NCBI RefSeq assembly: GCF_004135735.1
Contig: NZ_CP012670.1
Location: 6,712,501-6,776,500, forward strand
Source of the DNA: Sorangium cellulosum
Lineage (GTDB): Bacteria; Myxococcota_A; Polyangia; Polyangiales; Polyangiaceae
Direction of reading: 5' to 3'
DNA length: 64,000 bases
Each line of letters opens with the position of its first letter. Position 1 is the stretch's first letter. This document shows, piece by piece, positions 1-64,000 of this stretch. Below the pieces are notes generated by a model that saw only the letters and a list, made by a program, of their open reading frames with translations, was not told the DNA's origin and ran no database searches. The position numbers were made by a program, and so were the translations under genes.

Positions 1-188
1 GCGACAAATGGCGCGAGTCACTACCCCCAGCAGCGACCCCAGTCTAACCATCACCCCCCAAATGGTTGGAATAACACCAATCAAAAAGGATCCCTGCTAC
101 TACTAGCTCACACCACCCTGGAGACCCATTTTCACCACACCAACTGCCTCTCAGACGACGTTCACCATCACCCCGCAACATTCGACAG
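1..188. other. Intergenic/left-edge sequence
   Basis: No convincing gene is seen in this stretch. It is visibly richer in A and T than the bulk of the window, like the two genes that follow. It probably holds the promoter of the 189-1630 pair, but no clear -35/-10 pair could be assigned. Confidence 0.4.
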
Positions 189-830
189 ATGCGAACCTCA
201 CCGACACCGACAACATGGATTGGATTGGGATCCATCGCGGTCGCCGCACTCGCGGCGGGATTCATTCTGGGAAGGGTCTCGGCAGAGAGCGACAACCGGC
301 CTCACCCGCACCAGGACGTCGCCAGCAAGGACGATCCCGATCTTCGGTCGACTCTGAGCGCCACCCGGAAACGGTTGGCCAGCTGTGAAAAGACCCTCCA
401 GCGTCGCGATCACCATCTTCAGACGAGAGAGGAAAAGCCCCACGCCAACGAAGACAAGCCCACCCATTCACCGGAGCCAGAGTTTTCGAAGCAATGCATC
501 ATCGCATCGGCAGCGACGCAGGTGCACACGCTGTCCGCCAACTGCACGAACTTCAGGAGACATTTCGACGCATACAAGGCAATACTCGGTAGCAGCACGA
601 TCGACCGCGAAACCATCTTGAACATTCGAGACCTAGCCCGGAACCAACACTCGATTTGTACCGCCATCGCAAGATCCTTCGAGGATGGGTCACACTCAGA
701 TCTCACGAGCGACATTCGCGGCATCGACGCGATGGAAAATGCCTATATGCTCAGGAACGAGCACGGCGACATCGATATTAATGAGCTAGTGAAGAACCCG
801 GAGTGCATAGCCCGCATACAGACCGAATGA
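189..830 (+). CDS. Hypothetical membrane-anchored protein (213 aa)
   Basis: I do not recognise this protein. It has one N-terminal hydrophobic segment at about residues 9-28 (WIGLGSIAVAALAAGFILG), which could be an uncleaved signal anchor. A charged stretch with heptad-like spacing follows at about residues 45-95, then a mixed domain with four or more cysteines (SKQCII, NCTNF, SICTA, PECIA). The likely topology is N-in with a periplasmic soluble part. Its stop codon overlaps the next ATG (ATGA), so the two genes are probably co-translated. Codon use is less GC-biased than the rest of the window, which may mean transfer or low expression. Function is unknown. Confidence 0.75.
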   Translation: MRTSPTPTTWIGLGSIAVAALAAGFILGRVSAESDNRPHPHQDVASKDDPDLRSTLSATRKRLASCEKTLQRRDHHLQTREEKPHANEDKPTHSPEPEFSKQCIIASAATQVHTLSANCTNFRRHFDAYKAILGSSTIDRETILNIRDLARNQHSICTAIARSFEDGSHSDLTSDIRGIDAMENAYMLRNEHGDIDINELVKNPECIARIQTE

Positions 831-1630
831 CTCGAACCTATTTCGCGCCACCGTTCATCTCGCGGGAGCCATCGCCCCGCCGTTCGAGCAGGCCAGGGCA
901 GCCATTCTTGCGCGCGCTATCAGGGCTTGCAGTGTTCTCCCTTGCCGCTCTGGCATCAGCGCAAGAGCCACGGCCCCCAGAGAAATTCCACTGGGGCGGC
1001 CTCTACCTCAACGGTGTCGTTCAGACAAAGCTCCCCCATCTCGCGAGATTCGGAGCCACGTATGGCGGCGGAACGGCTCCGGGGGCTGTCCATACAGTCA
1101 TGGTGAGCTTCGGACAGACCGCGAGTCCCACCCAGGAGCTCAACATCGGGTATTTCATAGGCATTGGAGTGGGCAAGGAGAACATGTCGACGATAGAAGA
1201 CAAGCAATTGGGGATCCATGCCACGTTCGAAGCCGGACCGTTCCGGACGAGCGCGGCCACCAGCCTTCAACTCTACAAATTGATCGGAGCCGTTCTTCCC
1301 ATGTTCACCACGACCTTGAGGCCGCAGGGTACCCTTGTCCGGACCACGCACGTCGATCTGTTCCTCGGCGGAGACGTCTATTCCCTCAACGTCAACGCCC
1401 AGCTCGGCTTCACGTGCGGATTACGGTTCAGGGACATAAGAATATTCGATCGGAGCATGGATGGACTCCTGTCGATCACGGAGATGAACGCTTGGACCAG
1501 CGTTCCAACGCATGGAACCATCTGGGCGGCCTACGTCGAATCGCGCCTCGGGATCGTCGTCGATCTGGAGTCCGACAAGGGAGACCATGGGGAAAAGCGC
1601 GACCGGATCCGTGAGTATGGGCAGCTCTGA
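827..1630 (+). CDS. Hypothetical exported, possibly outer-membrane protein (267 aa)
   Basis: This protein is unrecognised. The ATG at 827 overlaps the upstream stop (ATGA) and is preferred over an in-frame upstream start. An Arg-rich N-terminus leads into a hydrophobic signal sequence (LSGLAVFSLAALASAQ, about residues 33-48), so export is likely. The mature part alternates polar and hydrophobic residues with many Gly, Thr and aromatic residues (ELNIGYFIGIGVGKEN, VDLFLGGDVYSLNVNAQLGF). That suggests beta strands of an outer-membrane or surface protein. This is inference from pattern only. It is paired with the 189-830 membrane protein and shares its lower GC content. Confidence 0.75.
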   Translation: MTRTYFAPPFISREPSPRRSSRPGQPFLRALSGLAVFSLAALASAQEPRPPEKFHWGGLYLNGVVQTKLPHLARFGATYGGGTAPGAVHTVMVSFGQTASPTQELNIGYFIGIGVGKENMSTIEDKQLGIHATFEAGPFRTSAATSLQLYKLIGAVLPMFTTTLRPQGTLVRTTHVDLFLGGDVYSLNVNAQLGFTCGLRFRDIRIFDRSMDGLLSITEMNAWTSVPTHGTIWAAYVESRLGIVVDLESDKGDHGEKRDRIREYGQL

Positions 1631-1703
1631 TCGGTCGCGCCCGGGACGCCGCTCGCCTTGTCGCTCTCGCTCAGGCTGGTTGCGATGCAGGTGAGAACTC
1701 GGC

Positions 1704-2027
1704 TCACTCGTCCTCGAGCGGCTTGCAGCAGTAGACCGCCGGGATCAGCATGTCGGCAAACGACGGCTGGCGTTTGGTCCAGTACCACCAGGGGCGAGCC
1801 AGCGCCCCGCGGGAGCGAGGGCGGTCATCGCGCGGGCTGCTCGCCCTGGCCGCCGCCCTTCGAGCGCGCCCGGTGCCGCGCCCGGTACGCCGGGGGGCTG
1901 ACGCCCTCGGAGCGCCGGAGATGCGGGGGCGCTCCTGCGCGGTCGGGACCTCCTCACCGGCGCACGCCGGGAGGGCAGCGGAGAGACAGGCGAGGCCTGC
2001 GGCGAGCAGGCTCTGGCGTGAGTGCAT
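1704..2027 (-). pseudogene. Degenerate lipoprotein ORF with an out-of-frame AraC tail relic
   Basis: The 107-codon reading frame opens with a good lipoprotein signal (LLAAGLACLSAALPACAGE; lipobox LPAC) and ends with a plausible C-terminus (SFADMLIPAVYCCKPLEDE). The middle is Arg/Ala-rich and does not look like protein. In another minus-strand frame, 1825 to about 1925, the DNA reads like the end of an AraC-family HTH domain (RRSEGVSPPAYRARHR) followed by a stop. The locus therefore looks like a small lipoprotein gene mixed with a decayed AraC C-terminus. It could still be expressed as a 107-aa lipoprotein. Function is unknown. Confidence 0.4.
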
Positions 2028-2159
2028 GATCGTGCTCCTCGGGTCGAGTACGCCCGGCGTCGCGCCGGGTCGTGCGCCTACCGTGCGCGCGATCGGCGGC
2101 CGGCGCGCGCCCCGCGCGCTCAGCGATTCGCCCGAAACGCTCACACGGCGGCGCCGCGC

Positions 2160-3824
2160 TCAGGCGTGCGCGCGACGCGCCGTGGCGAGCGAGCGCTCGA
2201 TCACGTCCGGCTCCACCCCGAAGCGCTGCAGCGCCCGGCGGCCCAGCTCCAGCGCGAGCTCCATCTCGCCGACGACCGCCTCGTCCGCGCCCCGCGCGTG
2301 CAGGAAGGCGCGGTCCTCGTAGCTGTGCGTCCGGGCCAGCACGGTCGCCGCCCGGCTCACCTCGCGGGCGTGCTCGAGCGCCCGGCGAGCCGCCATCCGC
2401 TCGGGGATGCAGAGGATCAGCAGGTGCGCCGTGCGCAGGGAGGCCCGGTCGAGCACGTCCGGCAAGCCGGCGTCCCCGAACAGGGCCGAGACGCCCCGCG
2501 CGCGGAGCGACTCGACGACCCTGAGGTCCTCCTCGATGACGACGAACGGCTTCCTGTGCTGCTCCAGGAGCGCGCAGACGATGCTCCCCACGCGCCCGTA
2601 GCCACAGACGATGGCGTGGTCCTCGATGGCCGAGGGCCGCGCCGCGTCCGCGTCCCGCGCGGCGCCGACGCGGCGGGCCTGCACCCGGCGCAGCAGCGCG
2701 GGCGCGAGGCCGTTCACCAGGGGGGAGAGGAGGATGGTCACCACCGTCGCGCTGAGCAGCAGGTTGAAGATCGGCCGCGACAGGGCGCCCTGCTCGAGGC
2801 CGATGCGCGCGAGCAGGAACGAGAACTCGGCCGACTGCGCGAGCGCCGCGCCGATCAGGACCGAGAGCCGCGTCGAGCACCCGAGCCAGCGCGCGAGGAC
2901 GGTCGTCACCGCCCCCTTGGCGAGGACGATCAGCGCCACGGTCACGAGGACGAGCGCCCACGCGTCGAGCACGAACGCCGGATCCAGCAGCATGCCGATG
3001 GAGACGAAGAAGATCCCCGAGAAGATGTCCCGCATCGGGATGGCGTCGCCCAGGATCCGGTGCGCCAGGTCCGACTCGCCGACGACGACGCCGGTCAAGA
3101 ACGCCCCGAGGGCGAGGGAGACGCCCAGCAGCGAGGCGCCGCCCGCCATGGCGAGGGCGAGCGTGACGACCGCGAGCGCGAAGAACTCCCGGTTGTGGAG
3201 CGCGGACGCGCGGCGGAGCCCCCACGGCACGACCCAGAACGACAGCGGCACGACCACGAAGAAGAACAGCGCCGCCTTGCCGAGCAGCGGGCCCACGGCC
3301 GTCGAGCTCGGCGACAGGAACGCGAGGACGGCGACGAGGGCCACGGTCGAGATGTCCTGGACCGAGGACCACGCGATCCCGAGCTGGGCGTGGCGGCTGT
3401 CGAGCTCCCCGCGATCGGAGAGGACCTTGCCGAGCACGGTGCTCGACGAGTTCGAGATGACCGCCCCGAAGGCGTACGACTCGAGGGGACCCCAGCCGAG
3501 CGCGCGCCCGACCAGGTAGCCGAGCCCGATCATCACGGCGACCTGGAGGAGCGCGCCCAGGATGGCGACCCGGCCGGCGCGGACGAGCGCTCGCATCGAG
3601 AGCTGCGCGCCGATGACGAACATCAGGAAGATGATGCCGAGCTCGGCCAGCTCGGCGATGGCCTCCGTCTGGCCGATGATGCCCGGCGTGAACGGGCCGA
3701 TCGCGACCCCGGCGAGCACGTAGCCGAGGATGAGCGGCTGGCCGAGGCGCAGCGCGACGGCCGCGCCGATCAGCGCGGCGACGAGGGCCGTGACGAGGTG
3801 AACGAGGAGGCCGCCGTCCTGCAT
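2160..3824 (-). CDS. CPA2-family cation:proton antiporter with TrkA-N domain
   Basis: This is a 554-aa inner-membrane protein. About 12-13 hydrophobic segments span residues 5-370 (for example LGIIFLMFVIGAQLS and ESYAFGAVISNSSSTVLGK), typical of the Na+/H+ exchanger CPA2/KefB fold. A cytosolic Rossmann domain follows from about residue 400 with the dinucleotide-binding motif CGYGRVG and an acidic strand end (VVIEED). This is the RCK/TrkA-N domain that gates such antiporters. The family exchanges K+ or Na+ for protons and is often involved in pH or electrophile stress. It appears to be transcribed alone. A specific Kef or YbaL assignment is not possible from sequence alone. Confidence 0.92.
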   Translation of the reverse strand: MQDGGLLVHLVTALVAALIGAAVALRLGQPLILGYVLAGVAIGPFTPGIIGQTEAIAELAELGIIFLMFVIGAQLSMRALVRAGRVAILGALLQVAVMIGLGYLVGRALGWGPLESYAFGAVISNSSSTVLGKVLSDRGELDSRHAQLGIAWSSVQDISTVALVAVLAFLSPSSTAVGPLLGKAALFFFVVVPLSFWVVPWGLRRASALHNREFFALAVVTLALAMAGGASLLGVSLALGAFLTGVVVGESDLAHRILGDAIPMRDIFSGIFFVSIGMLLDPAFVLDAWALVLVTVALIVLAKGAVTTVLARWLGCSTRLSVLIGAALAQSAEFSFLLARIGLEQGALSRPIFNLLLSATVVTILLSPLVNGLAPALLRRVQARRVGAARDADAARPSAIEDHAIVCGYGRVGSIVCALLEQHRKPFVVIEEDLRVVESLRARGVSALFGDAGLPDVLDRASLRTAHLLILCIPERMAARRALEHAREVSRAATVLARTHSYEDRAFLHARGADEAVVGEMELALELGRRALQRFGVEPDVIERSLATARRAHA

Positions 3825-4056
3825 CGGCTCACCCGAGAGGTGCCAGCAGCGCGGCCCGCGCGATCCTCGATCCGAAGACCGGAGACGGGCCCCTGGGGAC
3901 GGGCAGGAAGCGAGACATTCCGGGCGTATAGCACGCCCGAACCCCCGGCCCGGCGCCCCGCCGCGCCGCGTGACGAGCAGGGCGACGACCCCGGCGAGCT
4001 CGACCGACAGGACACGCCGCGCTGGCCGAGCGCGCGGGGCGCGCCGCCGCGGGGCG

Positions 4057-5436
4057 CTACGCGACGGGCGGCGGCGGCGGCGCCGACGCGGTCGGCTCGC
4101 CCTCGAGGCGCCGGCGCACGTACCCGAGGTGCAGGTAGAGCTCGTAGAGGTTCGCCATCGCCCCGAGCGGGACCGAGACGGTGGCGAGGCTCTCCTCGAG
4201 CTCCCGGAGCTTCGCGGCGAGCTCCGCGCGCCGCGCCGGATCCACCGGGCGGGACAGCTCCTGCTGGGCGCGGTGCAGGACCTCGTAATGGCGGTAGATC
4301 CGCGCGCGGACGCGCCAGGTGTAGAGGGGCTGCGCGATCTTGAGGACGGAGAAGATCACCGTCGCCAGGGGGAGCAGCATGAGCTTGAGCCGGCTCACCA
4401 TCGACGCGGCCCAGAACGGCAGGAAGCGCCGCAGGAACGAGGGCCCCTCCTCGAGGTAGCGCCGCGCCTCGGGGTGGATCGGCGCCTCGACGAAGCGCGC
4501 GGACGGGAACTCGCCGGGCGCGTCGAGGAGGTTGCCCTGCTCGTGCACGGCCTGGGCCGCCTCGAGCAGGAGCGGGATCAGCGCGGGGTGGAGCGCCTGG
4601 CTGGCGACGAGCGCGGCGGGCGGGGCGAGCAGCGGGCGCGGCGCGGGCGGGATGTTGCGCTCGAGGTCGAGCAGGCCCTCGCTGAGCGTGACGCTGGTGA
4701 GGTAGGGGTAGCGGCGCGCGAAGCTATCGTGCTGGCGCAGGTCCATGAGGTGCACGCCGTCCTCGCGGATGAGCGCCTGCACGTGCGACGAGCCGGGGCC
4801 GACGATGAAGAAGGCGGCGTCGACGCGGCCGGCCAGGAGCGCCTCGGCGGCCTCGGGATCGGTCAGGGACGCGAAGGGGACGCCGGCCGCGGCCTGCGCG
4901 CCGGCGGTGACGCCGCTGTCCGCGAGCAGCCGCAGCGCGACCACGCGGGTGCCGCTGCCCTCGGGGCCGACGGAGAGGCGCTTGCCGGCGAGGTCGGTGA
5001 GGCGCTCGAGCGGCCGCTCGCCGCGGTGGAAGATCCAGAGCGGCTCGCGGTAGACGCTGGCGAGGCTGCTCAGGCGATCGCGGGCCTCGGGCGGCATGGC
5101 GCCGCCCTGCACGAAGGCGACCGAGACGTCGCTCGCCGGATCGAGCAGGAGGGCCACGTTCTCGGCCGAGCCCGCGGTCTCGCGGATCTCGAGGGAGATG
5201 CCGTGCCGGGCCAGGTACGCGCGGTACTGCTCGGCGAAGGCGTGGTAGCGGCCGCTGGCCTGTCCGGTGGCGATGGTCAGCCGGCGGGGCGGCGGGGGCT
5301 CGACGAAGAGCAGGTAGGTCACGACGAGGGCGACGACGCCGAGGACCAGGAACGGGGCCCAGACGCGGAGGAGCTCCCTGCGGTGGCTGTCGGCGATCTC
5401 GCGGCGGAACTGGCGGCGGAAGGGGAGTCGGATCAT
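4057..5436 (-). CDS. TAXI-family solute-binding protein with membrane anchors
   Basis: This is a 459-aa protein. The ATG at 5436 gives MIRLPFRRQFRRE, then a transmembrane segment (FLVLGVVALVVTYLLF, about residues 30-45). The binding domain follows: LTIATGQASGRYHAFAEQY is the signature start of TAXI (TRAP-associated extracytoplasmic immunogenic) proteins, and GPEGSGTRVVALRLL is also characteristic. Near the C-terminus is another hydrophobic helix (LKLMLLPLATVIFSVL), then a charged helical tail ending in a Pro-rich stretch. This anchored architecture with a C-terminal helix pair is seen in a TAXI subgroup. No TRAP permease gene is adjacent, so the transport partner is unknown. It is the last gene of a three-gene minus-strand operon. 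Confidence 0.88.
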   Translation of the reverse strand: MIRLPFRRQFRREIADSHRRELLRVWAPFLVLGVVALVVTYLLFVEPPPPRRLTIATGQASGRYHAFAEQYRAYLARHGISLEIRETAGSAENVALLLDPASDVSVAFVQGGAMPPEARDRLSSLASVYREPLWIFHRGERPLERLTDLAGKRLSVGPEGSGTRVVALRLLADSGVTAGAQAAAGVPFASLTDPEAAEALLAGRVDAAFFIVGPGSSHVQALIREDGVHLMDLRQHDSFARRYPYLTSVTLSEGLLDLERNIPPAPRPLLAPPAALVASQALHPALIPLLLEAAQAVHEQGNLLDAPGEFPSARFVEAPIHPEARRYLEEGPSFLRRFLPFWAASMVSRLKLMLLPLATVIFSVLKIAQPLYTWRVRARIYRHYEVLHRAQQELSRPVDPARRAELAAKLRELEESLATVSVPLGAMANLYELYLHLGYVRRRLEGEPTASAPPPPPVA

Positions 5437-5492
5437 GGGCCGCTGGCCTCGGGGTGTCTGCCTCGTGGAGGTCCGCGCTCGCCGCCGGGCGC

Positions 5493-6596
5493 TCAATCGA
5501 CGCGGACGACGGCGACCTGCGATACCCTGCCGGGGGGCTCGACGTCGACGGTGACGAAATGACGCCCGACGCCGTCGAGCCGCTCGGGGATGGCGCCGCC
5601 GCCGCCCGAGATGTACGCCGGGATCCCCGCGTTCTCGAACGCGTAAAACGAGTGGATGTGGCCGTAGAACGTGAGGTCCACGCGCCCGTCCGCGAGCATC
5701 GTGAGCAGCTTGTTCGCCTCGGCGCGGCTCGCGAAGGCGCCGTTGCGGGAGCCCACCGGATCGAGGGGCGCGAGGTGCATCGTGACCACGTGCAGGAGGT
5801 CCCGCCCCTCGGCGAGCCAGCCGGGGAGCCACCCGTAGACGAGCGGATCGATCGTCGCGCTCGCCGAGTCGAGCATCGTGAACTGCACGCCCCGGAAGGC
5901 GAAGCGGAAATTCCCCCGTCCGAACCACTCGTGGTAGAGGTCGTCCCGCGTGCCGAGCTCGTGGTTGCCGAGCGTCGCGTAGCAGGGGAAGGCGAGCGTC
6001 TTCATCTCGCGCTGGAACCGCTCGAGCTGCTCGGCCGAGCCCCGCGAGGTGAGATCGCCGCTGATGAGCGCGAAGCGGATGCCCTCCGCCTCGTTCATCT
6101 TCGCGTAGATGTCCTGCACGCGGTCGATGTCCTCCTGGACATCGGCGAAGACCGCGAACCGCCACGGATCGAGCCGCGCCGCGTCCGGCGGGCGCAGCGA
6201 GAGCGTGGCCTCGGCGCCGGGCGGCACGGTGAGGCGGAACGTGCGCTGCGTCGGGAACGGCGCCTCGACGAGCGCCACGGGCACGCGCTTGCCCTCGGCG
6301 TGGGCCGACAGCTCGGCGTCGGCGAGCATGTTCTCGATCGTGACCGTCCACGGCCCGCCGCCCGGGTCGGCGAGGCGGACCGAGAGCGCGGGCGCGCTCG
6401 CCCACAGCGAGAGCTCGCCGGGCGCGAGGCGACGGATCGCCGCGAGCCCCTCGTCCACGACGACGCGCGCCTCGCCCGTGGAGGCCTTTCCCACCTCGAG
6501 ATCGCGGCGCGCGCGGCCCTCGGCCACGTCGAGGCACGAGAGCGCGAGCGGCGCGGTCAAGAAGAGGAGCACGAAAAGCGGGTCTCTCACGATCAT
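5493..6596 (-). CDS. Calcineurin-like metallophosphoesterase lipoprotein
   Basis: This is a 367-aa protein with a lipoprotein signal (LFLTAPLALSC, lipobox Cys21). An N-terminal beta-rich region of about 120 residues comes first, then a class III metallophosphoesterase domain. Visible metal motifs are FADVQ (Asp152), SGDLTSRG (Asp181), TLGNHE (210-213), TMH (His274) and YGHIHS (312-315). The first motif reads D-x-Q rather than the usual D-x-H, so one metal ligand is changed. The family hydrolyses phosphodiesters or phosphomonoesters. Its place outside the cytoplasm suggests an extracellular or periplasmic substrate. The stop of the upstream gene overlaps its start (ATGA). Confidence 0.9.
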   Translation of the reverse strand: MIVRDPLFVLLFLTAPLALSCLDVAEGRARRDLEVGKASTGEARVVVDEGLAAIRRLAPGELSLWASAPALSVRLADPGGGPWTVTIENMLADAELSAHAEGKRVPVALVEAPFPTQRTFRLTVPPGAEATLSLRPPDAARLDPWRFAVFADVQEDIDRVQDIYAKMNEAEGIRFALISGDLTSRGSAEQLERFQREMKTLAFPCYATLGNHELGTRDDLYHEWFGRGNFRFAFRGVQFTMLDSASATIDPLVYGWLPGWLAEGRDLLHVVTMHLAPLDPVGSRNGAFASRAEANKLLTMLADGRVDLTFYGHIHSFYAFENAGIPAYISGGGGAIPERLDGVGRHFVTVDVEPPGRVSQVAVVRVD

Positions 6597-7765
6597 GGCG
6601 ATCCTCCGGGGCGCATGAGCAGCGACAGGCGCCCGACATACGCGGAGCCCGCTCGCACGTCGGCGAGCAGGCCCCAGCGGGGCGAGGCATCGAGCCGGCC
6701 CTGCAGGCCGATGTGGCCGGCGACGCCGCTGCCCAGGCCGGTGATCTTCGCGCCGGCGGCGTAGCCGTCGTGCCGGTGCTCGTAAAACGCCTTGGCCTCG
6801 CCGCGCGGATACCCCTCGTGCCCGAGGTACATCCCGAAGGCGAAATGCGGGATCAGGAGCTCGTTCCCCTCGAGCGGCCGGCGGCCGTTGCGATAGGCCT
6901 CGATCCCGATCCCCCAGCCCATCTCCGCGAACGAGCCCCGCAGCGTCGGCCCGATGTGCGCGAGATCGAGCCGGCCCTGGACCGAGACCTCGCCGGTGGT
7001 GATCGAGAAGCCGTCGGAGGTGTAGCGGTGATGGGTGAGCGCGGCCTCGATCTCGAGGAACGAGCCGTCCGCCGCGCGCGGGCCGTCGGGCGTGCCGGGC
7101 CCGAGGAAGCGATAGGCGGTCTCGGCGCGGAGGCGCGCGTTGTCGTCGTTCAGGGCAAACCAGCCGGAGCCCGAGAGCCGGAGCGAGCGCGAGCGCAGGT
7201 CCATGCCCGGCACGAGGAAAGAGCGGTAAGCGAACGTGGGGTCGTGGACGTAGGCCACGCCGAGCTGCGTCTCGACCCAGGGCAGCGCGGGAGGAGGGCT
7301 GCCCGTGCCGCCCTCGGGGGCGAGCACGCCATAGAGATCCGCGAGGAGGGAGATCCCGAACAGGCCGGCGCCCGTCACCGTGGTGAGCACGATCGGGGCG
7401 ATGACGCGCCGCGAGGCCCCGGAGACCGCCGCGCCCCCGAGCCCGCCGACGACGAGCCCGGTCCCCGCGCCCCCGAGCGCCATGAGGGACAGGCCCGTGC
7501 GGCCCTCGCCCGCGAGGAGGTGCCCGCTGCCGTGCACGAGGAGCCCGGGGATCACCGCGCCGGCCGCGGCGAGGGCGCGCCGCCCGGGAGAGATCGCTTG
7601 CCCCGCCGGCGCCGCGCTCGCCGGCGCCGTGCTCGACGCTCCGGCGGGAACGGCCGTGGCCGGGGAGGTAGGGAGATCCTCGGCCTCGTCGGCGTGGGCC
7701 GGCACGGCAGTGAGGAGCGCGAGCAGGGCGAGGAGGTGGCCTGTCGTACGCGAGGGCCTCAGCAT
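6593..7765 (-). CDS. Hypothetical exported, outer-membrane-type protein (390 aa)
   Basis: The ATG at 7765 gives MLRPSRTTGHLLALLALL with a cleavage site after AHA, so this is an exported protein. An Ala/Pro/Ser-rich linker follows. Two Gly/Ala-rich hydrophobic segments (around GLSLMALGGAGTGLVVGGLG and LTTVTGAGLFGISLLADLYG) come next. The C-terminal half has many alternating aromatic/Gly strands (YRFLGPG, FEIEAALTHH-like and similar patterns), suggesting a beta-barrel. The family is not recognised. It is the first gene of the operon with the phosphoesterase and the TAXI protein and overlaps the phosphoesterase start by 4 bp. The three may act together in the envelope, but that is inference. Confidence 0.8.
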   Translation of the reverse strand: MLRPSRTTGHLLALLALLTAVPAHADEAEDLPTSPATAVPAGASSTAPASAAPAGQAISPGRRALAAAGAVIPGLLVHGSGHLLAGEGRTGLSLMALGGAGTGLVVGGLGGAAVSGASRRVIAPIVLTTVTGAGLFGISLLADLYGVLAPEGGTGSPPPALPWVETQLGVAYVHDPTFAYRSFLVPGMDLRSRSLRLSGSGWFALNDDNARLRAETAYRFLGPGTPDGPRAADGSFLEIEAALTHHRYTSDGFSITTGEVSVQGRLDLAHIGPTLRGSFAEMGWGIGIEAYRNGRRPLEGNELLIPHFAFGMYLGHEGYPRGEAKAFYEHRHDGYAAGAKITGLGSGVAGHIGLQGRLDASPRWGLLADVRAGSAYVGRLSLLMRPGGSP

Positions 7766-7961
7766 CAGATCTTCGTGAAGGGCGCCTACCGTGGCACAGC
7801 CGTGCGCGATTTGCACGCCTCGCGTGGGTCTCTCGCGCGCAGCGCCACGGCCGAGGACGTCGCGTGGCTGCGCGAGCCTCTCGGCGCTCCTAGCCTCCCC
7901 GTGACGCGCTTTCCCGCCACCAGCTCGCGCTCATCAGGGGGTCGTGCGCTACGCTGACGGC

Positions 7962-8558
7962 ATGAGCCGCGTCGCGAAGCAGCTCCCCGGCAGGCCCGCC
8001 ACGCTGGAGGACCTCCTCGCCATCCCCGAGGAGGTCCGCCGTCATGAGATCATCGACGGCGAGCTCATCGAAAAAGGGGCGGCCACCGGAGAGCATGGCG
8101 GCGCGCAGGCGGACCTCGTGACCGCCCTCAATCACCGCTTCGGCCGCCGCCCAGGGGGCCGCTGGCCGGGCGGGTGGTGGTTCGCCACGGAGGTCGAGAT
8201 CTCCTTCGCCCCGGGGCAGGTTTACCGCCCCGACGTCGTCGGCTGGCGCAGGGAGCGCGCGCCTCAGCGCCCCACGGGCGTCCCCATCGCCCTTCTCCCC
8301 GACTGGATCTGCGAGATCCTCTCGACGAACCGGCGCAACGACCTCATCAAGAAGAAGCGCGTCTATCATCGATGCCAGATTCCTCACTACTGGATCATCG
8401 ATCCAGCGGAGGACACGCTGGCCGTCCATCGCTGGGGGCCGGACGGCTACATCGAGATCCTCGCGGCGCAGCGAGGAGAGCTCGTCCGAGCGGAGCCCTT
8501 CGACGCCGTCGCGCTCCATGTCGGCGTGCTCTTCGGAGACGACGAGCCAGAGGAGTAG
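7962..8558 (+). CDS. Uma2-family (DUF820) putative restriction-like endonuclease
   Basis: This is a 198-aa protein of the PD-(D/E)xK nuclease superfamily. Typical elements in order are the N-terminal LEDLLAIPEEVRRHEIIDGEL, the acidic PDVVGWR core, and WICEILSTNRRNDLIKKKRVYH followed by YWIIDPAEDTLAVHRW. The ATG at 7962 is chosen because homology begins soon after it; a GTG at 7944 is an in-frame alternative. Uma2 proteins are abundant in cyanobacteria, actinobacteria and myxobacteria, and their biological role is poorly known. The gene stands alone and converges on the ABC exporter genes. Confidence 0.88.
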   Translation: MSRVAKQLPGRPATLEDLLAIPEEVRRHEIIDGELIEKGAATGEHGGAQADLVTALNHRFGRRPGGRWPGGWWFATEVEISFAPGQVYRPDVVGWRRERAPQRPTGVPIALLPDWICEILSTNRRNDLIKKKRVYHRCQIPHYWIIDPAEDTLAVHRWGPDGYIEILAAQRGELVRAEPFDAVALHVGVLFGDDEPEE

Positions 8559-8681
8559 AGAGGGTGTTTCTGGGGCGGTGTGGGGGACGGACCGATGTTT
8601 GACCGGGTATAAATCAGCAGAGCCGTAGGCCCCCGGAGGCCCCAGGCCGAGGCCGCCCCCTCCCCCGCCCTCCAGCCTCAC

Positions 8682-9734
8682 TCACTGCCAGCGGAAGATC
8701 TTGAGCCCGACCGCGAAGGAGACGACGCCCCAGACGACGAGCACCGCGAGCTCGGGCGCGAGCGCCGAGAGCGGCGCCGCCTCGAGCATCACGCCGCGGA
8801 GCGCGTCGTTCAGCGCGGTGAGGGGCAACGCCTGGATGAGCGGCTGCATGGCGTCGGGGAAGCGCTCGGTCGAGAAGAAGACGCCCGAGAAGATCCACAT
8901 CGGGAACGTCGCGAGGTTGATCAGGCCCGACACGCCCTCGATCGTCCGCGGCCGCGCGGCGAGCAGCAGGCCCAGGCCCACGAAGCTCATCGCGCCGATC
9001 AGCGAGACCAGCCCGAGCGCCGCGATCGAGCCGGCGATCGGCACGTCGAGCAGGAAGAACGCGAACAGGACCAGCGCCGTGACCTCGAGCGCCAGGAAGA
9101 CCAGCCGCGCGCCGATGTGCGCGGTGAGGAGCTGCCAGCGCCGCATCGGCGCCGCCACGAACAGCTTGAGCAGCTTGCCGATGCGCTGCTGGACCAGCGA
9201 GAAGCCGATCGCCCAGATCCCCGTCGACATCAGGTTCATGCCGAGCAGCCCGGGCACCAGGAAATCGACGTAGCGCGACCCCCGCTCGGTCATCTCGAGC
9301 TCGGCGGCGCGGAACGCGTCCGCGCGCCCCGCGGCGCGCTGCAGCGCCTGATCCACCTCGAGCCGCGCCACACGGCTCTCGGTCCGCGTCGGATCGAACC
9401 AGTAGGTGGGCGGATCGGTGTCCAGCACGACGAGCGCGACCCGGCCGGCCCTGAGCTCCTGCCGCGCCTGCTCCCGCGGGGCCACGCGGGGCAGCACCCG
9501 CCCCGACGCCTCGAGCGCCGCGCGCCGCGCCTCGGCCCCCGCGCCCGCCTCCACGCTCACCGGCACGGGCTCGGCCGGCTGCTCCCGGAACGCGACGGCC
9601 AGCGCCGCCGAGAGCAGGATCGGGAACACGAACATCCAGAAGAGCGCCTCGGGCTCGCGCAGCGACTCCGCCACCCGCGCCCGGGTGAGGAGCACGAGCG
9701 GCGCGGCGCGGAGGGAACGGAGCCACCTCGCCAT
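8682..9734 (-). CDS. ABC-2 type transporter permease
   Basis: This is a 350-aa inner-membrane permease. It has one N-terminal transmembrane segment (ALFWMFVFPILLSAALAVAF), a large extracytoplasmic loop at about residues 50-165, and then five more hydrophobic segments. The ABC-2 signature region is clear (VDFLVPGLLGMNLMSTG and LINLATFPMWIFSGVFF). It pairs with the ATPase encoded just upstream, whose stop codon overlaps this start (TGATG arrangement at 9732-9736). The pair belongs to the drug-efflux/NatAB-like exporter group. The substrate cannot be told from sequence. Confidence 0.92.
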   Translation of the reverse strand: MARWLRSLRAAPLVLLTRARVAESLREPEALFWMFVFPILLSAALAVAFREQPAEPVPVSVEAGAGAEARRAALEASGRVLPRVAPREQARQELRAGRVALVVLDTDPPTYWFDPTRTESRVARLEVDQALQRAAGRADAFRAAELEMTERGSRYVDFLVPGLLGMNLMSTGIWAIGFSLVQQRIGKLLKLFVAAPMRRWQLLTAHIGARLVFLALEVTALVLFAFFLLDVPIAGSIAALGLVSLIGAMSFVGLGLLLAARPRTIEGVSGLINLATFPMWIFSGVFFSTERFPDAMQPLIQALPLTALNDALRGVMLEAAPLSALAPELAVLVVWGVVSFAVGLKIFRWQ

Positions 9735-10678
9735 CACGAAACCTCCGCCCCTTCGAGCCTCCGCCCGGCGAGGGCCATGAACACGTCCTCCAGGCTCGCG
9801 TGGTGCGTGGCGAGCCGCCTCGGCTCGACCCCGCGCGCCGCGCAGAGCGCGAGCAGCGGCGGTAGCACGCGCGCGACGTCGCGCACGGTCAGCCGGAGCG
9901 TCCCCTGCGACAGGCGCGCCGCCTCCACGCCCGGCAGCCCCCGGAGCTCCTCCTCGACGAGCTCGCCCTCGACCTCGAGCTCCACGACGTGCTCGGCGCC
10001 GAGCGAGGCGACGAGCGCCGCCGGCGTCCCCTGCGACAGGATCCGCCCGCGGTCGACGATCGCCACGCGGTCGCAGAGGCGCGCGGCCTCCTCCATGTAA
10101 TGCGTGGTCAGGAGGATCGTGCGGCCGCGCGCCTTCAGATCCTCCACGATGCCCCAGATCTCGCGGCGCGACGCCGGATCCAGCCCGGTGCTCGGCTCGT
10201 CGAGGAACAGCACCTCGGGATCGCCCGCGAGCGCGCACGCGAGCGACAGCCGCTGCTTCTGTCCCCCCGACAGCGCGCGCACGAACGCGCGCGACTTCTC
10301 CTGCAGGGACACCTGGCGCAGCGCCTCGTCCGGGTCGAGCCCGCGCGGGTAGAAGCTGCGGAACAGCGCGATCACCTCGGACACCCGCAGCTTGTCCGGG
10401 AAGCGCGTCTCCTGGAGCTGGATGCCGAGCCGCGCGCGCAGCGCGATGCCGTCCCCGACCCAGCGCTCCCCGAGCACCTCGACCTCGCCCCCGTCCGGGC
10501 GCGTCAGCCCCTCGAGGATCTCCACCGTGGTCGTCTTGCCGGCGCCGTTCGGGCCGAGCAGGCCGAAGCACTCGCCGCGCCGCACCTCGAGGTCGAGCCC
10601 GCTCACGGCCACGACCTCGCCGTACCGCTTGACCAGACCGCGACAGACCAGGGCGGGAGTGGCTGACACGGCGGGCAT
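9734..10678 (-). CDS. ABC transporter ATP-binding protein (exporter type)
   Basis: This is a 314-aa ATPase. It has Walker A GPNGAGKTT, signature LSGGQKQRLSLACALAG, Walker B VLFLDEPSTGLD and an H-loop LLTTHYMEE. The C-terminal ~80 residues form the regulatory extension typical of CcmA/DrrA-like exporters. The start at 10678 (MPAVSATPALVCRG) lies just ahead of the first conserved strand. It is co-transcribed with the permease gene downstream. The partner membrane protein and position suggest export of a lipid, drug or small molecule. Confidence 0.94.
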   Translation of the reverse strand: MPAVSATPALVCRGLVKRYGEVVAVSGLDLEVRRGECFGLLGPNGAGKTTTVEILEGLTRPDGGEVEVLGERWVGDGIALRARLGIQLQETRFPDKLRVSEVIALFRSFYPRGLDPDEALRQVSLQEKSRAFVRALSGGQKQRLSLACALAGDPEVLFLDEPSTGLDPASRREIWGIVEDLKARGRTILLTTHYMEEAARLCDRVAIVDRGRILSQGTPAALVASLGAEHVVELEVEGELVEEELRGLPGVEAARLSQGTLRLTVRDVARVLPPLLALCAARGVEPRRLATHHASLEDVFMALAGRRLEGAEVS

Positions 10679-10960
10679 GTATCGCGAAGCAAGCCCGAAA
10701 GGAACCCGCCCGCCGAGGCGTACCGGGCGGCCGTGCCCCCCGGGGAGCGCCCTCGACAGAGGGTGTGCGGGCCCAGGCGCCCACAGGCGCGCCGGAAAAT
10801 TCGACAAGCGACGCGACGCATTGCCTCCCCGGAGAATCGAATCCCGCCAGAGACCTGCGGCCGGAGCCTCGAGCGCGGCCCCGCAAGGAACCCTCCGGTC
10901 CGAGATCCCGTGGCTGACCGGTCTGCAATCCCGGAGCGACAGAGTTGGAGGGGGCGCGTG

Positions 10961-12824
10961 GTGAGCGATGATGAGGGCGTGGTTCCTGTGCGCTGCGGCG
11001 AGATCGTCGCGGAGCGCTACAGGGTGGAGCGGCTCCTCGGGACCGGGGGGATGGGGACCGTCGTCGCCGCGAGGCACCTGTCGCTCGGCGAGCTCGTCGC
11101 CATCAAGTTCATGCGCGCGGAGTACTGCGGCAACCCGCAGCTCCTGCGGCGGTTCCAGCGCGAGGCGCGCGGCATGTTCCGGCTGAAGACCGAGCACGTG
11201 CCGCGCGTCTTCGATCTGGGCACGCTCGCGCCGCGGCCGGGCGTCGCGCAGCCGGTGCCGTTCATCGTCATGGAGCACCTCTCGGGCAACGATCTCCGCT
11301 CGATCGTGGAGCGCCGCGGGCGGCTCCCGGTCCCGGAGGCGGCCGAGTACGTCCGGCAAGCGTGCGCCGCCGTGAGCGAGGCGCACGCGCTCGGGATGGT
11401 GCACCGGGACATCAAGCCCGCGAACCTGTTCCTGACGTACCGGACCGACGGCACGCCGCTCGTCAAGGTGCTCGACTTCGGCGTCGCGAAGTTCACGACC
11501 GCGAGGCCCGAGGACGAGGGGCTCGAGCTGACGACGGCGCGGTCGGTCATGGGCTCTCGCCGCTACATGGCGCCCGAGCAGATGCTCACGCCCAGGGACG
11601 TCGATCTGCGCGCGGACCTCTGGGCGCTCGGCGTCGTGCTCTACCAGCTCGTGAGCGGCGCGCTGCCGTTCGGCGCGGAGACCCTGGAGCAGCTCGTGCT
11701 CGTCGTGACGGAGCAGCCGCCGCGGCCGCTCCGGAGCGCGTGCGCCGATCTGCCCGACGGCTTCGACGAGATCGTGATGCGCTGCCTCGAGAAGGACCGG
11801 CGCCTCCGCCCGGCCTCGGCCGGCGAGCTCTCGGCCGCGCTCGCGCCGTTCGCGCTGAACGGGCCGCCCGACGCGACGCTGCCCACGGCGATCCACCGGA
11901 GCGAGCCGACGTTCACGTGGCGAGAGGAGCGGCTGCCCACGACCGCGGATCGGCCGGCCGTGGAGAAGCGGCCGGAGCGCCGCCGCGCGCCGCGGGCGTG
12001 GTTGACGGGCGCGGCCGGTACGCTCGCCGCGGGCGCCGCGCTGCTCGGGGTCGTCCTGCCGTCGGGGTGGTCGCGCGCGCCGGGGGCCACCTGGGCCGAC
12101 GGCGCCGGCGCGCAGCGCCTGGCGGGGGTGCCGCAGGGGCTCGCCGCGGAGCCGCCGACGGCCGCGGCGGCGGGGCCGCTCGAGGCGCGCCGCGACGCGC
12201 TCGCGCTGGACGGCGCGCAGCACGCCGTCGCGGGCAGCGCGTTCCAGGCGAGCGCCGGGAACGCGCCCCTCGTCGCGAGCGATGCGGCCTGCCTCCTCGG
12301 GTCGACGAGGACCGCGCCGCCCGCGGCGGCGAGCGCCGGGCAGACGCAGCGCGCCCCCGCGCCCCCGGCCCGGCGGCTGGGGATCCCGGACAGCGGGGCG
12401 CCGCGCCGGGCGCCCCCGCGGCGCCAGGAAGGCGCCGCGCGGCCCGGCGATGCGCCCTCGCCGTCCGCTGCGGCGCGGGGGTCCCAGAGGCGCGCTCCCC
12501 CGGCCGCCGCGGCGCCCCCGGCCGCCTCGGAGGCGCCGGCATCTCCGGCGCCCCTCGCGCCCGGGGCAGCCCATGCCGCGCCCGGGGCCCGGCTCCGCGG
12601 CGCGACGGCCCGGCCGCTTCCGCGGCGCCGGCGGCCCCGGCCGCTTCCGCGGCGCCGGCGGCCCCGGCCGCTTCCGCGGCGCCGGCGGCCCGGTCGCTCC
12701 CGCGGCGCCCGCGGATCCGCCGGCTCCCGCGGCGCCCGCGGACCGCGCCGCCGCCCCCGGCGTCGCGGGAGCGCCCGGCGCTGGCGCCCGGACGGCCCCG
12801 GAGGTCCCGGACAGCCCCTGGTGA
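10961..12824 (+). CDS. Ser/Thr protein kinase, single-pass membrane protein (frame disturbed near 3' end)
   Basis: The kinase domain spans residues ~20-295: Gly loop GTGGMGTV, Lys49 in AIKFM, HRDIKP (148-153), DFG (172-174), APE (204-206). A transmembrane segment follows (WLTGAAGTLAAGAALLGVV, ~347-366), then an Ala/Pro-rich extracytoplasmic tail. The GTG at 10961 is preceded by a GGAGGGGG-type ribosome site. Three perfect 27-bp repeats (12610-12690) encode PAASAAPAA in one frame, and the best-looking tail (VAPAAPADPPAPAAPAD...) ends with a stop at 12822-12824 in a third frame. One or two small indels are therefore likely. If read without any shift, the frame runs on into the next gene and would give a fusion of about 1,000 residues. 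Confidence 0.8.
12610..12690 (+). repeat. Three perfect 27-bp tandem repeats in the kinase tail
   Basis: The unit runs 12610-12636, 12637-12663 and 12664-12690 with no differences seen. In one frame each unit reads PAASAAPAA, a typical wall- or periplasm-spanning linker. The array sits where the reading frame of the kinase appears to change. Confidence 0.85.
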
Positions 12825-12829
12825 TCGCC

Positions 12830-14008
12830 ATGCGCGGAGAAGCTCGCCCGACGGCCCCCTCTCGTCGCCCGCGCCGGCGCGGGCCGCGCCTGCGCGGGCT
12901 CGCCTGCACCCTCGCGGCGCTCTCGCTGTCGCTCTGGCCGGCGAGCGGCGCGGCTGGCGAGCCCGGTGCCGCCTGCGAGCCCGGCGCGGCCCGCGCCGGC
13001 GCGGCCGGCGAGCCCAGGGCCGGACACAAGGACCAGGTGCTCGCGCTCTACCAGGTCGCGAGGGAGCTGCTCGAGGCGGGGCGCGCCGCCGAGGCGTGCG
13101 CGGTGCTCGAGCAGGGCCGGCGGCTCGATCCGACGGCGATGAACCTCCTCCTGCGGCTCGGCGACTGCCTCGCGCGCACGGGCAGGACCGCGAGCGCCTT
13201 CAACGTGTTCAACGAGGCCGCGGCCGTGGCCAGGAGCGCGGGCGACTCCCGCGCGGCGCGCGCGGCCACGCTCGCGGCGGAGCTCGAGCCGCGGCTCTCG
13301 CGCCTCGAGATCGCGGCCCCCGCGGCGGACGCCCCGCCAGGGCTCGAGATCCGGCGCGACGGCGTGCTGGTCCTGCCCGAGCAGTATGGGCAGCCGATCC
13401 CGGTCGATCCGGGGCCCCACACGATCGAGGCGCGGGCGCCCGGCAGGAAGCGCTGGTCCGTGACGCACACGGTCGCGCCGGACGGCGGCCGCGTGGTCGT
13501 CGACGTGCCCGTCCTGGAGCAGGAGCCGCCGCCGCTGCGCGCCGGGGCGCCGGTCGCCCCGGGGCAGGCGCCTCCCGCCCTGGCGCTCGCCGGGGCGCGA
13601 GGCCGCGGCGCGGGCGACCGGGACCGCGGCGCGGGCGACCGGAACCGCGGCGCGGGCGGCGCGCAGCGGCTCGTCGCGCTCGCGAGCGGCGGCGTCGGCC
13701 TCGTCGGGCTCGGCGTGGGCGCCGTCCTCGGCGCCCAGGCGCTCGCCCGCCGGGACGCCTCGAACCGGGGCCACTGCGACGCGCAGAACCGCTGCGACGC
13801 CGCCGGCGTCGCGCTGCGCGCGGACGCGCAGGCGGCTGGCACCGCCTCGACCGTCGCGTTCTCGGCCGGCGCGGCCGCGCTGCTCGCCGCCGGCCTGCTC
13901 TACTGGACCGCGCCGTCCCGGCCCGCCGGCGCGCCCGCGCGCGGCGCCACCGTGACCGCCGTGGCCGCTCCCGGAGCGTTCTCGCTCGTCGCGGGAGGGA
14001 GCTACTGA
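12830..14008 (+). CDS. Exported TPR protein with PEGA-like domain
   Basis: This is a 392-aa protein starting 5 bp after the preferred kinase stop. An Arg-rich N-terminus and hydrophobic core (GLACTLAALSLSLWPASGAAG) form a signal peptide. TPR-like helices follow (LALYQVARELLEAGRAAEAC, LLLRLGDCLARTGRTASAF). Then comes a PEGA-type beta domain (LEIRRDGVLV, VDPGPHTIEARAPGRKRW). A short 21-bp repeat encodes GAGDRDR/GAGDRNR at about 13607-13645. Two hydrophobic helices lie near the C-terminus (LVALASGGVGLVGLGVGAVL and FSAGAAALLAAGLLYW). This layout is common in myxobacterial kinase neighbourhoods. The precise role is unknown. Confidence 0.8.
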   Translation: MRGEARPTAPSRRPRRRGPRLRGLACTLAALSLSLWPASGAAGEPGAACEPGAARAGAAGEPRAGHKDQVLALYQVARELLEAGRAAEACAVLEQGRRLDPTAMNLLLRLGDCLARTGRTASAFNVFNEAAAVARSAGDSRAARAATLAAELEPRLSRLEIAAPAADAPPGLEIRRDGVLVLPEQYGQPIPVDPGPHTIEARAPGRKRWSVTHTVAPDGGRVVVDVPVLEQEPPPLRAGAPVAPGQAPPALALAGARGRGAGDRDRGAGDRNRGAGGAQRLVALASGGVGLVGLGVGAVLGAQALARRDASNRGHCDAQNRCDAAGVALRADAQAAGTASTVAFSAGAAALLAAGLLYWTAPSRPAGAPARGATVTAVAAPGAFSLVAGGSY

Positions 14009-14009
14009 C

Positions 14010-15845
14010 GTGGGCGCGCGCGGCCCGCTCGGGATCGGCAGGCCGCTCGCGCTCGCGGCGCTCGGCGGCGTCGGGTGCAACGCGCTGCTCGGCCTCGTCG
14101 GGTGCAACGCGCTGCTCGGCCTCGAGGACGGCATCCTCGTGGAGGACGGCGCGGGCGCGGAGCAGCGCTGCGAGCCGCTCTCGGTCGCCGCCTGCTACGG
14201 CGGACCGCCGGAGACCGCCGGCGTCGGCGCCTGCCGGGCCGGCGTCCGGCAATGCAGCGCCGCGGGCGACGGCTACGGCCCGTGCGAGGGCGAGGTGAGG
14301 CCCGCGCCGGAGCGCTGCGGCAACGCCCTCGACGACGACTGCGACGGCGCGGTCGACGAGGCGGAGGGCGGCGAGGACCCCCGCGATCCTGCGGGCGGCG
14401 CGGGGTGCGCCTGCGAGCCGGGGGCGGTCGAGGCGTGCCCCTACGGCGGGCCGCCGGAGACCGCCGGTGTCGGGGCGTGCCGGGCCGGCCAGCGGACGTG
14501 CGGGAGCGACGGCCGCTGGGGCCCGTGCGCCGGCGAGATCACGCCGCGCCCCGAGGACTGCGCGACGCCGGCCGACGAGGACTGCAGCGGCGGGCGCGAC
14601 TGCGGCGCGGTGCTCTCGGGCGGCCTCCTGGGCGGCCCCGGCCAGGAGCAGGCGCGGGCGCTCGCGGCGGGCAGCGGGGGCTCCGCGATCGTGGGCGGCG
14701 AGTTCGAGGGCGACCTCGATCTCGGCGCCGGGCCGATCGCGAGCGGCGCCGAGCGGGACGTGTTCGTGGCGCGGATCGAGGCGGACGGCGCGGTCTCGTG
14801 GGCGCGGCGGCTCGTCGACGAGGGCCACGGCAGGCTGCGCGCGCTCGCCGTGGATCCCGGGGGCGAGGTGGTCCTGACGGGCGATTTCCAGGGGGTGATC
14901 GGCGGCGCCGGGCTCATCACGCCCGATCTGCGCGGGTTCGTGCTCAAGCTGGACGCGCGCGGCGGGGTGCGCTGGGGGACGACGCTCCACGGCGAGCCGC
15001 GCGACGTGGCGATCTCGACGGCGGGCGAGGTCGTGGTCGCGTCGTCGCTCGCGGAGCCGGCGGGCGGGAGCGACGTGGCGGTGGCGCGGTTCAGCGCGGG
15101 GGGGCTGCCGCTCTGGACCCGGGTGTTCGGCGGCGCGGGGGTGCAGGAGCCGACCGGCGTGGCGATGGACGCGCGCGGGCGCGTGGTCGTGACGGGGAGC
15201 TTCGAGGGCGAGCTGGAGCTCGGCGAGGGCGCGCCCCGGCTCTCGTCGGCGGGGATGACGGACGTGTTCGTGGCGCAGCTCGACGCGCACGGCGAGCCCA
15301 TCGCGTCGCGCGCCTTCGGCGACGGCCGCGAGCAGCGGGGGGGCGACGTCGAGATCGGGCCGGACGGCGGGGTCGCGCTGAGCGGGACGTTCGAGGGCCA
15401 GCTCGACGCGGGCGGCGGCGCCCTGCTCGCGGACGGCGTCTCGGCGTTCGTGGTCGCGCTCGGGCCCGCGCGGGAGCACCGCTTCAGCCGGGCCTACGGG
15501 GCGCACGCGCCGCCGCGCCTCGCGCTCGCGGCGGACGGCGGCCTGGTGCTCGCGGGCGACGTCGACAGGCCGGTCGATCTCGGCGGCGGGCCGCTCGACG
15601 GCGAGGGCGGCGGCGCCGACATCGTCGTGGCGCGGCTCGACGGCGAGGGGCGCCACGTGTGGAGCACGCGGCTCGGGCCGGGCGCGCGGCGGCGCGGCGG
15701 CGAGCGGCGCACGGCGGGCGTGGCGGTCGATCCGGACCGCGGCGGTGTCCTGCTCGCGGCGACCGTGGAGGGGAGCGTGAACCTGGGCGGCGTCACCGCG
15801 GCCTCGGCGGCGGCCGATCTCCTCCTCCTCCGGCTGGCGCCATAG
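14010..15845 (+). CDS. Lipoprotein with MopE-like Cys/Asp motifs and beta-propeller-type repeats
   Basis: This is a 611-aa protein. The GTG start at 14010 follows the previous stop by 1 bp. The signal ends in a lipobox that is duplicated: the 27 bp at 14070-14096 and 14097-14123 are identical, giving VGCNALLGL twice. Residues ~50-190 hold two MopE-like units (CGNALDDDCDGAVDEAE; CATPADEDCSGGRDC), each preceded by a YGGPPETAGVGACRAG segment. These motifs are common in surface proteins of myxobacteria and may bind metal. The remaining ~400 residues are repeats of the type DVFVARIEADGAVSWAR and VVVTGSFEGELELG, which resemble SBBP/seven-bladed propeller repeats. The protein is likely displayed on the cell surface. 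Confidence 0.88.
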   Translation: MGARGPLGIGRPLALAALGGVGCNALLGLVGCNALLGLEDGILVEDGAGAEQRCEPLSVAACYGGPPETAGVGACRAGVRQCSAAGDGYGPCEGEVRPAPERCGNALDDDCDGAVDEAEGGEDPRDPAGGAGCACEPGAVEACPYGGPPETAGVGACRAGQRTCGSDGRWGPCAGEITPRPEDCATPADEDCSGGRDCGAVLSGGLLGGPGQEQARALAAGSGGSAIVGGEFEGDLDLGAGPIASGAERDVFVARIEADGAVSWARRLVDEGHGRLRALAVDPGGEVVLTGDFQGVIGGAGLITPDLRGFVLKLDARGGVRWGTTLHGEPRDVAISTAGEVVVASSLAEPAGGSDVAVARFSAGGLPLWTRVFGGAGVQEPTGVAMDARGRVVVTGSFEGELELGEGAPRLSSAGMTDVFVAQLDAHGEPIASRAFGDGREQRGGDVEIGPDGGVALSGTFEGQLDAGGGALLADGVSAFVVALGPAREHRFSRAYGAHAPPRLALAADGGLVLAGDVDRPVDLGGGPLDGEGGGADIVVARLDGEGRHVWSTRLGPGARRRGGERRTAGVAVDPDRGGVLLAATVEGSVNLGGVTAASAAADLLLLRLAP

Positions 15846-15956
15846 GACCGCCGAACAGGGCAGGACGCGCCCAGACTCAACCGGTCGTGCCGCCAACCTA
15901 GATCCGCCGGTGCGCGCGCTGAATGCGTGCGGCTCCGGGAGGAAGGAGGAAGAGAG

Positions 15957-16040
15957 ACCGCAAGGGGCGCTAGGGGCGCTAGGGGCGCAAGAGAGAGAGG
16001 TATGTTCCCACCTCTCCTGTGTCCCTCACGCCCTTGCGGT
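15957..16040. terminator. Nested hairpin downstream of the MopE-like gene
   Basis: Outer arms are accgcaaggg (15957-15966) and cccttgcggt (16031-16040). An inner stem gagaggt/acctctc (15995-16001 with 16010-16016) has an 8-nt loop. Between the arms a 10-bp unit ggggcgctag is repeated. It lies ~110 bp after the stop at 15845 and may end that transcript. No strong T-run follows. Confidence 0.4.
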
Positions 16041-16063
16041 GTTCTCTCTCATCGGCTGACAAG

Positions 16064-16096
16064 AGGACGGGCGGCCTGCGAGAGGTCGCCCGTCCT
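16064..16096 (-). terminator. Hairpin downstream of the Cys-rich lipoprotein gene
   Basis: A perfect 10-bp stem is formed by aggacgggcg (16064-16073) and cgcccgtcct (16087-16096) with a 13-nt loop. It sits ~34 bp beyond the stop of the minus-strand gene ending at 16130, as expected of a terminator. The following U-tract is weak. Confidence 0.45.
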
Positions 16097-16129
16097 GTCG
16101 AGCTCGCTGGCCCGGCGATTGCTCGGCGA

Positions 16130-16648
16130 TTACTCGCAGCTATCGCCGCAGGTCATGAGCGCCTTGCAGTTGTCAGCCTCCCTGCAGGCGTCCTCCGCGG
16201 CGAAGTAGCAATCGTTCGTCTGCTGGGCTTCGGCCACACAGGCATCGCAGTTGGCGTTGTCCACGTCGGGGTTCATCGCCGTGTCCCCGCAGACGTCGCT
16301 CTCCGCATCCGCGGTGTCGCACACGTCCGCGCACGGCGACTCCGCGACGCACCCACAGTGCCAGTACATCAGTTTGCCGAGCTCCTCATTCTCCGCGGCG
16401 TGCTCGGTGGAGCAGCAGTCGAGGCAGGCGTCGCCGGTCTCCTCGGCGCACGCATTGGTGGTGTCGCCGCCGCCCTCGCCGCCGCCCGTGCCACCCCCCT
16501 CGCCCGTGGTGGTGGTGGTCGTGGTGGTCGTGCCGCCCGCGCCGCCCTCGCCGCCCGCGCCGCCGTCGCCGCCCTCGCCGCTCGTGACCTGACAGGCCGC
16601 CATCGCACACACGCTGACCAGGATCGCGGCAAAACCGAAAGCTTTCAT
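16130..16648 (-). CDS. Cys-rich lipoprotein (172 aa)
   Basis: The ATG at 16648 gives MKAFGFAAILVSVCAMAACQ, a clear lipoprotein signal, and is preceded by GGAGG. An in-frame upstream start is rejected. A low-complexity linker follows with Gly/Glu and a run of nine threonines. The C-terminal ~95 residues hold about 16 cysteines (for example CLDCCST, WHCGCVAES, CDACVAEAQ), probably disulfide-bonded outside the cytoplasm. Proteins of this style are frequent in Polyangiales, and their function is unknown. The gene appears to be monocistronic. Confidence 0.8.
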   Translation of the reverse strand: MKAFGFAAILVSVCAMAACQVTSGEGGDGGAGGEGGAGGTTTTTTTTTGEGGGTGGGEGGGDTTNACAEETGDACLDCCSTEHAAENEELGKLMYWHCGCVAESPCADVCDTADAESDVCGDTAMNPDVDNANCDACVAEAQQTNDCYFAAEDACREADNCKALMTCGDSCE

Positions 16649-17139
16649 GAATCCACCTCCAGAAAGAATGATTGCGCTGCCCGGATTGAACACGACGCGT
16701 CGAACGACGTCGCCGGGCAACGCTCCCTCCGCACTTCAGCGCCACCGTCGGCGCCAGGTTCCGTTCCTACACCAGAAATTTCCGTGACGGTATCCGCTGC
16801 GTGCTTACAGCGGCGCATCCGCGCCGTCGACAGTTGCTCGATGAACGTCGCGCCTCCCCACCATGGGACCATGCGCGTGCAACGCCCCGAGGCGGATCGT
16901 CCGTCAGCGGCTTTGTGCAACAGGAGCAGACCCTAGCACACGGGAGGCGCGGGAGATCAAGCGCTCCGGCGTGGATAACCTGCTCCAGGGAAATGCATGA
17001 CAACCGCGGGCGGCCTCTGCCGTAATGGTACGACATGAGGTCACCTGTAGAGCCCGCTGGCCCGGTGTCACCTCCGGACGATCGAGCCCTGGCTCTGGCA
17101 GGGCGCGGGGCGGCAGCCCTCGAGCTCGGGCGTCCCCCG
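16649..17139. other. Intergenic region without a convincing gene
   Basis: These ~490 bp lie between two minus-strand genes and probably hold the promoter of the lipoprotein gene starting at 16648. Open frames here have no protein-like features. The composition is less GC-rich in places, and no clear promoter boxes were assigned. Confidence 0.5.
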
Positions 17140-18270
17140 CTACTGATTCGCGTCGATCGAGCCGAGGAAGTCGTTATAGGCGTCGATCTTGTCCGCCGGG
17201 ACCACGTCGACGCCGGTGTTGACGCGGCTGCCGTCGACCAGCAGCGGGATCAGGATCTGCTTGGTGGCTTCGAGGCCGATGCTGTTGATACCGTAGAGGA
17301 TGTATGGCACCAGGTACCCCTGGTAGTACTGCCGCTGTATGTGTGTGGCCTGGATGCGCCCCTGGCGCATGTAGTCGACGGTCTTCGGATCGAAGTCGAA
17401 GGCGACGATGGGAATGTCCAGCTTGCTCGCGGCCTCCGCGGCCATCGCGCACCGGTACGAGATGTTGAAGAGGCCGAGCATGCCGACGACGGGCGGGTCC
17501 GCGGACCCGAGCCGGGCCTGCATCCATTCGACGTCCTCGGCCTCGCCCGTGCTGGTCCAGGTGGCTTGACGCACCAGGACCTCGTAACCGGCTGCCTCGA
17601 GGACCTCCCGGGCGCTCAGCGTCCGCTCCATCCCGTTGACCCACTCGGTGTCCTCGCTGCCATGGAGGATCACCGTGCCCGGCGCCGGGGGCAGCATCGC
17701 GAGCAGGGTCTCCCCCGCCGTCCTTCCGGCGGCGATGTCGAGGGTCCCGACGTGGAGCGAGCGCCTCGTGGTCGGCACGTCGGTGTCGAGCGTCACCACG
17801 TGGACCCCCCTCGCGATCGCGTCATCGACGGCGGCTGTCTGGACGTTGTTGAAGGGCGCGAGGCCGAGCCCCTCCGCGCCGTCCGCCACCACCTGCTCGA
17901 TCTGTCGATTCTGGAGCTCTACCCGCTCCTCGTCATCGGCCCCCTCCGCGATGGGCCCGATCACGCTGCCCAGGACCCCGAGCTCGCCCATCGCTCGGGT
18001 CGCGGCCTTGACGACCGGCGACCAGAAACCGGAGGCCTCCTTCAGCAGGATCGCCATCTGCATTGGCCGGCTCGGGCGCCTGTTGAGCTCGGTGACGAGG
18101 CGGTCGATCGTCACCTCTAGCTCCATCGGCGTGAACTCGTTGCTGGAGGTCGAGATGCGCCGGATGGGGGCGGGCTTCGAGCCCTCGTCGGAGGCGTCGC
18201 CCGATCCGCACGCCGCCGTCGACAGCGTGAGCGCGAGAGCCGTCATCCCCCATCGTGCATTCCTCGTCAT
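17140..18270 (-). CDS. Sugar-type ABC transporter substrate-binding lipoprotein (orphan)
   Basis: This is a 376-aa protein with a lipoprotein signal (ALALTLSTAACGSG). The body matches the periplasmic-binding-protein type I fold of ribose/rhizopine binding proteins. Examples are MQMAILLKEASGFWSPVVKAA, QNRQIEQVVADGAEGLGLAP, VHVVTLDTDVPTTRR and PIVAFDFDPKTVDYMRQGRI. These proteins capture sugars or related ligands outside the inner membrane. No ATPase or permease gene is adjacent, so it may share a transporter encoded elsewhere or act in sensing. It is transcribed away from the urt operon. Confidence 0.88.
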   Translation of the reverse strand: MTRNARWGMTALALTLSTAACGSGDASDEGSKPAPIRRISTSSNEFTPMELEVTIDRLVTELNRRPSRPMQMAILLKEASGFWSPVVKAATRAMGELGVLGSVIGPIAEGADDEERVELQNRQIEQVVADGAEGLGLAPFNNVQTAAVDDAIARGVHVVTLDTDVPTTRRSLHVGTLDIAAGRTAGETLLAMLPPAPGTVILHGSEDTEWVNGMERTLSAREVLEAAGYEVLVRQATWTSTGEAEDVEWMQARLGSADPPVVGMLGLFNISYRCAMAAEAASKLDIPIVAFDFDPKTVDYMRQGRIQATHIQRQYYQGYLVPYILYGINSIGLEATKQILIPLLVDGSRVNTGVDVVPADKIDAYNDFLGSIDANQ

Positions 18271-19155
18271 GAGACCTCTCCTCGTCCGTGCGAAACGCGA
18301 TCGTTCTGGAGCCGCCGGTGGCGCGCAGCATGGCGCGCGTGAGATCCCGTCGCAGGGATCGCCCGCCGCCGCGATCCTCCGCCTCCTCGGGCAAGCGCTC
18401 CGTGCCGCTCATGGACTCCACCCTGCCCGATCTTGCCGTGTCGGCCGGCACGGGGATCAGGCCAGCGTTCGCCACTCTACTCGGTGGCTCCCGCCCTTGA
18501 TAGCTCTTTTTGCCCCCTGAAGCGCCGAGTCGCCTCGCTCACGCCGCGGCGGGAGCGCGGATGGGCCGTGCGCGGGAAGGCCAGAGTCACCCACACCGTA
18601 TCGCGTCGAGCGACATCGGCGTTGCCAGCGCTCCCTGGCTCTCTCCTGCTCTCCCCGGCGCTCTCTCGCTCTCCCCTGCTCTCCCCGTCACGCACGCCCG
18701 CTGGCCCGTGCTCGCTCGTCCCGCCGCGGCCGGCCCCGGAGCGCCGGCCGGCGGCGATCCATCCACCCCCGGCGGACCGCGCGGGCCTCGCCTCCGCCCG
18801 TCCAGACGCGCCGCGGAGGCGCAGGAGCCCGGGGCGTTCTTTGTGATCCGGAATCCATCCCTTCGTCGAAAAGCGCGTCGTGCCGCCGGCCCGGCGCACA
18901 TTTCATCGCAAGGAAACCTCCCGGAAACCTGGCGCTGGGCAGAAGGAACCTCGCCAGGACATCACGTCGCTGGCCCTCGCCCGAGGGCAGGGCCCTGCTG
19001 TGCAGGGCGGTCCTCCGGCGCCCGGCCGGGAGGCGACAGCGGTTCGGTCGCTGACTCCCAGGCTCCCCAGCGGCTCTCGTGCAGTCGGAAACCGCCGCGC
19101 CGCGTCGATGCAGGGCATCGGACGGGCTGCCGGCACCCGAGGAGGAGGATTGACC
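18271..19155. other. Long divergent intergenic region upstream of urtA
   Basis: These ~885 bp separate the divergent binding-protein gene (start 18270) and urtA (start 19156). No convincing gene is seen. A CT-rich tract with repeats of gctctccc lies at about 18645-18695. The region presumably contains both promoters and may contain regulatory sites for nitrogen control, but no NtrC- or sigma-54-like sequence was recognised with confidence. Confidence 0.5.
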
Positions 19156-20454
19156 ATGTTCACGTCTGGGTTCGGCGGTGAGGAGCGGCCGGCGGCGGGC
19201 TCCTTCAGGCGGCGCGCGATCTGCGCCGCGGCGGCGGCCCTCGCCGGCGCGGCCCTGCTCTCCGCGTGCGACAAGTCCAGCCAGGACGCGCCCGCGCCCG
19301 GGGCGCCCGCGTCGCCTGCGTCCGAGGGCGCGACCATCAAGGTCGGCGTGCTCCACTCGCTGAGCGGCACCATGTCGATCAGCGAGGTGGCGGTCAAGGA
19401 CGCCACGCTGCTCGCCATCGACGAGATCAACAAGGCGGGCGGCGTGCTCGGCAAGCAGCTCACGCCCGTCGTCGAGGACGGCGCCAGCGACTGGCCCACG
19501 TTCAACGAGAAGGCCAGGAAGCTCCTCCAGCAGGACCGCGTGGCGGTCGTGTTCGGCGGGTGGACCAGCGCCAGCCGTAAGGCGATGCTGCCCTCGTTCG
19601 AGGAGCTGAACGGCCTCCTGTTCTACCCGGTGCAGTACGAGGGCCTGGAGCAGTCGCCCAACATCTTCTACACCGGCGCCGAGCCGAGCCAGCAGATCGT
19701 CCCCGCGGTCGATTACCTGCTCGAGAACGGCAAGAAGCGCGTCTACCTGCTCGGCTCCGACTACGTCTTTCCGCGCACGGCCAACAAAATCATCAAGGCG
19801 CAGCTCGCGGCGAAGGGCGGAGAGCTCGCCGGCGAGGAGTACCTGCCGCTCGGCGGGACCGAGGTCAGCACGATCATCAGCAAGATCAGCGCGGCGAAGC
19901 CGGACGCGGTCTTCAACACGCTGAACGGCGACAGCAACGTGGCGTTCTTCAAGCAGCTCAAGGACGCCGGGCTCACCCCGGACAAGCTGCCCGTCCTCTC
20001 GGTCAGCGTCGCCGAGGAGGAGGTGCGCGGCATCGGCGCCGACAACATCGCCGGACACCTCGTCTCGTGGAACTACTACCAGACCACGGACACCCCCGAG
20101 AACAAGAGGTTCGTCGACGCGTACAAGGCCAAATACGGCGCCGACCGCGTGACGGACGACCCCATCGAGGCGGGCTATTTCGGGGTCTTCCTGTGGAAGC
20201 AGGCCGTCGAGAAGGCGAAGTCGACGGACGTGGACAAGGTGAAGGCGGCGGTCCAGGCCGGGGGCATCGAGTTCGCGGCGCCCGAGGGCCTGGTCCGGCT
20301 CGACGGCAAGAACCAGCACACCTGGAAGACGGTGCGCATCGGCCGGGTCCGGAAGGACGGGCTCATCGAGGAGATCTGGAGCTCGGGGAAGCCCGTCCAG
20401 CCCGATCCGTACCTCACCGCGTTCGCCTGGGCGAAGGAGCTCGCCGCGCGGTAG
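19156..20454 (+). CDS. urtA: Urea ABC transporter substrate-binding protein
   Basis: This is a 432-aa lipoprotein. The ATG at 19156 lies 5 bp after a GGAGGAGGA-rich ribosome site. The signal ends at a lipobox with Cys38 (LLSACDKSS). The body closely follows Urt[53 protein letters not shown], and [16 protein letters not shown]. UrtA captures urea (or short amides) outside the inner membrane and delivers it to UrtBC. It is the first gene of a complete urtABCDE operon. Urease genes are not in this window. Confidence 0.95.
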
Positions 20455-20500
20455 CGCGGCGGGGAGCGGCGCGGCGCCTCGACCAGTCGGGAGCTCTCTC

Positions 20501-21397
20501 ATGAACGAGCTAGTCCTCCACGCCTTCAACGGCATCAGCCTGGGGTCGATCCTCCTGCTCATCTCGATGGGCCTCGCGTTCTCGTTCGGGCTGATGAACG
20601 TGATCAACATGGCCCACGGCGAGTTCATCATGGCCGGGGCCTACACGACGTACGTCGTCGGACGGCACCTCGCGCCGCTCCTCGGCGGGACGGAGGCCGG
20701 GCTCTGGTTCCTGCTCGCGCTGCCGGCCTCGTTCGTGGTCGCCGGCGCGCTCGGGCTCGCCCTCGAGCTGTCGCTCGTCCGCTTCCTGTACGGCAGGCCG
20801 CTCGACACGCTCCTCGCCACGTGGGGCGTCGGCCTCGTGCTGCAGCAGGCGGCGCGGAGCCTGTTCGGGGCGTCCAACGTGCAGGTCTCGAGCCCGGCCT
20901 GGCTGCGCGGCGGCGTCCAGCTCGCGGGCGGGCTGCAGCTCCCCTACAAGCGCGTCTTCCTCATCGCGCTCGTCGTCGCGTGCATCGCCGCCGTCTACGC
21001 CTACCTGCACCGCTCCGCCGGCGGCCGGCGGCTGCGCGCGGTGATGCAGAACCGGGAGATGGCCTCGTGCCTCGGCGTGCGCACGCGGCGGGTCGACGCG
21101 GCGACGTTCGCGCTCGGCGCCGGGCTCGCGGGGGTCGCGGGCTGCGCGCTCACGCAGCTCGGCTCGATCGGGCCGTCGCTCGGGACGAACTACATCGTCG
21201 ACGCCTTCATGGTGGTCATCCTCGGCGGCCTCGGGCGGCTGCCGGGCACGGCGGTGGCGGCGCTCGTGATCGGCGTCGCGAACACGGCGCTCGAGCTGTC
21301 GACGACCGCGTCGCTCGGCAAGGCGCTCGTGTTCGCGCTGGTGATCGCCTTCCTGCAGTGGCGGCCGACGGGCCTGCTCGCCCTGCGCAGCCGGTAG
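20501..21397 (+). CDS. urtB: Urea ABC transporter permease
   Basis: This is a 298-aa inner-membrane protein of the branched-chain amino acid/urea permease family (LivH-like). It has about eight hydrophobic segments (for example [20 protein letters not shown] and [20 protein letters not shown]) and the EAA-like loop region around [17 protein letters not shown]. Its length and its place directly after urtA identify it as UrtB. It forms the channel with UrtC. The gap to urtA is 46 bp. Confidence 0.94.
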
Positions 21398-21409
21398 AGA
21401 GGGTTATCC

Positions 21410-22579
21410 ATGACCGGTCGAGACTCCGCACTTCGCACCTTCCTCTGGGCCTGGGGAGCGCCGCTCGCGGTCGCGCTGCCGCTGCTCGCCGCGCCGCTCG
21501 TGCTCTCCGACTTCCGCCTGAACCTGCTCGGCAAGTTCCTCACGTACGCCATCGTCGCCCTCGGGCTCGACCTCATCTGGGGTTACGGCGGGATGCTCAG
21601 CCTCGGGCAGGGGCTCTTCTTCAGCCTCGGGGGCTACGCGATGGCGATGTACCTCAAGCTCGAGGCGTCGGGCTCGCGCCTGCCCGACTTCATGAGCTGG
21701 AGCGGCCTCGAGGCCTTGCCCCTCTTCTGGGAGCCGTTCCGCTCGCCCGTCGTCGCGATCGCCGCCGCCGTCCTCGCCCCGATGGCGATCGCGTCCGCGG
21801 CGGGCTACCTCGTCTTCCGCAGCCGCGTCCAGGGCGTCTACTTCTCCCTGATCACGCAGGCGCTCACGCTGATCGCCTCGATCCTCTTCATCGGCCAGCA
21901 GGCGCTCACCGGCGGCACGAACGGGATCACGAACCTCAAGACGATCTTCGGCTTCCCGCGGGGCGCGGCGGCGACGCAGACGGTGCTCTATTTCGTGACG
22001 CTCTTCTGCCTCGGGGCGCTCTACCTGCTCTGCCGGCGGCTCACCCAGTCGCGCTTCGGGCGGCTGCTCGTGGCGATGCGCGACGACGAGAACCGGGTCC
22101 GCTTCCTCGGCTACGACCCGGTCGTCCTGAAGACCCTCGTGTTCGCGCTCTCGGCGGGCATGGCCGGCGTCGCGGGCGCGCTGTTCGTCTGCCAGGTCGG
22201 CCTCATCTCGCCCTCGTCGATGGGCGTCGTGCCGTCGGTCGAGATGGTGACCTGGGTGGCGGTCGGCGGCCGCGGCACGCTGCTCGGCGCGATCGTGGGC
22301 GCGATCGCGGTCAGCCTGGGCAAGAGCGCCCTGAGCGAGTCGTACCCCGAGCTGTGGCAGCTCGCCTTCGGCGCGCTCTTCGCCGCGTCGGTCGTGCTGC
22401 TGCCGGCGGGCCTCGCCGGCTTCGTGCGGCGCGCCGCGGCGAGGCTCGCGCCCGGCGGCGCGCGCCGCGCGTCCGTCCTGCGCGCCGGCGCGGCGGCCGC
22501 CGAGCGGGCGGCTCCGGACGAGGCCGAGCCCGAGGCGAAGCCGGCGCCCGGGCGCTGGGCGGGGGGGCGTCGAGGATGA
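21410..22579 (+). CDS. urtC: Urea ABC transporter permease
   Basis: This is a 389-aa LivM-like permease. Signature segments include [51 protein letters not shown] and [20 protein letters not shown]. The C-terminal ~50 residues form an Ala/Glu-rich cytosolic tail. It begins 12 bp after urtB and pairs with it to form the transmembrane channel for urea. Confidence 0.94.
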
Positions 22580-22630
22580 ACGGAAGCGGACGGTGGATGA
22601 ACGAGAGATGAACGAGAGAGGAGCGACGCG

Positions 22631-23458
22631 ATGAGCGCTGGCAACATCGTCGAGGTCCAGCGGGTGACGGTGAGCTTCGACGGCTTCAAGGTGCTGGACG
22701 AGCTCGATTTCTCCATCGGGCGCGGGGAGCTCCGGTTCCTGATCGGGCCGAACGGCGCGGGGAAGACGACGCTGCTCGACATCCTGACCGGCAGGACGCG
22801 GCCGTCGAGCGGACGGGTGGTGTTCCACGGAGGTGGGGAGTCCGGGCAGGAGCGCGCCGAGGCGCACAGGCTGCCGGAGCACGCGCTGGTCCGGCTCGGG
22901 GTCGGGCGGAAGTTCCAGACGCCCGCGGTCTTCGGCAGCCTCACGGTGCTCGAGAACCTCGAGGCGGCGCTCGGCTTCCGGGAGAGCGCGCCGCGCCTGC
23001 TGCGCGGGCTCTCCGCGCAGCAGGCGAGGACGATCGCCGACACGCTCGACCGCATCGGGCTCCGCCCGCGCGCGGACGCGCGGGCCGCGGTGCTCGCGCA
23101 CGGGGAGCGGCAATGGCTGGAGATCGGCATGCTGCTCGTGCAGGAGCCGAAGCTGCTCCTCCTGGACGAGCCGGTGGCGGGGATGACGCGGCGGGAGCGG
23201 GACCGCACGGGGGAGCTCGTCCAGGAGATCGCGCGGCACCGCTCGGTGCTCGTGGTGGAGCACGACATGGAGTTCGTGCGGCGCTACGCGAGCACGGTGA
23301 CGGTGCTGCACGCCGGCAAGCGGCTGTGCGAGGGGCCGGTCGAGGAGGTCCAGCGCGACCCGCGGGTGATCGAGGTCTACCTCGGCCGGGCGCACGACGC
23401 GGCCCGCGCTCGGAATGGCGGCGGCCGCGGCGCCGCGGCGCGTCCGGAGGAGCGGTAG
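22631..23458 (+). CDS. urtD: Urea ABC transporter ATP-binding protein
   Basis: This is a 275-aa LivG-like ATPase. Walker A is GPNGAGKTTLLD, the signature region is LAHGERQWLEIGMLL (the non-canonical form typical of UrtD), Walker B is LLLLDEPVAGMT and the H-loop is VVEHDMEF. The 51 bp before it contain two copies of atgaacgagag. It energises UrtBC together with UrtE. Confidence 0.95.
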   Translation: MSAGNIVEVQRVTVSFDGFKVLDELDFSIGRGELRFLIGPNGAGKTTLLDILTGRTRPSSGRVVFHGGGESGQERAEAHRLPEHALVRLGVGRKFQTPAVFGSLTVLENLEAALGFRESAPRLLRGLSAQQARTIADTLDRIGLRPRADARAAVLAHGERQWLEIGMLLVQEPKLLLLDEPVAGMTRRERDRTGELVQEIARHRSVLVVEHDMEFVRRYASTVTVLHAGKRLCEGPVEEVQRDPRVIEVYLGRAHDAARARNGGGRGAAARPEER

Positions 23459-23463
23459 AGAGC

Positions 23464-24165
23464 ATGCTGATCGTCGAGGATCTTTCGGTCTACTACGAGG
23501 AGAGCCGCGTCCTGTCGCGGGTGAGCCTCGACGTCGCGCCCGGCCGGGTGTCGTGCCTCCTGGGCCGCAACGGGGTCGGCAAGACGACGCTGCTCAAGGC
23601 GATCATGGGCGTGCTGAAGCCGCGGCGCGGGAGGGTGGCGCTCGGCGGGGTGGACCTCACCTCGCGCTCGCCGAGCGACAGGGCGCGCGCGGGGATCGGC
23701 TACGTGCCGCAGGGGCGGGGGATCTTCCCCCACCTCACCGTGCGGGAGAACCTGCTCATGGGGTTCGAGGCGAAGCGCGATCCCACGCCGAGCCCGGCGG
23801 CCGAGGAGGAGATGCTGGAGATGTTCCCGGTGCTCAAGGTGATGCGCGGGAGGGCGGCGGGGACGCTGAGCGGCGGGCAGCAGCAGCAGCTCTCGCTCGC
23901 GCGCGTGCTCCTGCGCAAGCCGAAGCTGCTCTTGCTCGACGAGCCCACGGAGGGGATCCAGCCGTCGATCATGCAGGAGATCGGGGAGGTGATCAGGGGG
24001 CTCGGGCGGAAGGGCGACATGGCGATCCTGCTCGTCGAGCAGTTCCTGGATTTCGCGCTGTCGACGGCGAGCGAGTACTTCATCATGGATAACGGGGGGA
24101 TCGTGCGGCGGGGGAGCGTCTCGGAGCTCGACGACGAGACCGCGCGGGAGTTCCTCTCGGTGTGA
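23464..24165 (+). CDS. urtE: Urea ABC transporter ATP-binding protein
   Basis: This is a 233-aa LivF-like ATPase. Walker A is GRNGVGKTTLLK, signature LSGGQQQQLSLARVLL, Walker B LLLLDEPTEGIQPS and H-loop LLVEQFLDFA. The ATG at 23464 lies 5 bp after the urtD stop and fits the usual length. It closes the urt operon. A long hairpin begins 8 bp beyond its stop. Confidence 0.95.
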   Translation: MLIVEDLSVYYEESRVLSRVSLDVAPGRVSCLLGRNGVGKTTLLKAIMGVLKPRRGRVALGGVDLTSRSPSDRARAGIGYVPQGRGIFPHLTVRENLLMGFEAKRDPTPSPAAEEEMLEMFPVLKVMRGRAAGTLSGGQQQQLSLARVLLRKPKLLLLDEPTEGIQPSIMQEIGEVIRGLGRKGDMAILLVEQFLDFALSTASEYFIMDNGGIVRRGSVSELDDETAREFLSV

Positions 24166-24173
24166 GGGGGGGC

Positions 24174-24297
24174 GGCGCGGGTGGTGGGGCCCTCGGGGTG
24201 CTCACCTCCGGGGCTTGCGTTCCGGCGAGCCCCTTTTGTGGCTCGCCTGCACTTCAGCCCCTCCGGTGAGCACCCCGAGGGCCCCACCACCCGCGCC
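24174..24297. repeat. Long hairpin element, copy 1 (33-bp perfect arms, 58-nt centre)
   Basis: Arms 24174-24206 and 24265-24297 are perfect reverse complements. The 58-nt centre begins and ends with tcc and can fold further. Inside it, ggggc pairs with gcccc, and ggcgagcc pairs with ggctcgcc around a cccttttgt-type loop. It lies between the convergent urtE and the regulator gene, 8 bp after the urtE stop, so it may act as a bidirectional terminator. Copies 2 and 3 are at 26225-26348 and 29022-29123. An alternative is a mobile hairpin (MITE/REP-like). Confidence 0.85.
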
Positions 24298-24312
24298 GCT
24301 CGACGGGGGAGA

Positions 24313-25278
24313 TCACCCCCCGTCCAGCGGGAAGAGCTGCAGGTTCACGACGACGACCCGCTCGGGCGGCCGCGACTCGGCGATCACCGCGCGCATGCTC
24401 TGGAAATAGCTCACGTGGAGCTCGGAGAGCCGCGCGAGATCGGCCGCGGAGATCGTGAACACGTTGAACGAGAAGCGGCCCTCGGCCCTGCGCGTCAGCC
24501 GCTCCAGCCCGACGCCGGCCCAGAAGCACTTGAGCCGGTGCTCGGCGTCCGGATCGGGGCGCGTGTCCACGGTCCTTATCGGCGTGACGATCCAGCGCCC
24601 GCGGCGCCTCCGGATCTGGCCGGCCTCCGCGAGGCGGTGCAGGCAGCGCGCCTCGTCCTCGACGGGGAACCCGAGCCGCCGCGCGATCCACCCCGGCTCG
24701 TGGCGCGGGAGCGCCCGGTACGCCGGCATCTCCAGGGCGAGCAGGATGGCGGGGAGCAACGGCTCCTCGTAGACGGCGCGGCGCTGGGCCTCGAGCGTGC
24801 GCCACGCCGCGCTCGTCGCCGGGAGCGCCGCCGGGTCCGCGAAGAGCGCGACGAAGTCGAGCAGGCGCAGCGAGCAGGCCTCGACGAGCCGCAGGAAGTC
24901 CGGGAGCCGCGGCTCCGCGGCGCCCGAGAGCCAGCGCGCGACCGCGTAACGGCTCCTGCCCGCGCGCCGCGCCACGTCCACGATGGGCGACATCGCGCGC
25001 GTCTCGGCCAGGAACGCCGTGACGCCCGCGGGGGAGGCCGGGTCCGTGTGCGCGAGCCAGGCGGGCGGCGACGGAAAGAAGCGCCCCAGCGCCCCCGCGA
25101 CGTCGACGCCCGCGCGCCGCGCCGCGACGAGGAACGTGGCCGCTGTCGGCCACCGCCGCCCGGACTCCCACGTGTAGACCACGTTGGTGCGGAACCCGAG
25201 CCGGCGGCTGAAGGCGACCTGGGAGCGCCGGCCCCGGAGGGCGCGGATCAGCTCTTTCGCGAGAGATTCATGGTCCAC
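24313..25278 (-). CDS. TIGR02147/DUF4423-type HTH regulatory protein
   Basis: This is a 321-aa protein. The GTG at 25278 (VDHESLAKELIRALRGRRSQ) is the only start that fits the first helix. The N-terminus contains an XRE-like helix-turn-helix (FSRRLGFRTNVVYTWESGRR), and a second HTH-like stretch lies at RAGRSRYAVARWLSG. The C-terminal half (LGFPVEDEARCLHRLAEAGQI, ERVVVVNLQLFPLD) matches the pattern of the TIGR02147/DUF4423 proteins, which occur mainly in Fibrobacter, Bdellovibrio and myxobacteria. A regulatory role is inferred. It diverges from the lipoprotein gene at 25387. Confidence 0.8.
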   Translation of the reverse strand: MDHESLAKELIRALRGRRSQVAFSRRLGFRTNVVYTWESGRRWPTAATFLVAARRAGVDVAGALGRFFPSPPAWLAHTDPASPAGVTAFLAETRAMSPIVDVARRAGRSRYAVARWLSGAAEPRLPDFLRLVEACSLRLLDFVALFADPAALPATSAAWRTLEAQRRAVYEEPLLPAILLALEMPAYRALPRHEPGWIARRLGFPVEDEARCLHRLAEAGQIRRRRGRWIVTPIRTVDTRPDPDAEHRLKCFWAGVGLERLTRRAEGRFSFNVFTISAADLARLSELHVSYFQSMRAVIAESRPPERVVVVNLQLFPLDGG

Positions 25279-25289
25279 GTATCGCAGGA

Positions 25290-25329
25290 TCGCACATCCG
25301 AGGGTCTTGTTGCGGTATGGAATGTGCGA
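25290..25329. promoter_or_regulatory. Inverted repeat in divergent promoter region
   Basis: tcgcacat (25290-25297) and atgtgcga (25322-25329) are perfect reverse complements 24 bp apart, between the divergent regulator (start 25278) and lipoprotein (start 25387) genes. This could be a two-half-site operator for the adjacent regulator. Evidence is the repeat and its position only. Confidence 0.35.
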
Positions 25330-25386
25330 ACCTGAGCTGGCGTGCCCCCGCGGGCAGACGCAAGGTTGGCCGCAGGAGGTCACGAG

Positions 25387-26085
25387 ATGATTGCTCGACG
25401 TCGGCTTACTTGTTCTTGGGCGCGCGCGGTGATGGCGAGCCTCGCGCTCTTCGGGTGCGTCGATGACGCCGGCAGCGGCCCGCAGGGCGGCCAGATCGGC
25501 GGAGTTTATACCGAGGGAGGGAGGTGCGAGGATCAGAAGCAGCCCATCGGCGAGACCGACGTCTCCCCGCTGGGCTTCTCGGCGAGCGAGGTGATCGCGT
25601 CCATCGCCGGTGAGCGAACGGCGCCGCTCACGTGGGCGAACGGCGGCAGCACGACGGTGACCGTCCTCGTGGGCGCGCCGACCGCCGTGCGCTTCGTCGA
25701 GTCCACGCGCGTGGAGGACAGCGATCCGAGCGGCGTCGAGCCGGCGTTCGCCGTGGACTGCGCCGATCACCTGGAGATCGATGTCCCCCTGTCGTTCACG
25801 ACGGCGGACGGGGCGTTCGCCGAGTCGCTGGAGGTCACGCTCAGGGCCACGGAGGCCGGCGCCGCCCGCTTCCACCACGAGCTCGACCTCGCCGCGCTGG
25901 AGGGCTCGTACGAGGTGACCGAGATCGATCCCTCGGCGTACAAGGAGGTGTCCGTCTACCTGCGCGGCACGATCAGCGAGAGCGCCGTCACGGGCGAGAT
26001 CGATGGCACCGCGGAGAGCCACCCGAGCGGGAGCGGACCGGACGCGACGGTCTCGGCGACGCTGTTCGAGGTCGCGACGTTCTGA
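25387..26085 (+). CDS. Hypothetical lipoprotein (232 aa)
   Basis: The ATG at 25387 follows a GGAGG site 6 bp upstream. The N-terminus is a lipoprotein signal (AVMASLALFGCVDD). The mature protein has about four cysteines and a beta-rich pattern (TVTVLVGAPTAVRFVESTRV, VSVYLRGTISESAVTGEIDG). No family is recognised. It diverges from the TIGR02147-type regulator gene, so it may be under its control. Confidence 0.8.
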   Translation: MIARRRLTCSWARAVMASLALFGCVDDAGSGPQGGQIGGVYTEGGRCEDQKQPIGETDVSPLGFSASEVIASIAGERTAPLTWANGGSTTVTVLVGAPTAVRFVESTRVEDSDPSGVEPAFAVDCADHLEIDVPLSFTTADGAFAESLEVTLRATEAGAARFHHELDLAALEGSYEVTEIDPSAYKEVSVYLRGTISESAVTGEIDGTAESHPSGSGPDATVSATLFEVATF

Positions 26086-26537
26086 TCCCGGGCCGTTGCG
26101 CCGGGGGCACACGGCGCGGCGGCGCCCGGGACGCCGCGCGACGCGCGGGGGCCGCGCTCAGCCGAAGGAATCGAACGCGGTCCAACGCGGTCCCGGCGCC
26201 CTCGCCGCGCGCGGCGGCGGCCTGGAGCGGGTGTGGGCCGGGCCTGGGACGCTCGCCTCCGGGCCCTGCGCTCCGGCGGGCCCCTTGTGTGGCCCGCCTG
26301 CGCTCCAGGCCCTCCGGCGAGCGTCCCAGGCCCGGCCCACACCCGCTCTCGATCACGCGCCCGTCCAGGAGGATGTCCGGGTCGAGCCTTGCGACGCCCC
26401 ATCGCGGCGCGCTGACGACGTAGGTGCGGAAGAGGGATTGGCAGGAGACGCGGTTGCGCGGAAGATGATACGGCGCTGCGCCGTGGGGTGGGGTCCACCT
26501 CGCGTTCCAGCGAGTCTCTTGTCGTTGGAGCGAGCGA
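26086..26537. other. Intergenic region holding hairpin copy 2
   Basis: This stretch of ~450 bp lies between two plus-strand lipoprotein genes. It contains the hairpin at 26225-26348. The rest shows no convincing gene. The last ~100 bp before 26538 presumably hold the promoter and leader of the next gene. Confidence 0.5.
26225..26348. repeat. Long hairpin element, copy 2 (33-bp perfect arms, 58-nt centre)
   Basis: Arms 26225-26257 and 26316-26348 are perfect reverse complements, and the centre is 58 nt, exactly the geometry of copy 1. The centre differs from copy 1 at about 10 positions. Paired positions change together: the a-t pair in ggcgagcc/ggctcgcc becomes g-c, and a g-c pair in the ggggc/gcccc stem becomes c-g. 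The ctcacc/ggtgag end of the arms becomes ctcgcc/ggcgag. It lies 140 bp after the stop at 26085. Confidence 0.85.
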
Positions 26538-27872
26538 ATGGACGCACGACTTGTTGCAGGTCTCCTCGTGCTGGCCCTGTCGGCCATTGCAGGTTGCGGG
26601 GGCGATGATGACGGTGAAGGCGGCGCGGGTGTCACGGGAGTCACGGGCACGGGCGGCGCGGGGGGCGCCGAGCCCGCGGGCGCGGGCGGTCACGGCGGCT
26701 CCGAGCCCATAGGCACGGGCGGTCACGGCGGCTCCGAGCCCACGGGCACGGGCGGCGGTGACGGCGGAGGCGGCGGAGGCGGCGGCGGCGACGGCGGAGG
26801 CGGCGACGGCGGCGACAGCGGTGGTGACGGCGGCGGCGACGGCGGCGACGGCGGCGACGGCGGCAGCGGTGGTGACGGAGGAGGGGGCGGCGACGGCGGC
26901 GAGGGCAGCGGCGGCACCGACGAAAGGACGGAGGCGCTCTGCGATGACGGGCTCGACGACGACGACGACGAGCTCACCGACTGCGATGATCCCGACTGCG
27001 CAGAGATCTGCGCCGCGCCCTTCGAGGAGGCCTGCGCGGCCGCGCCGGCCGCGACGGAGCTGGTCTCGGGCGACACGTCCTCGGGCACCGACCTGTTCCA
27101 GGGCACGTGCAACGCCGGCCTCGGGCTGGAGCAGCTTCACGTGTACACGCCGCCCGACGGGCAGTCGGGCACGCTGATCGTCGTGCTCGAGTCGGAGACC
27201 GACCAGGGGATCTACGCGCGCTCGGTGTGCGCCGACCGGCGCGACGAGGCCGAGATCGCCTGCGCCGATATCAACGGGGCCGGGTTCGCCGAGGCGTTCG
27301 CGATCGCCATCGACGAGGGCGAGTCCGTGGCCGTCTTCGTCGATGCGTACATGCCCGGCGAGGAGGGGCCTTACACGCTGGAGCTCTACCTCGATGAGGC
27401 GATCTGCGGCGACGGCGAGACCACCCTGCCCGAGCAGTGCGACGACGCCAACACGGAGACCGGCGACGGCTGCGACCGCTGCGTGGCCGAGCTCGACGTG
27501 CTCTGCGAGGAGGCCGAGGTCGTCGAGAGCGGGGCCGCGATCCAGGGCGACACGTCGACCGGCTGGAGCGCCTTCACGGGTAGCTGCAACCGCCCGCGGA
27601 CGCGCGACAAGGTCTACCGGTTCACGCCGCCCAGCGACGGACAGCTCACGGCGCGCCTGTGGTCCGAGGCCGATCACGTCCTTTATCTGCGGACGAGCTG
27701 CGCGGACCCGGGCTCCGAGGTCCTCTGCGTGGACGACGCGCTCGAGGGGGAGGAGCTGCTCGACGCCAGGGTCGCTGGCGGCGAGCCGGTCTACCTCGTC
27801 GTCGATGGCTACGGGTCACCGGAGAACATCGGGTTTTACGACCTCGAGGTCCAGTTCTCCCCGGGCCCCTGA
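26538..27872 (+). CDS. Lipoprotein with Gly-rich linker and myxobacterial Cys-rich repeat
   Basis: This is a 444-aa protein. It has a lipoprotein signal (LLVLALSAIAGCGGDDD) followed by ~110 residues of Gly/Asp-rich low complexity that includes tandem HGGSEP-TGTGG units. An Asp-rich element (CDDGLDDDDDELTDCDDPDC) comes next, then two beta-rich PPC-like domains with the repeated pattern GDTSSGTDLFQGTCN / GDTSTGWSAFTGSCN. Between them is the motif CGDGETTLPEQCDDANTETG, the myxococcal Cys-rich repeat known from surface proteins. The protein is probably exposed on the outer membrane. Function is unknown. Confidence 0.85.
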   Translation: MDARLVAGLLVLALSAIAGCGGDDDGEGGAGVTGVTGTGGAGGAEPAGAGGHGGSEPIGTGGHGGSEPTGTGGGDGGGGGGGGGDGGGGDGGDSGGDGGGDGGDGGDGGSGGDGGGGGDGGEGSGGTDERTEALCDDGLDDDDDELTDCDDPDCAEICAAPFEEACAAAPAATELVSGDTSSGTDLFQGTCNAGLGLEQLHVYTPPDGQSGTLIVVLESETDQGIYARSVCADRRDEAEIACADINGAGFAEAFAIAIDEGESVAVFVDAYMPGEEGPYTLELYLDEAICGDGETTLPEQCDDANTETGDGCDRCVAELDVLCEEAEVVESGAAIQGDTSTGWSAFTGSCNRPRTRDKVYRFTPPSDGQLTARLWSEADHVLYLRTSCADPGSEVLCVDDALEGEELLDARVAGGEPVYLVVDGYGSPENIGFYDLEVQFSPGP

Positions 27873-27903
27873 GCGCCGGCGCCGCGCTCCTCCGCGCCGG
27901 CGG

Positions 27904-28983
27904 ATGCGCTACGCTGCGCGCGTGCGCCCTCCGACCCGGACACAGCCCTCTCCCCGCAACCTCGTCATCGCCTCCGCCGCCCTGCTCGCCGTGGGGGCCT
28001 GTCAGCCGGCGCCCGCGCCGCCGGCCCGCTCCTCCGGCGACGCGCCGGCGCACCACGGCGCGACGGGCGCAGCAACGCCGCCCGCGCCCCGCGGCCCCGC
28101 GCCGGCGGCGCCCGGCGACGCCCCGCCCCCTCGGGACGGCGCCGCGCCGCCGGCCCAGGTGGCCGTCGACGCCGGCGCGGCGGGCGCTGCGCTCGACGGC
28201 CGATCGCCCGTGCGGCTCGCGCCGCCGCCGTTCGCTCAGGCGCTGTTCCGGCCGGCGCCGGCCGGTGGCTCCAGCGCGCCGCGCCTCGTGAAGATCGCAG
28301 AGAAGAAGAACGCGATCACGGACCAGGAGGCGTGGTTCACCCGGAACGGTCTCTCGCTGCCGATCCTGAGCGTCCCGGGCTCCCCGCAGCGCGGCGACGG
28401 CGCCCTCCCCTCCTTCGTTCCCGCGCGCCACGGCGATCACAGGCTCGTCAGGGCCATCGATCACGGAGACCACCTCGCGCTCTTCTACGGTCCCGACGCC
28501 TCCGAGGCGCGCCTCGTCGCGATCCTCGACGGGGCGCACAGGGTCGTCGCCTTCCTCGATTTCGACAGCTTCCTCACGCCCCCCGAGCACGATCCGAAGG
28601 AAGCCCAGTTCGTGCGGGGCCAGGTCCACTGGGCCGTGGCCAGAGACGGCGTGCTCTACGTCTCGACCGGCCACAGCACGTACGCGGCCTCGTCCAGGGG
28701 CAAGAACGCCTATCTGTCGGCCCTCGATCTCGCCACAGGCCAGCTCCTCTGGCAGAGCGCGCCGCTCGTCTGCAATGCGGAGAACTTCGTCCTGCGCGGA
28801 GATCATCTCCTCTGCGGCTACGGGTTCACGGCGGAGCCAGACTTTCTGTTTGTACTCGAACGCACAACCGGCACGATCGTCTCGAAGATCCCGATCAAGA
28901 GCGGGCCAGAGGTCCTTGTCGAGAAGGACGGGAAGCTCTTCGTCCGCACGTACGATACGGATTACGTCTTCGAGATCCGCTGA
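27904..28983 (+). CDS. Lipoprotein with PQQ-like beta-propeller blades
   Basis: This is a 359-aa protein. The ATG at 27904 gives an N-terminus with a signal and lipobox (ASAALLAVGACQPAP); a GTG at 27922 is an alternative start. A Pro/Ala-rich linker runs to about residue 105. The rest has propeller-like strands (GVLYVSTGHSTYAAS, YLSALDLATGQLLWQSAP, FLFVLERTTGTIVSKI) typical of PQQ-like or BamB-type repeats. It follows the previous lipoprotein gene by 31 bp and may be in the same transcript. Its ligand is unknown. Confidence 0.8.
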   Translation: MRYAARVRPPTRTQPSPRNLVIASAALLAVGACQPAPAPPARSSGDAPAHHGATGAATPPAPRGPAPAAPGDAPPPRDGAAPPAQVAVDAGAAGAALDGRSPVRLAPPPFAQALFRPAPAGGSSAPRLVKIAEKKNAITDQEAWFTRNGLSLPILSVPGSPQRGDGALPSFVPARHGDHRLVRAIDHGDHLALFYGPDASEARLVAILDGAHRVVAFLDFDSFLTPPEHDPKEAQFVRGQVHWAVARDGVLYVSTGHSTYAASSRGKNAYLSALDLATGQLLWQSAPLVCNAENFVLRGDHLLCGYGFTAEPDFLFVLERTTGTIVSKIPIKSGPEVLVEKDGKLFVRTYDTDYVFEIR

Positions 28984-29498
28984 CCCCGCAGCCGGATCGC
29001 GGGCCGCGCGCCGCCCCGCGCTGGCGCGCCGGGCGCTCACCTCCGGGGCCCGCGTCCGGGCGAGCTCCTTTTCTTTCTGGCCCGCCTGCGCTTCAGCCCC
29101 TCCGGTGAGCCCCCGGCGCGCTGCGCCGGCGCTGCGCCGCCCGCCGCCCACGCCCCGGTCGAGGATCACGGCGGTCCGGTTCGCCCCGGCGCCGCGCCAC
29201 CCGGGCGCGCACGATCGGGGCAGATGGGCTCGTGGATGAGCCCGGCGCGGGACGCCCCGCGTGTCGCAAAGTGCCTCGTCGAAGAACACCCCGGCGCCGC
29301 CGCGTCCTCCCCCGGTCCCGCCTGCGCGCCGGCCAGGAGCTTGCGCCTCGAGCGCAGAACCTGCGCCTGACCGCGAAAGGGATCGCTCCGCGCGGCCTCA
29401 CCTCCGCTCGACCACGCGGGCGCGCTCCGCGTCGCCGCGCGGCCGGATCACCATGGCAGCGATATTGCTAGTCATTCTCCCGAGCACACGAGGTTTTC
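28984..29498. other. Intergenic region holding hairpin copy 3
   Basis: This stretch of ~515 bp lies between two plus-strand genes. The hairpin lies at 29022-29123. I see no convincing gene in 29124-29498, although some open frames exist because of the high GC content. The last part probably contains the promoter of the 29499/29940 gene pair. Confidence 0.5.
29022..29123. repeat. Long hairpin element, copy 3 (shorter arms)
   Basis: Arms 29022-29041 and 29104-29123 pair with one mismatch and a wobble end, around a 62-nt centre. The centre keeps the tcc ends, the ggggc/gcccc stem and the gcctgcgcttcagcccc block of copies 1 and 2, with a longer terminal loop. It begins 39 bp after the stop at 28983. 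Its diverged arms show that the centre is more conserved than the arm sequence, while pairing is kept. Confidence 0.75.
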
Positions 29499-29906
29499 AT
29501 GGTCGCGAAGAGCAAATCCTCGGAACCTGCACCGCAGGCGCAACAAAAGCACCCCGATGAGCTGCAGCGCGATTTGAACCCGAACCACATGGCCGGGCAG
29601 AACATCGGGGCCGGTCCCTCGACCCTCGATCCCCAGGTGAAGCTCGCGTCGGACATCGAGGAGCTGACGCGTGAGCTCCAGGATTTCACGGCGGACGAGC
29701 TCCGGGAGATCCCGGTCCTGCCCGCAGGAGCCCGGCTGCTGCAGGACGCCGTCCACGTCGATCTGGCAGACCCGGAGCGGCGCGCCTTCCGGGCAACCGC
29801 GCAGAGGACCGCGGGGCCGGAGCAGCACCTGGTGCCCAAAGCAGATGTCCCTCACATGGTCTGGAACCGGCTGGTGCGGGTCAGCGATCCGCAGCGACTG
29901 CAGTGA
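29499..29906 (+). CDS. Hypothetical protein (135 aa)
   Basis: This is a soluble protein with no signal peptide and an N-terminal Lys/Gln/Pro-rich region. It contains a charged helical segment (LASDIEELTRELQDFTADEL) and an acidic-hydrophobic segment. No family is recognised. It ends 33 bp before the hibernation-factor/cold-shock fusion gene and is likely in one operon with it, which hints at a stress or stationary-phase role. That is inference from position only. Confidence 0.7.
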   Translation: MVAKSKSSEPAPQAQQKHPDELQRDLNPNHMAGQNIGAGPSTLDPQVKLASDIEELTRELQDFTADELREIPVLPAGARLLQDAVHVDLADPERRAFRATAQRTAGPEQHLVPKADVPHMVWNRLVRVSDPQRLQ

Positions 29907-29939
29907 CGCGTCCGAGCGACGCGGAAGAAAGGAGCGAGC

Positions 29940-30515
29940 ATGCAAGTGGAGCTCACCTTCCGACACATCGGCAAGAGCCCCTCTCTCGAAGCGCTGATCC
30001 GTGAGCAGACGGACAAGATCCAGCGCTTTCACGATCACATCAACAGCTGCGCCGTGGTGGTCGAGCGCGACCATGCCAGCCAGGGGACGGGCGGTGAATA
30101 CCGCGTCCGCGTCGATCTCCACGTGGCCGGCAAGCAGGAGATCGTGAGCGAGGAGCGGGCGGCCAGGGACCTGCTCCCGGCGGCGGTCCGCGACGTGTTC
30201 CAGCGCGCGGCGCGCCAGCTCAAGAAGCTCGCGAGCGAGCAGCGGAACGATGTGAAGGCCCACCCGGCGCAGGACACGGCCGGCGTGATCACGAAGCTGT
30301 TCAACGACTACGGGTTCATCACCACCACCGATGGCCGGGAGATCTACTTCCACGAGCGGAGCATGGTGTCGGCGCCGTTCGCCGACCTGAAGGTCGGCAT
30401 GGGCGTCGCCTACACGGAAGAGGAAGGCGACAAGGGGCCTCAGGCGAGCACGGTGCGGATCGTGGACGCCCGCGGCGGCAACCGCGGCCGGGCGCAGATC
30501 CCGACGCTCAGCTAG
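29940..30515 (+). CDS. Ribosome hibernation factor (HPF/YfiA-like) fused to a cold-shock domain
   Basis: This is a 191-aa protein. Residues ~1-100 match the S30AE/HPF ribosomal subunit interface family (MQVELTFRHIGKSPSLEALI, then a basic helix RAARQLKKLASEQRND). Residues ~113-178 are a cold-shock/CspA-type OB fold (AGVITKLFNDYGFITTTDGR, EIYFHERSM). HPF proteins silence or dimerise ribosomes under starvation, and cold-shock domains bind single-stranded RNA. The fusion would tie ribosome binding to RNA binding. A good AAAGGAG site precedes the ATG. It is probably induced by stress. Confidence 0.9.
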   Translation: MQVELTFRHIGKSPSLEALIREQTDKIQRFHDHINSCAVVVERDHASQGTGGEYRVRVDLHVAGKQEIVSEERAARDLLPAAVRDVFQRAARQLKKLASEQRNDVKAHPAQDTAGVITKLFNDYGFITTTDGREIYFHERSMVSAPFADLKVGMGVAYTEEEGDKGPQASTVRIVDARGGNRGRAQIPTLS

Positions 30516-30536
30516 CCGCGCCGGGCCTGCACGACC

Positions 30537-30603
30537 GCGGGAAGTTGCCCCGGATCAGCAGAAGAGCCGTCATGGCGGTTCGCCCCTCGGCCCGACTTCC
30601 CGC
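30537..30603. terminator. Inverted repeat between convergent genes
   Basis: gcgggaagt (30537-30545) and acttcccgc (30595-30603) are perfect reverse complements separated by 49 nt. They lie between the convergent hibernation-factor gene and the kinase gene ending at 30611. A bidirectional terminator role is plausible, but there is no clear U-tract. Confidence 0.35.
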
Positions 30604-30610
30604 AGCAGCG

Positions 30611-32839
30611 CTAGAACAGCCTCCTGCCGCGCCGCAATGGCGGGAACGGCGGCGGAGGCGGCCCTGGATCCGCCGGGAGCTCGATCGGCGGCGGCGGGAG
30701 CTCGTCTCGCCACACCGGGCCCATGCTCCCGTCCACCGGGGCGCCGGGCGACGGCGGCGCCGTGGACAGCCGCGCGGCGCACGCGTCGCGCTGCGCCTCG
30801 AGCTCGTCGATCTGCGCGAGGGTCTCGCCGAGCTTCTGCTCGAGCCGGTGCGCGCGCATCGACTCGCCCCGGAGCTCCTGCCGGGCGGTCCGGAGCTCGT
30901 GCTCCCTCGCGCCGAGGATCGCCAGGGTCCGCTCGCGGTCCTCCTCGGCGCGCCCGAGCTCGCGCAGCAGGTGATCGCGCTCGACCGAGAGCGCGGCGAT
31001 CTCGCGCTCCAGGGCGCTCTTCGACTCGGCGTACCGCGCGTCGGCATCGGCCTTCGCGGCGGCCGCGACCCCGGCCGCGCGCCGGGCGCGGAGCTCCGCC
31101 TGCTCCGCCAGGCGCTTGGCCTCGGTCATCGCCTCCCGCTCGGAGTTGGCGCTCTTCGCGTCGTCGCTCGCCTTCATGGCGAGGGCCAGCGCCGCGGCGG
31201 TGGCGCGCTGCGCCTCGCTCATCTTCTGCAGCGCCTCCTGCGCGGAGGCGTTCGCGGCCGCCTCGAGCCGGCTGTGGTCCCGCGCGGCGCGCTCCGCGGC
31301 CTCGGCCGTCCTCCGCGCCCGCGTCGCGTGCACCCAGAACACGGTGGTGGTCGCGACCATGCCCAGGAGGACGACCACGCCGAGGGCGAGCAGCATCCGC
31401 GTGAAGCGCTCGCGCCGCGCCTCCGCCGCGGAGGCCGCCTCCAGGAAGCCGCGCTCCAGGGCCGAGAGGTCGTCGATGTCCCTGGACCACGCGGTGAGCT
31501 CGTGCAGCGCCTTGCCGCGCGGCAGGAGCTTCGGCGCCCTGCCGCCGCGCACCCACCGCGAGAGCGCCTCGTCGAACTCCCGCTTCGCGCGGCCGAGCCG
31601 GTGCAGCGCGGCCGCGACCTCCGCCATGTGCGGCCGGGCCTCGGGCTCGAAGGACAGCACCCGGTGCACGAGGGCCACGAGGTCGGGCGGCGTCCCGGCG
31701 CTCATCGGCGGCGGCCACGCGCCGCCCGGCGCGTCGGGCGTCCGGCCCTCGAGCAATTCGACCAGGATGACGCCGAGCGAGTAGACGTCCGCCTTCACAT
31801 CGACGCTCCCGGAGTGGCGCTCCTGCTCCGGCGCCATGTAGCTCCGCGTCCCGAGCCCCCACACGCCCTCCTGCGTGAACGGCATCGTGGGCTGTCCGGC
31901 GCCCTCGCTCGCCGGCGCGGGCTCGGCGAGGCCCCGAGGCGACGAGGCCGCGGGGCGCTCGAGCGGCGCCTCGACCCACGACGAGGGCGAAGGGCGCTCG
32001 AGCGGCGCCTCGACCCACGACGAGGGCGAAGGGCGCTCGAGCGGCGCCTCGACCCACGACGAGGGCGAGGGGCGCTCGAGCGGCGCCTCGACGGTCGCGT
32101 GGACCACGGCGGGACGCGCGGCGCTCACCGCGGGGACGCTCCGGAGGGCCTCCTCCTCGGCCGCCTCGCCCTCCGTCGCGAGCACGGGGGCCGCGGCCAC
32201 GGTCGCCACGGGCTGCGCCGAGAGCTCGGTGCGCGCGGCGAGCGCGGGCGCGAGCGGGCCGCTGCCGTCCAGCTCCAGGACCTCGGGCAGGCCGCCCCAG
32301 AGGACCTTCGCGATGCCGAAATCGAGGATCTTGACGCGGCTGCCCCCGGGGGCGAGCTCGTCGTCGATCACCAGGATGTTCTCCGGCTTGAGGTCGCGGT
32401 GGACGACCTTGGACGCGTGGGCCGCGGCCATGGCCGAGGCGATCTGGTAGCCGAGCCGCACCACCTGCCGCGGCCGATCCGCCGCGGGCACCGCCTGCAC
32501 CCAGTCGCGCAGGCCCCGGCCGTCCAGGTACTCCATCACGATGTAGGGCGAGCCGTCCTCGAGCTCGCCGGAGTCGAAGACGCGGACGATGCCGGGGTGG
32601 TTGATGATGTTGACGGCGATCGCCTCCTGCCGGAAGCGCGCCACGACGTCGGGCCGGCGCGCGTAGTCGCCGAGGAGCACCTTGATCGCCGCGCGCGCCC
32701 GCGTCTTCTGGTGGCGCGCCCGGAACACGCGCCCCATGCCGCCGCGCCCGATCTCACCCTCGATGATCCAGCCGCGCAGGGCGCCGGGAGACCGCCCGGG
32801 CTCGTCCTCAGCGCGCTCGAGGGCCGGACGCATCTCCAT
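30611..32839 (-). CDS. Ser/Thr protein kinase with repeat-filled activation segment and coiled-coil tail
   Basis: This is a 742-aa protein. Kinase motifs are the Gly loop [11 protein letters not shown] (28-38), AIKVLL (Lys53), HRDLKP (147-152), DFG (173-175) and APE (336-338). About 160 residues lie between DFG and APE, where 20-30 is usual. This insert holds tandem [13 protein letters not shown] units (250-295). After the kinase domain come a transmembrane helix (481-503) and a long Ala/Glu/Arg-rich coiled coil (~505-705). A Pro-rich C-terminus ends the protein. The coiled coil should lie outside the inner membrane. An active kinase is likely since catalytic residues are intact. Confidence 0.9.
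31953..32092 (-). repeat. 39-bp tandem repeats inside the kinase gene
   Basis: Near-perfect units lie at 31953-31991, 31992-32030 and 32031-32069, with a partial fourth unit to 32092. Each encodes [13 protein letters not shown] on the minus strand. Copies differ at about one base. The array sits within the kinase activation segment. Confidence 0.85.
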
Positions 32840-32966
32840 GCCGAACGATCCTGCACGCGCCCGCGCCCGGGTGGAAGGGCCGATCCGCGCGCGGCGGGGC
32901 CGGTCGCTCCCGGGAGGGCGCCCGCGCCGCCCGACCCGCCGGCGAGGGAATTCCGTCCAGGTTGGG

Positions 32967-34037
32967 CTACAGCGCGTCGAGGCGCGCGGCCGCCGCCTCG
33001 GCGGAGCGCACGGCGGCGTCGATGCCGGAGCCGTGGAACGCCGAGCCGGCGAGCAGCACGCCGCGGCCCTCGAGCGACCGCTCGAGCTCCCGCACGCGCT
33101 CCTCGTGCGCGGGCGTGAAGACCGGGAGCGCGCGCGACCAGCGCGAGACCCACGCGCGCTCGGGGGCCCCGCCCACGCGCAGCACGCGCGCGAGCGACGC
33201 CTCCGCGCGGGCCGCCCACGCGGCGTCCCCCATCCGCTCGAGATCGGCCGGATCGGGCCGGAAGAAGAGGCGGAGCGTGACGTGGCCGGCGGGCGCGCGG
33301 CCCTCGAATTTCGAGGTCGTGAACGTGCACGCGCGGAAGCCGTGGAGCTGGTGCGCCGCGGCGACGATGAAGCCGGTGCCGTCGAGCGGGTGCTCGATCG
33401 CGGCGCGCGGGTACGCGAGCGAGACGGTCACGCTGGAGAGCGTCGGGGCGCCCGCGAGCGCGCGCGCCGGCTCGCCCAGCAGCGCGGCCGCGCCCGCGGC
33501 GGGCGTGGCGATCACCACCGCGTCCGCCTCGAGCGCGCCGCCCCCCGCGAGCGAGAGCCGGTGGCCGCCGGCGACGCGCGCGAGCGAGGTGACCGCGGTG
33601 GAGAGCCGCACGTCGACGCGCGCGTCGACGATCGCGCGCGCGAGCGCCTCGACGAGCTGCGCCATCCCGAGGCGGAACGTCCGGATGCCCTTGCCGAGCT
33701 CGCCGCGCGGCACCTGGAAGCCGAGGAGCTCCGCCGCCTCGCCCGGCAGGAGCTCGCGCAGCGGCCCGCCGTCGAACCCGAACGACCGATAGGTCTCCTG
33801 GCCGACGAGCTCCCCCCCGATGCCGAGCGCGCCGGCCAGCGCCGGGACCGCCTCGCTCCGCGCGATGAACCCCTCCGCCCCGTGCTCCACGACGAAGCCG
33901 CCGGCCCGCTCGGTCCAGAGCTGCCCGCCGAGGCGCGGCGCCGCCTCGACGAGCGCCACCTGGTCGCCCGCCGCCGCGCGCCGGAACGCGACGATGCACC
34001 CGGACAGGCCGCCGCCGACGATGGCAACACGTCGCAT
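32967..34037 (-). CDS. Protoporphyrinogen oxidase-like FAD amine oxidase (HemY/HemG type)
   Basis: This is a 356-aa protein. The ATG at 34037 gives MRRVAIVGGGLSGCIVAF, the dinucleotide-binding motif for FAD. The next motifs are LVEAAPRLGGQLWTER and GFVVEHGAEGFIAR, both typical of oxygen-dependent protoporphyrinogen IX oxidase. The C-terminus (VLLAGSAFHGSGIDAAVRSA) also fits and closes the FAD site. The usual family length is 430-480 residues, so this is a short member. It would make protoporphyrin IX for haem synthesis. No other haem genes are adjacent, so a different amine or carotenoid substrate remains possible. Confidence 0.85.
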   Translation of the reverse strand: MRRVAIVGGGLSGCIVAFRRAAAGDQVALVEAAPRLGGQLWTERAGGFVVEHGAEGFIARSEAVPALAGALGIGGELVGQETYRSFGFDGGPLRELLPGEAAELLGFQVPRGELGKGIRTFRLGMAQLVEALARAIVDARVDVRLSTAVTSLARVAGGHRLSLAGGGALEADAVVIATPAAGAAALLGEPARALAGAPTLSSVTVSLAYPRAAIEHPLDGTGFIVAAAHQLHGFRACTFTTSKFEGRAPAGHVTLRLFFRPDPADLERMGDAAWAARAEASLARVLRVGGAPERAWVSRWSRALPVFTPAHEERVRELERSLEGRGVLLAGSAFHGSGIDAAVRSAEAAAARLDAL

Positions 34038-34114
34038 CGGCGCTCTATACCACGACGCCCAGGACACCACGACGTCCAGGGCGGCCTCCGCAGCGCGCCG
34101 CGGGGGGCGCCGCC

Positions 34115-34528
34115 TCAGCCGAGCTGCGCCAGGAACTTCCGGAGCTGCTGCGCTTCCACCATCGTCATCACCGGGACGAGCCAGGCCTCGAGCGAGGTGG
34201 TGTCACGAAACGCCTTGCGGCTCGAGTTGTGCGCGTCCCGGATGAGCCGCTCGACCTGGAGCCCGAGGATCGCGTTCGTCACCGGCAGCAAGTACGCCGT
34301 CCGGTGCACCGTTGCGTTCTGGACGCGCATCATCTCCAGGAACTTCTCCGCGCTCTCGGGCGCGAGCACGTCGACATGGAGCAGCTCGATGCACACGACC
34401 GCCCCATGGCGGTTCTGGGTGACGATCCCCTGGATCTTGGCAATGCACGCGTCGACCTCGCCGGCCGGCAGCGGTGTCCCGAGCCTCACCTCGATGAGGC
34501 GACCAGCCCTGTTGTCAACCGAGTACAT
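34115..34528 (-). CDS. Hypothetical protein, possibly STAS-like (137 aa)
   Basis: The ATG at 34528 gives MYSVDNRAGRLIEVRLGTPL. The pattern of strand, helix and strand around VVCIELLHVDVLAPESAEKF is similar to STAS or SpoIIAA-like domains, which often act as regulatory partners. This is a weak resemblance. There is no signal peptide or membrane segment. It is flanked by genes on the same strand but separated by 77 and 124 bp. Confidence 0.65.
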   Translation of the reverse strand: MYSVDNRAGRLIEVRLGTPLPAGEVDACIAKIQGIVTQNRHGAVVCIELLHVDVLAPESAEKFLEMMRVQNATVHRTAYLLPVTNAILGLQVERLIRDAHNSSRKAFRDTTSLEAWLVPVMTMVEAQQLRKFLAQLG

Positions 34529-34652
34529 GAGCGGAGCTACTCTACCGTAGACGTCCGAACCGCAGCTCGTCAATCAACGGTGCATCGCTCGCCGTGCGCG
34601 CGCATACGTTGGCGACTCTTTACGGGCCAGCGTAGAAACGCCCGAGACGTGC

Positions 34653-36134
34653 TCACACGTCCGACGAGAAAATCACCTTGCCGGGGCGCGCCTCTTCTTC
34701 GGAAGCGGCCTCGCGCTCGGCCTCCAGGGCCTTCGCCTCGGTCTCCAACTCGGGAAAGCGATATCGGATCCCCTCCCCCGCCTCGAGGTCGACATCGCCC
34801 CCGAGCGCGGCCACCTCGCGGGTGATCTCCTCCGAGCTCGGCGCCTCGCCCGCCGCGTCCTGCCAGGCCCGCGAGAGCTCCGCCTCGGTGATCGGCGCCC
34901 GGCCCCTCGCGCCGACGCGGGAGAGGATCGCCCGCAGCACGGCCCGCCGCGCGTTCTGCCGGGCGACCCGCCGCCGCTTCAGCGGACGCAACAGCGCACG
35001 ACCGAGCGGGAGCGCAAAGAGCGCGAGCGAGAAGACGAGCGGCACCACCCCGAGCGCGACCGCCGTCCCGGTGCCGGGCAGCTCGGACATCGGCACACCG
35101 CCGGCCAGGAGCCCGAGGTTGTCTATCGTGAGGTGCGCGCCGAGCGCATAGAGGCTCATCACCAGGTTGAACCCGTTGAGCGCCACGATGAGCGCGTTCA
35201 CCCCACCGCTGTTCCCGGTCAACGGGGGCAGCTCCTCGCGCCGGCCCCAGACCGGCGCCGGCGCCGGCGACCACGCGTCAGCCGCCGTCCTCCGGATCGC
35301 CTCGAACCGGTAAACGAGGCCCCCCTCCTCCGACACATCGACCGTGCCGTCGTAGTCGAGCATCAGCCGCGCCATCAGCGGATCCGCCTGATCGCGCGGC
35401 AGGCCCGTCACGCGCATCACGTCCGCGAGCCCGATCCGGCCCCGCTGGGCGCGGATCTCGGCGAGGATCAGCTTCTCGTGCTCCAGCGGATCGCGCGGCG
35501 CCGGCGTCGGGCCGAAGAAGAAGCGGTTCACCTTCTCGTAGAAGGGTGTCTCGTCCTTCCTCCGCCGCTGCCCGAACGCCCCGCGGTGGTCCTGAGACGA
35601 CGACCACGACGAGCCCGCCGTCCACACGAACGGCGAGAAAGGATGGAACGTCCAGAATATCGCGTCGAAGACCACACGAAACAGGAGATAGCCGACGAAC
35701 GAGCCGGAGAAGCCGCCGCCCTCGCGGGAGTCGCTGTTCGACCGGGCGAACATCTGCGCGATCAGGATCCCGAGGAAGATCACGACATAGGCGATCAGCA
35801 CGATCGCGATCCACGCGCGCACGAGGAAGCGGGCGACGCCGGCCGCGCCGCGGAGGACGGCGCCGAGCGCGCGCTCGAGCCGCGTGCGCGTCTGCCACGG
35901 CTTCGTGAAGCCGTGCGGGAAGCGGAAGAGCAGCTCTCCCTCGGTCGTGGCCTTGAGGTGACCGCGGTACTCGCTGACGAGCAGGTGCAGCCCGCTCTCC
36001 GCGTCGCGCAGCGGCAGGCCGCTCCTGGCCGAGGCGTCGGCGAGCGTCAGATCGCCGGTGTGCCCGCGCAAGGCGGACTCCAGGATGCCGGCGGCGCGGC
36101 GGGCTTCCATCAGCTTCGGAGATTTCAGCGTCAA
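34653..36134 (-). CDS. Hypothetical membrane protein with winged-helix-like segments (493 aa)
   Basis: The family is not recognised. The TTG at 36134 is favoured as start because a GGAGGAGGG site lies about 10 bp upstream; an ATG at 36110 lacks one. Two pairs of transmembrane helices are seen (VRAWIAIVLIAYVVIFLGIL with a following hydrophobic stretch, and ALGVVPLVFSLALFALPLGR). Three cytosolic segments look like repeated helix-turn-helix units: TLADASARSGLPLRDAESGL, GLADVMRVTGLPRDQADPLM and TEAELSRAWQDAAGE. Each of the first two is followed by a beta hairpin ending in YRF or LFRF. It might be a membrane-bound regulator, which is inference. Confidence 0.75.
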   Translation of the reverse strand: MTLKSPKLMEARRAAGILESALRGHTGDLTLADASARSGLPLRDAESGLHLLVSEYRGHLKATTEGELLFRFPHGFTKPWQTRTRLERALGAVLRGAAGVARFLVRAWIAIVLIAYVVIFLGILIAQMFARSNSDSREGGGFSGSFVGYLLFRVVFDAIFWTFHPFSPFVWTAGSSWSSSQDHRGAFGQRRRKDETPFYEKVNRFFFGPTPAPRDPLEHEKLILAEIRAQRGRIGLADVMRVTGLPRDQADPLMARLMLDYDGTVDVSEEGGLVYRFEAIRRTAADAWSPAPAPVWGRREELPPLTGNSGGVNALIVALNGFNLVMSLYALGAHLTIDNLGLLAGGVPMSELPGTGTAVALGVVPLVFSLALFALPLGRALLRPLKRRRVARQNARRAVLRAILSRVGARGRAPITEAELSRAWQDAAGEAPSSEEITREVAALGGDVDLEAGEGIRYRFPELETEAKALEAEREAASEEEARPGKVIFSSDV

Positions 36135-36293
36135 CGGTCGCTCGCCCTCCTCCGGGTGCGGCGCAGCCCGGGCGGTCCAGCCGCCCCACCCGCGCGTGAC
36201 GGCCGCCCTCCTCCGTGGAGGGCGCACGCCCCCCCGAAGTTCATGGCCACGCGCGGGGCGCCGCGCAAAGGCCGGCGCGACTTTTCCGGGATG

Positions 36294-37952
36294 TCAGCCG
36301 CCCGAGGGCGCGCCGGCCGGCGGCGGGTGCGACCGCGGCGTGGCGTCCGCGAGCCGCACCTCCAACCCGAGCGCGTCGCGCAACATTCCCGCCTTCGCCA
36401 CGACCGTCCACTCCTCGAGCGCGCGGTCCTCCGCGCCCTGCACCTCGAGCACCAGCGTGTCGCCCTCGATGCGGCCGCTCACCCCCGCGACCTTGGCCCG
36501 GTGCTCGCGATCGAGCGCGTCCGCGATGCGGAGGATCGACGCCATCGCCTTCACCTTCGATCGCGCCTCGCGCGAGAGCGCGCGGAAGTTGTCGTGCTCC
36601 ATGCTGGGCGGAGACTTCCGGTGGTAGCGCGCGACGTTCGCGACGAGCGCGCGCTCCTCGGGGGTGAGGCCCATGAGGTCGCTGTGGATGATGACGTAGT
36701 AGCTGTGCTTGTGGTGCCCCTCGTACCGGACGAAGTCGCCGATGTCGTGGAGCAGGGCCGCCGCGCGCAGGAGGATCCGGTCGCGCGGGCCCAGCCGGTG
36801 GCGCGGCGCGAGGTCGTCGAAGAGCCGCTCGGCGAAGCGGGCCACGAGCGCGCCGTGCTGCTCGTCGAAGTGGTAGCGGCGGCCGAGCCGGACGCAGGCG
36901 TCGGTCACCGCGGCGGCCTCGCCGCGGAAATCGGGCCCCACGAAGTGGGCGTGGGCGAGGTCGACGAGCACGCCCTCCTTGAGCCCGACCCCGGGCGCGA
37001 TGATGGCCGGCTGCGGGAACACCTGCACGATGCGGCTCAGGATCGCCGCGGCGGGGACGATGGTGTCGGCGCGGTCGGGGCGGAGGCCGTAGACCTGCGC
37101 GCGCTCCTCGGGCGTCCGCGCCGACATCTCGTCGAGCAGGCGGAGCATCGCGGCCACGTCGATCGCCCGCCCCTCCGGGAGCGCGCCCGGCGCGGGGCAG
37201 AGGTCCGCGAGCGTCTCGATGTTGCCGCCCGTGCCCACGAGCAGGTCGAGCCCCGCGCCGCCGCAGAGCAGCTCCACGATGTCGCGCGTGGCGTCGGCCG
37301 TGACGCGGTCGACGTACTCCTCGAGGAGCCGCCGGTGCCCCGCGTCGACCGGGCGGCGCGCGTCGAGGAACGTCTCGACCAGCCGCACCGTGCCCACCGG
37401 GAGCGAGCGCGAGAAGACCGCCCCGCGACCGCGCAGCAGCGTGAGCTCGGTGGAGCCGCCGCCGATGTCGACGAGCAGCGCCGTCCGCGCGCCGAGCGCG
37501 ACGCGCTCGCGGACGGCGAGCTGGACGAGGCGCGCCTCCTCGACGCCCTCGATGATCTCGACGTGGACGCCGGCCTCGCGCGCCGCGCGCTCGACGAAGA
37601 GGTCGCCGTTCCGGGCCTCGCGCGCCGCGCTCGTCGCCACCGCGCGGTACCGATCGACCTTGGCCGCGTCCATCGCCGCGCGGAAGCGCCGGAGCGCCTC
37701 GCAGGCGGCGCCGATCACCCCCGGCTCGAGCTCGCCCTTCGTGAACACGTCGCGCCCGAGCCGCACGGGCGCGCGATCCGCGTGGACGTCCCGGAACGGG
37801 TGGAAGCGCGGCGCGTCGAGCGCCCCGCCGGGCGGCGCGGGGAGCGCCGGATCCCGCCCGGCGCCGAACGCCCCGAGCGCCGGAGGCTCGACGTCGACGA
37901 TGCGAAGCCGGATGGCGTTGGATCCGATGTCGATCGCAGCGAGCCGCGCCAT
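36294..37952 (-). CDS. Exopolyphosphatase / pppGpp phosphohydrolase family protein
   Basis: This is a 552-aa protein of the Ppx/GppA family. The ASKHA-fold phosphate loops are AAIDIGSNAIRLRIVD at the N-terminus and LVDIGGGSTELTLL in the middle. VGTGGNIETLADL and the catalytic-loop neighbourhood EEARLVQLAV are also present. The C-terminal half is an HD-type domain (LLRAAALLHDIGDFVRYEGH, then HHKHSYY), as in long Ppx proteins. It would degrade polyphosphate or convert pppGpp, linking phosphate storage to the stringent response. It is transcribed alone, divergent from the small lipoprotein at 38004. Confidence 0.93.
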   Translation of the reverse strand: MARLAAIDIGSNAIRLRIVDVEPPALGAFGAGRDPALPAPPGGALDAPRFHPFRDVHADRAPVRLGRDVFTKGELEPGVIGAACEALRRFRAAMDAAKVDRYRAVATSAAREARNGDLFVERAAREAGVHVEIIEGVEEARLVQLAVRERVALGARTALLVDIGGGSTELTLLRGRGAVFSRSLPVGTVRLVETFLDARRPVDAGHRRLLEEYVDRVTADATRDIVELLCGGAGLDLLVGTGGNIETLADLCPAPGALPEGRAIDVAAMLRLLDEMSARTPEERAQVYGLRPDRADTIVPAAAILSRIVQVFPQPAIIAPGVGLKEGVLVDLAHAHFVGPDFRGEAAAVTDACVRLGRRYHFDEQHGALVARFAERLFDDLAPRHRLGPRDRILLRAAALLHDIGDFVRYEGHHKHSYYVIIHSDLMGLTPEERALVANVARYHRKSPPSMEHDNFRALSREARSKVKAMASILRIADALDREHRAKVAGVSGRIEGDTLVLEVQGAEDRALEEWTVVAKAGMLRDALGLEVRLADATPRSHPPPAGAPSGG

Positions 37953-38003
37953 GCCGGGAGAAGTAGCGAAGCCCGGGGCGGTTGGCTACTCTCATGCCCG
38001 CTC

Positions 38004-38630
38004 ATGTGGAGGAAGCTTCATTGCGGGTCGGGGCCCCGCCTTCGCGGTCCCCTTCGTCATCGTCTTTCGTCGGCGGGCGCGCCCGGGCGGGCTCGGGGCG
38101 CGCGCCGTCTCCTCGCGTGCGCGAGCGCGGCGGCGCGCCTCGCGCTGACGGCCCCGGTCGTGGCCGCCGCGGCGCTCGCGCTCGCCGGGTGCGGCCCGGG
38201 CGAGGCGCGCGCGCCGAACCCGGTGCGCGCGCTGGACGAGCGCAGGGCGATCGAGGTGATCCGGAGGGCGATGGCGCAGGAGGGCGCGCGGCCGGTGCTC
38301 GGGCGTGAGGTCGAGCTCGTCAGCGGGCAGAAGATCCGCATCGACGTCGGCGTGCAGGGCCGCGCGTACGGCGTCGCCTACGTGACCGAGGAGGACGCTC
38401 GCGCGCTCGGCGCCGCGATCCCGCCGCCGAACGGGCAGGACGAGAAGCTGCGCATCGTCCGCGGCGGGCCGGACGGGGCCGCGCGCATCGTGCTCCTGTA
38501 TCAGGGCAACTACGTCTACGACGACCTCGTCGGCGAGTCGCACGAGCGCACGACGATCACGGCCGAGCGCCAGCTGACGCGCGACGTGAAGGACTTCATC
38601 ACCTACGCGCGGACGCAGAAGTTCCAGTGA
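38004..38630 (+). CDS. Hypothetical lipoprotein (up to 208 aa)
   Basis: A lipobox (AAAALALAGCGPG) lies ~70 residues after the ATG at 38004, so the true start may be a later GTG (for example within the VVAAAALALAGC stretch). The mature ~145 residues contain IEVIRRAMAQEGARPVLGRE, a predicted beta-rich core with GVAYVTEEDARAL and a C-terminal DVKDFITYARTQKF. The family is not recognised. Its stop overlaps the start of the next gene (GTGA). Confidence 0.7.
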   Translation: MWRKLHCGSGPRLRGPLRHRLSSAGAPGRARGARRLLACASAAARLALTAPVVAAAALALAGCGPGEARAPNPVRALDERRAIEVIRRAMAQEGARPVLGREVELVSGQKIRIDVGVQGRAYGVAYVTEEDARALGAAIPPPNGQDEKLRIVRGGPDGAARIVLLYQGNYVYDDLVGESHERTTITAERQLTRDVKDFITYARTQKFQ

Positions 38631-38902
38631 GCGCGCGCGAGGAGGGCGCGCGCCGCCCGGCGCGCCGCGGCGGGCAGAGGAGCGAGGCGGAGCGCCGCGC
38701 GCGGCGCGCGCTCGGCGGCGGGGGGCTGCTGCTCCTCACCGGGCTCGCGCTGGTCGGCGTCGGGCCGTCGGACGCGGGCATGGGGCTCACGGTCCTGGCG
38801 CTCGCGCTGCTCATCTACGGCATCCACAGCTTCGGCCGGCTGGGGCCGGAGCGGCACGCGCTGGACGAGCGGGCGGCGCCTTCGTCGCCTCCCTCGACCT
38901 GA
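38627..38902 (+). CDS. Small membrane protein (91 aa)
   Basis: The GTG at 38627 overlaps the upstream stop. A basic N-terminus leads to two hydrophobic helices (GGGLLLLTGLALVGVG and MGLTVLALALLIYGIHSFG), and a polar C-terminus follows. It is probably an inner-membrane protein with two spans. No family is recognised. It is translationally coupled to the lipoprotein gene before it. Confidence 0.65.
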   Translation: MSAREEGARRPARRGGQRSEAERRARRALGGGGLLLLTGLALVGVGPSDAGMGLTVLALALLIYGIHSFGRLGPERHALDERAAPSSPPST

Positions 38903-38990
38903 GGCCCGCGGGCCGCGGCGGACGAACGGGCGCGGCCTCCCTTGTGTTGAGGCTTGCGGAGCGCGGCGCGTTCGAGCAGCATCCGCCGCC

Positions 38991-39167
38991 ATGCATCGCC
39001 CCACACGCCAGCACCAGCACCTCACCATCAAAGTCGCCCAGAAGCAGGAGCGGAGCGCCCGGAGCTCCCGCAAGCCCGGCCGCAAGACCAAGCGCTGGAA
39101 CAAGTGGCTCACGGAGTACGCGCCGCTCGTCGCCGGCGCCGAGGCGGCCGCCACGGCCGCGAGCTGA
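38991..39167 (+). CDS. Small basic protein (58 aa), candidate
   Basis: A short open frame begins with MHRPTRQHQHLTIKVAQKQE and contains a Lys/Arg-rich centre (SSRKPGRKTKRWNKWL) before an Ala-rich end and a TGA stop. Nearly all codons end in G or C, as in real genes here. It could be a small nucleic-acid-binding protein. No strong ribosome site is visible, and no homologue is recognised. Confidence 0.45.
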   Translation: MHRPTRQHQHLTIKVAQKQERSARSSRKPGRKTKRWNKWLTEYAPLVAGAEAAATAAS

Positions 39168-39422
39168 GCCCCGCCGCGCCCTCGCATCGAGGGCACCGCG
39201 CCCTGCGGCGCCCCGCCCTCCCCTCCTCTCCTTCCCAACACCACCCCCCACGAAGACATCGCGAGCCGGCGCGCGCCGCCCTCTGCGCGATGGCGCGGCG
39301 CCGCCGCCCGCGCGCGGCCATTTTCTGATGGGGGCGCGCCGCGTTCGCCACAGAGCCAAGGGAATCGCTTCTCCCGATGTCAGATAGGCCGAGCGCCAGG
39401 CCGCCTGTCACTACCGCCGGCC
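39168..39422. other. Intergenic stretch before a gene relic
   Basis: No gene is supported here. Together with the relic at 39423-39616 and its 88-bp flank, it makes a 537-bp non-coding interval before the acetyltransferase gene. Confidence 0.4.
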
Positions 39423-39616
39423 GTGGTCGAGGCCGGGGGCGAGCCGGTGCACGGGTGGTGTTATGTCGACCCGCTGGGCGGCGTCGGCGAGGTGGAGGTC
39501 GTGGCCAGGTGTCCATCGACGCAGCGCCGGCTCACCGGCTCACCGGCGACGCCCAGACCCTGCCCGGCGCGATGCAGTTCGTCCTCTGCTCCGGCGACTC
39601 CAACGAATCGCAGTGA
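39423..39616 (+). pseudogene. Relic of the C-terminus of a secreted 'GWCYVDP' protein
   Basis: One frame reads EPVHGWCYVDPLGG followed by VARCPSTQRR. Another frame continues with LTGDAQTLPGAMQFVLCSGD and a stop at 39614-39616. Read across a one-base shift, this matches from memory a C-terminal pattern of large exported proteins in Polyangiales (WCYVD ... CP.T.RR ... G ... C.G). The upstream part of such a gene is absent. It looks like a decayed 3' fragment. Confidence 0.4.
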
Positions 39617-39704
39617 AGATTCGTCCTCCCCGAGAGGCCCTGACGCCGCCCGTTGCAATCCCGGGTGCGTTCCGGCAACTTGCTTCCTTCGAAAGGAACC
39701 ACCG

Positions 39705-40253
39705 ATGGATATCCTCGCGACTCCAGGCGACGGGGCGCGCATCCGGCTGGCGGCGGAGGCCGATCTCCCGGCGATCGAGGAGATCTACGCGTTCTATGTC
39801 GAGCGCTCGACCTGCACCTTCGCCACGACGGTCCCGACCGCGGCGGAGCGCCGGGCCTGGCTCCTCGCGCACGGGCCCTGCCACCCCGTCACCGTGGCGG
39901 TCGACGAGGACGGGACGGTGGTCGGCTGGGGCGCGCTGTCCGCGTGGAACCCGCGCGAGGCGTACGCGCGCTCCGTCGAGGACTCGGTCTACGTGCGCGA
40001 GGGCCGCCACCGGCGCGGCCTCGGGCGCCGCCTCCTCGCCGATCTGGCGCGCCGGGCCGAGGAGCTCGGCCACCGCGCGATCATCGCCCAGATCGCGGGC
40101 GACCAGGCGCCGAGCGTCGCGCTGCACCGCGCGCTCGGGTTCGAGGAGGTCGGGCGGCTCCGCGACGTCGGGTACAAGCTCGAGCGCTGGCTCGACGTGA
40201 TCCTGATGCAGCGGCTGCTCCGCCGCCCGGGAGGCCCGGCCGGCGGAGCCTGA
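39705..40253 (+). CDS. GNAT-family N-acetyltransferase (phosphinothricin acetyltransferase-like)
   Basis: This is a 182-aa protein. The ATG at 39705 follows a GAAAGGAA site. Features of the PAT/bar-like group are LPAIEEIYAFYVERSTCTF at the N-terminus, VYVREGRHRRGLGRRLLADL (the acetyl-CoA motif A, R-x-x-G-x-G/A) and PSVALHRALGFEEVGRLRD. Such enzymes acetylate small amines or amino acid analogues. The natural substrate here is unknown. The gene stands alone. Confidence 0.9.
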   Translation: MDILATPGDGARIRLAAEADLPAIEEIYAFYVERSTCTFATTVPTAAERRAWLLAHGPCHPVTVAVDEDGTVVGWGALSAWNPREAYARSVEDSVYVREGRHRRGLGRRLLADLARRAEELGHRAIIAQIAGDQAPSVALHRALGFEEVGRLRDVGYKLERWLDVILMQRLLRRPGGPAGGA

Positions 40254-40263
40254 CGGTCCGCTG

Positions 40264-41880
40264 CTAGGCCCGCGCGCCCTGCGCGGCGGCCGGCTTCCCC
40301 GGGCCCTCCAGGAACTCGTCGTACGTCCCGTTGAAGAGCTGCGGCCCGCTGGACGACAGCTCGAGCACGCGGGTGCCGAGCTTGCCCACGAAATGCCGGT
40401 CGTGGCTCGTGACGACGACCGTCCCCTTGTACTCGATGAGCGCCTGGAGGAGCGCGTCGATGCTCTCGACGTCGAGGTGGTTCGTCGGCTCGTCGAGCAC
40501 CACCACGTTGTTCTTCAGCAGGATGAGCTTCGCCAGGAACAGCCGCGCGGCCTCCCCGCCGGAGAGGTTCTCCGTCTTCTTCAGCCCCGCCTCGCCGCTG
40601 AAGAGCAGCTTGCCGAGCACCGAGCGGACGTGCTCCTTCGGCGCGCTCGGGTCGAAGCGGTACAGCCACTCGTACGCCGTGTAGCCGGGCTCGATCGCCT
40701 CGTGGTGATCCTGCGCGAAGTAGCCGACGCTGGTGTCGTGGCCCCAGGTGACCTTCCCGGCGTCGGGCGTGAGCTCGCCGACGAGGAGCTTGAGGAGCGT
40801 CGACTTGCCGATGCCGCTCGGCCCGATGACCGCGAGCTTGTCGCCGCGGTTCAGGTTCATGTCGAGCCCCTTGAGCACGCGCAGGTCGCCGAAGCTCTTC
40901 GCGAGCCCCTCCACGCGCAGCACGTCGCGGCCGGAGGGCTTCTCGATCTCGAACTTGATGTACGGCCGGACCACGCTCGTGCGCTTCACCTGGATGCCGG
41001 CCTCGAGCTTCTCGATCTCCTTCACCCGCGACTGGGCCTGGCTCGACCGGCTCGCGCTCGCGCCGAAGCGGGCCACGAAGTCCTTGAGCTCGGCGATCTT
41101 CTTCTTCTTCTGCGCGGCGTCGGCCTCCGACTGGCGCCGCCCGGTCGTCTTCTGCTCGATGAAGTCGTCGTAGTCGCCCGTGTAGAGCGTGACCGTCTGG
41201 TAGTCGACGTCGGCGACGTGGGTCGCGATCGCGTTCATGAAGTGCCGGTCGTGGCTCACGACGAGGAGCGTGCCGCGGAAGGTGTCCGTGAGGTACGCCT
41301 CGAGCCACCGGATGGAGTCGAGGTCGAGGTGGTTCGTCGGCTCGTCGAGGAGCAGCACGTCGGCGCCCGCGAAGAGCGTCTGGGCGATGAGGACGCGCAG
41401 CTTGTACCCGCCGGCGAGCGTGCTCACCGTGCTCGTGTGCCGCGCGGTCGCGATGCCGAGCCCCTCCAGGATCTCGGCCGCGCGCGCCTCGGCGGTGTAG
41501 CCGTCCTCCTCGCCGATGGTCCCCTCGAGCTCGGCCAGCCGCATGCCGACCTCGTCGGTCATCTCGCCCTCGAGCAGCCGATCGCGCTCGTGCATGGCGT
41601 CCCACAGGGCGCGGTTCCCCATGAGGACCGTGTCGAGGATGCGGCAGGACTCGTAGGCGAAGTGGTCCTGCTTCAGGACCCCGACGCGGAGCTGCTTCGG
41701 GATCTCGACCGAGCCCTGATCCGAGTCCTCCTCGCCGGAGATGACCTTGAGGAGCGTGGATTTCCCCGCCCCGTTGGCGCCGACCAGCACGTACCGCTTG
41801 CCGGGGTCGAAGCGCATCGAGACGTTCTCGAAGAGAATTTTCGGACCGTACCGTTTGGTGAGCTTTTCGAGCGTGATCAT
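40264..41880 (-). CDS. ABC-F family ATP-binding protein
   Basis: This is a 538-aa protein. Two ATPase domains are joined by a charged linker. Domain 1 has Walker A GANGAGKST, signature LAGGYKLRVLIAQ and Walker B LLLLDEPTNHLD. Domain 2 has GPSGIGKST, LSGGEAARLFLAK and VVVLDEPTNHLD. Both keep the ABC-F hallmark DEPTNHLD and no membrane segments occur. The ATG at 41880 (MITLEKLTKRYG) is chosen over an upstream in-frame start. ABC-F proteins act on ribosomes in translation or antibiotic protection. The length and linker are closest to YbiT-type members. Confidence 0.95.
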   Translation of the reverse strand: MITLEKLTKRYGPKILFENVSMRFDPGKRYVLVGANGAGKSTLLKVISGEEDSDQGSVEIPKQLRVGVLKQDHFAYESCRILDTVLMGNRALWDAMHERDRLLEGEMTDEVGMRLAELEGTIGEEDGYTAEARAAEILEGLGIATARHTSTVSTLAGGYKLRVLIAQTLFAGADVLLLDEPTNHLDLDSIRWLEAYLTDTFRGTLLVVSHDRHFMNAIATHVADVDYQTVTLYTGDYDDFIEQKTTGRRQSEADAAQKKKKIAELKDFVARFGASASRSSQAQSRVKEIEKLEAGIQVKRTSVVRPYIKFEIEKPSGRDVLRVEGLAKSFGDLRVLKGLDMNLNRGDKLAVIGPSGIGKSTLLKLLVGELTPDAGKVTWGHDTSVGYFAQDHHEAIEPGYTAYEWLYRFDPSAPKEHVRSVLGKLLFSGEAGLKKTENLSGGEAARLFLAKLILLKNNVVVLDEPTNHLDVESIDALLQALIEYKGTVVVTSHDRHFVGKLGTRVLELSSSGPQLFNGTYDEFLEGPGKPAAAQGARA

Positions 41881-41967
41881 CGAAGGCGCGGGACGTAGCA
41901 CGTGCGCGCGCACATTTCCGGCGAAAATGAGCCGCGGCCTCCCCGGCGCCGGCCCGCCGCCGGGCCG

Positions 41968-42370
41968 TCACACGGCGACCGTCGCGGGCCCGCCGGCCGG
42001 CGACTCCCCTGCCCCGGGCGGCGCGTCGCCCCGCCCCCTGTGCGGCCGCGCGGCGCCGCCATCGGCCGCGGCCACGGCGCCGGGGGTCAGCCCCGTCCAC
42101 CGCTTGAACGCGCGATGGAAGGCGCTGGGGCTCGAGTAGCCGAGCTCGTGGGACACCTCCTTGAGCCGCGCGTCGCCCAGCGCCTGCCGCGCCCGCTCGA
42201 GCCGCAGCTCCTGCAGGAGCTCCCGGTGGCTCACGCGCGCCGCGGAGAGGCGCCGCTGGAGCGTGCGCGCGCTCATGCCGAAGCTCTCGCCGATGCGCGC
42301 GAGGCTGGGGTCGCCCGCGTCGAGGGCGAGCGCGAGGGCGTGCCGGAAGGCCGCCCCTCCACCGGAAGGG
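41968..42370 (-). pseudogene. AraC-family regulator, 5'-truncated (C-terminal HTH only)
   Basis: The C-terminal HTH domain is intact (LARIGESFGMSARTLQRRLS, ARQALGDARLKEVSHELGYS, SPSAFHRAFKRWTGLTPG) and is followed by a ~35-residue tail. Upstream, from about 42350-42385, the minus strand stops looking like an AraC protein. The ligand-binding domain is therefore missing. The same point is the truncated start of the plus-strand dipeptidase gene. It is thus half a gene left by a rearrangement. Confidence 0.7.
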
Positions 42371-42382
42371 CGCCGGCGAGGG

Positions 42383-43863
42383 ATGGAGGTCGCGCTCTCG
42401 CCCGCGCACGCCCGGCGGATCATCGGCGCCGGCAAGCTGGCCATCGTGCTCTCCATCGAGGCGAGCCACCTGTTCGGCCGCGACGTCGACGCGGCCAGGA
42501 TGCGCGCGGCGCTCGACAGGTACCACGCCCTCGGCGTCCGGACGCTGCAGCCGGTGCACCAGGTCGACAACGCCTTCGGCGGCGCGGCGCTGCACAACCC
42601 GATCCTCCAGTTCGCGCAGTACACCGAGACCTGCTTCATCGACACCGACTGCGACGCCACCCTGGCGGGCGTCACGCTCGGCATGGATGTCGACGAGCGC
42701 TGCCACAACATGCGCGGGCTGACGCCGCTCGGCGAGCAGCTCATCGGCGAGATGATGGACCGGGGAATGCTCATCGACGTCGCCCACATGGCCGAGCGGG
42801 GCGTCGATCGCGTCTTCGAGCTCTCGCGGGCGCGCGACCATTATCCCGTCTACATCTCCCACGGGCACTTCCGCGAGATCATGGGTCCGAAGGTGGCGGA
42901 GACCGAGAAGTCCACGCCCGCGCGCGTCATCCGCATGATCCGACAGACCGGCGGGATCTTCGGCCTGCGCACCGCGCACGACGAGACCCGGCAGTACACC
43001 CGGAGCCCGGTCGACAATAGCTGTCAGGGCTCGTCGCGCTCCTTCGCCCAGGCCTACGACTACGGCCGGCTCGGCCTCAAGGTCCCCATGGCGTTCGGGG
43101 CCGATCTCAACGGCTTCATCCAGCAGACGCGGCCCCGCTTCGGCGAGGACGGGGCGTGCTCCGCGGCGTTCCGGGCGGAGGCCGATTGCCAGGCCAGGGA
43201 CCAGCGCGATCACGGGCCTGGCCCGCTCGGCACCGAGTTCGACGAGAAGGGCCTCGCGCACGAGGGGATGCTGCCCGATCTCCTGGCCGACCTCGACCGC
43301 CTGGGCGTGGACACGTCGGCCCTGCGCTCCTCGGCCGAGTCGTTCCTCCGCATGTGGGAGCGCGCAGAGGGCCCGCGCTCGGGCATGGCCGATCCCGCGA
43401 CCGACATGGACGAGGGCGGCGTTGCCCCCTTCGTCCCCGCGGAGGAGCGGGAGCTCGCGTATCCCACGAAGTGCGGCGCGGCCTACTGCCCGGGCTTCCA
43501 GGAGCTCGGGGGGCGCTGCCGGTTCGACGAGGAGTGCGCGAGCGGCCAGTGCACGGCCGTCGCCTGCAACACGATCCCGGGCCGCTGCGTCTGCAACGAC
43601 GACGCCGACTGCGGCAGCGGTCACTAGGGTCCAGGTCCATCGGCCAGGGCTGCCGCGTGAACGCCGAGTGCCCCAGCAACCGCTGCGGCGATCTCACCCA
43701 GACCTGCCTCTGCCGGTACGACGAGCACTGCGCCGCGAACCAGTTCTGCGGCTGGGGCGCCAACGAAGGCAAGTGCATGGACAAGCGCCCCCGGGGAGGG
43801 GCATGCACGAAGGACAGCCACTGCGCGTCCGGGACCTGCCGGATCACCTTCACCTGCCGCTGA
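42383..43863 (+). pseudogene. Peptidase M19-like dipeptidase, 5'-truncated and frameshifted, with Cys-rich tail
   Basis: From the ATG at 42383 the frame reads as the C-terminal two-thirds of a membrane-dipeptidase-like amidohydrolase. Recognisable parts are GKLAIVLSIEASHLFG, GMLIDVAHMAERGVDRVF, YPVYISHGHFREI and MAFGADLNGFIQQTRPRFG. The N-terminal signal peptide and first metal ligands are missing. The frame stops at 43627 (DCGSGH). In another frame the Cys-rich tail continues (GQGCRVNAECPSNRCGD, CRYDEHCAANQFCGWG) to a stop at 43861-43863, so a one-base frameshift lies near 43620-43635. It is probably inactive. Confidence 0.7.
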
Positions 43864-44120
43864 GCTCCGCGCCGCGCGCCACCCCATGACGGGACGGCCG
43901 CGCCGGGCCCTGCCTCCGCGCCCTCGCGCGACATCCTTCGAGGCGCAACGCCAGTTGCCCGCCCGCCTCGCGCCCCTCCCGCGGTCGCCTCCTCCGCGAG
44001 CCCTCGCCCCCCGGACGCCTGCGACACGTTGACGCTGCGTCGATGTGACGCATCTCGTGGACAGTCCTTCTCCTGCATGATGCAGCCATCCACGCTCGTG
44101 AGAGCTCGCTGGAGGAAGAC

Positions 44121-44732
44121 ATGCACAAGCCCTTGATTCTCTTCGCTGTCCTGTCCCTGATCGCGCTGGGCGCCCCGGCGTGCACCGAAGCGGAGGCGAG
44201 AGCCCCGGAGCTCGAAGACGCGCCGACCGATCCACGGTTCACGGCCGACGGCCGGCTGATCCGGCCCGACGACTACCGGGAGTGGATCTATGTCACCTCC
44301 GGGCTGGGCATGAGTTATGGCCCGGAGACGCCGCCCGGCGATCCGCCGTTCGACAACGTCTTCGTCCACCCCGACGCCTACGGCGTGTTCAAGGAGACCG
44401 GGACCTGGCCTGACAGGACGATCTTCGCGCTGGAGCTCCGCGGCTCCGCGGGCGAGGGCTCGATCAACGAGGCCGGCGCATATCAGACCGGCCTCATCAC
44501 GCTCGAAGCGTCCGTCAAGGACGAGGCGCGCTTCCCCGAGGGGTGGGCGTACTTCGGGTTCGGGACCCCCGAAGGGACACTCGCGGAGGCCGCGGCCCCC
44601 TTGCCGAAGGAGGCCTGCTTCAACTGCCACGCGCAGAACGCCGCGGTGGACAACACGTTCGTGCAGTTCTATCCCACGCTCCTCGAGATCGCCGAGCGCC
44701 ACGGGACGCTGAGGCCGGATTACCCCGAGTGA
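44121..44732 (+). CDS. Cytochrome P460-family lipoprotein
   Basis: This is a 203-aa protein with a lipoprotein signal (LSLIALGAPACTEAE). The mature part follows the P460 pattern: YREWIYVTSGLGMSYGPE, VFVHPDAYGVFKETGTWPD, FGFGTPEGTLAEAAAPLPKE, and the haem site CFNCH (Cys166, Cys169, His170) before VDNTFVQFYPTL. P460 proteins carry an unusual cross-linked c-type haem and oxidise hydroxylamine or act in nitric oxide chemistry. This one should sit at the outer or inner membrane face outside the cytoplasm. It is monocistronic. Confidence 0.9.
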   Translation: MHKPLILFAVLSLIALGAPACTEAEARAPELEDAPTDPRFTADGRLIRPDDYREWIYVTSGLGMSYGPETPPGDPPFDNVFVHPDAYGVFKETGTWPDRTIFALELRGSAGEGSINEAGAYQTGLITLEASVKDEARFPEGWAYFGFGTPEGTLAEAAAPLPKEACFNCHAQNAAVDNTFVQFYPTLLEIAERHGTLRPDYPE

Positions 44733-44890
44733 CCGGTCGTCGCCAGGGCGCGGAGCGATTCACGCCGGCGGAGCGCGCGGTCCGCGACAAGAGGATGCGA
44801 CGGGGACGTGCTCCGTGCCATCATCGCCCCCCGTGCCGCGCGCCGCCCCGCCGGCTCGACGGCGGGCACCTTTCCTCGGAAATCACGCCC

Positions 44891-45652
44891 ATGCCCTGGA
44901 ACCCGGACCGTTATCATCAATTCCAAGCCCAGCGCAGCGCGCCGTTCGACGACCTGCTCGCCCTCGTCCACGTCCGGCCAGGCCTCCGCGTGGCGGACCT
45001 GGGGTGCGGGACGGGGGAGCTCACGCGCTGCCTCGCCGACGTCCTGCCCGGCTGCGACGCCCTCGGCCTCGACCTCTCCCCCGAGATGCTGGAGCGGGCG
45101 CGCGCGCATGCCCGGCCGGGATTGCGGTTCGAGCAGGGCGACCAGGCGGCGCTGCGCGGGACCTGGGACCTCATCTTCTCCAACGCCGCCTTGCAGTGGT
45201 CCGAGGACCACGCGGCGCTGCTCCCGCGCCTGTTCGCGTGCCTCGCGCCGGGCGGGCAGCTCGCCGTCCAGGTGCCCTCGAACCACGCGCACGTCTCGTA
45301 CCGCACGGTCCTCGAGATCGCCGGGCAGGAGCCGTTTCGCGGCGCGCTCGGCGCGTGGACCCGGACGACGCCCGTGCTGCCGCCCGAGGCCTATGCCGAT
45401 ATCCTGTTCAGGCTGGGCGCCGAGGAGATCGTCGTCTTCGAGAAGGTGTATCCCCACGTCCTCCGGAACGCGCAGGCCGTGGTGGACTGGATCTCCGGCA
45501 CGGTGCTGGTGCCCTACTTCGAGCGGCTGCCCGAGGCGCTGAGATCGGGCTTCTCGAGCGCGATCCTGACGCGGCTGCAGGCGATCTGGCCAGAAGGCCC
45601 CGTGTTCTACCCGTTCAAACGGATCTTCTTCTCCGCCGTCCGCCCGCGATGA
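44891..45652 (+). CDS. tam: Trans-aconitate 2-methyltransferase-like SAM-dependent enzyme
   Basis: This is a 253-aa protein. MPWNPDRYHQFQAQRSAPFD is the typical Tam N-terminus and sets the start at 44891. SAM motif I is VADLGCGTGELTR, followed by LGLDLSPEMLERAR and IFSNAALQWSEDH. The C-terminal region (YPHVLRNAQAVVDWISGTVL, FYPFKRIFFSAVRPR) also fits. Tam esterifies trans-aconitate to protect aconitase. No aconitase gene is adjacent. The identity is likely but another acid substrate is possible. Confidence 0.88.
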   Translation: MPWNPDRYHQFQAQRSAPFDDLLALVHVRPGLRVADLGCGTGELTRCLADVLPGCDALGLDLSPEMLERARAHARPGLRFEQGDQAALRGTWDLIFSNAALQWSEDHAALLPRLFACLAPGGQLAVQVPSNHAHVSYRTVLEIAGQEPFRGALGAWTRTTPVLPPEAYADILFRLGAEEIVVFEKVYPHVLRNAQAVVDWISGTVLVPYFERLPEALRSGFSSAILTRLQAIWPEGPVFYPFKRIFFSAVRPR

Positions 45653-45742
45653 GCGGAGCCGAGATCGCCTGTCGTCACGCGGCGTGAGCGAGCGGAGCGG
45701 CGGCGGCCGCCGCGAACGCCGCGCAGGGGGCGTCGGCCGCGC

Positions 45743-46357
45743 TCACGCCCGCGCCCGGAGCCGCCCGATCCCCGGCAAGAACCGCCCGGCGCGCGCGGCG
45801 TAGCGCAGGTACTCGCCGCCGTGCACGCGCGCGAGGTACGGCTCCTCCACGAGCCTCACCTGGATCTCGACGGCGACCACGAGCGCGGCGACCGCCGCGA
45901 GCGCGAGCGCGCTCGGGGCCATGAGCGCGATCCCGAGCACGGCCAGGACCATCGCCGTGAAGATCGGGTTGCGGACCTGCCGGAACGGCCCCGCCGTGAC
46001 CAGCGCCGTGCGCGCCCCGGGATCGACGCCGATGCGCCACGACGCGCCCATCGCGAGCTGCGACCAGAGCGTGAGCGGCAAGCCCGCGGCGAAGAGCAGC
46101 GCGCCCAGCGCGGCGACGAGCGGCCGGTCCAGCGCCGGCACCGGCCGCGCCGCGCCGGCCAGCGCGAGCGCCGGCGCCGCGCCCGAGAGGACGAACGCGA
46201 CCACGAAGAGCGCGCCCCCCATCCACCGCAGCGACAGCGGCGGATCCTTCACCCCGACGAAGCCGGCGCTCCCCGTGCGGCGGCGCTGGACCACCGAGCG
46301 AAGCACGAACGCGACGAGCAGGTAAAGCGCCCAGGCGACGACCGCGAGCGACGACAT
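45743..46357 (-). CDS. Isoprenylcysteine methyltransferase-family membrane protein
   Basis: This is a 204-aa protein with about five transmembrane segments. The conserved C-terminal ICMT/PEMT region is clear: GPFRQVRNPIFTAMVLAVLG, then EEPYLARVHGGEYLRYAAR. Such enzymes methylate small lipophilic or protein-bound substrates with SAM. The start at 46357 (MSSLAVVAWALYL) is well placed. It is divergent from the TetR gene at 46435 and is its likely target. Confidence 0.88.
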   Translation of the reverse strand: MSSLAVVAWALYLLVAFVLRSVVQRRRTGSAGFVGVKDPPLSLRWMGGALFVVAFVLSGAAPALALAGAARPVPALDRPLVAALGALLFAAGLPLTLWSQLAMGASWRIGVDPGARTALVTAGPFRQVRNPIFTAMVLAVLGIALMAPSALALAAVAALVVAVEIQVRLVEEPYLARVHGGEYLRYAARAGRFLPGIGRLRARA

Positions 46358-46391
46358 GATCTTGCCTCCAGGTGGGTGTCGGGACAGTATC

Positions 46392-46420
46392 CGAGCATTC
46401 GCTCGAGTTTTCAGCTCGGG
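46392..46420. promoter_or_regulatory. Palindromic candidate operator between ICMT and TetR genes
   Basis: cgagcattcgctcg (46392-46405) has perfect 5-bp half-sites, and a second overlapping palindrome (cgag ... ctcg) extends to about 46419. It sits in the 77-bp divergent intergenic region. TetR regulators usually bind such palindromes in their own divergent promoter. Confidence 0.5.
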
Positions 46421-46434
46421 TTCGGGAGAGGGTG

Positions 46435-47109
46435 ATGGGCGCGGCCAGGGCGCGGGTTCGACCGAGGAAACTGCCGGTCCAGCGGCGATCGCGGCAGACC
46501 GTGGACGCCATCCTCCGAGGGGCTGCTCGGGTTCTGGTCCGCCGCGGGTGGGCCGGCATGACGACGAACCACGTGGCGGTCGCGGCCGGCGTGTCGATCG
46601 GCTCGCTGTACGAGTACTTCCCGGGCAAGGAGGCCCTCGTGCTCGCGCTGGCCGAGCGCCACCTCGACGCGGCCGAGGCGAGCCTGCTCGCGCACCTCGG
46701 GGAGGTGCTGCCGCGGGCGCTCGACCGGCCGCTCGGCGAGGTCGTGCGCGCGCTCGTCTCCGTGATGGTCGCGCTGCACGCGGAGGAGCCGCGGCTCCAC
46801 CGCGCGCTCTTCGAGGTGGCGCCGCGGCTGCCGGAGCTCGCGGGGCGCGTGCGGCGGCTGGAGGAGGCGTCCGTGCGCATGCTGGAAGGGCTCCTGCGCG
46901 CGCACCCGGAGGCGCGGGTGCGCGACGCGGGCCTGTCGGCGCGGCTCGTGGTCGAGCTCGTCGAGGCGCTGACGCACCGCTGGGTCGTGGGCGCGGACGG
47001 CGCGCCGGTCGCCGCGGACCGGATGGCGGACGAGCTCGCGGCCATGGTGACGGGGTACCTCCGCGGCGCGGAGAGCGCGGCAAGCGGCGCCGGCCTCGCG
47101 GCGACGTGA
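46435..47109 (+). CDS. TetR/AcrR-family transcriptional regulator
   Basis: This is a 224-aa protein. The ATG at 46435 follows a GGGAGAGGG site; an upstream in-frame GTG at 46372 is less likely. The HTH domain is typical: RSRQTVDAILRGAARVLVRR, MTTNHVAVAAGVSIGSLYEYF, PGKEALVLALAERH. The C-terminal domain is all-helical and should bind a small hydrophobic ligand. It lies divergent from the ICMT gene and probably represses it and itself. Confidence 0.92.
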   Translation: MGAARARVRPRKLPVQRRSRQTVDAILRGAARVLVRRGWAGMTTNHVAVAAGVSIGSLYEYFPGKEALVLALAERHLDAAEASLLAHLGEVLPRALDRPLGEVVRALVSVMVALHAEEPRLHRALFEVAPRLPELAGRVRRLEEASVRMLEGLLRAHPEARVRDAGLSARLVVELVEALTHRWVVGADGAPVAADRMADELAAMVTGYLRGAESAASGAGLAAT

Positions 47110-47302
47110 TCGGCCGGTCCGCGCCCCTCGCGGCGTCTCCGCGGGCGTGAGGGGGCAGATCCAGGAGACCTGCGCGAGACCGTCCGGGGTTCACCGGCAG
47201 CCCCCCGGGTGAGCCGACGCCGCGGCGCCTCCCCCACGCCCGTCGCGCCGCCCTGCCGGGCCGCTTGCCAGCGGTGCCGCTCGGGCGCGACGATCGGCGC
47301 CC

Positions 47303-49225
47303 ATGAAGCGCGCCGCCCTCCTCCCGCTCGCCCTCGCTGTCGTCGCATGCGCCGGCGCTCCGGCTCCCCAGCCCGCCCCCGCCGCGCCGCCGCCCCTCCC
47401 GGCGCGCCCGGCGAGCGCCGCCGCCGCGGCGGCGGCGCAGCCCGCGGAGGCGCAGCCGGTGAGCGCGCCGGCAGAGCTGATGATGGTGCTGCGCGTCGCC
47501 GATCCTCGGCGGACCTGGGAGCACGCCACGCGGCACATGGCGAGCACGCCCTTCGGCAAGTCACTGCTCCACCTGGGGCCGATGGGCCCCGAGATGCTGC
47601 TCAAGCAAGCGCTCGGCCCGGAGCTCGCCGACGTGGTCGATCTGGGCAAGCCGCTCGACGTCGCCCAGCTCGGCGCCACGAACCCGCGCTTCGTGGTCTC
47701 CCTGTCGATCCCGGAAGACGAGGTGCCGCGGCTCCAGGATCGCTTCGTCCTCAAGCAGCGCCGCGGCCTGCTGCGCGTGGAGCGCGCGCGCGACGCCGAC
47801 CCCGACGCCGAGGCGCCGCCCCGCGCCTGCGCGCTCGACCCCGGCGAGCGCAGGGGCAGCGCGCGCCTGCTCTGCGCGGAGGACCGGGAGGATCTCGAGG
47901 CGACCGCGCGCTACCTCGTGGAGGTCGTCGGCCGCGACCCGCTCGAGGCCGACGCGCGGCTCGAGATGCCGGCGTCAGCGATCCGCGAGGCGATCGAGAA
48001 GGAGCGCGGCCCCCACGACGACGGCGACGACAGCGACGCCGCGCGGATGGGTCGGGAGCTCAGCGAGGGGTTCTTCCGCGACATCGAGAGCCTGAGCCTC
48101 GACGTCGCGTGGGGCCGCGCGGACGTCGAGGTCGGCCTCGGCATGCGCTTCTCGAGCCGGCGCTCGCCGTTCACGCGGGCCATCGTGCCGGCCGCCGCCG
48201 GGGACGCGGCGCTGCCGCCGGCCTTCCTCCGCCTCCCGGCCGACACGGCGCTCGCCTTGTACACCCATGGCGCGTCGCGCGCGGAGCTCGCGCCGCTGCG
48301 CGACGCCTTCTTCCGGGCGCTCCGCGACGACATGGTCGGCGACGGCTACGACGCCGCCCGGCTCGACCGGTTCACCGAGCGCCTCGGCACCCTGATCTTC
48401 ACGGGCGGCCCGGTGGTGTTCGGCGCGGGCGGGGACCGCGCCGCGGCGGAGAAGGCGCTCGCGGCCTACCCGGGCGGCGGCAAGGGCGCGCAGCGCGCGC
48501 AAGCGGCGGCGCGCCGCGCGCTGCAGAGCTGGTTCCTGGTCGCGGTCGAGGAGCCCGGCTCGACCTGGATCGCGGGGGTGAAGGAGCTCCTCCAGCTCGG
48601 CGACGAGCTGGACCAGCACAGGACGCCGGGCGCCGCAGGCGCGACCGGCGGCGCGCCGGACGGCCAGGAGCGCAAGGACCGTGACAAGCGGGACACCCGG
48701 CTCGTGCTCGTGCGCGCGCCCGCCGCGCTGCCCGCTGGGACGCTCCACGCCGAGCTGCGCTCCAGGCCGACCGCGAAGGGCGGCCCGCCCGCGCACACGA
48801 CCCCGCCCGCGCACACGACCCACATCTACGTCGTTCCGGCCGGCCAGCGGACGTGGATCGGCGTCGGCAAGGACGACGCCGCCGTGGTGGCGCGGCTGCG
48901 CATCGCGACGGACGCCGGGCGCAGCGAGCGGACGCTCGGCGCGGCGCCGGGCGTGGAGGCGCTGCGGCAGCGCGGGATCCAGGCCGGAGGGCTCCTCTCG
49001 CTGGCGGGCTGCGCGATGCTCGCCTCGAGCGGCGACACGCCGGCAGAGCTGGCGGAGGCCGCCGAGGCGCTCTCCCGGGTCGCGGCGCTGCCCTCGGGCG
49101 GCGAGGGCGCGATCCCGCTCACGGTCACCTCCGAGGAGCTGGGGGCCGGCGCGGCGCGCCTCAGCGCCCGCACGCGGCTATCCGCCGCGGCGCTCCAGGA
49201 CGTCATCGCGCTGCTCTCGCGTTGA
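47303..49225 (+). CDS. Hypothetical large lipoprotein (640 aa)
   Basis: A lipoprotein signal (ALLPLALAVVACAGAP) is followed by a Pro/Ala-rich linker of about 40 residues. The rest alternates helices and strands (ELMMVLRVADPRRTWEHATR, FVVSLSIPEDEVPRLQDRF, DTALALYTHGASRAELAPL) with no recognised motif. Its repeated segment layout suggests two related halves of a family common in Polyangiales. An 18-bp direct repeat near 48785-48820 encodes PPAHTT twice. It is probably attached to a membrane outside the cytoplasm. Function is unknown. Confidence 0.8.
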   Translation: MKRAALLPLALAVVACAGAPAPQPAPAAPPPLPARPASAAAAAAAQPAEAQPVSAPAELMMVLRVADPRRTWEHATRHMASTPFGKSLLHLGPMGPEMLLKQALGPELADVVDLGKPLDVAQLGATNPRFVVSLSIPEDEVPRLQDRFVLKQRRGLLRVERARDADPDAEAPPRACALDPGERRGSARLLCAEDREDLEATARYLVEVVGRDPLEADARLEMPASAIREAIEKERGPHDDGDDSDAARMGRELSEGFFRDIESLSLDVAWGRADVEVGLGMRFSSRRSPFTRAIVPAAAGDAALPPAFLRLPADTALALYTHGASRAELAPLRDAFFRALRDDMVGDGYDAARLDRFTERLGTLIFTGGPVVFGAGGDRAAAEKALAAYPGGGKGAQRAQAAARRALQSWFLVAVEEPGSTWIAGVKELLQLGDELDQHRTPGAAGATGGAPDGQERKDRDKRDTRLVLVRAPAALPAGTLHAELRSRPTAKGGPPAHTTPPAHTTHIYVVPAGQRTWIGVGKDDAAVVARLRIATDAGRSERTLGAAPGVEALRQRGIQAGGLLSLAGCAMLASSGDTPAELAEAAEALSRVAALPSGGEGAIPLTVTSEELGAGAARLSARTRLSAAALQDVIALLSR

Positions 49226-49274
49226 CGCCGCGCGACGCGGTCATGGCGGCGGGGAGCGAGCCGCCCCGCCGGGC

Positions 49275-50384
49275 TCACCGCGCGGGGCGCGCGACGCGGC
49301 ACAGCCGGAAGCCGATCGTGGGATCGCCGCGCAGATCCGGGGGGCTCCCCATCCGGAACGAGACGCGCACGGCCCACGCGCAGTCGGCCCAGGAGCCCCC
49401 GCGCAGCACGCGCTGCCTCGCCACGGCCGGCCCGCCCGGGTCGGCGCGCGGGCTCTCGGCGTAGTAGCGCGCGTCGTACCCGTCGCCCGTCCACTCGCGG
49501 ACGCCGCCGCTCATGCCGAACAGGCCATATCCGTTGGGCGGCACGCTGCGCGGCGGCCGGATCGAGAGCTCCTCGAACCGATCGAAATCGCAGCGCGCCG
49601 GGGACGGCGGCGCGTCGCCCCAGGGATAGGGGCGGCCGACGAGGCCGCCGCGCGCGGCCTTCTCCCACTCGGCCTCGGTCGGCAAGCGGTAGGTGACCTG
49701 GTCCCCGGAGAGCGCCTCGCCGAGCGCCACCGCCTGATCCCACCCGACCGCGACCATGGGCTTCTGGTCGTAGGTCCACGGGCGCGCCGGATCGCCGCGC
49801 GTGACCTCTCCGAACAGCGCGCTCGCCGCCACGGCGCGGTCGCCGGACCGCCACGCGACGTCCGGCGCGTGGGCGTGCCAGTCGCGCGCCGCGAGCGTCT
49901 CGGACTCGCAGTACTGCCGGCGGATCTTGTGGTCGTTGAGGAGCCTGAACGTGTCCGGATCGGGCCTGCCCTTCTTCTTCGGCTTCGGAGGGGGCCCGCC
50001 GTTCGGCGGGGGCGGCCAGCCCATGATCGCGTGGTACGCGGCCCACGTGATGGGCACGTCGGTGATCCAGAACGCGCCGAGCTCCACCGCGTGCACCGGC
50101 CACTCGTCGACGTCGCCGTCGTCGGCGCCCATGAGGAACGGGCCCGCGGGCACGTAGCGGAACACGAGGCCGTGCTCCTCGATCCGGAGCCGGTCGAGCA
50201 GGCGGCCGCGCGCCGCCGCGAGCGCCGGATCCCCGGGCGCGAGGCCGAACGCGGCGTCGCAGGCGGTGGCGGCCAGCGCGAGGCGCCCCTCGCCCTCGAG
50301 GCGCGCGGCGAGAGACAGGAGCTCCGCGGCCGAGGGGAGCGCGCGGTCCGCGGACAGGAGCCACGTCGCGTCGAGGGCGCTCAC
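49275..50384 (-). CDS. FGE/SUMF1-like (formylglycine-generating enzyme family) protein
   Basis: This is a 369-aa protein. Residues ~15-70 form short TPR-like helices. The FGE-like domain follows: FRYVPAGPFLMGADDGDVDE, YRLPTEAEWEKAARGG, YPWGD, YGLFGMSGGVREW and RVLRGGSWADCAWAVR, ending with GFRLCRV. The second of the two active-site cysteines of true FGE is not visible (only the Cys of WADCAW is near), so sulfatase activation is doubtful. Such domains also act as non-haem iron enzymes or binding modules. The GTG at 50384 overlaps the radical SAM stop (GTGA). It is the last gene of the operon. Confidence 0.88.
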   Translation of the reverse strand: MSALDATWLLSADRALPSAAELLSLAARLEGEGRLALAATACDAAFGLAPGDPALAAARGRLLDRLRIEEHGLVFRYVPAGPFLMGADDGDVDEWPVHAVELGAFWITDVPITWAAYHAIMGWPPPPNGGPPPKPKKKGRPDPDTFRLLNDHKIRRQYCESETLAARDWHAHAPDVAWRSGDRAVAASALFGEVTRGDPARPWTYDQKPMVAVGWDQAVALGEALSGDQVTYRLPTEAEWEKAARGGLVGRPYPWGDAPPSPARCDFDRFEELSIRPPRSVPPNGYGLFGMSGGVREWTGDGYDARYYAESPRADPGGPAVARQRVLRGGSWADCAWAVRVSFRMGSPPDLRGDPTIGFRLCRVARPAR

Positions 50385-51700
50385 GCGAGTTTCCGCTGCG
50401 CGCGCAGCACGGTCAGCGGGTTCCGGCGCTCCGGCGCCGCCTCGTGCCGCGCGAGCCACGGATCGGGGGCGTTCACGTCGCCGGCCATGACGAGCGAGCG
50501 CGCGCGGCACCCGCCGCCGAAGGAGGCGGTGCCGGCGCCGTCGCCGGGGAGGCCGCGGATGGCGCGGAGGCGCTCGCTCGCGCGCCAGATCTGCTCGAAC
50601 GGGGCGCGGCGGAGGTTCTCCGCGACGAAGCCGGGGCCGAGGAAGCTGCACGGGTTCACGTCGCCGCCGACCGAGATGGAGCACACGGTGTTGCCCGCGC
50701 CGCAGCCCCAGTTGTCGTGCACGACGGCCCGCGTCTCGCCGCGGCTCCTCGGCGAGAAGGGGTCGATCGCGCGCGCCGCCGTGGCGCGGCCGTCGCCGGT
50801 CGCGCCGAGCGTGAAGAGGGCCCCCAGCGCGGCCTCGTAGTCGTCGAACGACGGCCACAGCTCGGGGCGCGCCCCGGCGGCGCCCACGGGGTAGAGCGGC
50901 CGGAGCACCGCCGTGTGCGCGCCGGCGGCCGCGGCCAGCTCGGCGAACGCCGCCGCCTCGGAGGCGTTGTGGCGCATGACCGTGAACGCGAGCGAGAAGC
51001 GCGCGTGCCGCCGGAGCATCGCGACCTTCTCCAGCACGCGCGCGAACGTGCCCTCGCCCCGGACCGCGTCGTTCGTCTCGGCGGTGGCGCCGTCGAGGCT
51101 GACGTTGAGCCACACGAGCGAGCGCTCGCCGAGCTTCTTCGCGGTCTCCTCGGTGAGCAGGAGCGCGTTCGTGGTGAGGCACGGGTGCAGGCCGTGCGAG
51201 GTCGCGAGATCGAGGATGTCGAACAGATCCTTGCGGAGCAGCGGCTCGCCGCCGGTGAGCCCCAGCCGGAACGAGCCGAGGCGCGCGAGCGAGGCGAACA
51301 GCGCGTCCAGCTCGGCGAGGGTGAGCGGGGGCTCGCGGCGCGGGAGCTCGCCCGCGAAGCAGTGCGCGCAGGTGAGGTTGCACGCGGCGACGACCTCGAG
51401 GTGCACGGCCAGCGGCCCGGTGAGGTGATCGGCGGGCGGCGCGACGTCGAGCGCGACGCCGTCGAAGAAGAGGTCGTGCGTGAAGAAGGCGCGCTCGTAC
51501 AGGGCGGAGGCGAACGCGGCGAGCGCGCCGCTGCGCCCGGGCGGCGCGGCGTCGACGATCGCGCCGATCGGGGTCGCGCGGGCGCGGAGCAGGACGCCCG
51601 TGGTCTCGTGATCGAACGGCAGGTAACGCGACGTGCGGCGATCGAACACGGTCGACCCGAAGTGCTGCGGGACGAGGACGAGCGGCGGGCGGGCGGTCAC
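50381..51700 (-). CDS. Radical SAM/SPASM-domain maturase
   Basis: This is a 439-aa protein. A ~100-residue N-terminal region (RYLPFDHETTGVLLRA) resembles the peptide-recognition part of rSAM maturases. The radical SAM core has CNLTCAHC (Cys107, 111, 114) binding the 4Fe-4S cluster, then LTGGEPLLRKD. The SPASM-like region has cysteines in NWGCGAGNTVCSISVGGDV, NPCSFLG and GGGCRAR. SPASM enzymes usually modify peptides or proteins. Both neighbours overlap it by 4 bp (GTGA), so the three proteins are made together. Confidence 0.9.
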   Translation of the reverse strand: MTARPPLVLVPQHFGSTVFDRRTSRYLPFDHETTGVLLRARATPIGAIVDAAPPGRSGALAAFASALYERAFFTHDLFFDGVALDVAPPADHLTGPLAVHLEVVAACNLTCAHCFAGELPRREPPLTLAELDALFASLARLGSFRLGLTGGEPLLRKDLFDILDLATSHGLHPCLTTNALLLTEETAKKLGERSLVWLNVSLDGATAETNDAVRGEGTFARVLEKVAMLRRHARFSLAFTVMRHNASEAAAFAELAAAAGAHTAVLRPLYPVGAAGARPELWPSFDDYEAALGALFTLGATGDGRATAARAIDPFSPRSRGETRAVVHDNWGCGAGNTVCSISVGGDVNPCSFLGPGFVAENLRRAPFEQIWRASERLRAIRGLPGDGAGTASFGGGCRARSLVMAGDVNAPDPWLARHEAAPERRNPLTVLRAQRKLA

Positions 51701-52332
51701 GGCGCGCCCCCGAGGTCGACGTCGAACGAGCACCGGACCCAGAGGCCGCCGCGCGCGTCCGGCAGCCCGACGACGCGGGCGCCGGTCTTCAGGACCTCCT
51801 GGAGGTGCCAGCCGGCGCTGCCCTCCCCGGCCGCCCCCGCGGGCGCGAGCGCGCGCCAGCCGCCCTCGTCGAAGCCTGGCAGCTTCCATGCGTCGCCGCC
51901 GGGATCGCGGGAGGTCCCGACGATCATCGCGCCGGCGCCCGAGCGGACGTCGAGGCTGCGCCCGATCGACCTGTCGCGCCGGGGCTCCAGCGTGCTGCCC
52001 GGCTCGGTCTCGTCGGAGTAGCGGAGGGAGAGCGCGAGCCGGGCGGGCGCGCCGCCCTCGACGCGGAGGGCGAGCGCGAGGACGTGCGCGCCCGGGCGGG
52101 CGCCGATCCGGCTCGATCGTACGGGCGCGCCGTCGAAGAAGACCTCCGCCTCGCCCGCCGTCCAGAGGCGCAGCGAGAGCGGCAGCGCCTCCTGCGGGTC
52201 GATCCAGCGGAGGATGCCGCCGCCGCACCCCGCCGGGACCTCGCAGCTCGAGTAGTCCTCGAGCACGAGGCGCTGCGACGATTTCTCGTAACGCGCGAGG
52301 TCGTTGACGACGAGCTCTCTCTTCCTGGCCAC
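51697..52332 (-). CDS. Beta-sandwich (galactose-binding-like) protein in rSAM operon
   Basis: This is a 211-aa protein from the GTG at 52332. The N-terminus has DLARYEKSSQRLVLEDYSSC then EVPAGCGGGILRWIDP, with a Cys pair six residues apart. The remainder is rich in strands (LSLRLWTAGEAEVFFDG, HVLALALRVEGG) and ends with WKLPGFDEGGWRALAP and GGLWVRCSFDVD. That end resembles the sugar-binding domain of family 2 glycosidases. No signal peptide is seen. It may be the target or carrier acted on by the radical SAM and FGE-like proteins, which is inference from position. It is the first gene of the operon. Confidence 0.75.
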   Translation of the reverse strand: MARKRELVVNDLARYEKSSQRLVLEDYSSCEVPAGCGGGILRWIDPQEALPLSLRLWTAGEAEVFFDGAPVRSSRIGARPGAHVLALALRVEGGAPARLALSLRYSDETEPGSTLEPRRDRSIGRSLDVRSGAGAMIVGTSRDPGGDAWKLPGFDEGGWRALAPAGAAGEGSAGWHLQEVLKTGARVVGLPDARGGLWVRCSFDVDLGGAP

Positions 52333-52413
52333 GCGCCGAGGGTAACAGGCCGCGTCTCCGCGCCAACTCCTCTCTTGCCGTTCCCTCGGCGGAGCGGGCG
52401 GCCTGTACGGGGC

Positions 52414-52434
52414 TTGACAAGCGAAACGGCGTTT
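52414..52434. promoter_or_regulatory. Candidate -35 box and palindrome in divergent promoter region
   Basis: ttgaca (52414-52419) reads toward the P450 gene, and a perfect 11-bp palindrome aaacggcgttt (52424-52434) lies in its spacer. The region of 246 bp separates the rSAM operon (start 52332) from the P450 gene (start 52579). No clear -10 box was found, so this is tentative. Confidence 0.35.
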
Positions 52435-52578
52435 GTTCCCCTCGACAGGCTTCATTCATCCATCGAGGAGCCATGCCAGAGGGCATGGGGCGATGACTTC
52501 ATCCGAGGGACGCCCGGCGCCGTCGGCGGCATACGGCGAGACCGACACCCCGAGCGCCTCGAGACAGGAGCACGTGTC

Positions 52579-53904
52579 ATGGCGATCCGCACGGCCGATG
52601 ATGCGACACCATCACCCGTCGCCCCGCCGGGGGCCTGTCCGGTCTCCCGCATCGGCGCGGAGTTCAACCCGTTTCACGGCGCGCAGCTCGAGGATCCCTA
52701 CCCGTTTTATGCGCGCGCTCGCCGGGAGGAGCCTGTCTTCTACAGCCCCGTGACCCGGATGTGGTACGTGACCCGGTACGACGATATCGTCGCCGTGCTG
52801 AGGGATCCGGCCCGCTTCTCCTCCGCGCAATCGGTCGATCTCCCGCTCGACTTCACGCCCGAGACCCGGGAGGCGATCCGGACGAGCTACCTGTCCCGGT
52901 GCTCGCTCATCGACAACGACCCGCCGTCGCACACGCAGATCCGGCGCATGGTCAACAAGGCGTTCGCGGCGCGGAGGACCGCCGATCTCGAGGCGCGCGT
53001 CCGCGCGATCGCCGCGGACCTCATCGATCGGTTCGCGGCGAGGGGCCACGCCGATCTCGTCGAGGAGCTCGCCTTTCCGCTGCCCATGCGCGTGATCCTC
53101 AGCGTCCTCGGCGCGCCGGAGGGCGATCTCGGGCAGCTCAAGCGGTGGTCGGACGACTGGATGACGCTCGTCGCCGTCCAGCTCACCCCCGAGCGGCAGC
53201 GCGAGGTCGTGGGCCGCCTGCTCGAGTCCGAGCGCTACTGGACGAGCCTCATCGAGGAGCGGCGCGCGCGGCCGCGCGACGACCTGCTGAGCGACCTCCT
53301 CGAGGCGTCGCAGGAGGAGCAGCCTCCGGTGCCGCTCTTGCAGCTCGTCAACGTCTGCGCGGTCCTGGTCCTCGCCGGACACGAGACGACCATGAACCTG
53401 CTGGGCCTCTGCGTTCACCGGCTCCTCCGCGAGCCCGACGCGTGGCGCCTCGTCTGCGAGGACCCGGCGAACATCCCCGGGGCCGTCGAGGAGACGCTGC
53501 GCGCGGACACGTCGGTTCATGCCCTGATGCGCACCACGATGGCGCCGGTCGAGGTGGGCGGGGTCAAGCTGCCGAAGGGGGCGCAGCTCGCGCTGCTGTT
53601 CGCCTCGGCGAACCACGACGAGGCCCATTTCCAGGACGGCGCCCAGTTCGACCTGCGCCGCGAGGACGCGGCCCGGCACCTCGCCTTCGGCCACGGCATC
53701 CACTACTGCGTCGGCGCGCAGCTCGCGCGGCTGGAGGTGCGGGTCGCCCTGGAGCTCCTCATCGAGCGCCTGCCGGGGCTGCGGCTCGTGCCCGACCAGG
53801 AGATCACGTACGTCGTGAACCCGATCCACCGCGGCCTGAAGGCGCTGCAGATCGCGTGGGACACGCGCGGCGACGAGGGCGCCCGCCACACCCTCAGGGC
53901 CTGA
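52579..53904 (+). CDS. Cytochrome P450
   Basis: This is a 441-aa soluble P450 of bacterial class. The start is the ATG at 52579, with AGGAG about 10 bp upstream. Recognised elements are AGHETT in the I helix (~266-271), an ExxR motif (ETLR in VEETLRADTSV) and the haem loop FGHGIHYCVG with Cys377 as ligand. N-terminal and F/G regions are normal in length (DDPYPFYARAR-like start, LSRCSLIDNDPPSHTQIRRM). No ferredoxin or reductase gene is adjacent. Such enzymes often tailor secondary metabolites, but no biosynthetic cluster is seen here. Confidence 0.94.
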   Translation: MAIRTADDATPSPVAPPGACPVSRIGAEFNPFHGAQLEDPYPFYARARREEPVFYSPVTRMWYVTRYDDIVAVLRDPARFSSAQSVDLPLDFTPETREAIRTSYLSRCSLIDNDPPSHTQIRRMVNKAFAARRTADLEARVRAIAADLIDRFAARGHADLVEELAFPLPMRVILSVLGAPEGDLGQLKRWSDDWMTLVAVQLTPERQREVVGRLLESERYWTSLIEERRARPRDDLLSDLLEASQEEQPPVPLLQLVNVCAVLVLAGHETTMNLLGLCVHRLLREPDAWRLVCEDPANIPGAVEETLRADTSVHALMRTTMAPVEVGGVKLPKGAQLALLFASANHDEAHFQDGAQFDLRREDAARHLAFGHGIHYCVGAQLARLEVRVALELLIERLPGLRLVPDQEITYVVNPIHRGLKALQIAWDTRGDEGARHTLRA

Positions 53905-55000
53905 GGCGCAGCCTGGCCGTCACGGGGAAGTGATCCGACGGATAACGGCCGTCCTGGTGATGGCGGATGATCTCGGCCATGAGCACCTCCGTGACCGGCG
54001 CCGGGGGCGCGAAGATGAAATCGATCTTCTCCCCGTCCTCGACTCCGCTGAACCTGTTGAAGGTCCCGACCGTCGCCTCGTCCGGGTAGAGGACGCGGAA
54101 CGTGTCCACGAACCCCGGAGGGGCAGGCACCGGCGCCGTCCCCTCGCTCGCGCGCGCCGCCTCCCCCTTGACGTAAAGGACCGCCGGATTGCGCTCGCCC
54201 GCGTTGAAGTCCCCCGTGAGGATCACCGGGTCGGGGTGGGCGCGCCGCGCGATCCTGTCGGCGATGAGCTCGACGCTCCGCGCGCGCGACGGCTGCGACT
54301 CGTGGTCCAGGTGCGTGTTGAACAGGTAGAAGCCGCGGCCGGAGCGCTTCTCGACGAGCCTGGCCCAGGTGCAGATCCGCACGACCCCGTTCCCGAAGCT
54401 CCTGGAGCCGGGCACCTCCGGGGTATCGGAGAGCCAGAACGTGCCGCTCTCGTCCACATCGAACCGATCCTCTGCATAGAGGATCGCCGAGTACTCCCCT
54501 GCCTCGACGCCGTCGTCGCGGCCGACGCCGATCTCGGCGTACGGGAGCGCGCCGCGGAGATCATCCATCTGGGATCTCAGCGCCTCCTGGAGACCGATCG
54601 CATCGGGGTTTGCGTCCCTGATGACCTGGTAGACCATCTCGCGGCGATTCGGCCAGGCGTCGATGCCGTCCGCGCGGTTTGCATAGCGGATGTTGAAGGT
54701 CATCAGGTCGAGCTCCACCGGCAGGGCCGTGGCGGCCCCGCCCGCGCCGCCCGTTCCATCCATGCCGCCCTCGCCGGCACCGCCCTCGCCGCCCGTTCCA
54801 CCCATGCCGCCCTCCTCACCGGCGCCGCCCGCGCCGCCCGTTCCACCGACGCCGCCCCTCTCGCCCGCGCCGCCCGTTCCACCCGCCCCGCTCATGCCGC
54901 CTGTGTCCCTGGCATGCCCGCCGCCGCCTGGCTCGCCGCCGCATCCGAAGAGAAAAAGTGTCGCTGTTGCGAGAAGGAACGATGTCTTCGAGTTCGTCAT
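53894..55000 (-). CDS. Endonuclease/exonuclease/phosphatase (EEP) family lipoprotein
   Basis: This is a 368-aa protein with a lipoprotein signal (LLATATLFLFGCGGEPG) and a ~60-residue Gly-rich linker of GGTGGAG units. The EEP catalytic fold follows: LMTFNIRYAN, IGLQEAL (metal-binding Glu), LFNTHLDHES, ILTGDFNAGE, KIDFIFA and YPSDHFPVTARL. The catalytic residues appear intact. Members hydrolyse phosphodiesters of nucleic acids, lipids or inositol phosphates. This one should act outside the cytoplasm. Its 3' end overlaps the convergent P450 gene by 11 bp. Confidence 0.92.
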   Translation of the reverse strand: MTNSKTSFLLATATLFLFGCGGEPGGGGHARDTGGMSGAGGTGGAGERGGVGGTGGAGGAGEEGGMGGTGGEGGAGEGGMDGTGGAGGAATALPVELDLMTFNIRYANRADGIDAWPNRREMVYQVIRDANPDAIGLQEALRSQMDDLRGALPYAEIGVGRDDGVEAGEYSAILYAEDRFDVDESGTFWLSDTPEVPGSRSFGNGVVRICTWARLVEKRSGRGFYLFNTHLDHESQPSRARSVELIADRIARRAHPDPVILTGDFNAGERNPAVLYVKGEAARASEGTAPVPAPPGFVDTFRVLYPDEATVGTFNRFSGVEDGEKIDFIFAPPAPVTEVLMAEIIRHHQDGRYPSDHFPVTARLRLRP

Positions 55001-55188
55001 TCTTTCCTCGTCGAGCAGCCCGAGGCTGGCGGCCGGGCCCGTCTGGCGGGGAGGATCTGGTCGGGCGCCGCGGCCCCGCGCGCGCCCTGCGCAGGGCCCG
55101 CGGCAGGGTGGACGCCCTCGCCGGCGCCCGCGCCGCCGCAATGGATCAACGAGACGGCGGCGAGGAGCATCCACGCCGCGCTGCTCAC
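54997..55188 (-). CDS. Small lipoprotein candidate coupled to EEP gene
   Basis: A GTG at 55188 (or an ATG at 55170) opens a 63- or 57-codon frame starting WMLLAAVSLIHCGGAGAGEG, which looks like a lipoprotein signal with lipobox SLIHC. The rest is Ala/Gly/Pro/Arg-rich. Its stop overlaps the EEP start (ATGA). Such overlap supports real translation, but the mature part is short and not protein-like, so it may be only a leader frame. Confidence 0.4.
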   Translation of the reverse strand: MSSAAWMLLAAVSLIHCGGAGAGEGVHPAAGPAQGARGAAAPDQILPARRARPPASGCSTRKE

Positions 55189-55348
55189 CGTCTGCCGTAT
55201 GCCCGAGGTCCTCCGAGGCAGGGGGCGTGTCCCCGTTCGCGCGTGACGTCAAGCGCGTCGCCGCCGCGCCCCGGGGGACCCGGAGGTGAGCACCCCAAAC
55301 GCGACCACCACCCCCCGCCGGGCGATGGCGAGCCGCACGGCGCGGAGC
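55001..55348. other. Intergenic region between EEP and kelch genes
   Basis: Apart from the small lipoprotein candidate and the half hairpin element at about 55279-55315, I see nothing else supported in this stretch. It is upstream of the EEP gene and so should hold its promoter. Confidence 0.4.
55279..55315 (-). repeat. Half copy of the long hairpin element family
   Basis: On the minus strand the sequence reads ggtggtcgcgtttggggtg followed by ctcacctccggg. This matches the left arm end and first centre bases of copy 1 (ggggtgctcacctccgggg). The right half is missing. It lies ~35 bp beyond the stop of the kelch gene, the same 3' position as other copies. Confidence 0.55.
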
Positions 55349-56383
55349 TCAGGGCCTGAACGCGTCCGCGACGTCGGTCGCGCCGAAGCCTTGCTGGGTC
55401 CCGCCGCCTGGAACGTAGATCGTCGAGCCGACCGCGGCCGCGCCGGTGCCGTGGCGCGGCGTCCGCATCGGTGCGAGCACCTCCCACGCGTCGCGCGCGG
55501 TGTCGTAGGCCTCGTTGTCGTCGAAGATGCCCGAGGTCCCCGGCTCCTGGTTGCCCTCACCGCCGATGACGTAGATCGTCTCGCCGATCACGGCCGTCGC
55601 GACGCCGCCGCGCGCCGTCGGCATCGGCGCGCGCGTCGACCAGGCGCCCGCCGAGAGATCGTACGCGAACACCGTGCCCGCGACGTTGTCCTGGCCGTTC
55701 GCCCGCCCGCCGAGCACGTAGAACGTCGAGCCCACGACCGCGCCGGCGACGTGATCGCGCGGCTCCGGCAGGTCCGGCAGCGTCTCCCACGCCCCGGTCA
55801 CGACGTCGTACGAGGAGAACGTGGCCACCGTGTCCTGGAAGGGGGACGACAGCGAGCGCAGCCCCCCCGCGAGGTAGATCTTCGTGCCGCTCGTGCCGAC
55901 GGCGGCGCTCCCGCGCGCGGTCCCCTCGGGCATGGGATCCAGCGCGGTCCACGCGTCCGTGGCCGGGTCGTACTCGAACGCATCGCCGATGGCCATCCAG
56001 GGGAAGTCGCCGATCATGCCGCCGAGCAGGTAAATCTTGCCGTTCACGGCCGCGACGTTCGCGTGATTCAGCCCCAGCGGCAGCGGCGCGGCCTCGGACC
56101 ACGTCTCCGCGCGAGGATCGTAGACCTCGACGCGCCCCGTGTTCCGCTGGTCGGCGTCGAGGCCGGCGATGACATAGACCTTGCCGTCGAGCGCGACGAC
56201 GCTGTGCTCCTGGCGCGGGCCGACCGCGATCGGGGCGAGATCGCGCCAGCCCGGGTGGGCGCCGCTGTCCCTGCCCTCGCCGGAGGCCGCGCTGCTCTCG
56301 CCCACGCTCGACCCGTCGTCGACGCAGGCCGCCGTGGCCAGGGAGAGGCAGAGAGAGACGCAGAGGGGGGTGATGAATCGCAT
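55349..56383 (-). CDS. Kelch-repeat lipoprotein
   Basis: This is a 344-aa protein from the ATG at 56383. A lipoprotein signal (LCLSLATAACVDDGS) is followed by about six kelch repeats. Each has a GG or similar turn and a W about 20 residues on (for example VYVIAGLDADQRNTGRVEVY, KIYLLGGMIGD, FYVLGGRANGQ, IYVIGGEGNQ). These form a beta-propeller. The protein should be a surface-attached binding module. It is monocistronic. Confidence 0.92.
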   Translation of the reverse strand: MRFITPLCVSLCLSLATAACVDDGSSVGESSAASGEGRDSGAHPGWRDLAPIAVGPRQEHSVVALDGKVYVIAGLDADQRNTGRVEVYDPRAETWSEAAPLPLGLNHANVAAVNGKIYLLGGMIGDFPWMAIGDAFEYDPATDAWTALDPMPEGTARGSAAVGTSGTKIYLAGGLRSLSSPFQDTVATFSSYDVVTGAWETLPDLPEPRDHVAGAVVGSTFYVLGGRANGQDNVAGTVFAYDLSAGAWSTRAPMPTARGGVATAVIGETIYVIGGEGNQEPGTSGIFDDNEAYDTARDAWEVLAPMRTPRHGTGAAAVGSTIYVPGGGTQQGFGATDVADAFRP

Positions 56384-56742
56384 GGGTGTTCTTTCCTTCC
56401 GGTGTTCGGTCCAGTGAGCCCGAGGTCGCTGCGCGACGTCGCGCGTCCGTCGTGCACCACGGCATGCCAGCGGTCGGCGCGCCGCCCGCGCAGCCCGCCT
56501 CGCCCGGCGCCAGGCTCGCGATCGCGGCGCCAGGCCGACGATCGGCGTCCAGCGCCGCCTTCCTGAGGCCCTCTCTCCAGGGTGCCGCAGGGCCGTAGAC
56601 CCGCGGCTGCCTAGATATCGGGCCTCGCAGATCGCGTCGCGCGGCGGCGTGTCGCGCCGCGCGACGGCCTTACGTCGACACGGCAGAGCGTAACGTCGGC
56701 GCCGAGGGCGGTCCACGCCGCGCCGCGCCTGGATCGCTGTTA
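56384..56742. other. Intergenic region without gene
   Basis: This stretch of ~360 bp lies between the LysR gene end and the kelch gene start on the minus strand. I see no convincing gene. It should contain the kelch promoter. Confidence 0.5.
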
Positions 56743-57711
56743 CTATCTATCGACCGCGTCGATAGCCTGGTCGGGGAGCGGGCGCGGCGCCCCGGCGTGG
56801 AGCTCGCGGCAGCTCTCGGCGATGCACCTGCGGAGCCAGACGTGCGCGGGATCCTTCTGCCGCGTCGCGCTGAACAGGCACGAGAACGAGAAGGGCGGGA
56901 CGGCGAGCGGCGGCTCGAACACGCGGAGGCGCAGGAGCGGCGCGGTGGCGCGGACGAAGCTGCGCGGCAGCGTCGCGATCAGGTCCGTCTGCGCGACGAC
57001 GAACAGGGCCGCCGAGAAGTGCGGCATCCGGAGCACGACGCGCCGGCGGTGCCCGAGCCGCGCGAGCTCGTCGTCCAGGGGGCTGCCGGGCAGCTCGTAG
57101 GGCGCGACGAGGACGTGCCCGGCGGCGGCGTACGCGTCGAGCGTGACGCTCTCCCCGATGCGGGGGTGGTCGCGGCGCGCGATGCACGCGAACGGCTCCT
57201 CCAGCAGCCGCTGCGCGACGAGGCCGGAGAGCGGCTGGAACCTCACGCCGAGCGCCACGTCGATCTCGCCCGCCTGGACCGCCCGGTCCACATCCATCCT
57301 GAAGGAGCGCAGGACGACATCGACGCCGGGCGCCTCGCGGCGGAGCCGCGCCATGAGCGGCGGCACGATGACGATCTCGGCCCAGTCTGGGGCGGAGATC
57401 GTGAACGTCCGCTCGAGGCGCGACGGCTCCACGCCCGTCGCCTGCTCGAGGAGCTGCTCCAGCGAGTCGAGCCGCGCGCGCAGCGGCGCCGCGAGCTCCT
57501 CGGCGAAGCTCGTCGGCCGGAGCGCGGCCCCGGCGCGGACGAAGAGCGGATCGCCGAACACCTCGCGAAGCCGGCCGAGCGCGTGGCTCACGGACGACTG
57601 CGCCCGGCCAAGGCGCCTTGCCGCGACGACGGTGCTCTGGCTCCGGAGCAGCTCGTCGAGCACGACAAGCAGGTTCAGGTCCACGGAGGCGAGGCGGGCG
57701 CGGCGACTCAT
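56743..57711 (-). CDS. LysR-family transcriptional regulator
   Basis: This is a 322-aa protein. The winged HTH at the N-terminus is typical: VDLNLLVVLDELLRSQSTVV, AARRLGRAQSSVSHALGRLR, VFGDPLFVRAGAALRPT. The C-terminal effector domain has the usual two-lobe pattern (LERTFTISAPDWAEIVIVPP, VDVVLRSFRMDVDRAVQAGE). It is closest to the NodD/LinR-type group by these segments. The target is unknown. A perfect 8-bp-stem hairpin (56747-56765) overlaps its last codons and may aid termination. Confidence 0.92.
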   Translation of the reverse strand: MSRRARLASVDLNLLVVLDELLRSQSTVVAARRLGRAQSSVSHALGRLREVFGDPLFVRAGAALRPTSFAEELAAPLRARLDSLEQLLEQATGVEPSRLERTFTISAPDWAEIVIVPPLMARLRREAPGVDVVLRSFRMDVDRAVQAGEIDVALGVRFQPLSGLVAQRLLEEPFACIARRDHPRIGESVTLDAYAAAGHVLVAPYELPGSPLDDELARLGHRRRVVLRMPHFSAALFVVAQTDLIATLPRSFVRATAPLLRLRVFEPPLAVPPFSFSCLFSATRQKDPAHVWLRRCIAESCRELHAGAPRPLPDQAIDAVDR

Positions 57712-57825
57712 GGCGCGAGCAGTACATCATTTTCACCGAGGCCGGCCCCGCGCCCAGCTCGGCCCTGGGTGGGGGGAGGTCATGATCGGCCGACGCTGAC
57801 CGGAGCCGCTGCCAGCGGCTGGCCC

Positions 57826-58677
57826 TCACAGCCGAGCGAGCCGTCCATCTTCGAGCAGCACCCAGGGGGCTGAAGGCGAGTACGCCTCGGTCCCGGCGAT
57901 GGGCAGGTTTGGCGCATCCGTGAGCTGGTCGAGCCCCTTGTCTCGGAGCCGCATCCCACGTTCCGTGAGGCGATAGACCTCCGACAGCATCGGGTAGCCT
58001 GCGCCAGGCGGCTTCGGGCCAGGCAGCAGCTCGTCGAATCGACTGAGACGCAGGGTCCCTTCCGCAGTCCTTCTTGGAAAGAAGGAAGAGAGGAATGCCC
58101 ATAGCGGAGCGAGCTCTGGAAACCCTTCGACACCACGTACGCAGCTCCGCGCGAGCGGCCTCGGGTCCGCTGCGGTGTACTGGCTCCAGAGGCGCACGGC
58201 ACGCTGGTGGCGTTCGCGCGGCCAGGGGCGCGCTCCACTGAGCCGCGCCGGGAGGGTCCCCAGCTCGGAGGCGGAGCACCACGTCGGCACGGCGGACTCG
58301 TGCGCATCCGGCCCGCGAAATGGCGGATCCAGCTCGACGACAACCATGTTCTTACGCGGAACACCACGCTCGCGCAGCCTGCTGCACATTCTCCAGAGAC
58401 CCACGCGCTCGCGCAGATTCGTGGACGAAACCCACACGACAACCACGAGACCCATCTTACTATCCGCACCGATGGGGTCGACGAAAGAGCCCCACCATGC
58501 CTGACGCGCGAGAACATGCTCTGACGCCCCCGCGCGAGATGGCCCAACGAGAAGGCAGTCAGAATCAACGACAACGCTGATGGCGCCTAGCGACGCAACG
58601 CGATCCGCCACACGAGACTCGAACACCACATGCGTCGCGCTAGCGATATCCACAGCGAAGACACTCACTGAATTCAT
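57826..58677 (-). CDS. Hypothetical protein, possibly DUF1835-like (283 aa)
   Basis: The ATG at 58677 (MNSVSVFAVDIASATHVVFE) is chosen; an in-frame GTG at 58731 would overlap the upstream gene more. Segments such as ISVVVDSDCLLVGPSRAG and MGLVVVVWVSSTNLRERV fit alternating strands and helices, similar to the DUF1835 group of small nucleotide-fold proteins, but this is weak. The C-terminal third resembles a winged-helix (YPMLSEVYRLTERGMRLRDK). Third-position GC is lower than in neighbours. It overlaps the gene upstream by 38 bp. Confidence 0.65.
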   Translation of the reverse strand: MNSVSVFAVDIASATHVVFESRVADRVASLGAISVVVDSDCLLVGPSRAGASEHVLARQAWWGSFVDPIGADSKMGLVVVVWVSSTNLRERVGLWRMCSRLRERGVPRKNMVVVELDPPFRGPDAHESAVPTWCSASELGTLPARLSGARPWPRERHQRAVRLWSQYTAADPRPLARSCVRGVEGFPELAPLWAFLSSFFPRRTAEGTLRLSRFDELLPGPKPPGAGYPMLSEVYRLTERGMRLRDKGLDQLTDAPNLPIAGTEAYSPSAPWVLLEDGRLARL

Positions 58678-58999
58678 ATGGCTTGTTACGAAGACAATAG
58701 TCAAGACAGTCGCGACAGAACGCATGCCCACTTGTCGTTATACGGGTACAGGGCCACCCCTTGGCCTGGCAAGTGTCAAAATACTCGCTGCACCTGGTGA
58801 CCGGGGCGCATCCTGCCATCTGCTCAGAGGCGCCGCTCCCCACGTCATCACCGTTTTGGTGCCAGTCCCCCGTAGCTGCTGACGAGGTGATGATGCTGCC
58901 ACCAGCACCGTCCGTTCCCCCGCCGCGGACCCAGCACTCGCCCACGTCGACGTTGCACGCCGTGAGACTGACGGCCCAAATGGCAACCAATCTCCTCAT
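58640..58999 (-). CDS. Small Cys-rich lipoprotein (119 aa)
   Basis: The ATG at 58999 gives MRRLVAIWAVSLTACNVDVG, a lipoprotein signal. The mature protein has about eleven cysteines, many in the last 60 residues (APVTRCSEYFDTCQAKGWPC, HAFCRDCLDYCLRNK, CLRCGYR), probably forming disulfides. The start overlaps the stop of the next gene upstream (ATGA), so the pair is translationally coupled. Codon use is AT-richer than the rest. Function is unknown. Confidence 0.75.
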   Translation of the reverse strand: MRRLVAIWAVSLTACNVDVGECWVRGGGTDGAGGSIITSSAATGDWHQNGDDVGSGASEQMAGCAPVTRCSEYFDTCQAKGWPCTRITTSGHAFCRDCLDYCLRNKPYEFSECLRCGYR

Positions 59000-59541
59000 T
59001 TCGCGTCTCTCTCGAACTTCCAAACAGGCCCAGCGGTAGCCATCGCCATCAGGCCATGACGAAGAACCCGACTGCTTCCGCCAGCCCAGTCCAAGTTTGC
59101 GCCCACAGACAGCCCCAAGGACTCGAAAAAGCACCAATCGACTTGCGCATGACCGCCCGGAGCAATTCCCAGAACCTGGCTACAGATCACGACGCCACAC
59201 ACCGGCATCCAGTAGATCGACAAGGACGGCCCGAGACTGGCCTTACCTGTGTTCCAGGCGTATACAAGGGCAACCGCCGTTCGATCGTGGGCTTCCACCC
59301 GTTCTCCGGGGAGAACGCTGAACATGTCGTGGACTTCGAGTGTGAAGTCTCTATTGCGGTGCCAGAGCAGCCCAGCGAAAGGGCTCACCGCAAGCCTGGG
59401 GTCAGCCCCGATCCGGATCCCACCCACGCTCACGCCACCGCTGAGCTCGAAAGCCATTGCCGGCGCCGGAAGAGCGACGAGCGCGGAGGCACAGCCGCAC
59501 AGCGCGAGCGCGCTCGCCTTCCCCCTCAGCCCGTGCCCCAC
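58996..59541 (-). CDS. Hypothetical exported, outer-membrane-type protein (181 aa)
   Basis: A GTG at 59541 starts a protein with a signal peptide (ALVALPAPAMAFELSGG). The mature part has alternating Gly/aromatic strands (ISGG-like start, FAGLLWHRNRDFTLEVHDMF, LGPSLSIYWMPVCGVVICSQ), suggesting a small beta-barrel. The family is not recognised. It is upstream of the coupled Cys-rich lipoprotein gene. The arrangement is similar in style to the 189-1630 pair. Confidence 0.75.
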   Translation of the reverse strand: MGHGLRGKASALALCGCASALVALPAPAMAFELSGGVSVGGIRIGADPRLAVSPFAGLLWHRNRDFTLEVHDMFSVLPGERVEAHDRTAVALVYAWNTGKASLGPSLSIYWMPVCGVVICSQVLGIAPGGHAQVDWCFFESLGLSVGANLDWAGGSSRVLRHGLMAMATAGPVWKFERDAK

Positions 59542-59936
59542 GTTCCCTTCCCGGTGCGGACTATCCTCCCAGCGAGAGGCGAAGTCAACCGGCAGTTCAG
59601 GTCACATTACGTCCATGTGGCCCTTGCACGACGGTCCAGCGCGAGCGGTGGCAGGCCATGCGCGGCATGCTCCGACCAGTCGGCTCGCCTAGCACGTTCC
59701 GAGCGGCGCGACCCACTCCCGCACCTCCCTGTTACAGGCAGCCTACCGAGTTCGTCACGCCGTGTGACCTCCGTGTGCCTCGACGCCAAGGCACGGGATT
59801 CCACGTAGCCGCTCCGCAGACCGCGTCTGTTCCCTGGCCAGATTCGGCTGGGGTGTTGCTGAGCACCGTTGTTGATGCCCATGGTGCGCTTGTCGATCCA
59901 GCTCTTTGATGGCGGGGCGGCTACAGTCTGGGGGGC
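59542..59936. other. Intergenic region with lower GC
   Basis: This region of ~395 bp lies between the minus-strand gene start at 59541 and a plus-strand fragment. No gene is supported. It likely holds the promoter of the 59541 operon. Confidence 0.45.
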
Positions 59937-60150
59937 GTGAGCGAAGAACGAAAGCAGCCGAGGGCCAGGTTCAGGGCGCTCCAGCTCAGCCAGGAGGACC
60001 AGCAGGCGCTGCGCCGACGCGAGAGGGAGGGACCGCTCGGCATGCTGGTCGCACGGCGGATCCAGGCCCTCGCGATCCCGCGGTGTCGGCGGGGGCACGA
60101 CGATCGGCGTTGTCGCCGGAGGTGGCGACGACCACACGCGAGGCAGAGGG
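59937..60150 (+). pseudogene. Possible 5' fragment of an unrecognised gene
   Basis: A GTG at 59937 opens a frame whose first ~48 residues look protein-like (VSEERKQPRARFRALQLSQE, DQQALRRREREGPLG). After that the frame runs into the antisense of the monooxygenase gene and loses protein character. It may be the start of a gene cut by the monooxygenase/AraC segment. Evidence is weak. Confidence 0.25.
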
Positions 60151-60152
60151 AC

Positions 60153-61367
60153 CTACTGCGCGACGATGTCGCGCATCTTCAGCTGGTCATTGACCGTCAG
60201 TCGTCGGAAGATCGCGCGCGTGACGGGCGAGCTGGCGAGGCGGACGAACGCCGCGCGCACGATCCGCTGAGCCTCCCCGGACGGTGTGAAGAGCGCCCTC
60301 ATTCTCAGCCCGTCGGCCAGCAGGCTCGTGATGAACGGGCGCAGCTTCTCCTCCCAGGCGACGAGCGCGCGTCCCACGTCGTCAGGGTACTTCTCCAGCA
60401 TGTTGCCGAGAAGCTCACTCCCGGCCATGCCGGTCGAAGCGCCCATCCCTGAATACAGCGTCAAGCACCACGCAGCGTCGCCGACCAGCACGACCCGCCC
60501 CTTGTGCCAGCAATTCATGCGAACCTGATTGACCGAGTCGAACAGGTACTCGTCTGCGGCCGCGAAATCGTCGAGGAGCTGCCTCAGCACCGGCCCTGCC
60601 GGTTCTGGTCCGTAAGCCCTGCGCAGCGACTCGATGGGGGTCTTCCGGAACTGCGCATCGATGTCGTCCACGCGGTAGGAGAAGAGCAGGCCTGGGTTGT
60701 GGTCCGCGAAGGGGAATACCCACGCCGACCGCCCGACCTCGGCAAGGACCAGCCCATCATGCAGGTGATAGCCGCGGACGGGTTCGCTCAGGATGGCCGC
60801 CCCGATCATGTAATTCATCGGGTAGAGGAAATCTTCGTGCGGGCCGAAGACGAGCTTCCGGACGGTCGAGCGCACTCCGTCAGCCCCCACCACGAGGTCG
60901 AAGCGCTCGGTCACGGTCTCGCCGGTCTTCGTGTGGGTCATCGTGACATCGACGCCGCGACCTCCTGGATCCATCCCCGTGGGGACGGTCGAGAAGCGGA
61001 TCTCCACCCGCTCCGGCAGCGCGTTGAACAACGCATTCTCGACGTCGCCGCGCAGCAGCATGCGCGGCTGGCCGGGCACGTCGGCGAAGGTCATGCCCCT
61101 GCGACGACGATTGGCCCGGTCGACCTCGTACGTCTTGGTTTGCGGGTGCTTGCGGTCGCCCATGGCCTCGAGCACGCCGAGCCGCTTGGCGGACGCCTGG
61201 CCCGTGCCGAAGAGGGCAATGAAGTAGCCGCCTTTGCGGCGCTCGGGGGCCCGCTCGATGATCACGGGCTCCCAGCCGGCCCTGTGCAGCCGCAGGGCCG
61301 TGGCGATGCCGGCGATGCCAAGCCCAACGATCAAAACGCGGCGCCCGTGGGTCGCTGAAGTCGTCAT
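60153..61367 (-). CDS. FAD-dependent monooxygenase (aromatic/tetracycline-hydroxylase type)
   Basis: This is a 404-aa protein. The FAD-binding motif is VLIVGLGIAGIATALRLHRA. The middle motif DLVVGADGVRSTVRKL (the DG fingerprint) and the C-terminal VVLVGDAAWCLTLYSGMGAS (the GD motif) identify a class A flavoprotein hydroxylase. Such enzymes oxidise phenols, quinones or polyketides using NAD(P)H and oxygen. The C-terminal ~60 residues are helical. It lies 91 bp after the AraC gene on the same strand and may be under its control. Confidence 0.93.
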   Translation of the reverse strand: MTTSATHGRRVLIVGLGIAGIATALRLHRAGWEPVIIERAPERRKGGYFIALFGTGQASAKRLGVLEAMGDRKHPQTKTYEVDRANRRRRGMTFADVPGQPRMLLRGDVENALFNALPERVEIRFSTVPTGMDPGGRGVDVTMTHTKTGETVTERFDLVVGADGVRSTVRKLVFGPHEDFLYPMNYMIGAAILSEPVRGYHLHDGLVLAEVGRSAWVFPFADHNPGLLFSYRVDDIDAQFRKTPIESLRRAYGPEPAGPVLRQLLDDFAAADEYLFDSVNQVRMNCWHKGRVVLVGDAAWCLTLYSGMGASTGMAGSELLGNMLEKYPDDVGRALVAWEEKLRPFITSLLADGLRMRALFTPSGEAQRIVRAAFVRLASSPVTRAIFRRLTVNDQLKMRDIVAQ

Positions 61368-61458
61368 GATGCTTTGACTCTAGCCATCGACGGCGCACGC
61401 CGGCAGAGCGTGGCTTGGGGCGGATATCGGCCTGGATTGGGGTCGGATGGCGGGGTCT

Positions 61459-62364
61459 TCAAGGCCCGGGGCGGCGGCGCTGAGCGCGAAAGGCCCGGGG
61501 GGTCATCCCTTGGGCGCGCCGGAAGGTGCGAATGAAATGGGTGACGTCGGCGTAGCCAACCTGGTCTGCGATGCTCTCGATGCTCGCGTCCGTCTCCAGG
61601 AGCCGCCGCCGGGCCTCGGCCATGCGATGCTCGCGCAGCCAGTCCCCCACCGTCAGCCCTGTCTCCCGGCGGATGGCGTTGGCCAGGTGCGAAGGCGTGC
61701 GCCCGACCGCCGACGCGACGTCCTGAAGCGAGAGGGGCTCCAGACAGTGCGCCTCGATGAACCTGAGCGCATCTTGCACGAGCCCGCTGAGCATGGGCGA
61801 CGCCAGAGGCGCGTGCTCCGAAAGCTCGCGGATGAGCTCCGTGATCAGGAGGGTAAACAATGCGAGCGCGGCGTTGTCCGCGCCCCACTGGGCCTCTCGC
61901 AGCTCGGTATCCATCTCGGCCACCAGGCGCTCGATTCGCTGCCGCCGGGGCTCTCCGGGTCGCAGCCGGAGCAGTCCCCGGAGAAAGAGGCTGCGCACCG
62001 GCGCGTCCTTCGCGTCGCCTCGGATTCGTGGTCGTCCCGGCAGGCGCTCCGGAGTGCTCAGCAGCGTCGGATCGAAGCCCACGATCCACCCCTCCAGGTC
62101 GCCGACATCGAGGGGCTGATGCTCCACGCCCGCGGGGATGAGGTGGATATCCCCGGCATGAAGATGGACCTGCTCCAGATGACGGCCTCGCCCCCTTCCC
62201 GCCGTCAGCACGAAAACCATGAAGAAGGTCGAGACGAGCGGCCCGGGCGCCAGCGTGGGCCGCCTTTGTCGTGGGACGCGAACGACACACAAGGGCAAGC
62301 CCCTGGCGCCGAACCCGTCCAGCGTGAGAACGCGGGGAGGGGGGTGCTGAGGCGTGCGACGCAT
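61459..62364 (-). CDS. AraC-family transcriptional regulator
   Basis: This is a 301-aa protein. The N-terminal ~120 residues form a cupin-like sensor (FVLTAGRGRGRHLEQVHLHA, GDIHLIPAGVEHQPLDVGDL). The C-terminus has two HTH units (LQDVASAVGRTPSHLANAIR, IADQVGYADVTHFIRTFRRA) ending MTPRAFRAQRR. The ATG at 62364 is preferred; one at 62382 is possible. Cupin-AraC regulators sense small molecules and often activate a nearby enzyme gene, here the FAD monooxygenase. Confidence 0.92.
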   Translation of the reverse strand: MRRTPQHPPPRVLTLDGFGARGLPLCVVRVPRQRRPTLAPGPLVSTFFMVFVLTAGRGRGRHLEQVHLHAGDIHLIPAGVEHQPLDVGDLEGWIVGFDPTLLSTPERLPGRPRIRGDAKDAPVRSLFLRGLLRLRPGEPRRQRIERLVAEMDTELREAQWGADNAALALFTLLITELIRELSEHAPLASPMLSGLVQDALRFIEAHCLEPLSLQDVASAVGRTPSHLANAIRRETGLTVGDWLREHRMAEARRRLLETDASIESIADQVGYADVTHFIRTFRRAQGMTPRAFRAQRRRPGP

Positions 62365-62432
62365 AGCCTGCATGCATAGCATGATCCGGGATGCGACGCC
62401 TGCGCGTGCTCGGCATGGCCTGAGCGTCAGTA

Positions 62433-62587
62433 AGAGCGCCGAACAAAACCGGACCGAGCCAGGCGGCCGAGGGGGGGTGCAGCGCTAGGCGCGACGAGGA
62501 GCCCTACTGAAGTAGGGCGACGAGGAGCAACGACGCGATGCGCCCGCCCTCGGCCGCCTGGCGACGGGAGGTTTTGAGAGGCGCTCT
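62433..62587. repeat. Long imperfect hairpin with a perfect inner stem
   Basis: Nested arms pair in order: agagcgcc (62433-62440) with ggcgctct (62580-62587), aaaacc (62445-62450) with ggtttt (62570-62575), and gccaggcggccgaggg (62458-62473) with ccctcggccgcctggc (62547-62562). Inside is gccctac-tgaa-gtagggc (62501-62518), flanked by two copies of gcgacgaggagc. It lies upstream of the AraC gene. It could be a MITE-like element or a structured RNA. Confidence 0.7.
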
Positions 62588-63009
62588 AAGCCGATGCGAG
62601 CGCTGCTCGGCGCAAGTCAGTACGTTTGGCCCCGCAGGCTGTGGAGCGAAAGCGGCCCCCTCGATGCATGGATAAGTCGCTGCTACAGCGGCGCTTTTCC
62701 AGCAGGGATGCGGATCGCGTAAGGCTCTATGGGATGCTCACGCCGGAGAGAACGCGCAAGGGAAGGGGAGGACAGGGACGGCGAACGAGACAGAGGAAGA
62801 GCTCCGCATGGCGGTGGCACGGAAGAAGTGACTGCGAGGCCTACGTGCCGTCCTAGCAGATAGCGCGGCCGCGGCGTCGAGGTCCTCAAGCACGAACTCG
62901 GGGGCGGCCGCGGCGCCGAGGAGGACGCCGGCGAGCTCGGGGGTCGGCGAATCCATGGCCGGGCGCGGAGCGGCCGCGAAGGTCGAGGGCCACATCGGGC
63001 GCTGACGAC

Positions 63010-63265
63010 TGGACACTTGTAGATGCCCTCGGTAATCCGCGGGAATTCGGTGAGTTTCACTGGTAAAGTCCGTATCTGACGCCGGTCCGTTTTCCCGGTG
63101 AAGAGACCGCTCAATGCTTCTTGGTGCGGCGTTGCTTGGCTCGGATGGCGCTCGGCTCCTTGGCCTCTTGAGCCGGTAGCTCTCGGCCTCGATCTCGATC
63201 GCCCCGGCGCGGTGCACGAGCCGGTCGACGAGCGTCGAGCGTGACGACGGGCAGGGGGTCGCCAG
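63010..63265 (-). mobile_element. IS21-family istB relic (3' end of element)
   Basis: On the minus strand three frames together read as the C-terminus of IstB, the ATPase helper of IS21 transposition: GDPLPVVT, then STLVDRLVHRAGAIEIEAES-YR, then EAKEPSAIRAKQRRTKKH and a stop. The pieces lie in different frames, so at least two small indels are present. No IstA or other part of the element remains. The sequence just beyond (to ~63010) is probably the terminal region of the element. Confidence 0.65.
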
Positions 63266-63709
63266 CGCTGCCTGCTCAACGGCCGCCGAGGGCACCGCCG
63301 GAAGCGTCTCCGAATCGTCCGGCGGACCAGAGATCGCGGGGTCAGCGTCCATGATCGGCAGCTTGACGCCGGCCTCGCCCCCCTCGAACGCCGCGCAAAC
63401 CCCCGCCCGATCCCATCATCCTGCTCCCTCACCCCGCGCGGCGAACCCCTTCTCCCGGCGCCTACCGGATCGACGCAGAACCAGGGTCGGCCCAGGCGGC
63501 GCGGGACACGCGCCGAGGGCGCGCGGGCGTGCGCCGAGGGTGGACGGTTTCACGCCCCGCCGCGCCGGACCGGGTTAACATGCGCCCGTCATGCCTTGCG
63601 CCCCCGTCCGCCATTGCTGGTCCGCGCGCCGCGCCGGCCTCGCGGACCGCGCCGGCCTCGCCGGCGAGGCGGCGCGCCGCGCGGCCCGATCCGGGGGTGA
63701 GCTCCGCCG

Positions 63710-64000
63710 ATGACCCGGGTCAACGTGGAGGGGCCGCGGCCCGACGCGCTGATAGGCCACGTCCTGCGCGGCAAATGGCGCCTCGATCACCTGCTCGGCG
63801 CCGGCGGAATGGCGGCGGTCTACGCGGGCACGCACCGCAACGGGATGCGCGGCGCGGTGAAGATCCTCCGCCGCGAGCTGTCGGAGAACGAGGAGGCGCG
63901 CTCGCGGTTCCTGCGCGAGGGCTACGTCGCCAACCGGGTGGATCACCCGGGCATCGTCCGGGTGCTCGACGACGACGTGACCGAGGACGGCGCGGTGTTC
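63710..64000 (+). CDS. Ser/Thr protein kinase, N-terminal part (runs off window)
   Basis: The first 97 residues are present. The ATG at 63710 follows a GGGGGTGAGC stretch. The kinase N-lobe is clear: DALIGHVLRGKWRLDHLLGA, GGMAAVYAGTHRNGMRG and AVKILRRELSENEEARSRFL, then VDHPGIVRVLDDDV. The Gly loop is GAGGMAAV, with Ala in place of the usual third Gly, as in many bacterial kinases. The rest of the gene lies beyond the window. Confidence 0.92.
   Translation, partial: MTRVNVEGPRPDALIGHVLRGKWRLDHLLGAGGMAAVYAGTHRNGMRGAVKILRRELSENEEARSRFLREGYVANRVDHPGIVRVLDDDVTEDGAVF

What the first reader, a model, noticed from the sequence alone, without database searches (positions are those of the whole stretch)
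24174..29123. Family of long hairpins with identical geometry and compensatory base changes
Seen: copies at 24174-24297 and 26225-26348 each have 33-bp perfect arms and a 58-nt centre. Copy 3 (29022-29123) has 20-bp arms and a 62-nt centre. In the centre, paired positions change together (a-t to g-c in the ggcgagcc stem; g-c to c-g in the ggggc stem; a-t to g-c at the arm end). The unpaired tcc ends and the tgcgctcca-like strand are conserved. Arms differ in sequence between copies but stay complementary. This is what is expected of a structured RNA, or of a mobile hairpin that keeps its fold. All copies sit shortly after gene stops. I do not recognise it as a named element.
Basis: partly seen in the sequence, partly recalled or inferred. 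Interest (0 to 1): 0.8.

Follow-up and report, generated by a model that had tools for sequence, protein, structure and literature searches.

The report
Mobile DNA hairpin family in Sorangium
The three hairpins are copies of a small jumping DNA element that has spread to at least 150 places in this soil bacterium's genome, often just behind genes, and whose two halves appear to stay complementary because DNA copying rewrites one half from the other.

Summary
It is a 114-nt palindromic, non-autonomous transposable element (MITE-like): ends GGTGGTG, 8-bp target-site duplications (48 of 128 copies; 4.6 expected), and sites without the element in relatives (10 of 12 tested). Arms differ between copies yet stay complementary. 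G·T mismatches are not favoured over A·C (17 vs 31), and some copies carry multi-base rewrites of one side from the other, which points to template switching in DNA rather than selection on an RNA fold. The same process seems to turn duplicated 8-mers from direct into inverted repeats (inverted in 72 of 128; copies with direct repeats have arms nearer subfamily consensus, median distance 2 vs 6); this step is inferred. The central hairpin is homologous to that of a second hairpin family whose ends match an IS630-type insertion sequence. Elements cluster behind stop codons with an orientation bias. The transposase was not found; four insertion-sequence families were tested.

The parts
24174..24297 (+). 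Copy 1: palindromic element. The 114-nt element with 28-nt arms is 24179-24292; flanking 24172-24178 / 24293-24299 (gcggcgc/gcgccgc) are complementary flanks.
   Evidence: same place as locus L041 (G000:C1:6736671)
26225..26348 (+). Copy 2: palindromic element. 114-nt element 26230-26343; flanks gagcg/cgctc complementary.
29022..29123 (+). Copy 3: degenerate copy with enlarged apical loop and decayed outer arms.
   Evidence: E 1.3e-9; not in the model's training set
55279..55312 (-). Truncated half copy: one complete terminal arm (55285-55312) plus TCCGGG of the core, nothing recognisable beyond.
24313..26098 (.). Segment between copies 1 and 2 (a minus-strand gene, then a plus-strand lipoprotein-like gene 25387-26085) whose best matches in relatives lie away from those of the gene left of copy 1: synteny break beside the hairpins.
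   Evidence: in the single-contig relatives G001 and G004 the two best matches are 5.4 and 3.8 Mb apart

Best explanation
The hairpins are copies of a MITE-like transposable element (family F1) that amplified in this Sorangium genome. Shown: the dispersed family, 8-bp target-site duplications, and sites without the element in relatives. Inferred: an unidentified transposase, probably of DDE type and making an 8-bp staggered cut, recognises the terminal inverted repeats (outer GGTGGTG, inner GGGGNGCTCACC) and inserts the element at GC-rich, semi-palindromic 8-mers (roughly CGNNNNCG), often just behind stop codons. After insertion the long palindrome undergoes intrastrand template switching during DNA synthesis: one arm is copied onto the other, so point changes become paired changes and the arms diverge between copies while staying complementary. 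When copying overshoots the element's end, one copy of the target-site duplication is rewritten as the reverse complement of the other, so a direct repeat becomes an inverted repeat and the palindrome grows by about 7-12 bp. The central hairpin is a module shared with a second hairpin family (F2), whose ends match those of an IS630-type insertion sequence.
For: Family: all 150 scored candidates match in own genome at E <= 0.001 (cap reached); one match each in two of 58 relatives, both same genus. Ends: consensus stops at arm position 28, complementarity continues to about position 36 and reaches the shuffled level near 39. Duplications: an exact 8-mer direct repeat in 27 of 128 copies (18 at offset 28; 9 at 27 and 2 at 29, two of these also at another offset), shuffled mean 0.1-0.2 per offset; peak at width 8 and the even widths nested in it, not at 7 or 9; 48 of 128 at >=7/8 against 4.6 by shuffling. 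Sites without the element: 10 of 12 joined-flank sites have spanning hits in same-genus genomes; at L063 the 8-mer GCCCGGGC stands once in L225 (variants in four other relatives) and as GCCCGGGC/GCCCGGAC around the element in the host; at L032 CGGCGTTG stands once in L236 (one-base variant in two others) and twice in the host. DNA-level copying: over 109 nearest-neighbour pairs, 315 two-sided paired against 104 one-sided arm changes; G·T 17 vs A·C 31; 73 of 146 parses have perfect 28-bp arms, with 63 distinct arms among 70 full-length perfect ones at 67% mean identity; internal loop TCC rewritten to GGA in 4 of 146 parses, longer rewrites in L013 and L108. Direct to inverted: left 8-mers of direct-only (19) and inverted-only (51) copies have the same self-palindromy (4.0 vs 4.0 of 8; control 2.5), and copies with direct repeats and short inverted flanks (29) have arms nearer subfamily consensus than inverted ones (45): median 2 vs 6, p = 9e-5. 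F2: core homology up to 55/62 identical; IS with F2 ends.
Against: No autonomous partner was found. IS256, ISL3 and IS1595 profiles gave nothing in the own genome, and the ISKra4-like element found there (below that family's cut-off) shares only the duplication size and GG-rich ends. No inverted-only site had a relative aligned well enough to prove the ancestral state: at L101 one relative (L231) carries CGCCCGCC, matching the direct 8-mer at 7/8 and the inverted one at 5/8, but at L056 relative L233 fits the left 8-mer at 2/8 and the right one at 5/8, and L006 and L098 are unclear. Palindromic duplications (26 copies direct and inverted at once) are, by my rough estimate, more common than a CGNNNNCG preference alone would give, so target choice contributes. 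Inverted-flank length correlates only weakly with age proxies (rho 0.27, p = 0.002; rho -0.17, p = 0.06). Among very close pairs, two-sided and one-sided arm changes are nearly equal (48 vs 40). Most two-sided changes are single positions (248 of 286 runs), which selection could also produce. TCC/TCC is kept in 133 of 146 parses, so copying does not erase every mismatch.
Confidence: 0.8

Rival explanations
1. A structured non-coding RNA or transcription terminator kept by selection on the RNA fold; copies spread by duplication and compensatory changes restore RNA pairing.
For: Strong predicted folds; location behind stop codons, 59 of 98 within 40 nt of a gene 3' end against 10% of non-coding control positions; orientation bias 47 same vs 19 opposite, p = 0.0008; single-position paired changes are common.
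Against: No wobble signature (G·T 17 vs A·C 31); flanks outside the element also are complementary; 8-bp direct duplications and sites without the element show insertion; no Rfam family at gathering score; none of 53 genomes outside the genus had a match.
Confidence: 0.12
2. A REPIN-like element moved by a RAYT (Y1 HUH) transposase: a REP-doublet hairpin whose arms show compensatory changes.
For: Similar size, intergenic location and copy number; REPINs also show common compensatory changes (PMC3116915, passages read).
Against: 8-bp target-site duplications are not expected of single-strand RAYT transposition (recalled knowledge). The most conserved part here is the centre and inner arm, not outer 16-mers as described for REPINs. 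RAYT genes were not searched for.
Confidence: 0.04
3. The inverted flanks pre-date insertion: the element prefers the centre of existing palindromes such as native terminators, and no rewriting of duplications occurs.
For: 26 copies have palindromic duplications; the L063 target GCCCGGGC is palindromic in the empty site of L225; strong preference for gene 3' ends; no inverted-only site has a decisive empty counterpart.
Against: 51 inverted-only copies lack an 8-bp direct repeat, yet their left 8-mer is no more self-palindromic than in direct-only copies (4.0 vs 4.0), and inverted copies have arms further from consensus; templated rewrites are directly visible in cores.
Confidence: 0.2

Closest known systems
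Bacterial MITEs with long-hairpin transcripts (ERIC/IRU, RUP, Correia/NEMIS, Rickettsia RPE, YPAL)
   Same: About 100-200 bp, non-coding units, long stem-loop, target duplication in most; the orientation of ERIC matters for its effect on mRNA stability (PMC2229807, passages read).
   Different: Most described ones have TA termini and are A+T-rich; here an 8-bp GC-rich duplication, GG ends, nearly perfect palindrome, and arms that differ between copies but stay complementary.
REPINs (REP doublets forming hairpins, RAYT-mobilised)
   Same: Short hairpin elements in high copy number between genes, with common compensatory changes (PMC3116915, passages read).
   Different: Conserved outer 16-mers there, conserved centre here; 8-bp target duplications here.
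IS630-type insertion sequence of Sorangium and its hairpin derivatives (family F2 of this report)
   Same: Homologous central hairpin (up to 55/62 identical).
   Different: F2 ends are (CTA)GTACCGCGTCGCC..AAGTTCGTCCCTGG, shared with a roughly 1.6-kb element encoding a DDE_3-domain protein, and by eye look like TA/CTAG insertions (not tested on empty sites); F1 ends are GGTGGTG with 8-bp duplications.
Template-switch (quasipalindrome) homogenisation of inverted repeats
   Same: Creates or repairs perfect stems and paired changes, with multi-base jumps (PMC8794818, passages read; PMC8604942, abstract and outline read).
   Different: Here seen across a mobile family, including flanks whose ancestral state (direct duplication) is expected from the insertion mechanism.

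Membership tests
MITE (non-autonomous DNA transposon) | Short, non-coding, dispersed, many copies | tested here: met
   114 nt; 150 matches (cap reached)
MITE (non-autonomous DNA transposon) | Terminal inverted repeats and fixed-length target-site duplication | tested here: met
   28-nt arms; 8-bp direct repeats in 48 of 128 vs 4.6 by shuffling
MITE (non-autonomous DNA transposon) | Sites without the element in relatives | tested here: met
   10 of 12 sites have spanning hits without the element; duplication readable at L063 and L032
MITE (non-autonomous DNA transposon) | Autonomous partner with the same terminal inverted repeats | tested here: inconclusive
   28-mer search found hairpins, truncated halves and one lone end, L166; IS256, ISL3, IS1595 profiles absent (54-56); ISKra4-like element has different terminal repeats (63, 66)
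REPIN / RAYT | No target-site duplication | tested here: not met
   8-bp duplications, (the criterion itself is recalled knowledge)
REPIN / RAYT | RAYT gene in the genome | not tested
IS630-derived element (TA target) | TA duplication and IS630 terminal repeats | tested here: not met
   F1 has GGTGGTG ends and 8-bp duplications; F2 carries the IS630-type ends
Structured RNA family (Rfam) | Match to a described family at gathering score | tested here: not met
   0 matches in the window; below gathering score only microRNA-precursor models matched in 24100-26400
Structured RNA under selection | Mismatched cells enriched for G-U over A-C | tested here: not met
   G·T 17 vs A·C 31 among 96 mismatched of 3444 arm cells in 123 copies

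The most novel reading that the evidence does not exclude
The central hairpin is an exchangeable functional module rather than a passive filling: it has been joined to two unrelated sets of transposon ends (8-bp and TA-type) and sits in preferred orientation behind stop codons, so it may act in the transcript (3'-end formation or stability) or in transposition itself, while DNA template switching continually rebuilds the arms around it.
Probability: 0.25. Interest if true: 0.75.

Novelty: new variant of a known kind. Interest (0 to 1): 0.55.

Why it matters
Compensatory changes are usually read as evidence of selection on RNA structure. Here a mobile family of at least 150 copies gives a natural experiment in which pairing appears to be restored by DNA copying, including in target-site duplications that should have started as direct repeats. 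This makes the question of template switching versus selection directly testable, and warns covariance-based RNA discovery about mobile palindromes.

Tried and rejected
Structured RNA: Rfam gave nothing at gathering score and only microRNA-precursor models below it at relaxed threshold (best E 6e-8 but 54.5 bits against a cut-off of 168). Autonomous partner by terminal-repeat pattern: the 80 own-genome matches are hairpins or, among the ten single ends fetched, degenerate hairpins, truncated halves and one lone end (L166) with unrelated sequence behind it and no second end seen. The same-genus search with a looser pattern was inconclusive: counts were 1.7-5.3 times the reversed control, the listed rows (G003, part of G004) had at least 2 mismatches and I saw no pair, and rows of G001, G002 and G005 were not listed. 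Transposase families IS256, ISL3, IS1595: no match at E <= 0.001. ISKra4: two copies, below the family's cut-off, with other terminal repeats. Composite transposon carrying the 1.9-kb segment between copies 1 and 2: outer flanks show no shared 8-mer (by eye). Empty-site test at window copies 1 and 2: synteny broken, not informative. Phage or plasmid carriage: no exact core in viral contigs, no plasmid match. Named genomes: an F1-specific pattern found nothing; a looser core pattern found So ce26, So0157-2 and one Streptomyces record that I take as chance and did not follow; the tool warns that the window's own genome may be left out. Papers: 0 for Sorangium+MITE+inverted repeat; 0 for myxobacteri+miniature inverted-repeat+palindrom; 13 for Sorangium cellulosum+transposable element+repeat, 12 listed, none opened after seeing titles and abstract starts; 1 for miniature inverted-repeat transposable+compensatory+hairpin+bacteria, not opened; 0 for transposable element+inverted repeat+template switching+homogenization+MITE.

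Counting notes: the 146 parses include two second parses of one copy (L004, L127; seen). The 128 are those with at most 5 arm mismatches (18 parses dropped); the 123 (pair and mismatch counts) also have length 114. Fully palindromic L013 was not parsed and is not in these counts. In one search the class sizes (19, 26, 51, 32) use one fixed rule, while the age comparison (29 vs 45) uses the classes. Gene contexts come from my own GC-by-codon-position rule, not a gene finder; 23 of 146 contexts were unknown. Empty sites: the alignment used only the 30 loci returned.
Full report
WHAT IS THERE. The window holds two intact copies (24174-24297, 26225-26348), one degenerate copy (29022-29123) and one truncated half (55279-55312, minus strand) of one repeat family. 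Copy 3 was not used to build model R1 and still scores E = 1.3e-9.

THE FAMILY. In the 11.26-Mb host genome, a 22-base core pattern gave 147 forward and 155 reverse matches at up to 2 mismatches, against 75 and 81 for the reversed-pattern control. The covariance model built from 29 copies matched in all 150 candidates that were scored, so 150 is a floor. Among 58 relatives only G001 and G004 (same genus) had one match each at E <= 1e-6, with stricter filters and at most 57 candidates scored per genome. As far as tested, the expansion is confined to this species.

ELEMENT AND ENDS. I collected 146 parses from the fetched loci. Walking outward from the central loops, sequence conservation stops at arm position 28. 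The outer ends read GGTGGTG and the inner arm GGGGNGCTCACC, with about nine hypervariable positions between them. Complementarity is 84-99% through position 29, remains 62-79% at positions 30-36, where no consensus exists, and reaches the shuffled level near position 39. Direct repeats next to the element peak at width 8 and at the even widths nested in it, with nothing notable at 7 or 9: 27 of 128 copies have an exact 8-mer at offset 27, 28 or 29 (18 at offset 28; shuffled mean 0.1-0.2 per offset), and 48 of 128 have at least 7 of 8 against 4.6 by shuffling. Subfamilies with closely similar members and slightly different arm lengths (27 or 28) probably explain the offsets (my reading of L096 and L063).

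SITES WITHOUT THE ELEMENT. For 12 sites I searched joined flanks, without the element, in five same-genus genomes. Ten gave spanning hits without the element and two (L043, L127) gave none. At L063 all five relatives lack the element; the 8-mer GCCCGGGC stands once in L225, variants of it in the other four, and the host has GCCCGGGC and GCCCGGAC on the two sides. At L032 three relatives lack it and carry CGGCGTTG (L236) or a one-base variant (L249, L250) once, where the host has CGGCGTTG on both sides. This is insertion with an 8-bp target-site duplication, and so a MITE-like transposon.

WHY THE ARMS COVARY. On the 29-copy alignment 93.2% of cells pair and 248 cells are changed on both sides against 82 in shuffles; in the 33 arm pairs only 3 cells are changed on one side and still paired. 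Over 123 copies the mismatched arm cells number 96 of 3444: 17 G·T and 31 A·C, so RNA wobble is not favoured. Over 109 nearest-neighbour pairs two-sided paired changes exceed one-sided by 315 to 104; among 58 very close pairs they are 48 to 40, as expected if single changes arise first and are then copied across. Most two-sided changes are single positions, which by themselves selection could also give. Multi-base rewrites are seen directly: the loop TCC becomes GGA in four parses (L045, L066, L139, L154), L083 has GAA facing TTC, L108 carries a longer tract copied from the other side, and L013 is a full palindrome. These are the marks of template switching in inverted repeats described in PMC8794818 (passages read) and PMC8604942 (abstract and outline read).

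DUPLICATIONS THAT TURN ROUND. Of 128 copies, 72 have flanks that are inverted rather than, or as well as, direct repeats (2.6 by shuffling). In one search, with a fixed offset rule, 19 are direct only, 26 both, 51 inverted only and 32 neither. The left 8-mer of inverted-only copies is as little self-palindromic as that of direct-only copies (4.0 of 8 in both; control 2.5). Arms of copies with direct repeats and short inverted flanks (29) lie nearer to subfamily consensus than those of inverted copies (45): median 2 of 28 against 6, p = 9e-5. The simplest reading is that a young insertion has direct duplications, and later copying across the hairpin rewrites one of them as the reverse complement of the other. 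The step is inferred. At inverted-only sites relatives are too diverged to decide: at L101 relative L231 carries the direct form at 7/8 against 5/8 for the inverted one, while at L056 relative L233 fits the left 8-mer at 2/8 and the right at 5/8. The 26 copies with palindromic duplications show that target preference also plays a part.

A SHARED CENTRE. So ce26 and So0157-2 carry hairpins with homologous centres but other arms. These F2 ends occur as facing pairs about 1.6 kb apart in three places of So0157-2; the one read (L179, which stops short of its right end) encodes a 365-aa protein with a DDE_3 domain, recognised from memory as IS630-type. F2 hairpins are also in the host genome. Core identity between an F1 consensus and F2 reaches 55 of 62; five of six F2 copies score above every one of 200 shuffles and one (L184) does not. 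So two families with different ends share one central hairpin.

CONTEXT. By my own coding-signature calls, 58 of 146 parses lie between tandem genes, 40 convergent, 11 divergent, 14 inside an open frame and 23 unknown. The nearest gene 3' end is within 40 nt for 59 of 98, against 10% of non-coding control positions in the same loci. Where just one 3' end is within 60 nt, 47 copies run with the gene and 19 against it (p = 0.0008); 15 have two such ends and 65 none. This may be target preference, selection, or a transcript function; these data do not separate them.

WHAT IS MISSING. The transposase. Terminal-repeat searches found no full element in the own genome and were inconclusive in the genus; three transposase profiles were absent. 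An ISKra4-like element (two copies, 99.9% identical over 1581 bp, below the family's cut-off) has a GGGTGTAG end and, in L254, an 8-bp duplication ACCTGGAC, but its terminal repeat is otherwise different. I regard the partner as unknown.

VERDICT. Real, and a mobile element rather than an RNA gene. A new variant of the bacterial MITE kind, notable for apparent DNA-level maintenance and growth of its palindrome and for a centre shared between two sets of transposon ends.

Noticed in passing
L254 and L255 (G000:C1:2191898 and 11100075): Two 99.9% identical copies of a 1581-bp ISKra4-like insertion sequence (479-aa open frame, below the family's cut-off) with GGGTGTAG ends; 8-bp duplication ACCTGGAC at L254, none seen at L255.
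   Followed up: partly
L179, L183 (So0157-2, G004): IS630-type element of about 1.6 kb whose ends are shared by hairpin elements (F2) in So ce26, So0157-2 and the host genome.
   Followed up: partly
window 24313-26098: Segment between copies 1 and 2 whose best matches in relatives lie away from the best matches of the neighbouring gene (5.4 Mb apart in G001, 3.8 Mb in G004): rearrangement boundaries at or near the hairpins.
   Followed up: partly
window 26538-27872: Open frame of 444 aa with a lipoprotein-like start and a long Gly/Asp-rich low-complexity stretch; this stretch matches many places in relatives.
   Followed up: no
L166 (G000:C1:10547717): Lone F1-like terminal repeat followed by sequence without the core and with no second end seen; remnant or other element.
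   Followed up: partly
L173 (Streptomyces sp. CB01635 scaffold3): Exact match to the loose core pattern outside Sorangium; probably chance.
   Followed up: no
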